Assembly: GCA_947491475.1 (NCBI GenBank)
Contig: CANLKN010000023.1
Coordinates: forward strand, 1 to 44,209
DNA: 44,209 bases
Direction: 5' to 3'
Source of the DNA: Akkermansiaceae bacterium
GTDB taxonomy: Bacteria; Verrucomicrobiota; Verrucomicrobiia; Verrucomicrobiales; Akkermansiaceae
Shown here: positions 1 through 44,209 of the stretch, one piece after another
Numbering within the stretch: position 1 is the stretch's first letter
Layout: every line of letters begins with the position of its first letter
The notes under the pieces: model-generated
Databases searched by the model: none
Told to the model about the DNA's origin: nothing
What the model saw: only the letters and a program-made list of their open reading frames with translations
Translations under genes and position numbers: made by a program

Positions 1-61
1 TGAGGTTGAGAATCTGCTTGAGGACGATCACATTGCTGCGGGTTGGTGGTGTGTTTTTCAT
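1..61 (-). CDS. Possible transposase N-terminus (truncated by window edge)
   Basis: Minus-strand ATG at 59-61 opens MKNTPPTRSNVIVLKQILNL..., which resembles the N-terminus of IS4-type/DUF4372 transposases (xTVxxQxLxLIP). Only 20 codons are visible. Confidence 0.35.
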   Translation of the reverse strand, partial: MKNTPPTRSNVIVLKQILNL

Positions 62-123
62 AACACCCTACCGAGTGGCAGGGATTTAAACTCAACACCA
101 GCCCGCTTTTCCTTCCCTAGCTA

Positions 124-143
124 AGCCGTCCTGTGGGACGGCT
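124..143. repeat. Perfect hairpin AGCCGTCC-TGTG-GGACGGCT
   Basis: 8-bp inverted repeat with 4-nt loop, between the putative transposase start and the first glycosidase gene. Confidence 0.8.
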
Positions 144-156
144 GTGAAACTTTTTC

Positions 157-2814
157 ATGAACACCAAGACACAACGTAAGAATGCGGTTTCCGCTTTCCT
201 CACCAAGCTCACCGCCAGATCACTTTGCGTAGTGATAGGGCTGTTTCTTTACCCTCTGATGGCTTCCGCGACGCCAGCGCCCGATTTTCGGGAAGCCTCC
301 TGGGTGTGGGCGGATGCGAATGGCGACGGGATCGAGCTTGCTGATGGACCGGGAAGCGAATTCGCGTTTCTAAGGCGCACGTTTGACTTGCCGGAAGGAT
401 CAGTGGTCACCCGGGCCGTGATTTCGCTGACGGCTGATAACTCGGCCGAGGCATGGGTCAACGGCGAGGCGGTGGCCAAGTCGAACGTGGACTGGCGGCA
501 ATCGGCTGCGGTAGATGTCAGTCAATGGCTGAGACCCGGAAAAAACGTGATCGCGGTGCACGCCCAGAACATCAAATTGCCGAGAGATGCAGGCGGTGTG
601 ATTTGTGCGCTGGCGGTGACCTACCGCTCGGCAGATGGCACGGAGAGTGAGTTGGTCCTTGGCAGCGACGCCTCTTGGCAGGGAGCACCGGACGCGCCGG
701 AGGGCTGGGAAAAGCCTGGATTTTCCGATGCGGCTTGGAGGTCGGCAGTTCCGTTGGTACCGCTGGGCGGCGCTCCATGGAACAACCAATTTACCGGAGC
801 CGAGGGCGGCATTGCGGGTGAGGTGCCGGATTTCCAGATTGGCGGCGATGGCAAGCTGCTGTCTCCACTGCGGGACTTGCTGAAGCGGCATTATGTACCC
901 GGTATCTCCTGCACGTTGTGGGATCCATGGCTGCCGCGCAGCCTCCTATGGGTAGGAGTGAATCCCGGCAAGATTGATGTCGGCACGCGGCGATTTTACC
1001 GGAACAGCTTGCTTGGGCGCGAGATCACCGCGGAGGGATATGTCGAAATGCGGCAGCACCGTGGCCTGGGTTTGCCGGAGGGCTGGCCGTTCCCATTTTG
1101 GACGCAGGGCCCGGGGGTGGGCTGGCATTTCTCAGTAGCGGGCAATCCATATGGCTCGCCAATCTACGGCATCAACAAGGCGGTGAATGCGGACGGATGG
1201 ACTCTGGATGGCGCGACGACCGAAGGCTTTGACGATCTCAAGGGCTGGACGATCCGGTTTGACAGGGCCAACGCCGCCATCACATCCCCGGCCTGCAAAG
1301 CCGCAAAAGCCATGGCACCCTACGTCCGCCTGGAGTGGCGCGCACAGGGCCTGCCCGCGACCGCGCAGCCCTACCTCGAGTGGACAACGGAACCACAACC
1401 GGAATTCTCCCCCGAACGCCGGGTCTATTTTTCTCCGATCCAGGCGGCGGATGACCTCCAGTTCACGATGCTCCCGCTGCATGAAATCCCCGGCTGGGAG
1501 GGGCCGATCACCCGCTTTCGCATTCATTTCGACAATCCGGTGGATGCAAAAGTGAGCATCGTCGCGCTGTTCACCGCGCAGGACACCCGTCTGCCAATCA
1601 CGAATTCGGACTTCGTTCTGGGCAGCACGGATTTTTATAATTTGAGCGGAGACCTTGATTTCCTTCGCCTGCAGATCAACCGCCTGCGGACGGCGATGGG
1701 CTACTCCCTCAAAGAGTTCGGTGTGGAGAAAAACGGCATCGCTTATGTGCCATGGCCCGGCCACGAGGGGCGCAGCGGCGTCACATGGGTGGATGGGAAA
1801 AAAGTCCTCCGGCCCGGCGAAGGAGTGGGCAACAACTACTACGATCTTCTGCCGTTCGGCGCATGGGACGCCTATTTGAACATCCGGATTTACGCGGCGT
1901 TGCGGGCGATGGCGAAGCTGGAAAAGGCAATCGAAGCCTCGCCGCAATGGAATCTGCCGGAATCCCCCCTACGGCGATCCGCGGAAGAACTCGATGCCAT
2001 AGCCGATCGGTTGCGGACGGAATTCCAGAAGAAATTCTGGAACCCGGCAGCCGGTCGCTTTGTCGGAGCCATTGATGTGGACGGAGTCGCGCATGATTAC
2101 GGATTCACGCCAATCAACATCGAGGCGATCGTTTACGGCTTGGCGAGCGAGCCGCAGAGCCGCGAAATATTCGAATGGCTCGATGGCAAACGGCTTATCG
2201 AAGAGGATACCTCGCAAGGTGAGGACATTTACAAATGGCGTTTCGGCCCCCGCGCCACCACACGCCGCAACATCGACTACTATCAAGCGGCATGGACCGC
2301 TCCCGAGAACATTCCCTTCGGCGACCAAATCCAGGATGGCGGTGCGGTGCTCGGGTTTTCCTATTATGACATCATGGCCCGCATTCAAACTCTCGGGCCG
2401 GACGATGCTTGGAAGCGCCTCAAGGCAATCCTCGACTGGTATCAGGAAGTGCAGGCCTATGGCGGCTACCGGAAATACTACGACGATCACGATGGCATCT
2501 TGCAGGGCGGCGGCCCGCCCGGCGGGCTAGGCCTCGACCAGGAGTTCTTCGAGAGCGTGATGCTGCCGAGCGTGCTCCTGTATGGATTCCTCGGAATAGA
2601 ACCCACGCCGACCGGTCTGGTGGCAAGACCACAGCTTCCCGCCGATTGGCCGTCGCTGGAGATCACGAACATCGTTTACCACGATTGGCGGTTCTCACTC
2701 ACAGCCGATCCCAAGGCAAAGATTTTGACCGCAAAGGTCGCTGCTGGAAATTCCGATGCACTGCGGATCGCACTGCCCGAAGGCTGGCGTTTTGTGAGTG
2801 AGAAATCACCGTAA
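157..2814 (+). CDS. Secreted alpha-L-rhamnosidase-like / (alpha/alpha)6-barrel glycoside hydrolase
   Basis: 885 aa; N-terminal signal/TM segment (LCVVIGLFLYPLMASA), carbohydrate-binding-like N-terminal domain (SAEAWVNGEAVAKSN...LRPGKNVIAVHAQN), six-hairpin-type C-terminal half. Confidence 0.75.
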   Translation: MNTKTQRKNAVSAFLTKLTARSLCVVIGLFLYPLMASATPAPDFREASWVWADANGDGIELADGPGSEFAFLRRTFDLPEGSVVTRAVISLTADNSAEAWVNGEAVAKSNVDWRQSAAVDVSQWLRPGKNVIAVHAQNIKLPRDAGGVICALAVTYRSADGTESELVLGSDASWQGAPDAPEGWEKPGFSDAAWRSAVPLVPLGGAPWNNQFTGAEGGIAGEVPDFQIGGDGKLLSPLRDLLKRHYVPGISCTLWDPWLPRSLLWVGVNPGKIDVGTRRFYRNSLLGREITAEGYVEMRQHRGLGLPEGWPFPFWTQGPGVGWHFSVAGNPYGSPIYGINKAVNADGWTLDGATTEGFDDLKGWTIRFDRANAAITSPACKAAKAMAPYVRLEWRAQGLPATAQPYLEWTTEPQPEFSPERRVYFSPIQAADDLQFTMLPLHEIPGWEGPITRFRIHFDNPVDAKVSIVALFTAQDTRLPITNSDFVLGSTDFYNLSGDLDFLRLQINRLRTAMGYSLKEFGVEKNGIAYVPWPGHEGRSGVTWVDGKKVLRPGEGVGNNYYDLLPFGAWDAYLNIRIYAALRAMAKLEKAIEASPQWNLPESPLRRSAEELDAIADRLRTEFQKKFWNPAAGRFVGAIDVDGVAHDYGFTPINIEAIVYGLASEPQSREIFEWLDGKRLIEEDTSQGEDIYKWRFGPRATTRRNIDYYQAAWTAPENIPFGDQIQDGGAVLGFSYYDIMARIQTLGPDDAWKRLKAILDWYQEVQAYGGYRKYYDDHDGILQGGGPPGGLGLDQEFFESVMLPSVLLYGFLGIEPTPTGLVARPQLPADWPSLEITNIVYHDWRFSLTADPKAKILTAKVAAGNSDALRIALPEGWRFVSEKSP

Positions 2815-2866
2815 AAATCCTGCCTCCACTCCCGTAACATCGCATCTACGCTCACCCCGCTTCATC

Positions 2867-4456
2867 ATGAACCATCTGAAAATCACCGTCAGGATTTTAC
2901 TGGTCACCGCGACGCTCATCGCGCCGCTCGCTGCCGCCGAAATCTCGTTTTCAGGCTACCTGCTCAACCGTGCCGACTGGCGCAAGCCCGATGCCCCCAA
3001 ACTCGAGCCAGCGACCAATCAGGATGTTGATATGGACAAGGACGGAATCCTCGGGACGCAAGGGTATGTCCTGTTCGGCCCGGCCGGACAAGAAACCGGC
3101 AAAATCCCGGTCGGCAAGGAATGGCTTCAGAACGTGACCCGCCAGTTGCCTCCATGGGTGCACCAGTTGGAGATTCTAGCCCCTGCGGAAATGGGACGGT
3201 TCCCGGGTTATGCCGTGATCAATGATCCGGTGAAAACCGATCTTTCCTTTAACTCGGGCGCTCTCATTCTGGAGACCAAAGAGCCGGAACTTCCGCTGCT
3301 GAAAATCACTTTCGGCGACGGCGCGCCGCCCACCATCCGGATCGGCCTGATGGTGGACAACCTCGATAGCGGCACCTATAACACGCGCGCGTTTTTCGCG
3401 CAAACGGGGAAGCAGAAAGTCGGCCCGATCGTCACTTTGGTCCAGAACGGTTCCAGCAACGGAATCCCTGATTATTACTTCTTTGACGTGATCGACACCA
3501 AGCCCGGCGAAAATGTCACCTTCCTCGCCGAGCCCGGCCCCGGCGGCATGGTCACGCTGGGAGGTCTCACCTTCGATTCGGTTTCGCCGAAACACTACGC
3601 GGAATTCCGGCACCCGGACCGCTACCTGAAGGACTTTTACGTCTATAAGAACGGCGACACCTATCACCTCTTCTACAACATCGGCCTTGCGGACGGAAAG
3701 CAGGAGTGGCAGCAACCGGGAAACGAGGAAATGTTCGGCCACGCCACCTCGAAGGATCTGCGGAAATGGGAATACCATCCCGGCGTTCTCATCACGCAGC
3801 CGCTGGGTTGGGAAGAAGCCACGGTCTCCGCACCTTCGATTGTCAAACGCGATGACGGAAACTACTACATGGCCTACACGGGATTCGACCGCAACGCGAA
3901 CCAGCAGATGGGTCTCGCCGTCAGCAAGGATCTCTTCGAATGGAAGCGTGTGGCCGCCAACCCCATCGCACGCGGGCCGTCGTGGTCATCCTGGCAGCCG
4001 GGAGTGTGGGCGGACTTCCGGGACCCGGATCTGTTCCCGATGGCGGACGGATTCACCTACATGTTCAACACCGTGCATGTGCCTGATGTCGGCGGTGCGG
4101 TCGCCATCTCGCGCTCAAAGGATCTCCTCGAATGGGAGGATCTCGGACCCCAGCGCGCGCTCTATCCCGGGTTTCATGCCGCGGAGAGTGCCCGCGCCTT
4201 TCTCCACGACGGCAAGGTTTATGTGTTCATCGGAGGTGGCGGCTCGGCCTTGATGGTGACCGACGACATCATGTCCGGAAAATGGGAGCATGTGCCTTTC
4301 GATTTCCCTAACGACGGGCTCTGGTCGGGATGGGAGATTGTGGAAGGTCCCGAGGGACAAATGCTCTTCTGCGCCTTCAAATGGAAAATGTTTGGAAATT
4401 TCATTCACTTCTGGGAGGTGGATTGGGAGAATGGCGTCCCGCGTTTGCGGCGCTGA
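2867..4456 (+). CDS. Secreted five-bladed beta-propeller glycosidase (GH43/GH32-like) with an N-terminal extra module
   Basis: ATG at 2867 followed by a signal peptide (ITVRILLVTATLIAPLAAA). Propeller blade motifs DFYVYKNGDTYHLFYN, ATSKDLRKWEYH, YYMAYTGFDR, DFRDPDLFP. Confidence 0.75.
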   Translation: MNHLKITVRILLVTATLIAPLAAAEISFSGYLLNRADWRKPDAPKLEPATNQDVDMDKDGILGTQGYVLFGPAGQETGKIPVGKEWLQNVTRQLPPWVHQLEILAPAEMGRFPGYAVINDPVKTDLSFNSGALILETKEPELPLLKITFGDGAPPTIRIGLMVDNLDSGTYNTRAFFAQTGKQKVGPIVTLVQNGSSNGIPDYYFFDVIDTKPGENVTFLAEPGPGGMVTLGGLTFDSVSPKHYAEFRHPDRYLKDFYVYKNGDTYHLFYNIGLADGKQEWQQPGNEEMFGHATSKDLRKWEYHPGVLITQPLGWEEATVSAPSIVKRDDGNYYMAYTGFDRNANQQMGLAVSKDLFEWKRVAANPIARGPSWSSWQPGVWADFRDPDLFPMADGFTYMFNTVHVPDVGGAVAISRSKDLLEWEDLGPQRALYPGFHAAESARAFLHDGKVYVFIGGGGSALMVTDDIMSGKWEHVPFDFPNDGLWSGWEIVEGPEGQMLFCAFKWKMFGNFIHFWEVDWENGVPRLRR

Positions 4457-4469
4457 GCAAAATTTCATC

Positions 4470-5816
4470 ATGCAATCTTCAAACGCACTGCGCGCCAGCA
4501 TTTCCCGCACGACACTCACCGTGGCGTTGATCGTTTTCGTGCTCGCGGGATTTGCGGCATGTATGCCCGGCGACCGCTGGCGACTATTTGCTATTTCTGG
4601 CTTGTTTGCGATTGTGCCGATGCTCGTCGGGCCGAGATGGTATCATTTTGTCGGCGCGCTCCTCGTGCTTGGAATGGCGATGAGTATCGATGGGGATCTC
4701 AAGGCTGGCAGGGAGTATCAGAAGCAGCGGCAGGAGCGGCAGGAGCGGTGGCTTGCGCGTGCTTTAAAGAATCAAACCAATAACAAAGACACCACAATGA
4801 TCCAATACCCCGACCACCGACCCGCCGCCCGCCTCCGTCTCGATGCCATGGACGAAGGCATCGTTTTCCGCCATGGCCAGGGCCCGAAACAATGCGATGC
4901 CGGAGGAGCCCGCGAAGCCAGCGTGGTGCTGCATGACGGCATCTATCATTTGTTCTATGATGGCGCGGAACCGGGCGTCGGCTGGCTGGCCTGCCTCGCC
5001 ACCAGCACGGATATGAAAAACTGGGAGCGTCACGGGCCGGTGTTCAGTTATGGCGAGCCGGGAACGCCGGATTCGCACACCGCGACTTCACCATGGTTCA
5101 TTCACGAAGACGGGTTGTGGCATGCGTTTTACGTCGGCTGCCGCAAGACGAGCCCGCCGCCTGATTGCATTCCGCATGCGCCGTATCTCACCTGCAAGGC
5201 GGAGGCTGAAAACCTGCGCGGCCCATGGAAGAAGCGCTACGATGTGGTGGCGGTGACCGCGGAGCCGGAAACTTATCGCGGAGAAACGGCCAGCCCTGGA
5301 TTCCTGTTCCGCCACGATGGCCAACTGCGGATGTTTTTCAGTTCGGCGGAAGGCGAGGTTTCCGACACGGCGGTCAAAATCAAGCGGACGCTCGGCATGG
5401 CCAGCGCGCCGCATCCGGACGGCCCGTGGACGGTGCCGGGCCAGCCGATCCTTCCGATCGAGGAGCAGATCGAAAACAGCTCGCTCTATTATGAGCCGTC
5501 CAACCAAACCTGGTTTCTTTTCACCAACCACATCGGCATCAATGACCAGGGCTGGGAATACACCGATGCCATCTGGGTCTATTGGTCCAAGGATCCGTTG
5601 AAGTGGAACCCGCAGGACAAGGCGGTCGTGCTTGATGGCAAAAACTGCACTTGGAGCAAAAATTGCATCGGCATGCCCTCGGTGCTGCCGGTCGATGGGC
5701 GCCTCGCCATTTTCTACGACGCCGCGGGCGGCGATTCGGTTTCCCACATGGGCCGCGACATCGGCCTCGCCTGGCTGCCGCTTCCGCTCAAGCCACCCGT
5801 CCAGCCAGCGCCTTGA
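4470..5816 (+). CDS. Putative membrane-anchored beta-propeller glycosidase-like protein (about 3 TM segments plus propeller); alternative start for the soluble part at 4798
   Basis: One open frame from ATG 4470 through hydrophobic segments (LTVALIVFVLAGFAACM, WRLFAISGLFAIVPMLV, YHFVGALLVLGMAMSI) into blades such as ASVVLHDGIYHLFYDGAEPG and TSTDMKNWERHGPVF. Confidence 0.65.
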   Translation: MQSSNALRASISRTTLTVALIVFVLAGFAACMPGDRWRLFAISGLFAIVPMLVGPRWYHFVGALLVLGMAMSIDGDLKAGREYQKQRQERQERWLARALKNQTNNKDTTMIQYPDHRPAARLRLDAMDEGIVFRHGQGPKQCDAGGAREASVVLHDGIYHLFYDGAEPGVGWLACLATSTDMKNWERHGPVFSYGEPGTPDSHTATSPWFIHEDGLWHAFYVGCRKTSPPPDCIPHAPYLTCKAEAENLRGPWKKRYDVVAVTAEPETYRGETASPGFLFRHDGQLRMFFSSAEGEVSDTAVKIKRTLGMASAPHPDGPWTVPGQPILPIEEQIENSSLYYEPSNQTWFLFTNHIGINDQGWEYTDAIWVYWSKDPLKWNPQDKAVVLDGKNCTWSKNCIGMPSVLPVDGRLAIFYDAAGGDSVSHMGRDIGLAWLPLPLKPPVQPAP

Positions 5817-6258
5817 GTAACAAATTCCGGCGGTCGGCGCGGATCGGGCGCAGCGAAAGGTGGATGCCCGAGCTTTTCCCGGCATCGTGGTGCAGTGTCA
5901 GCACCCTGTGCCGGGCATCGACCTCCATACTATGCACTTCCTGCCAAACCACGAGGCGCATGCCATCAGCCGGGCGGAAGAACGGGAAAATTTCGATCCC
6001 CAGTGGAGTGAGGATCAGGTAGGCACGTCTGGTGAGGCGCATGGCCAGGCGCGCCGTGACCAGTGAGGCGAGCAAGGGCAAAAGCGCCCATGCCGGATGC
6101 GGCAGTTGCGGGTTGGTGCTGCGATAGATCGAGGTGGCGGCTAGCGTTAGCGCCACCGCCGCCAGAACCGCGGCTGCCAGCCAAAAAATCACGGCCTGCC
6201 CTGAGCGGGTGAAACGCAGTTCCTTATCCGGTGATTGGATCCCCGCTGTCATTGGCAA
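5788..6258 (-). CDS. Small membrane protein, uncharacterised
   Basis: 156 aa with two hydrophobic segments, then a soluble domain (YLILTPLGIEIFPFFRP...). Converges on and overlaps the end of the preceding gene. Confidence 0.6.
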   Translation of the reverse strand: MPMTAGIQSPDKELRFTRSGQAVIFWLAAAVLAAVALTLAATSIYRSTNPQLPHPAWALLPLLASLVTARLAMRLTRRAYLILTPLGIEIFPFFRPADGMRLVVWQEVHSMEVDARHRVLTLHHDAGKSSGIHLSLRPIRADRRNLLLKALAGRVA

Positions 6259-6392
6259 GCATTTCCTTGCGCCAGCGCCATCAGTCCGACCGATTCACCA
6301 TGGGCCATCCTGGCGAATTTTTCAGGGGGTATGGCGATAAACCCACCGTTCACAGTGTGCTGTCTAACTTGGAAAAGCATGGTTTTCAAAAA

Positions 6393-6941
6393 TCAGATCC
6401 TTGGATCGCCATAAGCGCCGAGTTGCGCCTCCAATTCCGCCGCCAACTGTTCCCGTCCGGTGGCCTTTGCCAGGTCAATACGCAGAGCCAGCGTTTGCGG
6501 CAATTTGAGTTCGTCCTCCGTCATTGCGGCGATGCACTCGGCCGCCGTCTCGTGATCGGCAATCGCCAGCGCACCCTCGGCCTGGGCATGCAAGGATGGC
6601 TCTTCTCCGGCGAGCGGCGGCTCCCGGTAAACCGCCCAACTCGCATGCTCCGGCAAACCTGCCGGCTCGTTCACCTGCTCCAGATAGACCAGTTCATCGC
6701 CGGCTTTCGTCTGCCGCAAATGATTGATCACCAGCACCAATGTCAGCCCAAACAACGCAAATGAAATTTCCAACAAGAACGGCGTGGTCGCCATCCCCAT
6801 CATGAAACCCAGCCACTCGCCCAGGAATCCAGGGACATGCGGAACCCACAGCAGGAGCCCGCAAATCACCACCGCAATCGCGAGAAAAATCGCCGCAGCG
6901 ATTGCAATCTGCCGTTTTTGTTCATTTGTCATTTTGCTCAT
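6393..6941 (-). CDS. Membrane protein with C-terminal helical-repeat-like region
   Basis: Starts MSKMTNEQKRQIAIAAAIFLAIAVVICGLLLW; two TM segments. The N-terminal 43 codons of the longer ORF lie over an intergenic repeat and are unlikely to be coding. Confidence 0.6.
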   Translation of the reverse strand: MSKMTNEQKRQIAIAAAIFLAIAVVICGLLLWVPHVPGFLGEWLGFMMGMATTPFLLEISFALFGLTLVLVINHLRQTKAGDELVYLEQVNEPAGLPEHASWAVYREPPLAGEEPSLHAQAEGALAIADHETAAECIAAMTEDELKLPQTLALRIDLAKATGREQLAAELEAQLGAYGDPRI

Positions 6942-6960
6942 GCGTGCGGCCAGATTAACC

Positions 6961-7020
6961 AAAAAAGGAAGATGGGAACCACTGATTTTACTGATTAACC
7001 TGATTTTTAAGAGCTTGGAG
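6961..7020. repeat. Intergenic repeat with 9-nt CTGATT periodicity (copy 1)
   Basis: aaaggaagatgggaaccaCTGATTttaCTGATTaacCTGATTtttaagagcttggag; a related copy is on the opposite strand at about 41077-41123. Confidence 0.7.
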
Positions 7021-7252
7021 TCCACATACGAGTGGGCCGCCCTTGGCAAGGCGAGCGCGTATTCAATCACAGCGGCAACCTTGGGTATATCGCATATTTA
7101 GCGAACCATCGCCGGTGGAAGTTTCCACTGACGCCGTTCCGAAGCCCTGTTTGCCCTATCCAGCCTGCTGATCTGCCGTCGGCGCGGCAAATAACAGCGG
7201 AAGGTGGATTCGCTCTTGGCGGGATGCCCCTCTGCCCCTAAACACCGCAGCC

Positions 7253-8644
7253 ATGCGGCTTTTCGACACGCTGACCCGGACCGAACGCGAACTGCGCCCG
7301 ATGGACGGCGCGTCATTTCGTTTTTATTGCTGCGGCCCCACGGTTTACGGGCCGGCGCACATCGGCAACTTCCGCACCTTCGTGCTGCAGGATGTGCTGC
7401 GCCGCACGCTGGAAACCGGCGGCACGCGCACCCTCCACGTCCGCAACATCACCGATGTGGACGACAAGACGATCCGCGATTCACAAAAGGCGGGCCAAAC
7501 ATTATCCGACTTCACCGCTGGCTGGACGGAAAAGTTCCATCAAGACTGCGAAAAACTCGGCCTGCTCGATCCACACATCGAACCCGGCGCGGTCGATCAC
7601 ATCCCGCAGCAGATCGCGATGATCAAACAGCTCGCCGCCAAGGGCCATGCCTACGCGTCCGATGACGGGTCTGTGTATTTCAAGATCTCGTCGTTTCCCG
7701 GCTACGGCAAACTCTCGCACCTCGACGAACGCGAGCTCGATCTCGGCAAAACCCAAAACGCCCGCGCCAATGCGGATGAATACGAGAAGGACAGCGTGTC
7801 CGACTTCGTCTTGTGGAAAACACGCCGCCCGGAGGACGGTGAAAATTTCTGGCCCTCACCATGGGGAGAGGGCCGCCCCGGCTGGCACCTCGAATGCTCG
7901 GCGATGATCCTCGAGTATCTGGGCGAAAATTTCGACCTCCACTCCGGCGGCGTCGATCTGGTGTTTCCGCACCATGAAAACGAGATCGCCCAGAGCGTAT
8001 GCTCGTGCGGCGGGCACTTCGCCGCACACTGGTTTCACATCACCCACCTGCTGGTGGATGGCGGGAAAATGTCCAAATCGCTCGGCAATTTATACACTCT
8101 AACCGATCTCGAGACCCGCGGCTTCACGCCGATGGAGGTCCGCTATGTGTTGATCGGCGGGCACTACCGGAAACAACTTAACTTCACACTCGATTCGCTG
8201 CACGCCGCACGCGAGGCGCTGGCCAAGCTCGCCAAAGGTGCCCGCAACCTTGCCGCGAAAACCGGTGGCGATGTGATACTGGATTCCGTCGGCTTCGGTC
8301 CCTTCCAAGCCGCGTGGGACAGCCTAAACTCCGACCTCAACACGCCTGCCGCGCTTGGCTGCTTGTTTACCGGCTTGCGCGAAGCCGCGCATCTCACAGG
8401 GGTGGAAGCCGCCGCCGCGCTTGCAGGATTCAACCGCGTGCTGCGCGCACTCGGACTCACGCTGCCTGAGGAAAAAGACGACAACACCGAAGTTCCCGAA
8501 AGCATCCGCAGCCTCGCCGAAACCCGCTGGCAGGCACGGCTTGCAAAGAACTGGGCCGAGTCCGACCGCATGCGCGACGAACTCGCCGCCCAAGGATGGC
8601 TCGTCAAGGATGGCAAGGATGGCTACACGCTGGAGAGTCCGTAG
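7253..8644 (+). CDS. cysS: Cysteinyl-tRNA synthetase
   Basis: CGPTVYGPAHIGN..., HLECSAM, SGGVDLVFPHHENEIAQS, GGKMSKSLGN signatures of class I CysRS. Confidence 0.97.
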   Translation: MRLFDTLTRTERELRPMDGASFRFYCCGPTVYGPAHIGNFRTFVLQDVLRRTLETGGTRTLHVRNITDVDDKTIRDSQKAGQTLSDFTAGWTEKFHQDCEKLGLLDPHIEPGAVDHIPQQIAMIKQLAAKGHAYASDDGSVYFKISSFPGYGKLSHLDERELDLGKTQNARANADEYEKDSVSDFVLWKTRRPEDGENFWPSPWGEGRPGWHLECSAMILEYLGENFDLHSGGVDLVFPHHENEIAQSVCSCGGHFAAHWFHITHLLVDGGKMSKSLGNLYTLTDLETRGFTPMEVRYVLIGGHYRKQLNFTLDSLHAAREALAKLAKGARNLAAKTGGDVILDSVGFGPFQAAWDSLNSDLNTPAALGCLFTGLREAAHLTGVEAAAALAGFNRVLRALGLTLPEEKDDNTEVPESIRSLAETRWQARLAKNWAESDRMRDELAAQGWLVKDGKDGYTLESP

Positions 8645-8652
8645 TCCAAACC

Positions 8653-8946
8653 ATGCGCACCCAGCTCATCGGGCCGACCTTCGAATCATGGCGCGACGCC
8701 GCGCGGAATTTGCTCGCGGCGGGCGTGGAGCCGAATGCGGTGTTGTGGTCGGACAATCCGGATGAAACCGCCGTGTTTGCCGGCGAACCAATCATTCCGA
8801 AGCGTCTCCGGGCCCCCAAAGTATCCGCCACTTTTCTCAAAATGGCGCGCAGCGCGGCGGAGCACACTGATCCGCGCAAATGGGGCCTGCTGTATCGCCT
8901 GCGCCTCCTGAACGAGCAATCCCCGCCCGCATCGGACGAAGGCTAG
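8653..8946 (+). pseudogene. Truncated DUF4130/UdgX-type DNA-metabolism protein (N-terminal piece only)
   Basis: FESWRDAARNLLAAGVEPNAVLWSDN...FLKMARSAAEHTDPRKWGLLYRL resembles the N-terminus of TIGR03915/DUF4130 proteins often fused to UdgX; it stops at 98 aa. Confidence 0.5.
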
Positions 8947-9018
8947 CGCTTGCACCCGCCCGAAGTGCGGTGTATGGCCTCCGTCCCGGCGGGCGATCCG
9001 CCCTACCCCATCTCTCTC

Positions 9019-12195
<3,177 letters not shown>

Positions 12196-12415
12196 GCAGG
12201 GCCGCATCCGCCATCCGCCTTCAGACTGCCGGAATTCATGCTTTAGCTTGTTTTTCCCGAGGCGGCGCGAAGATCCCCAAAGGCTTTACTCCGACGCCGT
12301 CAGGATGAAGCGCCATTTTCCCTGACTTGAGGCAAATGCCTTCGGGCACAACCTGCCTCGCCAATGGGTAATCTTGTCTTGCCTAGCGCGCGCCGGAACG
12401 TCAACGATCCGCGCC

Positions 12416-13483
12416 GTGACGCAACACCGCACCGACGACCTCCGAATCACCGGCCTCAATCCGCTCATTTCACCAGCGGTCCTGGCCTACTATCTGCCGA
12501 TCACCGAACAGGCGTCTGAATTGGTGTTTGCCGCAAGATCCGAGGCGGATTCGATTCTGCGCCGCCAGGACGACCGCCTGCTCGCCGTGGTGGGCCCCTG
12601 CTCGATCCACGATGCGGAGGCTGCGCTCGAGTATGCCGCCAGGCTCAAACCGGAAGCCGAGCGCCTCAAAGACGACGTGCTTGTGATCATGCGCGTCTAT
12701 TTCGAGAAACCGCGCACCACCGTCGGCTGGAAAGGCCTGATCAATGACCCCGGTCTCGATGATTCATTCGACATCAACCGCGGCCTGCGCGTGGCGCGCG
12801 GACTGCTGCTCGACCTCGCCAACATGGGCATCCCCGCAGGCACCGAGTTTCTCGATACCATCACGCCGCAATACATTGCCGACCTGATCGCCTGGGGTGC
12901 CATCGGCGCACGCACCACCGAGTCCCAAGTCCACCGCGAGCTCGCCTCCGGCCTCTCGATGCCGGTCGGTTTCAAGAACGGCACCGGCGGCTCGATGCAA
13001 ATCGCGCTGGATGCGATCCAATCCGCCTCGCGCCCGCACCACTTCCTCTCAGTGACCAAGCAAGGTGTTTCGGCGATTGTTTCCACCGCCGGAAACGAAT
13101 CGTGCCATCTCATCCTGCGTGGCGGAAAGTCCGGCCCGAATTATGAAAAACCCGCCATCGACGACGCGGCGCAAATGCTGCGCGAACAGGGGCTCATCGA
13201 ATCTGTGATGGTCGATTGTTCGCATGGAAACTCCCTCAAGGATTTCCGCAACCAACCGATGGTCGCGCGCAACCTCGCCAATCAAATCGCCGCCGGCTGC
13301 CGCGTGATCACCTCCGTGATGATTGAGTCCAACCTGGTGGAAGGCAGTCAGAAACTCTCCGCCGATCTGGAATCGCTCACCACCGGCCAATCCGTCACCG
13401 ACGCATGCCTCGGCTGGGACGACACCGTGGCCACCCTTGACTTGCTCGCCGAGGCCGTGCGCAAACGCCGCAACGCAGGCTGA
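12416..13483 (+). CDS. 3-deoxy-7-phosphoheptulonate (DAHP) synthase, class I
   Basis: VVGPCSIHDAEAALEYA, MRVYFEKPRTTVGWKGLINDP, SMPVGFKNGTGG, DCSHGNSLKD. GTG start at 12416 (TTG at 12374 possible). Confidence 0.95.
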   Translation: MTQHRTDDLRITGLNPLISPAVLAYYLPITEQASELVFAARSEADSILRRQDDRLLAVVGPCSIHDAEAALEYAARLKPEAERLKDDVLVIMRVYFEKPRTTVGWKGLINDPGLDDSFDINRGLRVARGLLLDLANMGIPAGTEFLDTITPQYIADLIAWGAIGARTTESQVHRELASGLSMPVGFKNGTGGSMQIALDAIQSASRPHHFLSVTKQGVSAIVSTAGNESCHLILRGGKSGPNYEKPAIDDAAQMLREQGLIESVMVDCSHGNSLKDFRNQPMVARNLANQIAAGCRVITSVMIESNLVEGSQKLSADLESLTTGQSVTDACLGWDDTVATLDLLAEAVRKRRNAG

Positions 13484-13488
13484 TTTCC

Positions 13489-14100
13489 ATGTATCAGATC
13501 GATCAACTCCTGCGGAAAAACCGCGAATGGGCCGATGCCGTCCACGCGGATGACCCGGCGTTTTTCAACCGCCTAGCCAGCCAGCAGAGCCCGCGCCTCC
13601 TGTGGATCGGCTGCTCGGACAGCCGGGTGCCGGCCAATCAAATCACCGGCCTCGCGCCGGGCGAGGTCTTCGTCCATCGCAACGTGGCCAACGTGGTGGC
13701 GGAGACCGATTTCAACTTGCTCGCCGTGCTGCAATACGCCGTGGATGTGCTCAAAGTCCGCCACATTATCATCTGCGGCCACTACGGCTGCGGCGGCGTG
13801 CGCGCGGCGCTCGAAAATTTCCGCCACGGCATGATCGATAACTGGCTCTCCGGCATCCGCTCTCTGCGCCGAATGCACCGCGAGGAACTTGATTCGCTGC
13901 CACCCGAGGCCGCGACCGACCGGCTCTGCGAGCTCAACGTGCTCGCCCAGGCCCGCCATGTGGCGCGCACCACCATCGTCGAGGACGCCTGGGAGCGCGG
14001 ACAGGAAATCGCCGTCCACAGCTGGATCTACCGCCTCGACAACGGCATCATTAACCCGCTCACCCCGCCGATCTGCGCGGCGTTGGAGAACATCGATTGA
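13489..14100 (+). CDS. can: Beta-class carbonic anhydrase
   Basis: WIGCSDSRVPANQITGLAPGEVFVHRNVANVV and ICGHYGCGGVRAAL active-site motifs. Confidence 0.96.
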   Translation: MYQIDQLLRKNREWADAVHADDPAFFNRLASQQSPRLLWIGCSDSRVPANQITGLAPGEVFVHRNVANVVAETDFNLLAVLQYAVDVLKVRHIIICGHYGCGGVRAALENFRHGMIDNWLSGIRSLRRMHREELDSLPPEAATDRLCELNVLAQARHVARTTIVEDAWERGQEIAVHSWIYRLDNGIINPLTPPICAALENID

Positions 14101-14148
14101 TTTTGGACACGCGCAAAAACCGTCGCCTTGCCTGCTTGGAATGAGCCG

Positions 14149-15234
14149 CTATCTGCCGGGTGCCGGCGCGATGATGCCTTCTTCGGTTTCCTGTTTGAGA
14201 CGCAGCTGGCCACAGGCGGCGTCGATGTCATGGCCTTTTTCGAGGCGCAGGGTAGCAGAAACGCCAGCATTTTTGAGGATGTCCCGGAAGGCGCGGCAAT
14301 GGGCGTCGGGCGGACGTTTCCAATCGAGCCCATCGACGGTGTTGTAGGGGATCAGGTTCACCTTGGAATGCAGACGGCGGGCATGGCGGGCGAGGATGGC
14401 GGCCTGTTCGAGCGCGTCATTCACACCGGCGATGAGGATGTATTCGAGGGTGAGTTTCTGGTTTTTGCGCGAGTTCCAGAAATCGAGCGCGGCGAAGAGC
14501 TCGGCGACCGGCCACTTGCGGTTGATGGGCATGATCTGCTGGCGCACCTCGTCGGTGGCGCCGTGGAGCGAAATGGCGAGGCGGATTTGCTGCGGGTGCT
14601 CGGCGAGTTGGCGGATCTGCGGAACCAGTCCCGAGGTCGAAATGGTTAGATGGCGCGCACCGAGATGCAGGGTTTTGCTGCTGGTGATCAGAGTGACAGC
14701 AGCCAACAAATGATCGAGATTGGCGAGCGGTTCGCCCATGCCCATGAAAACGAGGTTGTCCACGCGCTCGCCGGAAAGCTGCTCGGCGGCGAGGACCTGT
14801 CCGGCGATTTCGGAGGGATCGAGATTGCGGGTGAATCCGGCGAGACCCGAGGCGCAGAACTTGCAGCCATAGGCGCAGCCGACCTGTGAGGAAACGCAGA
14901 GCGTTCGGCGGTCGGATTGTTCGCCGTAGAGCGCCGGGTTTGCCGGGATGAGCACACTTTCCACATAGCGGCCGTCGTGCAGGCGGAAGAGAAACTTGCG
15001 GGTGGTGTCCGCAGAGCCCTGGGTCTGGGTGTGCGAGAGAGCACTGAGGCGGAAGGAATCGGCCAATCGGCTACGTAGCGCGGCGGGCAGATTGGTCATT
15101 GCATCGAAGGACTGCACTTTTTTCTTCCAAACCCACTCAAGGATCTGATCGCCACGAAATGCGGGTTCGCCTGCCTCCTTGAGCCATGCGGCGAGGGCTT
15201 CATGCGTGATTCCTGTGATTGCGGGTGCGGCCAT
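14149..15234 (-). CDS. rlmN: 23S rRNA (adenine(2503)-C(2))-methyltransferase, radical SAM
   Basis: CVSSQVGCAYGCKFCASG, NLVFMGMGEPLANLDHLL, STSGLVPQIRQL, SLHGATDEVR. Confidence 0.95.
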   Translation of the reverse strand: MAAPAITGITHEALAAWLKEAGEPAFRGDQILEWVWKKKVQSFDAMTNLPAALRSRLADSFRLSALSHTQTQGSADTTRKFLFRLHDGRYVESVLIPANPALYGEQSDRRTLCVSSQVGCAYGCKFCASGLAGFTRNLDPSEIAGQVLAAEQLSGERVDNLVFMGMGEPLANLDHLLAAVTLITSSKTLHLGARHLTISTSGLVPQIRQLAEHPQQIRLAISLHGATDEVRQQIMPINRKWPVAELFAALDFWNSRKNQKLTLEYILIAGVNDALEQAAILARHARRLHSKVNLIPYNTVDGLDWKRPPDAHCRAFRDILKNAGVSATLRLEKGHDIDAACGQLRLKQETEEGIIAPAPGR

Positions 15235-15308
15235 GCGAAGCCGAAGGCTTCCACGGATCACCATCAGGGTCAAATCCGATGGTTTCCATCATCATTGGCA
15301 TTTGCACC

Positions 15309-15923
15309 TCACGCAGCGTGGCGGAGCAGGGCGACGAGCACGCCTTGGATGACCAACTCGCGGGCGGGGATCAGGTCTGGATAGTCCGGATTTTCGGCGC
15401 GCAGGAATGGCTTTCCTTTTTCCACGACGTAGCGCTTGAGGGTGGTCTCGCCGTCGATCAACGCGGCCACGATGTCGCCTTTGCGGGGTTGGCGGAATTC
15501 GAGAATGACGGTGTCGCCATTGCAGATGTGAGCGTCGATCATCGAATCTCCGCGGACCTTGAGGGCGAAGGTGCGGGCGTTGTGGCGGATGCCCAGCGCC
15601 GTGATATCCAGCGCGATGGAACCTTCGCGCTCGGGTTCCGCATCCTGCGCCATGCCGGCGGCGATGCTGCCGTAGATCGGGATGTCGGCGATTTCACCGC
15701 GATCGAGATCCCCCGGGAAAACCACGGCGCGGGCTTTGCCCGGGAGCCGCTGGATCACTCCCTTGCGCTCGAGTGCGCGCAGGTGGCTCATGGCGGCGGT
15801 CTGGCTGGCGAAGCCGAAATAGTGCTGGATTTCACGGGTGGAGGGCATCACGCCCGTCTCGCGTTGTGACATCCGCAGGTATTCGACGATTTGTTTCTGG
15901 CGATTGGTGAGTATTGGTTGCAT
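15309..15923 (-). CDS. lexA: LexA repressor
   Basis: LTNRQKQIVEYL wHTH, Ala-Gly cleavage site (SIAAGMAQ), LKVRGDSMIDAHICNGDTVI, catalytic-Lys region TTLKRYV. Confidence 0.96.
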   Translation of the reverse strand: MQPILTNRQKQIVEYLRMSQRETGVMPSTREIQHYFGFASQTAAMSHLRALERKGVIQRLPGKARAVVFPGDLDRGEIADIPIYGSIAAGMAQDAEPEREGSIALDITALGIRHNARTFALKVRGDSMIDAHICNGDTVILEFRQPRKGDIVAALIDGETTLKRYVVEKGKPFLRAENPDYPDLIPARELVIQGVLVALLRHAA

Positions 15924-15936
15924 CGTTTTTGAACAG

Positions 15937-15950
15937 TGTTCCTGGGAACA
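15937..15950. promoter_or_regulatory. LexA operator (SOS box) TGTTC-CTGG-GAACA
   Basis: Perfect TGTTC-N4-GAACA palindrome 14-27 bp upstream of the lexA start, matching the motif reported for Verrucomicrobia. An overlapping GAACA-G-TGTTC palindrome lies at 15931-15941. Confidence 0.85.
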
Positions 15951-16069
15951 AACTTCATCCCGGGGCGGTGTTCAAGCGAAAAGATTTTGCTCGTAAACCG
16001 GCCGATGAGCAAGGCGCGCGAAAGCGCGGAATTGACAGCCGCCGATGGAATTCGGCAGGATGAGGAACG

Positions 16070-16570
16070 ATGAGCAGTTTCCGGATTCGCCCAAGGTTCA
16101 CACAGACCCTCTCTCACAATCTGGAAGAAACCCGAGCACGCATCGTGGATGGGATCTGCACCCACGCTCCGCGCTACGAGGTGAAGTATTTTCCCGGATA
16201 CATCACCCTGCGCATTCCGGAACAGGATCGGCACTTTTGGACACCGCGGCTCACACTGAGCCTCTATGAGATTCCGGATGGCGGCACCCGCATCGAGGGA
16301 ATTTACGGACCCAACGCCAATGTATGGTCCATTTTTCTCTACGCCTACCTCTTCATCGGCTCAGCCAGTGTGTTTGCCGGGATCTTTGGTTTCTGCCAAT
16401 GGATGATCGGCATCCAGGCATGGGGGTTGTGGCTGCTGGGCGGGCTTATCAGCCTCGCGGCGATGCTCTATTTCATCGCCCAACTCGGCCAGAAACTGGG
16501 AGCCTGGCAAACCTTCCAACTCCATCAAGCCTACGAAGCCGCGATCGGCCATCCGGCCGAAATCCTCTGA
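16070..16570 (+). CDS. Uncharacterised membrane protein
   Basis: 166 aa with two C-terminal TM helices (FLYAYLFIGSASVFAGIFGFC; WGLWLLGGLISLAAMLYFIA); AGGA-type RBS upstream. Confidence 0.65.
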   Translation: MSSFRIRPRFTQTLSHNLEETRARIVDGICTHAPRYEVKYFPGYITLRIPEQDRHFWTPRLTLSLYEIPDGGTRIEGIYGPNANVWSIFLYAYLFIGSASVFAGIFGFCQWMIGIQAWGLWLLGGLISLAAMLYFIAQLGQKLGAWQTFQLHQAYEAAIGHPAEIL

Positions 16571-16635
16571 TTTTCCCTCTATGCCCGTTGCTTGGCATTG
16601 CCACACTCAACGAAAATCCTACAGTGCCGCCCGCC

Positions 16636-18558
16636 ATGACTCCGCTCGCATCCGCTCTCGCCGCCGCCGTTTCCTCCGGCAAACTACGTGAATCCGCGCA
16701 AGCCAACATCACCGCCCTGCTCGCCGGCAGCACCAGCGAGGTGGCGGCCAATGCCGTGGCCGAACTCGTCGAGTCCGGCGCATGGGAGGAACTCAACGAC
16801 CGCTTTTTCAAAACCCTCGCCTTCGGCACCGGCGGCCTGCGCGGGCGCACCATCGGCCACATCGTGACCAAAGCCGAACAGGGAAACGGCGGCCCCAATC
16901 AGCGCCCGGAGCATCCCTGCACCAGCACCGCCAGCATGAACTATTACAATCTCGGCCGCGCCGTGCGCGGGCTGATCGCCTACACCCGACAATTTGTCGG
17001 TGACTCGCGTCGGCCGAAAATCGTCTTCGCCCATGACACCCGCCACTTCTCGCGCGATTTCGCGGAGTTCTGCGCCAAGGTCTGCGCCGATCTCGGATGT
17101 GATGCCTTCCTCTTCGAGGGCCCGCGCTCCACGCCCCAGCTTTCCTTCGCCATCCGCGAACTGCGCGCCGATGCCGGCGTCGTTCTCACCGCCAGCCACA
17201 ACCCGCCGCACGACAACGGTTTCAAAGCCTATTTCAACGACGGAGCGCAAATCGTCGATCCCCACGCCGGCGGCATCATCCATGAAGTCAACGCCGTCGC
17301 CAGCGAGCACTACGATCCCCTCCCCTCCGGTGAGCGCGGCACCATCACCATCCTCGGCGCGGAAATGGATGCCATCTACACCGAGCGCCTCAAGACCCTG
17401 CTGCTCCAGCCATCCCTGTTAGAAGGTGCCGCCACCAAGGTCGTCTTCACCAACCTTCACGGCACCGGCGGCCATATCAATGTGCCGATGCTGCGCTCGT
17501 TTGGCTTCGAGGTCGTCACCGTGCCCGAGCAGGACGTGCAGGACGGCCGTTTCCCCACCGTCGAATCGCCAAATCCGGAAAACGCACCCGCACTCAAGAT
17601 GGCTATTGATCTCGCCATCCGCGAAAACGCCGAAATCGTTATCGGCACCGATCCCGATGCCGACCGCATGGGCGTGGCAGTCCGTGATGCGGACGGCGGC
17701 ATGACTCTTCTCACCGGCAACCAGATCGGCTCGCTGATGGCTTGGTATCGCCTCAAGACCTGCTTCGAACTCGGTTGGCTCACCGATGCGAACCGCAGCC
17801 GCGCGGTGCTCGTCAAAACCTTCGTCACCACCGAACTCCAGAAAGCCATTGCCGATGGCTTCGGCGTCGGCATCGTCGATACCCTCACCGGCTTCAAATA
17901 CATCGCCGGCAAACTGCGCAAATATGAAGACTCCATTCCCGCCGACAGGAAGGGCGACTACCGCTCGCTCAGCGAAGAGGAAACCCGCCGCCTGCGTCTC
18001 GAATATTCACGCTTCTTCGTCTTCGGCGGGGAAGAGAGTTATGGTTATCTCGGTTCGGACTCCGTGCGCGACAAGGATGCCAACGGCGCAACGCTGATGT
18101 TCGCCGAAGTCGCGGCTTTTGCCAAATCCCAAGGCAAGACCGTCACCTCGCAGCTCGACGAAATTTATGATGAATTCGGCTATCATCTCGAAATCGGCAA
18201 ATCTCTTGTGATGGAAGGTGCCGACGGAGCCGCGAAGATCCAGGCTCTCGCCAATTCCTATGCCGACAACCCGCCGACAGCGGTTGACGGCTCGGATGTT
18301 GTGAGAATCCGCGACTTCGCCAAACAGGATATCTTCGATCAGGAAGGTGATTTGCTGCCTAAGGAAAAAATGCTCTTCGTCGATCTCGCCGACGGCCGCT
18401 CGTTCGCCGTGCGCCCGTCCGGCACCGAGCCAAAGATCAAGTTCTACCTCTTCGGCAAATCCGCTCCAGGAGGCGATCTAACAGCATCCAAAAACCACGT
18501 CCAAGCCAGCCTCGCCAGCCTCTGGTCATGGATCGAAGCGGACGCGGCGGGGCGCTAA
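16636..18558 (+). CDS. Phosphoglucomutase/phosphomannomutase family (alpha-D-phosphohexomutase)
   Basis: FGTGGLRGRTIG, TASHNPPHDNGFKAYFNDGAQI, GTDPDADRMGVAVRD, GGEESYGYL, VRPSGTEPKIKFYL. Confidence 0.93.
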   Translation: MTPLASALAAAVSSGKLRESAQANITALLAGSTSEVAANAVAELVESGAWEELNDRFFKTLAFGTGGLRGRTIGHIVTKAEQGNGGPNQRPEHPCTSTASMNYYNLGRAVRGLIAYTRQFVGDSRRPKIVFAHDTRHFSRDFAEFCAKVCADLGCDAFLFEGPRSTPQLSFAIRELRADAGVVLTASHNPPHDNGFKAYFNDGAQIVDPHAGGIIHEVNAVASEHYDPLPSGERGTITILGAEMDAIYTERLKTLLLQPSLLEGAATKVVFTNLHGTGGHINVPMLRSFGFEVVTVPEQDVQDGRFPTVESPNPENAPALKMAIDLAIRENAEIVIGTDPDADRMGVAVRDADGGMTLLTGNQIGSLMAWYRLKTCFELGWLTDANRSRAVLVKTFVTTELQKAIADGFGVGIVDTLTGFKYIAGKLRKYEDSIPADRKGDYRSLSEEETRRLRLEYSRFFVFGGEESYGYLGSDSVRDKDANGATLMFAEVAAFAKSQGKTVTSQLDEIYDEFGYHLEIGKSLVMEGADGAAKIQALANSYADNPPTAVDGSDVVRIRDFAKQDIFDQEGDLLPKEKMLFVDLADGRSFAVRPSGTEPKIKFYLFGKSAPGGDLTASKNHVQASLASLWSWIEADAAGR

Positions 18559-18618
18559 AACATCCTTTGATTCCGCCCTTGCCAGTCGCATTACCGGAGC
18601 TATCAAATCGCCGCCCCG

Positions 18619-20961
18619 ATGCACACGCCCGATGCTCCCTTCGCCCGTCCTTTTGTTCTTCCCGCCTGGCCGGGGGACGCCGCCGAGCCGGTTCATCCGT
18701 ATCTCCATGGCGGCTCATGGGTGGGCGGGGATCATCCGTTTTCTCCGGATCCGCTCCGCAGCTATCGCTGGGATGACCGGTTTCTGAAGGATCCGCTCGA
18801 AGCGCTGCAATGCTATGCGCTGCTGCCGGTGGCATGGACGCTCGAACATGGTGCCGTGCGAGGCCTTGAATCACTTGCTGCGCCCGGTTCGCGTCTGCTC
18901 ATTTCCTCCGCCGCCACAGTGCGTCTGGATTTCGGCATTGAATCCGCCGCTTGGCTGGAATTTGAAACCAGCGACCGCGACGCGAACATCCTGTTAGGCG
19001 TGAGCGAATACAACCGTCCCGCCATCGTGAATGCAGGGGCGCAAAACCCGGAGAAAACCGACCGCGCGCAACACGTCGGCGGCGACACCTTCCGCCTGAA
19101 GCTCAACGATGAATACTACGAGGGCCTGCGCTTTGGCTGGCTGCGCGTGGTTTCAAGCACGAAGCCCGTCGAGATTCGCAACCTGCGCGCCGTCTGCCGC
19201 ATCAAGCCCGTCAACTATACAGGTGGTTTCTCGTCCGATCTGCCGTTGCTCAACCGGATCTGGGAAACGGGCGCCTATGCGGTGAAACTCAACATCAACC
19301 ACGACCACTTCGGGGCGATCCTGATGGAGCGCAGCGACCGTCACTCATGGACCGGCGATTCCTACATCACCCAGGCCGTGGCCATGACCGCTTTGGGAAA
19401 TTTCCCCTTCGTCCATCTCAATACCTGCCGCATGGCTGATGACGATAACGGCATCGAAGGCTACTCGGTTTTCTGGGTGCTCGCACTGGCAGACTATGTC
19501 TCGCGCTCGGGGGACATCGCATACCTCGAACAACAAAGCGAGCGTCTCACCGCCAAGCTCCGCCGCGCGGCGGGGATTCTCGCGCAGGACAATTTCACCG
19601 GCTATCCCGCGTTCTGCGGCCACGACGACCGCATGGGCGCTTTCATTGAGGAAACGCCACCGGAAAATTTCCAGATCTATCGGTTCATGGCGCTTCGCTC
19701 GGCGCGTGAAATCGCCGCGCTGCTCGGGTTTTCCAAACAACCGTCCGCCGCCAGCGCGGACCTGCGCCAAGCCATTGACCTCGTCATTCAAGCCGCCGGC
19801 GGAACTACGATGAACCTAGGACTTCACGCCGGTTCCGAGGCACTCCTCGCCGGAGTGTTTTCCGGCGAGGAAGGCATCCGCTTTGGCCGCGACCTTTATT
19901 CCGACCCGATCCGCAATGTTTCCTACTCGCCCTTCAACGGGCACTTCGTGCTCGAAGGCATGGCGGCCGCCCAGGCGTGGCAGCCTGCGCTCGCGCTGCT
20001 CGACCGCTGCTGGGGCACGATGCTGCGCCTCGGGGCCACCTGCTTCTGGGAATCCTTCCGCCCCGAGTGGGCGGCCTTCACCCGCCCGAATGATGCCATC
20101 CCGCACGGCACCCACGGCTACACCAGTCTCTGCCACCCTTGGAGCAGCGGCCCGACCCGCTGGCTGAGCGACCACCTGCTCGGCGTGGTGCCCGCCGCAC
20201 CTGGTTTTCGCTCGGTGGCCGTGCGCCCTGCACCGCGGTTTTCCGAATGGGTGGCCGGCACCATTCCCACGCCGCATGGCCCGCTGGCCATCGAGCGGGA
20301 TGCGGAACACATCCGCCTCACGCTGCCCGAAGGTTGCTGCGGCACAGGCCCCGCCGGAGAAACGCTCGCCGCCGGTGAAAACGTGCTGCGTATCACCGAG
20401 GCCCCGGTGCGCATCATGGTGCCATCACAAGCTCCTCAACACGACTGGAACTGGCTGCCCGATGGCGATTTCGCCTTGGCCCCCAAACCAGACGACGGCT
20501 GGATCACCTTTGCCACCGCAGCCGACGGCGGCGACACATCCCACAACCTTGCCGACATCATCGTGGAACCTGCTGTGGAAAACGATGGGCCCCGTTTTTG
20601 CACACTCTCCCGCCGCGAGGTCTCCGCCGTGGCGGACGATGCCGCATTTTCCTGTAGCGGTGCGCTGCGCTCCCGCAATCCCACTGCGGCGCAACAAGTC
20701 ATCGTGGTCGATGTCACCGGCGGCTTGTCCGACGTCAAAGCCGTCGCGGTCTATTGCCGCGATCCGGGCGGCGAAGCGATCGAACAAACCCTCGACGTGC
20801 TCGATCTTCCCGGCCGGAGCATCGTTTTGGAAACCCGCGAAATGACCAACTTCGCCGCTGGCACGGTCCATCGTTTCGCGCCGCAAGGTCCCTTCCGCCT
20901 GCGCCTCAGCGGCCGCTACCGTGCCGACGCCTCACTCAGCGCCGTGGTTTTCGAACGCTGA
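18619..20961 (+). CDS. Alpha-L-rhamnosidase-like protein (GH78-type six-hairpin fold)
   Basis: NINHDHFGAILMERSDRHSWTGDSYITQAVAM, CHPWSSGPTRWLSDHLLGVVPAAPGF. Confidence 0.7.
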   Translation: MHTPDAPFARPFVLPAWPGDAAEPVHPYLHGGSWVGGDHPFSPDPLRSYRWDDRFLKDPLEALQCYALLPVAWTLEHGAVRGLESLAAPGSRLLISSAATVRLDFGIESAAWLEFETSDRDANILLGVSEYNRPAIVNAGAQNPEKTDRAQHVGGDTFRLKLNDEYYEGLRFGWLRVVSSTKPVEIRNLRAVCRIKPVNYTGGFSSDLPLLNRIWETGAYAVKLNINHDHFGAILMERSDRHSWTGDSYITQAVAMTALGNFPFVHLNTCRMADDDNGIEGYSVFWVLALADYVSRSGDIAYLEQQSERLTAKLRRAAGILAQDNFTGYPAFCGHDDRMGAFIEETPPENFQIYRFMALRSAREIAALLGFSKQPSAASADLRQAIDLVIQAAGGTTMNLGLHAGSEALLAGVFSGEEGIRFGRDLYSDPIRNVSYSPFNGHFVLEGMAAAQAWQPALALLDRCWGTMLRLGATCFWESFRPEWAAFTRPNDAIPHGTHGYTSLCHPWSSGPTRWLSDHLLGVVPAAPGFRSVAVRPAPRFSEWVAGTIPTPHGPLAIERDAEHIRLTLPEGCCGTGPAGETLAAGENVLRITEAPVRIMVPSQAPQHDWNWLPDGDFALAPKPDDGWITFATAADGGDTSHNLADIIVEPAVENDGPRFCTLSRREVSAVADDAAFSCSGALRSRNPTAAQQVIVVDVTGGLSDVKAVAVYCRDPGGEAIEQTLDVLDLPGRSIVLETREMTNFAAGTVHRFAPQGPFRLRLSGRYRADASLSAVVFER

Positions 20962-20983
20962 TTTTTGGGGCATTCAGGATTTT

Positions 20984-22432
20984 TTAAGCCAGCAGTCGCT
21001 CGATCACTTCCGCCGCGCTGTAGCTTCCCTTGCCGTCGCGCAGCAATTCGCGCACTGCGTTGACATCATCGCCGATGGTGATCAACTGCGCTTCCACCAC
21101 GCCCTCACGGATCTGGCCGATGCCGGCTGAGGCGCACAGCGAGTTGCAGAGACATTTGCGGCCGACCGTCTGCGAGAGATCGCCGCCTTTTGATATGTAG
21201 ATATCCTCAGGTTCGGCAGCGCAGCGGAAACCGATGCCGCCCTCCGGTTTCTGATAGGTCTCGCGCAGCACGCCGAGATCACAGACGCGGCAGCGCTCCT
21301 GATAGACGTCCTCCGCGGAAATGCTGCCTTCCACCTGCGCCACCTTGAAGGGAAATCCGGTGGGCGAAGCCAGCGCGTCGGTGTGGATTTTCAAATCCTC
21401 GCGCATCACCGCCGCGAGGATCTCGGTCTTGATTTCCGGCGCGAATCCGGATTCCTCGCAAAACGCGAATGCGGTGCCCACCTGGATGCCGTGGGCACCG
21501 AGGGACTGCGCCTCGCGCAGCTTGCCGAAACGCCCGTAGCCGCCTGCCAGCCAGAACGGCAGGCCGATCTCTGCAAACTTCGCCGGATCAATGCGGTCGC
21601 GCTCGCCATAGATCGGCTCGCCCGCCGGGGTGAGCTGCATGGGCCCGCGCGGCGGCGCATTGTGGCCACCGGCGGTGGCGGCCTCGACCACAAAACCATC
21701 AACGCGCCCGGACGCCTTGCGGCGAAGGTTTTCTGCGAGCACCGGAGAGGAAACAATCGCCAGAAAGATCGGCCGCTTGAGCGCAGGCACCGGACCGAGA
21801 TCGGAGGGATCGATGCGGATGAATACCGGTTCGGTGGCACCGGTGACATCGAGCTTCATTTCCGCGGGCTTGCCTGCGGCGAAGTCGTCGAGGATTTTCG
21901 GGATTTGCCGGGGAATGCCGGCCCCCATCAGCACCACGTCCACTCCGGCAAGGATGGCACCGTAAAGCGCCATCAAAGTGGGTGTCTGGATCTTTTCCAA
22001 AAGATTCAAGCCCACCACCCCCGAGTGACCTTCCTTGGCGAGGTAAATGGCTACAAAGCTTGATGTGATGCCCAGTTCGCGCGTCGCACGGCCCGGTTTG
22101 TGGGAAATCATCGGCGTAGTCTTGAATGGCGCATCCTCAGCCTTGCCGCCCGGGACGAAATAGCGCTCAAGGACGCGATTGGCGATTTCCGGGTAGGGAA
22201 AGGCAGCCAGCGCACGGCGCAGATGGCCGCCTTCATCGCCAAGCTGGAGTTTGCGGGCCAGCAGCAGATCCATCGCTGTGCCCGAGACCACGCCAAGCTG
22301 GCCTTGCTGGGAAACCGCGCGCGCCAGCCGCCAGCCCGAAACCCCTACACCCATGCCTCCTTGAATGATCGACGGCAGCGAGGCCGCGTCGGCAACGGGG
22401 GAACTTGAAAAATCATCGGTCATTCGGTTCAT
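20984..22432 (-). CDS. Nitronate monooxygenase / PfaD-like FMN protein with a Cys-rich C-terminal region
   Basis: IIQGGMGVGVSGWRLARAVSQQGQLGVVSG; VVEAATAGGHNAPPRG; FWLAGGYGRFGKLREAQSLGAHGIQVGTAFAF; C-terminal CRVC...FRC...CLCNSLC. Confidence 0.8.
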   Translation of the reverse strand: MNRMTDDFSSSPVADAASLPSIIQGGMGVGVSGWRLARAVSQQGQLGVVSGTAMDLLLARKLQLGDEGGHLRRALAAFPYPEIANRVLERYFVPGGKAEDAPFKTTPMISHKPGRATRELGITSSFVAIYLAKEGHSGVVGLNLLEKIQTPTLMALYGAILAGVDVVLMGAGIPRQIPKILDDFAAGKPAEMKLDVTGATEPVFIRIDPSDLGPVPALKRPIFLAIVSSPVLAENLRRKASGRVDGFVVEAATAGGHNAPPRGPMQLTPAGEPIYGERDRIDPAKFAEIGLPFWLAGGYGRFGKLREAQSLGAHGIQVGTAFAFCEESGFAPEIKTEILAAVMREDLKIHTDALASPTGFPFKVAQVEGSISAEDVYQERCRVCDLGVLRETYQKPEGGIGFRCAAEPEDIYISKGGDLSQTVGRKCLCNSLCASAGIGQIREGVVEAQLITIGDDVNAVRELLRDGKGSYSAAEVIERLLA

Positions 22433-23235
22433 GATGGTTCGGGAGAAGCGATCTCGCCAAGAGCATAGCAGTCGGCGCGGAGGAAATCATTCGAAAAGGA
22501 GGAATGCAATCCAAGCCGTGCAAGGAATTCATGATTTCCATCCGTCCCGGTGATCGGGGAGGGAATCAGCCCCAGCCAGGCATGGCCGAGCACCTCAACC
22601 ACAAAGCGGCGGATTTTCTCCACAGCGCGCGCATGCAACGCCGGATCCCTGACGATCCCACCCTTGGAAATATCCTCCCGTTCCAGCTCGAACTGCGGCT
22701 TGATCAGGCAAACCACGCTGCCTCCCTCCTCCAGCAGCGGAAACACCGCAGGCAATACCTTGGTCAGCGAAATGAAGGAAAGATCCATCACCGCGAGGCG
22801 GACCCGCTCGCCGATGTCCTCCGGGGTCATGTGGCGGGCGTTGAATTGTTCTTTGACGATCACCCGCGGGTCGTTGCGCAGTTTCCATACGAGTTGGTTG
22901 GTCCCCACATCCACGGCATGCACCCGCGCCGCGCCGCGCTGGAGCAGGCAATCGGTGAAACCACCGGTCGAGGCCCCCACATCGATGCAGGTCCAGCCGG
23001 TGGGGTCGATCCCGAAAGCATCAAGCGCCGCCTCCAGTTTGAGCCCGCCGCGCCCGACGAAGCGCGGTTTTTCCTTGATCTCTAGCGGTGCTTCACAGGC
23101 GAGCTTGGCGCTTGGTTTATCGATCAAACGACCGCCGCTGCGCACCTCTCCGGCAAGGATCAGGCGCTTTGCCTGCTCGCGGGAGTCACACAGGCCGCGG
23201 GCAACCAGCAGGGAATCCGCGCGATCAGTTTTCAT
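22429..23235 (-). CDS. tlyA: TlyA family rRNA (cytidine-2'-O)-methyltransferase / S4-FtsJ domain protein
   Basis: N-terminal S4 domain (RADSLLVARGLCDSREQAKRLILAGEV), CIDVGASTGGFTDCLLQRGAARVHAVDVG. Stop overlaps the next gene's start as ATGA. Confidence 0.92.
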   Translation of the reverse strand: MKTDRADSLLVARGLCDSREQAKRLILAGEVRSGGRLIDKPSAKLACEAPLEIKEKPRFVGRGGLKLEAALDAFGIDPTGWTCIDVGASTGGFTDCLLQRGAARVHAVDVGTNQLVWKLRNDPRVIVKEQFNARHMTPEDIGERVRLAVMDLSFISLTKVLPAVFPLLEEGGSVVCLIKPQFELEREDISKGGIVRDPALHARAVEKIRRFVVEVLGHAWLGLIPSPITGTDGNHEFLARLGLHSSFSNDFLRADCYALGEIASPEPS

Positions 23236-23465
23236 GGACGCTGGATCGCAGAAACCCCCACTAGCGACAAGCAACAAGCCATTTTTTGATGATTTGCGAA
23301 AACAGTAGCAGCGCGTTTGTGACCGCCGCTCCACCCGAGGGCAGAATGTTGATGGGAAAGAGCTTCGTGCATCTCATCGGCACGGCACTCATAGAGCGAC
23401 AAGCAGCTTGCAGATGACGCTTGGCGCGCTTATCCCTCGTCCCCGCGCGACGCGCCCACAATTCC

Positions 23466-24287
23466 ATGCTCCTCCACTTCTACAAAATGAACGGTGCCGG
23501 CAATGACTTCATCGTCATCGACAATCGCGACCTCTCGATCCAACTCGATGGCGCTACCATCGAAGCCCTCTGCGACCGCAACCGCGGGATCGGCGCTGAC
23601 GGGCTGCTGGCTGTGGAACCTGCCGAACACGGCGCCGATTTCAAATTCCGCTATTACAATGCCGATGGCGGCGAAGCGGAAATGTGCGGCAACGGCGCAC
23701 GCTGCTTCGGCCGCTTCACCGCTCATCTGATCGAGGATGTACCGAACCGTGTGACCTTCGAAACCATCGCCGGCACGCTCGCCGCCGAAATGGTCGGCGA
23801 AAACGTACGCATCGCGATGTCGGAGCCGAAGGATCTCAAGCTCGACACCGGCGCCAGTATTCCCGGCTTGGATGCCTCATTGCATTTCGTCAACACCGGT
23901 GTTCCACACGTTGTGGCCTTCGTTCCCGGAGGTGATGCTTTTGAAGAACTCGACGTCTTCACCCACGGCCGCGCGATCCGCCAGCACCCGGCATTCGCAC
24001 CGGCCGGCACCAATGCGAATTTCGCCACCGTGCTCAAGCCCGGCCACATCGAGATCCGCACCTACGAGCGCGGCGTGGAAGATGAAACGCTCGCCTGTGG
24101 CACTGGCATGGTCGCCTGCGCGTTGATGCATCACTTGCTCACCGCAGCGCCCTCACCGATTCAGGTGGTTGTGGCGGGCGGCGACACGCTGGAAATCGGT
24201 TTCGAAAAATCCGGCGCGCACTCTTTCAAAAACGTCACTCTCACCGGCCCGGCGGATTTCGTCTTCGAAGGCGAGATTGAAATTTGA
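23466..24287 (+). CDS. dapF: Diaminopimelate epimerase
   Basis: FYKMNGAGNDFIVIDNR, GEAEMCGNGARCFGRF, ERGVEDETLACGTGMVACAL. Confidence 0.97.
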   Translation: MLLHFYKMNGAGNDFIVIDNRDLSIQLDGATIEALCDRNRGIGADGLLAVEPAEHGADFKFRYYNADGGEAEMCGNGARCFGRFTAHLIEDVPNRVTFETIAGTLAAEMVGENVRIAMSEPKDLKLDTGASIPGLDASLHFVNTGVPHVVAFVPGGDAFEELDVFTHGRAIRQHPAFAPAGTNANFATVLKPGHIEIRTYERGVEDETLACGTGMVACALMHHLLTAAPSPIQVVVAGGDTLEIGFEKSGAHSFKNVTLTGPADFVFEGEIEI

Positions 24288-24301
24288 ATCTGTTGCAAAG
24301 C

Positions 24302-25238
24302 TCAAGCCCGGCGAAGGTAATCCGGCTTTTGATCACGCTGTGAGGCGGGTGGCACGGCTGCGCTGGCAAAGGAAATCACCGCGCCCACCCCGGCGGCGTG
24401 GGCACCGCCGAGACGCGGTTCCACCTCAAACTCAGGAAACCGGTGGCGGGCGCGCCGTTTCAACCAGAATCCCATTCCGAATGCGGCCAGCAGCACGCCC
24501 GCAATCACCGCCGCCGGAGTTGCGTGGCGTCTCGCGGTTTCCAAATGCGGACGCAACACATCCATCGGACTTGTCTCTGGCTGCGGCACTATTTTCGGCT
24601 TGGCTAGCACCGTTTCACTCTCGGCCGCGCCGCCGAGCATCCGCTCCATCCAGTAAATCCGGATCGACATCTGAACCATGAATGCCTCGATCTGGGCCGC
24701 CGCATGCTCCTCCTTGAGTGCCTGCATCACCGAGTTTTCCAGCGCCCTGCGTTGTTCACTCACCGGCACCACCGCCAGTAGCGAAGGGCTGAGATGAAGT
24801 GTCGTGCGCTGCGGGTCCCCCACAAAAAAGTGCACGACCGCAGCCGGACGACCCTCGTGGAAAAACCGCTCGATCACTTCCTCCACCCACACTTCACGGG
24901 GAATATCCTGATCGGCATGGAAAATATAAACATAGAGATCGATCGCCGAATCACTTGCATGATAATTCAGGAAGCTCAGCCGCTCGCGGAAGTCCACCGG
25001 GGATAGCAAGCCCTGCGGATCAACCAGAAACTTCTCAGGACGCCCGCCGAAGTAAGCATCCCGGAATTCTTCGGGCACTGGGTTTCCCGGCATTTCCACC
25101 GCAGCCGCGTTTTCCATCACCTCACCCACGTCATCCACTGCGGTGCCCGGCGCATCCGGAGCATCGGATTCGAGTGCGCCAAATGCCCAGCCCAATGCAA
25201 GGGCGCTGCAAATGCCGGTGACCCGCAGGACCTTCATT
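24302..25238 (-). CDS. Secreted/membrane protein, TPM-like (divergent), C-terminal TM
   Basis: N-terminal signal MKVLRVTGICSALALGWAFGA; alpha/beta core IDLYVYIFHADQDIPREVWVEEVIERFFHEGRPAAVVHFFVGDPQRTTLHLSPSLL; TM AVIAGVLLAAFGMGFWLKRR. Start overlaps the upstream gene's stop. Confidence 0.6.
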
Positions 25239-25893
25239 TCACCACCTCCGGGGTTGACGGTTTCGCGGCCGAAATCCGGTGGCCATCGCGCATCCGCCGC
25301 ACCGGATCGCCGATCCTTGAGGGCGGCAGCACCTTGCGGCCGAAATGCTCGGGGTTGCGCCGTGCCTGGCAAGAGCGTTTGCACAGCACACTCTCCAAAT
25401 GCGCCAGGGCCCTCACAACCCCTTCCGCATAACGCTCCTCCAGCCAATACGCATGAGCGCGGGTCAGACACTCGAAGGTGTCAGCCTCATCAAGAAACGC
25501 ATCTAATAGATACCCAAAAACAAATCCCGCAGCCTTCGATTCGGGATCGATGGTCAACAGGATGCCCGCTTCATTTGGTTTATCCGGTGGCAGATCTTGA
25601 AAGGCGGAGCGGTTCAGCAACCAGAATCCAAACTGCCGGATATTGGCCACCTCGCCCAGTGCTCCGGTGTAAACCGCCACGAAAAGCTGGGGAAAACTCC
25701 GTGAAATCCGCTCCATCGCCTCCTCCACCCGCTCGCGCTGGCCGCGATTCAGGATGCCGGCGCTATCGGTGAGGCAACGCAGACTCAACTCCTCCGCACC
25801 AAAACGCGCGTCCGCATCGTCGATCGAAAACCCACAATGCGGGCACGACTCCGCCGCTCGGTGGATTCGCTGGACGCATCGCGGACACTTCAT
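25234..25893 (-). CDS. Zinc-ribbon plus TPM (DUF477)-domain protein
   Basis: CPRCVQRIHRAAESCPHCGF zinc ribbon; TPM-like DSAGILNRGQRERVEEAMERISRSFPQLFVAVYTG...NEAGILLTIDPESKAAGFVFGYLLDAFL. Confidence 0.65.
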   Translation of the reverse strand: MKCPRCVQRIHRAAESCPHCGFSIDDADARFGAEELSLRCLTDSAGILNRGQRERVEEAMERISRSFPQLFVAVYTGALGEVANIRQFGFWLLNRSAFQDLPPDKPNEAGILLTIDPESKAAGFVFGYLLDAFLDEADTFECLTRAHAYWLEERYAEGVVRALAHLESVLCKRSCQARRNPEHFGRKVLPPSRIGDPVRRMRDGHRISAAKPSTPEVVK

Positions 25894-26023
25894 GGTTTCA
25901 CTCTGCGGGCTTTTACGAGGACCGTCGTAGTTCGTCAAAGCGAAAGATCAACTAATGTGAAGGATACTTCTCCGGCTTCCCATTTCCAGGCAGGTTTGCA
26001 AACTCGCGCTTCCAAGTTTCACC

Positions 26024-26341
26024 ATGCCCGACTTCACCGAGATCGACCGCGAGGATTTCCGCAATTTGCTGCTGGAGATCGGAAAAATGCGGATGCCTTT
26101 CGGCAAATTCGGCATCAAGGACTATCCGCCTGCGGGTGTGCCGATCATGGACCTGCCGATGGAATACCTCGCCTGGTTTTACGAGCGGGGATTTCCCAAA
26201 GGCCGCCTCGGCGAGTTGATGGCGCAGGTTTTCGAAATCAAATCGGTGGGTATGGACAGCGTGTTCGATCCACTGCGCCAGGCTGCGGGAGGCCGCTACC
26301 CATTGCAGCCAGTTCGTCGCAAATCATTCGGGTTTGATTAA
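26024..26341 (+). CDS. DUF3820 family protein
   Basis: MRMPFGKFG...VPIMDLPMEYLAWFYERGFPKGRLGELMAQVFEIK matches the DUF3820 pattern. Confidence 0.8.
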   Translation: MPDFTEIDREDFRNLLLEIGKMRMPFGKFGIKDYPPAGVPIMDLPMEYLAWFYERGFPKGRLGELMAQVFEIKSVGMDSVFDPLRQAAGGRYPLQPVRRKSFGFD

Positions 26342-26887
26342 GCCAATAGCAGACGCATTCACGATCAACAGATCGGCGGACGATCCCTCGGCCACCTTGC
26401 CGGTGACGGTGACCTTGGAGAGGTTTTGCAAGCCCCCGACTCCCTCGATGGGCTCCTTGAGGACACGACCATTGGCATCGACAATCTGGATGGTTGCGGT
26501 GGCGCGTTTCTTGTCCTCGGGCGAATCGCAGCAGGCGTCCCATGGGGATTCGCATTCGTCGCCGGGCACTTCGTTGCATGCGGTAAGCACATCGGGATCG
26601 CCGAGGATGAAGGCGGCGCGGCCGTCCACAAAGGGCTTCTTGCTACCCATGATGCGGCCGCTGACGGTGATCTCGTCGCCGGGTTTGGCGGTGGTGCGGA
26701 TGGCGGCGATGGATGCGGCTTCGCCTTTCGGAGACGCTGCGAGCACGGTGGCGAGCTCCGGACTAGGTCCGCTGGCGGAAACTCCGGCGGCGGGTGGAGC
26801 TGACTTCTTGTCGCAGGAAACAAGCAGGACGGCGGTGGCTAACAACAGACAGGTAGTTCTGGTTTTCATGTATATTTTCTTGTTCAT
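26324..26887 (-). CDS. Cys-rich lipoprotein with OB-fold-like domain
   Basis: Lipobox LLVSC; GDEITVSGRIMGSKKPFVDGRAAFILGDP; CNEVPGDECESPWDACCDSPEDKK. Start coupled to the upstream permease stop (ATGA). Confidence 0.65.
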   Translation of the reverse strand: MNKKIYMKTRTTCLLLATAVLLVSCDKKSAPPAAGVSASGPSPELATVLAASPKGEAASIAAIRTTAKPGDEITVSGRIMGSKKPFVDGRAAFILGDPDVLTACNEVPGDECESPWDACCDSPEDKKRATATIQIVDANGRVLKEPIEGVGGLQNLSKVTVTGKVAEGSSADLLIVNASAIGLIKPE

Positions 26888-28035
26888 GACATGCGGAGAG
26901 CGGTTGGCAGCGGCGGCTTGAGACAGCGGATGGCGGGCGGCAACGCGCCGAGCAGGCCGAGCAAGATGCCTGTTAGAAGCCCGGTCGTCGCAACGCCCGG
27001 ACCGATCTCGATGGTGAATGCGCCGATGGAAAAAGGAATCGTGCGTCCATCGAGCCACATCATCGCAAGGATCGAGGCGATCAGCGTGCCGATCAGGCAG
27101 GCAAGCGTGCTTTCCTGCACCAGGCTGAGCAACAGCGGCCCGCGGCGGAAACCGATGGCCTGCAAGGTGGCCATCTCGCGGACTCGCGAGGCGAAGGCGG
27201 CGTAAAGCGTGTTCACTCCGCCGAAAAGCGCGCCTGCGGCGATGAGTGCGGCGGTGATCCATGTCATGGCGCGCAGCGGTTTGAAGAAGGCGCTGAGGCG
27301 GGCGTAGTAGTCGCTTTCGCGCAGCGCGCTGAGTTCGAGGTCGAGCCTTTGTTTGGCGAAAAGATCGGCCTCGGCGAAATCCGCGGGATCATCGAGACGC
27401 ACGACCACGCAGGAGAGCGTGTCGCGTTTGGCGATCACCTTGAGGTCGCCGAGTGTGGCCCAGATTTCGGATTCCAGAACGGTGCCTGGGGCGGCGAAAA
27501 TGCCGGAGATTTCCAACTTCTGTCCGTCCACGGTGATCGATCCGCCGGTTTTCAAGTCCCCTTCCCCAAGGCCGAGTTTGCGCCATGCGTAGCGGCCGAG
27601 CATGATCTGCCCGGATGAGGGAAACGCACCTTCCAACAACCGGACCTGCGGATGCACCAGCAGCGCCTGCGGGGTGACGCCGCGGAAAAGCCCCTGCGTG
27701 CGGCGGCCATCGGCCAGGCTGAGATAACTCATGTATTGGATCTCGCCGGAAACCGCGCGCACACCGAGGGCTTCGTGAATGCCGGGAATGCCGGATTCGG
27801 CGATGCCCGCGGCACGTTCCGCCACCTCGCTGCGCTGGATGCTTTCCTCCGATCCCGCGCCGATGAGGATGATGTTGTATTCCGATCCCGAGGCGGCGAG
27901 CACGCGCTTCATGCCGTGGTTGATGGCCACGGCCACCATCACCAGCAGCACCACGGCGGCGCTGCCGCCGATGGTTTGCAGCAGCCTGGACTTGGAGCGG
28001 AACAGGTTCCGCACGGCATAACTGAAGGGAAGCAT
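26884..28035 (-). CDS. ABC transporter permease, FtsX/MacB type
   Basis: N-terminal TM, extracytoplasmic domain, three C-terminal TMs with VREMATLQAIGFRRGPLLLSLVQES. Confidence 0.85.
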   Translation of the reverse strand: MLPFSYAVRNLFRSKSRLLQTIGGSAAVVLLVMVAVAINHGMKRVLAASGSEYNIILIGAGSEESIQRSEVAERAAGIAESGIPGIHEALGVRAVSGEIQYMSYLSLADGRRTQGLFRGVTPQALLVHPQVRLLEGAFPSSGQIMLGRYAWRKLGLGEGDLKTGGSITVDGQKLEISGIFAAPGTVLESEIWATLGDLKVIAKRDTLSCVVVRLDDPADFAEADLFAKQRLDLELSALRESDYYARLSAFFKPLRAMTWITAALIAAGALFGGVNTLYAAFASRVREMATLQAIGFRRGPLLLSLVQESTLACLIGTLIASILAMMWLDGRTIPFSIGAFTIEIGPGVATTGLLTGILLGLLGALPPAIRCLKPPLPTALRMS

Positions 28036-28041
28036 GATGAT

Positions 28042-29190
28042 TTAACTCCGGAGGTTTTTGACAATCGGCTGGGTCATCGCCTGGAACGCGGGCCAGAGCG
28101 AGGCAAAGATGCCTAACAGAAGCGCGGCCGCCACGCCTACGGCGATCACCACGGCGTCCGGACGGATGGCGAGCGTCTGACCTTCGTTGCCCATGGTGAA
28201 ACTCTGCCACTGGAGAAACGCCGCGCCCAGACCGACGCCAAACAGCCCGCCGGCAAGTCCGAGCATGCCGCCCTCGCTGAGGACCAGCCAGCCGATCGCC
28301 TTGCCGGGATAACCGAGCGTGCGCAGCACGGCGTTTTCCTTCACCCGGCCGCGCACGACGAGCAAGAGCGCGTTGGCGATGAGCCCGGCGACGGCGATGA
28401 CCGCGCCGAGACCCAGCCAGCGGGTGAAGCCGATCAGTTCGATCAACTCGGAGGCGGTTTCGGCAAAGAAGGCCTTTTCCGGCCGGGTATCGGTGGGTTC
28501 CTGGCCGGAGCGGAAGAGCTCGTCGATGGCGGCGGAGACGGATGCGAGCTGACCGGAATTGTTCACGCGCACGTTGAACTGCGTGACCACTCCCAGACCG
28601 GCACGCGAGGCTTGTTGGAGGAAGGGCAGCTTCACATAAGCCACATTGTTGTCCTGCGGAAAGGGCGAGCGGATGATGCCGGAAACCGTGACCGTCACGC
28701 CCGCGGCTTCGAAGCGGTCGCCGGGCGTGAGTTTCCGCCGCTGGGCGAAGACTTCGCCTAACAGAGCGCCGTCATCGCGTTTTTTCCATGCCTCCTCGCT
28801 GCCTTCGATGATTTCGATTTCCGGCGCGAACTTGGTGAGCAAATGATCCGGCACGCCACGGAAGGTGATCACATCGAGCGACGCGCCGCAGTTGTTGACG
28901 ACGATCTGCACGGGAACCACCTCGCGCACGCCGTCGATGCGGCGGATTTCATCGGCGTAGTGTTCGGGCAGGCGGCTGGCCGACGGGCAGAAGCGGTTCT
29001 GGCGATAAACCACGAGCGTGGTATCCGCCGCGCCGGCTTCGGTGGCTTTCGCGAGCGAGCGTTGGAGTGTTTCCACCGCCGTGAAAAGAAACATGCCGGA
29101 GGCCACGCCGAGGATGGTCAGCAGCGAGCGCACGCGGTGGCGCGTGAGCTGGAGCCAGGCGAGCTTGAGCAGGTTGAGGGCGGGTGTCAT
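28042..29190 (-). CDS. ABC transporter permease, FtsX/MacB type, with periplasmic Cys motifs
   Basis: HRVRSLLTILGVASGMFLFTAVETL; VKENAVLRTLGYPGKAIGWLVLSEGGMLGL; periplasmic NRFCPSASRLP and NNCGASLDVITFRGVP. Confidence 0.88.
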   Translation of the reverse strand: MTPALNLLKLAWLQLTRHRVRSLLTILGVASGMFLFTAVETLQRSLAKATEAGAADTTLVVYRQNRFCPSASRLPEHYADEIRRIDGVREVVPVQIVVNNCGASLDVITFRGVPDHLLTKFAPEIEIIEGSEEAWKKRDDGALLGEVFAQRRKLTPGDRFEAAGVTVTVSGIIRSPFPQDNNVAYVKLPFLQQASRAGLGVVTQFNVRVNNSGQLASVSAAIDELFRSGQEPTDTRPEKAFFAETASELIELIGFTRWLGLGAVIAVAGLIANALLLVVRGRVKENAVLRTLGYPGKAIGWLVLSEGGMLGLAGGLFGVGLGAAFLQWQSFTMGNEGQTLAIRPDAVVIAVGVAAALLLGIFASLWPAFQAMTQPIVKNLRS

Positions 29191-29876
29191 GCGTGCAGGT
29201 TTTCCAACAGTTGGCCTTTTTCGAGATGCAGCGTGCGGTCGGCGGCGGCGGCGGCCTTGGCGTCGTGGGTGACCATGACGATGGTCTTGGAAAACTCCGC
29301 GGCGAGCTGGCGCAGCAGTTCGAGGATGCGGGTGGCGGAATCGCGGTCGAGGTCGCCGGTCGGCTCGTCGGCGACGAGGATTTCCGGATCAGCGACGATG
29401 GCGCGGGCGATGGCGACGCGTTGTTCCTGGCCGCCGGAGAGTTCGGACGGCGTGTGATGCATGCGGTCGCCGAGAGCGACCAGTGACAGCGCGTTCTCGA
29501 CCCGCTCGTGGCGCTCGCTTTTCGACATGTGGGAAAGCAGCAAGGGCAGCTCGACGTTCTCAAAGGCTGTTAGAACCGGCACAAGATGATAAAGCTGGAA
29601 GATATAACCGACGTGCTTGGCGCGCCAGCGGGTGAGCTCGGAGCGGGAAAGCTTTGCAATCTCGGTGCCGGCGATGATGAGCGATCCCTCGGTGGGCGAA
29701 TCGATGCCGGAGAGCAGGTTGAGCAGCGTGGTTTTCCCGGAGCCGGACGGTCCCATCAGCGCGAGGAACTCGCCTTTGTGCACGTCGAGATCGAGGGCTT
29801 CGAGCGGAGTGACCACGGTGCTGCCCTTGCGGTAGCTTTTGGACAGACCGCGGCATTGGATCATGGGTGGGATCAT
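29187..29876 (-). CDS. ABC transporter ATP-binding protein (LolD/MacB-type)
   Basis: Walker [13 protein letters not shown], signature [15 protein letters not shown], Walker [13 protein letters not shown]. Confidence 0.95.
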
Positions 29877-29884
29877 TTTGAAAA

Positions 29885-30000
29885 GAGATTGGAGATTGGA
29901 GATTGGAGATTGGGGATTGGAGATTGGGGATTGGAGATTGGAGATTGGAGATTGGAGATTGGAGATTGGAGATTGGAGATTGGGGATTGGGGATTGGGGA
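29885..30000. repeat. Heptanucleotide tandem array (GAGATTG/GGGATTG), 16 full units plus a partial
   Basis: Read directly: 12 GAGATTG and 4 GGGATTG units from 29885 to 29996, then gggat. Confidence 0.98.
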
Positions 30001-30007
30001 TCGCACC

Positions 30008-31396
30008 TCAGTCGCTTGGATGTAGAGCGGGATTGACGCGCTGACCTTCGCGGAGGTTTTGCGGAGAAAGCACGACCTGCTCGCCGGAACGCAGGCCGTC
30101 GGTGATGCGGGTGTAGCCATCGCGGGTTTCGGCGGACGCCTGCACTTCACGCCTTGTCACGCGTTGTGACTCCGGATCGCAGATCCAGACGCTGCCGCCT
30201 GTGAGAGCGTTTTCCGGCACCCACACGGCGAGCGCTCCGGAGTCCGTTCCGCTGGTGGAAGAGCTGCCGAAAAACTCGACACGGGTGAGCATTTCCGGGC
30301 GCAGCGAGTCGATGGGATCGTTGATGCGGACCTTGGCCTGGAGCGTGTTGCGCTGGACGTCGGCCTCGCCGGTGATGCGGGTGACCTCGCCGGTGAAAAC
30401 CCGGTCGGGCAGCAGGCTGCAGCGGATTTTCACCGGCTGTCCGACACTGAGGCCGGCGGCATCGGCGAGCGGCACATCCACACGGATCTGGAGTTTTTGC
30501 GGCTGATAGAGAATGGCGACCGTCGAGCTCTCCAGGTCGTCCATGGCGAGCATCTTCTTTTGTCCGGGCATGGCGGTCAGGCGCAGCACTCGGCCATCGA
30601 CGGGAGAAACGATGCGGGTGCGTTCGAGCGCGAGTTTCGCCTGATCCACTTTCACGACCGCGGCGGCGATCTCGGCCTCACGGACTCGGGTTTCGATTTC
30701 GAGACGTGCGATTTCCGCCTCGGCCTCGCCGCTGAGAGCTTCTGCGGCGAATGATTGCAAGCGCTCGCGATCACGGCGGAGACGGGCGGAAACCACATCG
30801 GATTCCGGCACGGTGCCTTTTGGCAGATTGGAAAGCCGTTGATGCTGGTCCGCCGCATCTTCCTGAAGCGTGAGCGCTGCCTGGTGAACGGCTTTCACGG
30901 ATTCGAGCTTCTTGCGTGCTGCGGTGATCGAAGCGATGTGGGAGTCGCGCGCGGCGATCAGCGTCCGGTGGTTTTCCTCCGCGGCGGCAAGGGCGAGGCG
31001 GGCGTCGTCATCGACCAAGGTGGCGAGCGTTTCGCCTTTTTTCACCAACTGTCCTTCCAGCACATGCACTTCATCGATCACCCCATCGATGAGCGCGGTG
31101 GCCTTGATGGGCAGCGGATCGGGTTCGATCCAACCGCTGGCCTGGAACAGCATGTTGCCGGTGGTTTTGTTTGATGGAGCAGGCTCGGCCTGATCCGTGG
31201 GCGTCGTCAGAACCGTGGCCACCTCCACATTGGGAGCGGGCAGCAGGCGGTCGCGGAACAGCAGCAGGAACAACAACGCGAAACCCACGGCGATGCCAGC
31301 GGGGATCAGCCACGATGGCATGCGGCGCGGTGGCGGATGATGCCGGGCATCATCCACGGGACGGGTCAGGGATTGGAGTGAGGGTGCGGCTTTCAT
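30008..31396 (-). CDS. HlyD/MacA-like periplasmic adaptor (membrane fusion protein)
   Basis: [20 protein letters not shown]; lipoyl-like [37 protein letters not shown]; coiled coil; [19 protein letters not shown]. Confidence 0.88.
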
Positions 31397-31499
31397 GGGT
31401 GATGGTTGTGTGGAAGAGTGTCGGTTTGAAAACCGCCATGGAATGCAAGAGCGGCTGTTTGCTGCGGTGGGCGTCTTAAAACGCGCCCTGCGATCCATG

Positions 31500-31514
31500 G
31501 CTGCCGCAGGCAGC
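31500..31514. repeat. Hairpin GCTGCC-GCA-GGCAGC
   Basis: Perfect 6-bp stem in the 292-bp gap between the His-rich gene and the hlyD-like gene. Confidence 0.6.
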
Positions 31515-31643
31515 ACTCCATTCATCGGTGCCACACAGGCCGACCGGGCGCCGATTTTGAAGATGGGCATGATGAATCATGGAAAACAACGCGGGAATGC
31601 TCCGCGAAAATGGACAAGACGAGAGCGCGGTGGGCGCGGGAAT

Positions 31644-31670
31644 GCGGGTTTTCTGTTAGAAAACACCCGC
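31644..31670. terminator. Possible terminator-like hairpin downstream of the His-rich gene
   Basis: GCGGGTTTTC-TGTTA-GAAAACACCCGC (2-nt bulge). No T-tract on either side, so the terminator call is weak. Confidence 0.3.
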
Positions 31671-31688
31671 AACATCGGCGGCGGCGGC

Positions 31689-32051
31689 TCAGATCAACGG
31701 CGGCTTGTCGAGATCCGCACAGGGCGCGTCGGGTGCGCGGGCGGAATCGCTGCGAATCGGCACCAGCGAAAAATGGATGCCGGAAGTTTGCCCGGGATGC
31801 GGGATTTCCGCAGTCATCGGCATGCAGTGCGTGCAGTTGGAGTGATGATGATGATCGAGTGGACACTGCTCATCGTGCGACGAACCGCAGGGAGCATCAT
31901 GCTGAGGCCCGTGATTGTGGCCATCATGATTGCCATGCTCGTGCAGGCGCAATGCGGCGAGAATGTCGCAGGGATCCACGCCGAAGGCGCGCACCTGGAA
32001 ACCGGCGCACACGCCCAGCACAAGCAGCCATATGGAAAGAATCCGCATCAA
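31689..32051 (-). CDS. Secreted His/Cys-rich (putative metal-binding) small protein
   Basis: Signal peptide MMRILSIWLLVLGVCAGFQVRAFG; HEHGNHDGHNHGPQHDAPCGSSHDEQCPLDHHHHSNCTHCMPM. Confidence 0.65.
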   Translation of the reverse strand: MMRILSIWLLVLGVCAGFQVRAFGVDPCDILAALRLHEHGNHDGHNHGPQHDAPCGSSHDEQCPLDHHHHSNCTHCMPMTAEIPHPGQTSGIHFSLVPIRSDSARAPDAPCADLDKPPLI

Positions 32052-32123
32052 CAGGGGCGACCGTCGGCGCGAAACCGCGTGGATTCAAGCAAAAATCCAA
32101 AAGGATGCCGGCGGCTGCGCGCC

Positions 32124-32528
32124 TCACTTGATCAGGCGGATCGTCAGCGGGTAGCGGTGGTATTTTCCATTACTCGCATTGATGGCCCCGAGCACGACCA
32201 GGATCAGCCATGCCAGACCGACGAGTGGCAGGAGCAGGAAACCCACCAGCACAAACAGGCTCAAGGCCGCGACCGCAGCGTAGATCGCCCAGGAGATGTT
32301 GAAGTTCACAACCTCCTTGCCCACCGCGTCGAGGTAAGGGCTGTCGCCGCGTTTGACCAGCCAGAGAATCAGCGGTCCAAGGATGCTGCCGAACGGCACC
32401 AGCAAACCAGCCAGGGCCAGCAAGTGGCAAACCAAGCCAAGCGTGTTGTCGTCCTTGCTGGCGGGAGCCGGATTTCCATCCTGAGACGGCGGCGTGGATA
32501 CGGGTTCGGTGAACGGGTTCTGGTCCAT
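32124..32528 (-). CDS. DUF4870 domain membrane protein
   Basis: LGLVCHLLALAGLLVPFGSILGPLILWLVKRGDSPYLDAVGKEVVNFNISWAIYAAV is the DUF4870 pattern. Confidence 0.88.
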   Translation of the reverse strand: MDQNPFTEPVSTPPSQDGNPAPASKDDNTLGLVCHLLALAGLLVPFGSILGPLILWLVKRGDSPYLDAVGKEVVNFNISWAIYAAVAALSLFVLVGFLLLPLVGLAWLILVVLGAINASNGKYHRYPLTIRLIK

Positions 32529-32673
32529 GACCAGATGAAATGATTCGGTGGGCTTCTATCAGGACATGGGCGGCATGGCAAGATTTCAAACAGATTTCCA
32601 ATCTCAGCGCGATCAAGCCAGAGATCTTTCATCCGCGATCGGACGCTAGGCACTCCCGTTGTCATTTCATCGC

Positions 32674-33006
32674 TCAAGGCAAGGCCAGAAACGAAGCAAG
32701 CGGATCGGCCAGGAAGGCCGCTATGGTAGCATGGTGTTGGCGGATCAGATTCTCAATGGCTGACGTCGTGCAGTTTCCCAAGCGGATGCCGATGACCTTG
32801 GGCGGAGCCCCCCGAAGAAAGCTCAGATGATGGAAATCCTCATCCTTGGAGATGATGGTCATCCCGGCGGTCGCGGCATGCGCCCAGACCATAGGGTCGG
32901 CTGCGGATGCCAGCCCAAGATCGCGCACATGGGCGCTCGAGGGAAACAGATCTGCCAACAGCCGCACCAGACGTGGCGACAGATTCTCGTCGAAGAGCAG
33001 CTTCAT
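32674..33006 (-). CDS. DUF5615 PIN-like toxin-type protein
   Basis: MKLLFDENLSPRLVRLLADLFPSSAHVRDLGL...IISKDEDFHHLSFLRGAPPKVIGIRLGN. Confidence 0.85.
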   Translation of the reverse strand: MKLLFDENLSPRLVRLLADLFPSSAHVRDLGLASAADPMVWAHAATAGMTIISKDEDFHHLSFLRGAPPKVIGIRLGNCTTSAIENLIRQHHATIAAFLADPLASFLALP

Positions 33007-33230
33007 GCCGCGGATGGTGAATAGATCCTTCGCTCCCGATCCGCGGCGAATGCAAGTGCCGCCAGAATGTCGTCACGCTCAAGATCCGGAAAGTCCTCCA
33101 GCACCTCCTCCACGCTCATCCCGCCGGCAAGATAATCCAAAATATCGTAAACCGTGATCCGCAATCCCCGGATGCACGGCTTTCCGGCCCGTTTATTGGG
33201 TTCAATGGTGATTCGGTCTTGGTGGTTCAT
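33003..33230 (-). CDS. DUF433 antitoxin-type protein
   Basis: RITIEPNKRAGKPCIRGLRITVYDILDYLAGGMSVEEVLEDFPDLERDDILAALAFA. Overlaps the DUF5615 start by 4 nt. Confidence 0.88.
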   Translation of the reverse strand: MNHQDRITIEPNKRAGKPCIRGLRITVYDILDYLAGGMSVEEVLEDFPDLERDDILAALAFAADRERRIYSPSAA

Positions 33231-33558
33231 GGCGGTTCGTGATACCCTGCGCACAACCTCAAACTAGCCCTGTTTCATCCCCGGGCAAGCATCGAATCAG
33301 CTACCCCCTCGTAATGCGAATGGGCCATCGAACATGGGTGAAGGATGCTCCAGGCGAGGCTTCCCTAACCCGACGCCCATGCCCCGCGCGAAGCCCTCTC
33401 CTCTTCCCATTCAAAAATCAAAATTCGTCATCCATCAACTTGTCCCGTCATCGCCGTGAGGCGACGGCGGATCGTCAATCCATCCTCCCCACGCTCCGCG
33501 GTGTCTCCCCGACATCCCGCATTGACCCCGCAAGACGCTTGCAGGCATGCTGCAAGCC

Positions 33559-33660
33559 ATGAATTCCGGTGAATACCGCGCCGCCATCGACGCCCTGCCC
33601 TTCGGTAAGCGGCTGCCGGGCGCGGTGTGTCTCATCGACCCCGGCGACGATTCGCAGTAA
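33559..33660 (+). pseudogene. 33-aa remnant ORF MNSGEYRAAIDALPFGKRLPGAVCLIDPGDDSQ
   Basis: Looks like the extreme N-terminus of a longer defence-island protein (recalled similarity to DNA phosphorothioation-associated methyltransferase N-termini); stops after 33 codons. Confidence 0.3.
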
Positions 33661-33716
33661 TGCCCCCCTCACAATCACAGTCTGGACAGAATCCGGCTAA
33701 GGATTATCATTTCCCT

Positions 33717-33953
33717 ATGACAGTCACCCTACCACCTGCACTGGATCAGCTTGTGGAACGGCTCGTCCACACCGGTCGTTATGCCGACGAAGGCGATGTC
33801 GTGCGCGAAGCATTGCGCACCCTCGAACGGCAGGAGTTTGATGAGTCTCCCGCCCTTGAAGCGGCCATTCTGGAAGGCGTTGTTTCTCCGCACCAGCCCT
33901 ACGATGCCCGTGTGATGGATCGTATCCGTCATAACGCACGCTCCATCGCATGA
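33717..33953 (+). CDS. ParD/CopG-like antitoxin
   Basis: MTVTLPPALDQLVERLVHTGRYADEGDVVREALRTLERQE. Confidence 0.85.
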   Translation: MTVTLPPALDQLVERLVHTGRYADEGDVVREALRTLERQEFDESPALEAAILEGVVSPHQPYDARVMDRIRHNARSIA

Positions 33954-34279
33954 GCCTGGAAGTATCCATTGCCCTCCGGGCGGAGCAGGACATGACCCTG
34001 CAATACCGCTGGTATCTGGATAATGCCGACCTCGACGTCGCCGAACGTTATCTGCTTGCCGTGCATGAAACCATTCAGCGAATCGCGGAATGGCCAGGTC
34101 TGGGACGCCGCCGTCGCTTCCGGGCCCCCGAACTCACTCAGATTCGCAGTATCCAAGTGAAGAAACCATTCGACTGTCATTTGCTCTTCTACATGGACGG
34201 CGAAACCCTTCGGATCGAACGCGTCATGCACGGGGCTCGGGATCTGAAAAACCGGTTGCTCGAAGATCCTGAAGGATAG
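33950..34279 (+). CDS. ParE/RelE-type toxin
   Basis: MSLEVSIALRAEQDMTLQYRWYLDNADLDVAERYL...IRSIQVKKPFDCHLLFYMDGETLRIERVMHGARDLKNRL. Overlaps the antitoxin by 4 nt. Confidence 0.88.
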   Translation: MSLEVSIALRAEQDMTLQYRWYLDNADLDVAERYLLAVHETIQRIAEWPGLGRRRRFRAPELTQIRSIQVKKPFDCHLLFYMDGETLRIERVMHGARDLKNRLLEDPEG

Positions 34280-34334
34280 GCGGCAATATGGCTGCCGTTC
34301 AATGCAGTCCAAACGATCCGCTCCGGAGTCTTCT

Positions 34335-34370
34335 TATCTTGCGTCTTGTGTCTTGAAGTCTTGAGTCTTC
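34335..34370 (+). repeat. Degenerate NNTCTTG heptamer array directly upstream of vsr
   Basis: TATCTTG CGTCTTG TGTCTTG AAGTCTTG AGTCTTC, ending 3 nt before the vsr ATG. Confidence 0.75.
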
Positions 34371-34373
34371 CCC

Positions 34374-34814
34374 ATGGACATCTTCACCCCGCAAAAACGT
34401 TCCGAGGTCATGTCCCGCATCCGCGGGCGTGATACAAAGCCGGAACTGGCCCTGCGCTCGATGCTCCACCGCCTCGGTTATCGCTTCACCGTCAGCGGCC
34501 CGAAAAACAAATCCCTTCCCGGCAAACCCGACCTCGTCCTGCCGAAATACCGGACGGTGATTTTTGTCCACGGATGCTTCTGGCACGGCCATGAAGACTG
34601 CCCGCACTTCCGCCTGCCGAAATCCCGCAGCGGTTGGTGGAAACGCAAGATCGAAGGCAACCGCGCCCGCGACCTCCGAAACGAAGACGCCATCCGCAGC
34701 CTCGGCTGGCACGTCGTCACCATCTGGGAATGTGCGCTGCGCAAAAAGTCCGATCTCGCGTGGCTCGCGAAACGCCTGCCTCACCTGCTCGGCGCGCCGC
34801 ACATTTCCCGGTAG
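34374..34814 (+). CDS. vsr: Very short patch repair endonuclease (Vsr)
   Basis: FTPQKRSEVMSRIRGRDTKPELALRSMLHRLGYRF, LPGKPDLVLPKYRTVIFVHGCFWHGHEDC, GWHVVTIWECAL. Confidence 0.95.
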   Translation: MDIFTPQKRSEVMSRIRGRDTKPELALRSMLHRLGYRFTVSGPKNKSLPGKPDLVLPKYRTVIFVHGCFWHGHEDCPHFRLPKSRSGWWKRKIEGNRARDLRNEDAIRSLGWHVVTIWECALRKKSDLAWLAKRLPHLLGAPHISR

Positions 34815-34859
34815 GGCGCGATCCGGCCCGGTCCGCCCTGATTCCCCGCGAGGGCGAAC

Positions 34860-35627
34860 TCACGTCCCCTCCATCCGCATCCCCACAGCCCGCTCCGGGA
34901 AACCGATTCCGGGAAGCAGATTCTCCATCAACTCCCTTGCCCCGGCATAACTATCCCTGTCCGCGATGTGCTCCACAGTCCCATCATCCGCCAGCCCATA
35001 AATTCCAAAATACGGCGCGGAGAATTCCTCATCGAACGGATCATCCTCCGCGTTGAAAGAATCCACTCCGTTCTCCACCAACGAATCCCTCACCGTGCGA
35101 ATGCGCAAAAACCGGAATGTTGAAGTGGAAACCGGATGAGCGCGTTCGACAAACACCGGAACCGGCACCCCGCAGTCCGCCCAAACCGGAAGCTGCAAAC
35201 GAAACGCCACCCGCAGGCAATCATCATGATCAAATCCGGCAAAATCACCGGGTTCCATGAACGCCAGACACGCATCGCCGAAGTGATTCTCCAACAGATA
35301 CGGCCATACATCGTCCAATGCTTCAAAAGCGACGTGCTTGCAGGCCCAAGTCTCGAATAAATCCGCGACACGCATCATCTCACGCATGAACTGATCCCCC
35401 CCTTGGTAGGCTTCGCTCAAATTGACGGCAGGATCATTCTTTGCTGCCTTCAGGCAGGCAGTGTGCAGTGACAACGCACAGGCGAAAACGGCGGCGGGAT
35501 CATTTGGCTCATCCATGGCTGCCGCTATCACCTGGCCAGGTACTGGCCGCGAGACAAGGAATAAATCCTGGCCATGCCAAATGGCGTTGCCAATATCCGC
35601 CCATGGCAGCCGGAAACCGATGGACAC
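34860..35627 (-). CDS. Uncharacterised protein (GTG start 35627, or ATG at 35516)
   Basis: Long ORF with coding-like composition and no recognised domain. The ATG at 35516 would avoid overlap with the divergent HNH gene. Confidence 0.5.
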   Translation of the reverse strand: MSIGFRLPWADIGNAIWHGQDLFLVSRPVPGQVIAAAMDEPNDPAAVFACALSLHTACLKAAKNDPAVNLSEAYQGGDQFMREMMRVADLFETWACKHVAFEALDDVWPYLLENHFGDACLAFMEPGDFAGFDHDDCLRVAFRLQLPVWADCGVPVPVFVERAHPVSTSTFRFLRIRTVRDSLVENGVDSFNAEDDPFDEEFSAPYFGIYGLADDGTVEHIADRDSYAGARELMENLLPGIGFPERAVGMRMEGT

Positions 35628-36400
35628 GGGATCAACTCCTCATCGTTCTCAATCTCTATCACAAACTCCGCTTCGGCCAGTTCGACTCGCGGCAACCGGT
35701 CATTATTGACCTCGCCAAACGCATGGAACGCACATCCGGAAGCGTGGCGATGAAACTCAACAATCTCGCGTCTCTTGATCCCGCTCTGAAGCTTCGCGGC
35801 ATCGAAGGGCTCAAGGGTGCCAGCCAACTCGACCGCACGATGTGGCATGAATTCCACGAAAATCCGGCCGAATTGATTCCACTGAGTCAGGAACGCTTCG
35901 ACGCCCTGTTCACCGAATCTGAAAACGAATCCACCGAAGTCATCCCCGGCACCGGCATCCGCAAGGTTCCGCGTGCGCCGTCCGGCGAAACCGAAGTCAC
36001 ACGCCCCACCAAACAACGCCGCGGGCAGGACTACTTCCGCGAAATCGTGCTCAACAACTACGCCAACCGTTGCGCCCTCACCGGTCTGCCCATCCGCGAA
36101 CTCCTCATCGCCTCCCACATCCTCCCGTGGCGCAGCCACGAGGCGGAACGCCTCAACGTCCGCAACGGCATCGCCCTCAACCGCCTCCATGACGCGGCTT
36201 TCGATCAGGGACTCATTTCTTTCGACGACGAGTTGCGGATGATCCTCTCGCCCAAACTCCGTGGCGTCTTGCCACAACAGTCAGTTTCACATTATTTCGA
36301 AAGCTGCGAAGGAAAAGCTCTGGAACTGCCAGTCGACGGCATCCCGCCCGACGCCCTATTTCTATCAAAGCATCGATTACGCTATAAGCTCGTGAACTAA
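35603..36400 (+). CDS. HNH restriction-type endonuclease
   Basis: N-terminal RWTRDQLLIVLNLYHKLRFGQFDSRQPVIIDLAKRMERTSGSVAMKLNNLASLDP; HNH core NRCALTGLPIRELLIASHILPWRSHEAERLNVRNGIALNRLHDAAFDQGLI. Confidence 0.88.
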   Translation: MAAGNRWTRDQLLIVLNLYHKLRFGQFDSRQPVIIDLAKRMERTSGSVAMKLNNLASLDPALKLRGIEGLKGASQLDRTMWHEFHENPAELIPLSQERFDALFTESENESTEVIPGTGIRKVPRAPSGETEVTRPTKQRRGQDYFREIVLNNYANRCALTGLPIRELLIASHILPWRSHEAERLNVRNGIALNRLHDAAFDQGLISFDDELRMILSPKLRGVLPQQSVSHYFESCEGKALELPVDGIPPDALFLSKHRLRYKLVN

Positions 36401-39400
36401 ACCGCTCGCGCCATTTCAAAAAGTTCGGCCGGCATGGAGTGTTCCAGTTCCCAATGCATCTGAATCGGTCGGTCTCCTTGATAGGAAAGAAGATTCTTCG
36501 CCGGACCGAGAAAGATGTAGGGAGCGGTTTCCCCAGCGACCTTTTTTTCGAGTCGCGCAAAGAACAGGATGGTGTAACCGCGTTCGCGGAAATGGATATA
36601 GTTTTGTCCGTCGGTGTGGCTTTGTGCCGTGTTGCTCTGCGATTCCCAGTGCAGCACCGTCGAGCTTACCGGGTAATCCTTGTAGCGGGTATTTGGAGCG
36701 AAATCCCGATCCTCTTTACGGAAAGTGACGAGATGGAGATAGGCTTTCACCGCATGAACCGGTATGACGCCGCTTCCCGCCGGGCCGGTGGAGTCGAGAT
36801 TTGCTTTACCGAAAGCCGAGGTGATCTCGCGCAGTCCGTAGGCGGCGTGAAGGCGCAGATGACATGGAAACGGCAAGGATGAAGCATAGGTCGCGAAAGG
36901 TTGCCGCATCCGTTGCCAGTCAATGATTTCCACGAGATCCTCCGCCGATCGGCGGTTTATGAGCCATTTCTCAAAAGATTCCCGATAGGAACCCACACCA
37001 AGCGCCTCACCATCACCGCTCCACAGAAGGTAGTGAAGTGCAGCAGCCTCTTCAGAGGAAAGACCATAGTGCGCGGGTTCTTCCGCAACGGTCGAGCAGG
37101 CCACCCGCTTTGCCTTTTCGAGAAATTCCGGATCGGTTCGCAAACTGAAGCGCCGCAATGTTCTCCGCGCTTCTTTGATCTCGGAATCTTCTACAGTTTT
37201 GGTGCCGGCGGCGAGGTCTTTCCACTCGGACCATGTCTTGTTCTTCAGTAGTTCGACTGGGGACAAGCCAGTCGCATTAATGAAGTTGCCGAAGGTGAGG
37301 GGGTGCCCGGTTTCAGCCGTGAAAGTCCGGATTGTTTCCGGGACGAACGTTTGAAGATTACCTAGCGATTGACGGATATTCTCTAACACGTGTTCCCTCG
37401 CGACGCGCTCGAACTGGATGCTGCATCCCGGTGGCAGGTTGGGGAAGTCCCGTTCGATTTCCCGGTCGATGCGGCGGCGGGTGTGACGAAGCAGGGCGGT
37501 GAATTTACGGTCGATCCGGTAGCGCCGGTGGACCTGGCCCACGAAGTCCAGCACGGTAAGGCATTCCTTTTCCGGAGCGTGGCGCAAGCCGCGGCCAAGT
37601 TGTTGCAGAAACACGGTGAGGCTCTCTGTCGGACGCAGGAAAAGAACGAGGTTGATTTCGGGCACGTCGATCCCCTCGCTCAAGACGTCCACGACGAAGA
37701 GAAATTGCAAGCGTCCATCCCGGAACTCCCTCATACGATTTTCGCGCAGATCACTTTGGGTTTCGCCTACAATGATTTCAGCCGAGTATCCCATCTCACG
37801 AAATTTGCGGGCCATGAAATCGGCATGGCGCACACCGGCGCAGAAACCCACAGCCCGGGTTCCGGCCAGATCCGGGTGGTAGCGCTGGATGGCGTGATGA
37901 ATGACATCAAGTCGCTGCGAGGCCCTCAGATCGTCACCGGTGTAAATGGCTTCAAGTTCGGCAGAATCGTATTTCCCGTTGCGCCAGAAGCGCTCGTCGG
38001 CGGTGGAAATGGGATCTGTGACACCAAAGTAATGAAACGGGCAAAGCAACTTCTCATCGAGAGCCTCAGGCAAGCGAATCTCGGCGGCGAAGCGGTTGTC
38101 GAAGTCGGGCAGAATTGAACTGCCATCCATTCTTTCGGGAGTGGCGGTGAGGCCGAGAAGTATCCCAGGCCTGAGGTGTTCGAACAGTGGTCGGTAGCTG
38201 TCGGCCGCTCCGTGGTGGGCCTCGTCCACGATGAGAAAGTCAAAGTGCTGCTCTCCAAGTTGTTCCCATGGGCGCTGCCGGTTGAGGCTCTGCACGGAGG
38301 CGAAAACGGCCTCCCACTGGGTCGGCCGTTGACCATCGACCAATAGATCTCCGAAATTGAAATCACGAAGCACGGCGCGGAAGCAGTCGCGTGCTTGATG
38401 GAGGATCTCTTTGCGGTGAACGACGAAGAGCAGGCGGGCCTGCCCCGGATGTATCCGCCGGAAGCGGGCGTAGTCGAAGGCGGCTATCACCGTCTTGCCG
38501 GTTCCGGTCGCCGCGACGACGAGGTTTTTCATCAAGCCGTCAATCCGCATGGCATCGAGGGCCTCGAGCACCCTCTCTTGAAACGGGTGGGGTTTGAGAT
38601 CGGCGAAGAAGCGCGGCCCGTTCTCATCAGGCGGATTTCTGACGCTTTGGATCGCTTCACGGAATCTTGCAGCTTGGCTTGCGTCATATGGAACGAAGCT
38701 TTCGTGGCACCAGTAGGTTTCGAATTCCGCTGCAAAACGCGCGAGCACATGGGGCATGTCCTGAGCCGTGACCTTTACGGTCCACTCCAAGCCACTGGTC
38801 ATCGCGGGCTGGCTCATGTTGGCGGAGCCGATGTAGGCAGTCGAGTAGCCGCTCGCGCGGTGGAAGTGATATGCCTTGGCGTGAAGGCGGGTCCGAGCGG
38901 TGTCGTATGAGATGCGAATGCTAACGTTCCGCCGCTTGACAAGCCACTCGATGGCATGCGGATCGGAGGCACCCATGTAGGAAGTGGTGATGATACGGAC
39001 GGGAATGCCGCGAGCTTCAATCTCCTCGAAGGCAGTCATGAGCAAAGAGAGCCCCGACCATTTTACGAAGGAGACAAGAATGTCGACGCGATCACAGCTC
39101 AGAAGCTCGGTTCGGAGCTCCCGTTCCAGCGGAGGGTCGTCGGCACTTCCTGTAAGCAAACTGCTGATGGAAAGAGGCGTTTCGGGATGCGGCCAGGGAG
39201 TCTGTTGGCCAGCCGGCCGAATTTGCGTGAGGAGTGTCTTGGGTTCGGAAAGCAGTCGCCGCCTTTTTGTGTAGTCGAGTCCATCTTCCGCCGCGACCAG
39301 TTCAATCAACCGGTTGATCAACTCAATCCGGGTGCCTGCCTTTGAGTTAGGCAAAGCCTGATGGAGCAGTTGTCGAATGAACTGACTATAAGTTGATGGT

Positions 39401-39567
39401 TCACTTTCGGAGTCGAGTTTCTCGATCGTGTAGCTGAGGTCAGGCCGGGTGCGCAGTAGCTCTGCGAGTTCCTCATCAAGGAGGCGCTCGTAGAGTCCGG
39501 GTTCAAGATTCTTCTGTTCCAATGAATTGGCGGGTATAATCACGCACTCAACCTCTCCCCCCTCCAC
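36397..39567 (-). CDS. PLD nuclease-like - SF2 helicase - DUF3427 multidomain protein
   Basis: PLD-like LHAKAYHFHRASGYSTAYIGSANMSQPAM; helicase AATGTGKTVIAAFDYA, LIVDEAHH, LLGLTATPERMDG, QLGRGLRH; C-terminal DUF3427-like region. Likely start 39567 (GTG) or an internal GTG. Confidence 0.88.
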   Translation of the reverse strand: MEGGEVECVIIPANSLEQKNLEPGLYERLLDEELAELLRTRPDLSYTIEKLDSESEPSTYSQFIRQLLHQALPNSKAGTRIELINRLIELVAAEDGLDYTKRRRLLSEPKTLLTQIRPAGQQTPWPHPETPLSISSLLTGSADDPPLERELRTELLSCDRVDILVSFVKWSGLSLLMTAFEEIEARGIPVRIITTSYMGASDPHAIEWLVKRRNVSIRISYDTARTRLHAKAYHFHRASGYSTAYIGSANMSQPAMTSGLEWTVKVTAQDMPHVLARFAAEFETYWCHESFVPYDASQAARFREAIQSVRNPPDENGPRFFADLKPHPFQERVLEALDAMRIDGLMKNLVVAATGTGKTVIAAFDYARFRRIHPGQARLLFVVHRKEILHQARDCFRAVLRDFNFGDLLVDGQRPTQWEAVFASVQSLNRQRPWEQLGEQHFDFLIVDEAHHGAADSYRPLFEHLRPGILLGLTATPERMDGSSILPDFDNRFAAEIRLPEALDEKLLCPFHYFGVTDPISTADERFWRNGKYDSAELEAIYTGDDLRASQRLDVIHHAIQRYHPDLAGTRAVGFCAGVRHADFMARKFREMGYSAEIIVGETQSDLRENRMREFRDGRLQFLFVVDVLSEGIDVPEINLVLFLRPTESLTVFLQQLGRGLRHAPEKECLTVLDFVGQVHRRYRIDRKFTALLRHTRRRIDREIERDFPNLPPGCSIQFERVAREHVLENIRQSLGNLQTFVPETIRTFTAETGHPLTFGNFINATGLSPVELLKNKTWSEWKDLAAGTKTVEDSEIKEARRTLRRFSLRTDPEFLEKAKRVACSTVAEEPAHYGLSSEEAAALHYLLWSGDGEALGVGSYRESFEKWLINRRSAEDLVEIIDWQRMRQPFATYASSLPFPCHLRLHAAYGLREITSAFGKANLDSTGPAGSGVIPVHAVKAYLHLVTFRKEDRDFAPNTRYKDYPVSSTVLHWESQSNTAQSHTDGQNYIHFRERGYTILFFARLEKKVAGETAPYIFLGPAKNLLSYQGDRPIQMHWELEHSMPAELFEMARAV

Positions 39568-39618
39568 CTCAACCCCTCCGCATCCGGATGGAAAGCCGGA
39601 TTTTGGGTAGAAGCTGAA
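39564..39618. repeat. 55-bp direct repeat, copy A
   Basis: CCACCTCAACCCCTCCGCATCCGGATGGAAAGCCGGATTTTGGGTAGAAGCTGAA; 53/56 aligned positions identical to copy B at 40535-40590. Confidence 0.95.
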
Positions 39619-39666
39619 ACGCTGAGATGCTGAAAACTGAAATGAAGAGACGGAGGCGGCGGGAAG

Positions 39667-40053
39667 TCAGGATTTGCGGGTGGCGCGGTAGGGCGTGGGC
39701 TCTTCGGCGACTTTGGAGACGGGGCCGGGTGCGTGATTTGCCGGGGCTTTACCGGCTGCGGCGGCGTTCTGAAAGGAGAGTTTCAGCTCCGCGCCGACGG
39801 CGCGGCCGGCGCGGACCAGGGTGGCGATGGTGAGGTTTTCGGCACCGCCGAGCAGGCGGGTGATGCGGGATGGCGGCACGCCCATGCGGTTGGCGAGTTC
39901 GCTGCGGGTGATGCCCTCGCGTTTCATGAACTGGAGCAGCGCTTCCACGGCCTCCAGCTTGCGGAATTCGATTTCGCCCTCAAGCGAGAGCGGCTCGGCA
40001 AAGGCCCGGACAAGAGGATCCGTGGTTTCCGGACGGGTAATGGTGATTTTCAT
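39667..40053 (-). CDS. HigA/XRE-type antitoxin
   Basis: VEALLQFMKREGITRSELANRMGVPPSRITRLLGGAENLTIATLVRAGRAVGAELKLSF. ATG at 40071 also possible. Confidence 0.85.
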   Translation of the reverse strand: MKITITRPETTDPLVRAFAEPLSLEGEIEFRKLEAVEALLQFMKREGITRSELANRMGVPPSRITRLLGGAENLTIATLVRAGRAVGAELKLSFQNAAAAGKAPANHAPGPVSKVAEEPTPYRATRKS

Positions 40054-40061
40054 GGTGGCGT

Positions 40062-40508
40062 TCACTCCCATTTCAAAATGGTCTCCGGGTGATTTTTGAT
40101 TGATAAGTAGTCGTCCTTGCGGGATTTGGCCAAGCGGATGTCTTTCTGCTGCCGCTTGTTTTTGCTTCCACCGTTGGTGCAGAGAATGAGTTGGTTCCGT
40201 CCGTCGATCTCGTCGTAGAAGGCATAGAGTCGGAGTCCCGGGCGTTTGAATTCATGAATGCCGTCCCCGACGTGGCGAAAGGTGATCTGGTTCTCATAAC
40301 GCGGGTGGTTGCTGATGCTGCGGATTCTGGTCAGGATGGATTCGAACTGATTCCGGTCATGTCTGGCCAAATCCATGAGGAATTCCCGGGCCGGATCCTT
40401 GCCATCGATATCAAGTGTCACCACCCTGCGGGCGTCACCAACATGGATCGTGCGGAGAGTGATTTCAACAGGCTTTTTCACTTTTATGATAAACCGCGGG
40501 AGACTCAC
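40062..40508 (-). CDS. HigB/RelE-like (phage-derived Gp49-like) toxin; N-terminus uncertain
   Basis: GKDPAREFLMDLARHDRNQFESILTRIRSISNHPRYENQITFRHVGDGIHEFKRPGLRLYAFYDE. GTG starts at 40508 or 40481. Confidence 0.75.
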   Translation of the reverse strand: MSLPRFIIKVKKPVEITLRTIHVGDARRVVTLDIDGKDPAREFLMDLARHDRNQFESILTRIRSISNHPRYENQITFRHVGDGIHEFKRPGLRLYAFYDEIDGRNQLILCTNGGSKNKRQQKDIRLAKSRKDDYLSIKNHPETILKWE

Positions 40509-40534
40509 GAGGCGGCAAGCAACTGCCCGCACCG

Positions 40535-40590
40535 CCACCTCAGTCCCTCCGCATCCGGATGGAAAGCCGGATTTTTGGGTAGAAGCTGAA
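40535..40590. repeat. 55-bp direct repeat, copy B
   Basis: CCACCTCAGTCCCTCCGCATCCGGATGGAAAGCCGGATTTTTGGGTAGAAGCTGAA. Confidence 0.95.
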
Positions 40591-40690
40591 CGCGGGGTGA
40601 GCGCTGGCGAACCTGGAAGATCATGGCGCAGCCCTGATTGGCATGGCCGGAGGCAAAAGCTGAAATGAAGAAGTGGGCAAATGCTGAAGA

Positions 40691-40728
40691 GAAGACGCAA
40701 GACCCAAGACTTCAAGAGGCAAGAGAAG
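40691..40728 (-). repeat. Degenerate NNTCTTG heptamer array (copy on minus strand)
   Basis: Minus strand reads CTTCTCTTGCCTCTTGAAGTCTTGGGTCTTGCGTCTTC; same unit family and same AAGTCTTG octamer as 34335-34370. Confidence 0.75.
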
Positions 40729-40792
40729 AATGAGCACTCGTCCGTCTTCGCGCTGCTACGCGACAAGCAGAGTGACGCCACAGATGGTTAGA

Positions 40793-40937
40793 CCGCCCGT
40801 GCGGGCGGAGGCTTGGGCGCGCTCCTCAGGGAGCGCAGGCCAATGGACAGGGAAAGATCTGTCCAAGCACGGCCGTGCCGTCATTTCTTGGCATCAAGCT
40901 TTCACACCTCATTGGCGTGCGCTCTCGGCGAGAGCGC
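40793..40937. repeat. Cluster of five hairpins in 145 bp
   Basis: CCGCCC-GTGC-GGGCGG (40793-40808); GCGCTCC-TCAG-GGAGCGC (40819-40836); TGGACAG-N8-CTGTCCA (40844-40865); GCACGGCCGTGC (40867-40878); GCGCTCTCG-G-CGAGAGCGC (40919-40937). Confidence 0.9.
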
Positions 40938-40986
40938 GCTACCTTTGACTCTAAAAAGCAAAATGACAAAGGTGTTACCGGCCTAT

Positions 40987-41011
40987 TTTACCACTGATTG
41001 CGCTGATTTTT
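40987..41011. repeat. CTGATT 9-nt periodic repeat fragment
   Basis: ttaccaCTGATTgcgCTGATTttt. Confidence 0.55.
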
Positions 41012-41076
41012 GACTCATTTCACTGAAAGAATTGGTGAAAATTTCACTCACCTTTAAAGTGACCAAGTCAGTCTCT

Positions 41077-41123
41077 CCAACCTCTTCAAAATCAGTTCAA
41101 TCACTGGCTCCCATCTTCCTTTC
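41077..41123 (-). repeat. CTGATT-family intergenic repeat (copy 2, opposite strand)
   Basis: Minus strand reads aaaggaagatgggagccagtgattgaactgattttgaagaggttgg, similar to 6961-7020. Confidence 0.7.
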
Positions 41124-41205
41124 TACGTTGACGCATGTGCTGCCATCAGGCGGGAGTCAACGCGCTTGGAGGCGGATTATCTTCGGCAGCTGGCGGGCGG
41201 GGTGA

Positions 41206-41255
41206 TCCTGGGGACAGGTTGTCCCCAGGACGGGCTGGAACAAATTGTTCCAGCC
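41206..41255. repeat. Two adjacent perfect 11-bp-stem hairpins
   Basis: TCCTGGGGACA-GGT-TGTCCCCAGGA (41206-41230) and GGCTGGAACAA-A-TTGTTCCAGCC (41233-41255), 20 bp beyond the oxidoreductase stop. Confidence 0.95.
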
Positions 41256-41275
41256 ACCATCAAGCGCGCGCGGCG

Positions 41276-42466
41276 TCAGATCTTCTTCGGCATGGCGGTC
41301 CATGCGCCCTTTTTCTTGCTGCTCTTGAGGCAGGTTTCGATGAAGGCAATGCCGGTCCAGCCGTCTTCGACGGTGGCGTATTTGCTGCCGTCGTTGTTGA
41401 ACTTCTTGCCGGCTTTCCATTTGCGGACATCGGCCTCGAAGCAGCGGTGGAGACGGCCGAATGCATCGTGGAATGCTTCTGGGTGGCCGGCGGGAATCGT
41501 CGGCTCGGCCATCAGGTCGGCGGGGACGTTTTTCGGCAGGAAGCCATCGCCTGGAGAGACCGCGCCGCGCCAGTAAACGCGGTCCGGTTGGTCCGGCAGG
41601 TGGATGGTGAGTTTTTCCGGATCTTCCTGTTTCCAGACAAGGGTGCCCTTGGTTCCGGCGATGACGATGCCCAGATCATTCTTGTGACCGATGCAGATTT
41701 GCGAAGCTCGGACGAGCGCCTTGCCGCCGTTGGAGAGCTTGCAGTAGATGGTGAAGTGGTCGTCGAGCATGCGGCCTTGGACGAAGGTTTCCATCTGTGC
41801 GGAGACCTCGGTGACATCGAGACCGGTGACGTAGCGGAGCTGCATCAGGGCGTGGGTGCCGATGTCACCGCCGCAACCGGAACCACCGGCGCGTTTGGGA
41901 TCGACGCGCCAGGCGGCCTGCTGCTGGCCGGTGGCCTCCAGCTTGGATGCGAGCCAGCCCTGGATGTAATAACTGTCCACCCAGCGGACTTCGCCGAGCA
42001 GCCCGCTTTGCACAATGTAGCGGCTGAGGCGGGTGGTCCAGTGGCCGAGGTAGGTGTGGGCCAGGGCGAAGGGCACGTTGAGCTTGCGCGAGGTTTTAAC
42101 CAGATCGGCGGCCTCCTTGAGATTGAGGCAGAGCGGTTTCTCGCAGAACACGGCGATGCCGGCCTTCATCGCCTTCATCGCGGGATCGTAGTGCACGAAA
42201 TTCGGTGTGACGATGAGGATGTAATCGAGCTTCTCATCGGCCGGCGCGGTCGCGTTGGCGGCGATCATTTCATCGTAGGAACCGTAGCCCTTGATTGGAT
42301 AGGGCCAGTTTTTCGCCTCTTCCATGGCGATCTTGGGGTCCGGGAAAAGTGCACCGGCGACGACGCGGCGGGTGCCGTCCATGTGGATGGCCTTCTGGTG
42401 GGGTTGAACGATGAAGGCTCCTTTGCCGCCTCCGACGAGACCGATGTTGAGAGGTTTGTTAGACAT
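41276..42466 (-). CDS. Gfo/Idh/MocA family oxidoreductase
   Basis: NIGLVGGGKGAFIVQPHQKAIHMDG; YILIVTPNFVHYDPAMKAMKAGIAVFCEKPLCLNLKEA; GGSGCGGDIGTHALMQLRYVTG. Confidence 0.93.
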   Translation of the reverse strand: MSNKPLNIGLVGGGKGAFIVQPHQKAIHMDGTRRVVAGALFPDPKIAMEEAKNWPYPIKGYGSYDEMIAANATAPADEKLDYILIVTPNFVHYDPAMKAMKAGIAVFCEKPLCLNLKEAADLVKTSRKLNVPFALAHTYLGHWTTRLSRYIVQSGLLGEVRWVDSYYIQGWLASKLEATGQQQAAWRVDPKRAGGSGCGGDIGTHALMQLRYVTGLDVTEVSAQMETFVQGRMLDDHFTIYCKLSNGGKALVRASQICIGHKNDLGIVIAGTKGTLVWKQEDPEKLTIHLPDQPDRVYWRGAVSPGDGFLPKNVPADLMAEPTIPAGHPEAFHDAFGRLHRCFEADVRKWKAGKKFNNDGSKYATVEDGWTGIAFIETCLKSSKKKGAWTAMPKKI

Positions 42467-42500
42467 GGGTGTGTTTTAGTTTTCAGGTTTGGAAGTAATG

Positions 42501-43457
42501 TCATTCTACGCCGGTCCACTGGCCGAAGTTGCGGAATTTCGCGTAGCGCTCCTCGAGAAGTCGCGGAGTAGGTTTGGCGGAAAGTTCGCCCAGATGGCGA
42601 AGAACCACCTCGCGGAAGGCATCGGCGGTGGCCTGGTGATCATGGTGGGCTCCGCCGGTAGGTTCCGCGATCACGTCATCAATGAGGTTGAGTTGCTTGA
42701 GGTCCGGGGCGACGAGCTTCATGGCCTCGGCGGCCTCGGGTGCGTGCTTGCGGTGTTTCCAAAGGATGGCCGCGCAGCCTTCCGGGCTGATGACCGAGTA
42801 GTAGGCGTTTTCAAGCATGATGACGCGGTCCGCCACGCCGATGCCAAGAGCGCCCCCGGATCCGCCCTCACCGAGAACCACGGCGATGACCGGCACTTTG
42901 AGCAGCATCATTTCGCGCAGGTTGTAGGCGATGGCCTCAGCGATGTTGCGCTCCTCCGCGCCAATGCCTGGAAAAGCGCCCGGGGTATCGATGAGGGTGA
43001 TAACTGGCAGGCCGAATTTTTCCGCGAGCTTCATCAGGCGCATCGCCTTGCGGTATCCCTCGGGGTGGGCACTGCCGAAATTGCGCTTGAGATTTTCCTT
43101 GGTGTCCCTGCCTTTCTGATGGCCGATGATCACCACGCGCTGGCCGCCGATACGGGCGAAGCCGCCGGGCATCGAGGCATCATCGCCGATGTGGCGGTCG
43201 CCATGCAACTCGCAGAAGTCGGTGAACGCGAGTGAGACGTAATCGAGCATGAATGGACGACTGGTATGGCGGGCGATCTGCACGCGCTGCCAAGGGGTGA
43301 GGTTTTCGTAAATTCCCGCCCGGGTTTCGGCGAGTTTGGCCTCCATCATGGAAATTTCATCGGACATGTCGATGTTTTGCGAACTCGACTTTGTCCTGAG
43401 TTTTTCGATTTCGCGTTCGAGCTCGGCGGCGGGTTTTTCGAATTCGAGGAGCTGCAT
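42501..43457 (-). CDS. accA: Acetyl-CoA carboxylase carboxyltransferase subunit alpha
   Basis: MQLLEFEKPAAELEREIEKL; TPWQRVQIARHTSRPFMLDYV; FGSAHPEGYRKAMRLMKLAEKFGLPVITLIDTPGAFPGIGAEERNIAEAI; GEGGSGGALGIGVADRV. Confidence 0.97.
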   Translation of the reverse strand: MQLLEFEKPAAELEREIEKLRTKSSSQNIDMSDEISMMEAKLAETRAGIYENLTPWQRVQIARHTSRPFMLDYVSLAFTDFCELHGDRHIGDDASMPGGFARIGGQRVVIIGHQKGRDTKENLKRNFGSAHPEGYRKAMRLMKLAEKFGLPVITLIDTPGAFPGIGAEERNIAEAIAYNLREMMLLKVPVIAVVLGEGGSGGALGIGVADRVIMLENAYYSVISPEGCAAILWKHRKHAPEAAEAMKLVAPDLKQLNLIDDVIAEPTGGAHHDHQATADAFREVVLRHLGELSAKPTPRLLEERYAKFRNFGQWTGVE

Positions 43458-43576
43458 GGCAGGAGTTTCAGTATTCGACTGGCAGGATGCAAGAGGGGAA
43501 TCGCCTCGCCTCATGCTTCCACACGGCGCGGCATCCTTCGTATTTCAGGAAACGCTGGTCGCGCCCCAAATACAAA

Positions 43577-44209
43577 TCAATACTGGTAGTTCAGATAGAA
43601 ATTGAACTGCCCGCCTTTGTCGGCCTCATCATCCGGCGAGGAAACGGGGACCGCGTAGTCGAGGGCCAATGGCATCGGGCTGATCGGCAGTTTGAGGCGG
43701 ATACCTACGCCGATATCACTGTAAAGGTCACTTGGATCGGGATCCCAACTGTCTGCATTGACAAAACCGGTGTCGTAAAAGACAGCAGCGCGCACGGTTT
43801 CGATGATCGGGATGGTGTATTCCATTGTGATATAAGCGAGCGAATTGCCACCATAAACCTCTTCCGTGTAGCCGGTATCGCGCGGCCCAATATCGCGGAA
43901 CTCAAAACCGCGCAGCGTGCGGCCGCCACCGAGGAACATGCGTTCGAAGATCGGAACTTCGTCGCCGATGGCATCAACAAAGGCGAGCTCGCCATTGACT
44001 GAGAAAATCGAATCCCATTTCAAGTTCCAGTATTTCTGCCCTTGTGTGGAGAAGGTGATGGTTTCGACGTCTCCGCCGAGGCCGGCGTAAGTGAGACCGA
44101 GATCGACCTTGTGGCCGTTGCGCGGCATGATCGTGCTATCGCGGGTATCATAAACCCAGTTGACTCCAAAGGCACTGCGCAGGTAGTCGCCGCCGATCTC
44201 CTCTTCAGA
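43577..44209 (-). CDS. bamA: BamA/Omp85 family outer-membrane assembly protein, C-terminal part (runs off window)
   Basis: FGVNWVYDTRDSTIMPRNGHKVDLGL...RMFLGGGRTLRGFEFRDIGPRD...AAVFYDTGFV...DIGVGIRLKLPISPMPLALDYAVPV; C-terminal aromatic residue. The reading frame continues past the window end. Confidence 0.85.
   Translation of the reverse strand, partial: SEEEIGGDYLRSAFGVNWVYDTRDSTIMPRNGHKVDLGLTYAGLGGDVETITFSTQGQKYWNLKWDSIFSVNGELAFVDAIGDEVPIFERMFLGGGRTLRGFEFRDIGPRDTGYTEEVYGGNSLAYITMEYTIPIIETVRAAVFYDTGFVNADSWDPDPSDLYSDIGVGIRLKLPISPMPLALDYAVPVSSPDDEADKGGQFNFYLNYQY

Follow-up and report, generated by a model that had tools for sequence, protein, structure and literature searches.

Genomic islands and ICEs integrate at the 3′ end of a gene, duplicating that gene end. 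The locus described here lies in a 44,209-nucleotide stretch of Akkermansiaceae DNA (contig CANLKN010000023.1, positions 1 to 44,209; hereafter the window). It resembles these elements in that direct repeats corresponding to a gene 3′ end flank, in the same orientation, genes that appear to have been acquired. It differs from them in that the inserts, about 1 kb long, lack a recombinase, each copy is a stump, and the tails start at different points from locus to locus. The pdif modules of Acinetobacter carry toxin-antitoxin (TA) content. As described in two papers, these dif modules are small, repeat-bounded and shuffled, which is the feature shared with the present loci (PMC6449649, PMC13141974). 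In contrast to them, the boundary here appears to be the tail of a protein-coding gene and not a Xer site, and the copies are direct and 55–200 bp long; by inspection, the repeat is a G+C-rich coding tail, unlike the 28-bp XerC/XerD sites of dif.

Integron cassettes each hold a single small gene or TA pair beside a recurrent boundary element, a layout also seen here, and integron integrases are present in the family. In contrast to cassettes, the tails do not have attC-like arms of the kind that accompany the integrases of the family (by inspection, the repeat has no AACAAG...GTTG arms), and no integron integrase is adjacent to the TA locus, the integrases lying on other contigs. In some defence islands, HNH and helicase genes for restriction occur together (PADLOC mREase_IV); the window's helicase is of this kind and is accompanied by HNH genes, but the upstream HNH gene has decayed and a TA pair stands beside its stump. 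A recognisable homology joint that recurs and is made from a defence-gene tail would, if true, offer a concrete route by which defence islands acquire and shuffle small modules, and a search handle for module boundaries. A search of open-access literature with few terms turned up no account of HNH tails joining modules, which is weak evidence of absence.

A repeat pair around a toxin-antitoxin module

A preliminary description of this DNA had reported a pair of 55-bp direct repeats bracketing a HigBA-like TA module. Both copies lie at the positions it gave, in the same orientation and with the TA genes between them, and 53/56 positions are identical in a gapped alignment. The relevant features of the window are as follows:

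35441..36400, plus strand: intact HNH_2 gene, the second of its kind, converging on the helicase gene (4-bp overlap)
36397..39543, minus strand: type IV restriction-like helicase (PLDc/ResIII/Helicase_C/DUF3427), 1048 aa, GTG start
39540..39605, minus strand: HNH frame of repeat copy 1, residues 283–303 of the 303-aa HNH protein at 71% identity, then TGA
39564..39618, minus strand: repeat copy 1, HNH gene 3′-end stump fused to an upstream leader-like tract (TTTCAGCTTCTACCCAAAA)
39667..40071, minus strand: antitoxin with an HTH domain, weakly matching HigA
40062..40481, minus strand: RelE/ParE toxin (HI1419/HigB-like), 139 aa, GTG start, TIGR02683 match
40505..40624, minus strand: 39-aa open frame with copy 2 in the HNH frame (MIFQVRQRSPRVQLLPKNPAFHPDAEGLRWRCGQLLAAS-stop), tail homology
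40535..40590, minus strand: repeat copy 2, second HNH 3′-end stump, upstream of the toxin

The copies differ by two substitutions and one inserted or deleted A; without gaps, they form a 64-nt match of 83%. A search of the 3.89-Mb genome that tolerated three mismatches in a 24-mer of the repeat returned two copies only, and the genome-wide test that had been proposed thus disposes of a random, high-copy intergenic repeat. An 18-mer derived from the repeat was found twice against 0.01 expected in the shuffled window, which excludes a chance origin. Beyond the 55 bp, on the helicase and toxin side, the copies remain alike at 12/20 positions because both encode the same protein tail. A structured RNA or hairpin in the repeat was rejected, as its folding is no better than z −1.8 against shuffles.

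Between the repeats there are just the TA reading frames and overlapping mechanical ORFs. A transposon was also considered and set aside, there being no transposase between the repeats, which are direct and 55 bp long and not inverted; no tRNA that might have been the target of an insertion was found in the window. By gene content, the pair is a putative type II system of the HigBA/HI1419-like kind. The order of a RelE-like toxin followed by an HTH antitoxin is conserved in several relatives, with family scores below curated cut-offs (24.5 bits for the toxin against TIGR02683). The best relative (G019) shows 71% DNA similarity over 40493–39670, ending before both repeats, and no HNH tail was found within about 1.5 kb on each side of related toxins in 16 other family genomes. 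The TA pair is therefore an independent module that lies between two HNH tails in the window's genome alone. Joint movement of the TA pair and a tail was looked for in other genomes and rejected, as it was not found.

The repeats as HNH-endonuclease gene tails

Searched against 73 genomes of the genus, the repeat gave partial matches, mostly to the 3′ ends of one gene family, which is intact in two genomes (G068 and G070) as a 303-aa protein with an HNH_2 domain (Pfam). Read on the minus strand, each copy corresponds to an HNH-endonuclease 3′ end (…NPAFHPDAEGLRWR…stop), with NPAFHPDAEGLRWRGERLSA-stop in copy 1 and LLPKNPAFHPDAEGLRWRCGQLLAAS-stop in copy 2. The identity to the HNH C-terminus is 53–71% over 21–34 residues (E 1e-6 to 8e-5), and in both copies the homology to the 303-aa protein reaches the stop codon at the same place. 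The two substitutions between the copies are synonymous, while the 1-nt indel breaks the frame of copy 1, whose HNH frame is lost upstream of it. On these comparisons, both repeats are remnants of one HNH-endonuclease gene family's 3′ end. They are probably not a dedicated site of recombination, nor an operator for the antitoxin, a caution that repeats around a TA pair can be gene remnants. A full-length relative scores 94.6 bits against NF045808, short of its 180-bit cut-off, and we therefore call the protein HNH_2 and not a member of the phosphorothioated-DNA restriction endonuclease family of NCBIfam, to which it appears only distantly similar (PT-DNA_restrict-like).

The palindrome CATCCGGATG, which had been noticed in the core, is present, but it consists of the codons CAT CCG GAT G(CG) and is kept in 1/9 of the related HNH tails compared. 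It is incidental to the coding sequence, and an operator at this palindrome was rejected on the same grounds.

Copy 1 and the HNH-helicase operon

As previously observed, a gene start follows each copy on the minus strand, that of the helicase in one case and that of the toxin in the other. For copy 1, the contact is an overlap: the GTG start of the helicase and the stop of the HNH stump share GTGA (39543–39540), an arrangement found at this copy only. The helicase matches PADLOC mREase_IV (PDLC03659, 652 bits). A search of 260 family genomes with its N-terminus recovered the operon in relatives, and the closest helicases (G070, G051 and G021; 75–78% identity) have a full HNH gene immediately before them. 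Two of these, G051 and G021, share the letters ATGA between the HNH stop and the start of the helicase gene, in the same place as the window's GTGA, which makes 39543 the probable helicase start. A TA pair separates HNH from the helicase in none of the three. These relatives thus come close to the empty site whose existence had been proposed as a check, except that the HNH gene is complete in them.

The window retains the stop/start overlap but no more than the last ~21 HNH codons. Copy 1 is accordingly a stump in its ancestral place, and it owes its position before the helicase to being what is left of the gene that formerly stood there. HNH tails of 80–90 codons are kept before the helicase in G010 and G042, and in G065 and G004 a 12-codon frame with an HNH-like start overlaps the helicase start; these cases trace a stepwise collapse, and loss of HNH with its end kept beside the helicase appears to have happened repeatedly. 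The end may have been retained for translation of the helicase. The intact HNH_2 gene at 35441–36400 may substitute for the lost one. In G065 and G004 (loci L114 and L115), HNH has seemingly shrunk to a fossil mini-ORF, reading VLFTPAIEQLIA-stop and VLLAAAIEYFIA-stop.

The outer part of the repeat, at its 5′ edge, resembles a word found directly before the ATG of unrelated genes elsewhere in the genus. This leader word was matched 26 times, two of them in the window, compared with 2 matches for a reversed control, and about two thirds of the matches outside G000 have an ATG immediately after them. A similar tract precedes the collapsed HNH gene of G010. The deletion that joined leader and tail likely took place at a CCCAAA micro-homology. 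Across the genus, the word takes the form TTTCAGC(A/T)(T/C)TACCC-N-AAAATG before start codons (loci L013–L038; for example, L013 1501–1520), often follows TTTCAGC/ATTTCAGC repeats and sometimes stands right behind the stop of the previous gene. The genes behind it, named by eye, include GatB and SixA-like, PilB-like and T2SS-F-like genes.

HNH tails at other defence loci

A match to the tail of the HNH gene was found in 37/260 family genomes. Many of these tails are truncated and stand before other defence genes, such as HsdM-like genes, DNA methyltransferases and an ATPase (names partly by eye). Their starts fall at varied HNH residues, about 211–213, 226, 241, 262, 269 and 281. Three further members of the family carry tails paired on the same strand, which makes four tail-pair loci, a small number drawn mostly from MAGs and including one G250 tail that meets a contig end. 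In G034, the pair (85% over 193 bp) surrounds DUF1016 genes. In G250 (93% over 175 bp), a DUF1016/YhcG nuclease lies between the first and second tail, and a MazE-type antitoxin and a PIN-domain toxin (VapBC-like) precede the first. In G165 (94% over 127 bp), a nucleotidyltransferase-like ORF (by eye) and a winged-helix ORF lie between the tails.

Some of these units are shared between genomes. G034 and G250 have a tail-DUF1016 unit in common (92% identity over 790 bp), and G042 and G250 a DUF1016-tract-tail unit (96% over 876 bp). The shared DUF1016 units cross genera while their outer neighbours differ: one flank has KilA-N or VapBC, the other a helicase or XRE-methyltransferase. This is the outcome predicted by exchange through the tails.

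Origin of the tail-flanked arrangement

Given that the repeats are HNH remnants, the best explanation, to which we assign a probability of roughly two in three, is that the TA pair was acquired through homologous exchange between HNH tails. HNH would originally have been the first gene of a restriction-like HNH-helicase operon, as in the relatives. In the lineage of the window, an internal deletion would have collapsed it to the leader-like tract and the last ~21–30 codons, and the overlap of its stop with the helicase start would have preserved copy 1. Homologous recombination between tails would then have introduced the HigBA-like pair together with a second HNH 3′ end, through a single cross-over of a circular or tandem-duplicated segment of TA and tail or an equivalent linear exchange, giving the order tail-TA-tail-helicase. 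The same logic could apply to the tail-DUF1016-tail, VapBC-tail and tail-NTase/wHTH-tail loci of related genera, in which the conserved tail of a common defence gene would be the homology joint for swapping small defence modules. The substitutions between the two copies are synonymous, yet the adjoining 3′ ends differ at 8/20 positions, as expected of hybrids of two HNH alleles. Counting against exchange, this TA pair is found beside an HNH tail only in the window's own genome, and exchange for the HigBA-like pair itself is what we infer.

The cassette reading of the preliminary description holds insofar as modules lie beside or between same-orientation HNH tails in relatives, with shared tail-DUF1016 units, but the boundary is a coding remnant and not a dedicated site. 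The likeliest cassette route is homologous exchange at the 3′ end of a decayed gene. Whether this extends to a rule is doubtful: possibly, Akkermansiaceae-related Verrucomicrobia have, in the 3′ end of a widespread HNH gene of defence, a joint that is general and can be reused, and at which recombination in the tails leads to gain, loss and re-ordering of defence and TA modules in integron-like arrays without an integrase.

It is unlikely that the leader and HNH tail were simply copied in place, by slippage or unequal exchange, and that the TA pair was inserted between them independently, with no exchange through the tails. Such a local duplication would also explain the truncated 5′ junction that the two copies share and that was found nowhere else in the genus, and partial HNH duplications do exist, as in G067, where a 293-bp repeat of 98% lies upstream of an intact HNH gene. 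A copy made in place fits poorly with 3′ ends that diverge so much more than the 55 bp beside them, with their two substitutions and one indel, or with the three other genomes in which tails flank unrelated defence genes.

We regard as very improbable a dedicated site-specific system, be it an integron, pdif/Xer or an unknown recombinase, using the HNH 3′ end as its attachment site in the manner of elements that rebuild gene 3′ ends. Gene 3′ ends in the same orientation around small modules are its typical layout, and integron integrases score above the curated cut-off in G042 and G165, with a relative below it in G000. However, there is no recombinase between the repeats, the three integrase loci checked have no HNH tail nearby, and the tails start at many different HNH residues and not at one site. 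Strict attC core pairs were also missing from the window and the other tails, which is weak evidence, as the filter also misses attC-like repeats near integrase genes. The integrases of G042 and G165 have attC-like direct repeats nearby, and the G000 relative is on contig C34 (loci L216, L217, L220 and L222).

The suggestion of a shared regulatory element, an antitoxin operator or common leader selected at helicase and toxin, is scarcely credible: despite the position of both copies before gene starts, the overlap of the copy 1 frame with the helicase start and the likeness of its 5′ part to the leader word, the core encodes an HNH tail, its palindrome is not conserved, 53 bp separate the end of the 55-mer from the start of the toxin gene, and TA relatives lack the repeat upstream of the toxin, which leaves the suggestion unsupported beyond passive overlap with the helicase start.

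An array-like locus in G250 (L208 3126–6589) reads HNH N-terminus, VapBC-like pair, HNH tail, DUF1016 nuclease, HNH tail and contig end. Short-unit tracts (for example, of the ATTCAAA type in G023) border HNH stumps in other genomes, and the window has a tandem heptamer tract of GAGATTG/GGGATTG at 29885–29998. It also contains a 40-nt inverted repeat pair (6957–6996 and 41090–41129; 83% complementary, 34 kb apart) that looks like a dispersed intergenic element.
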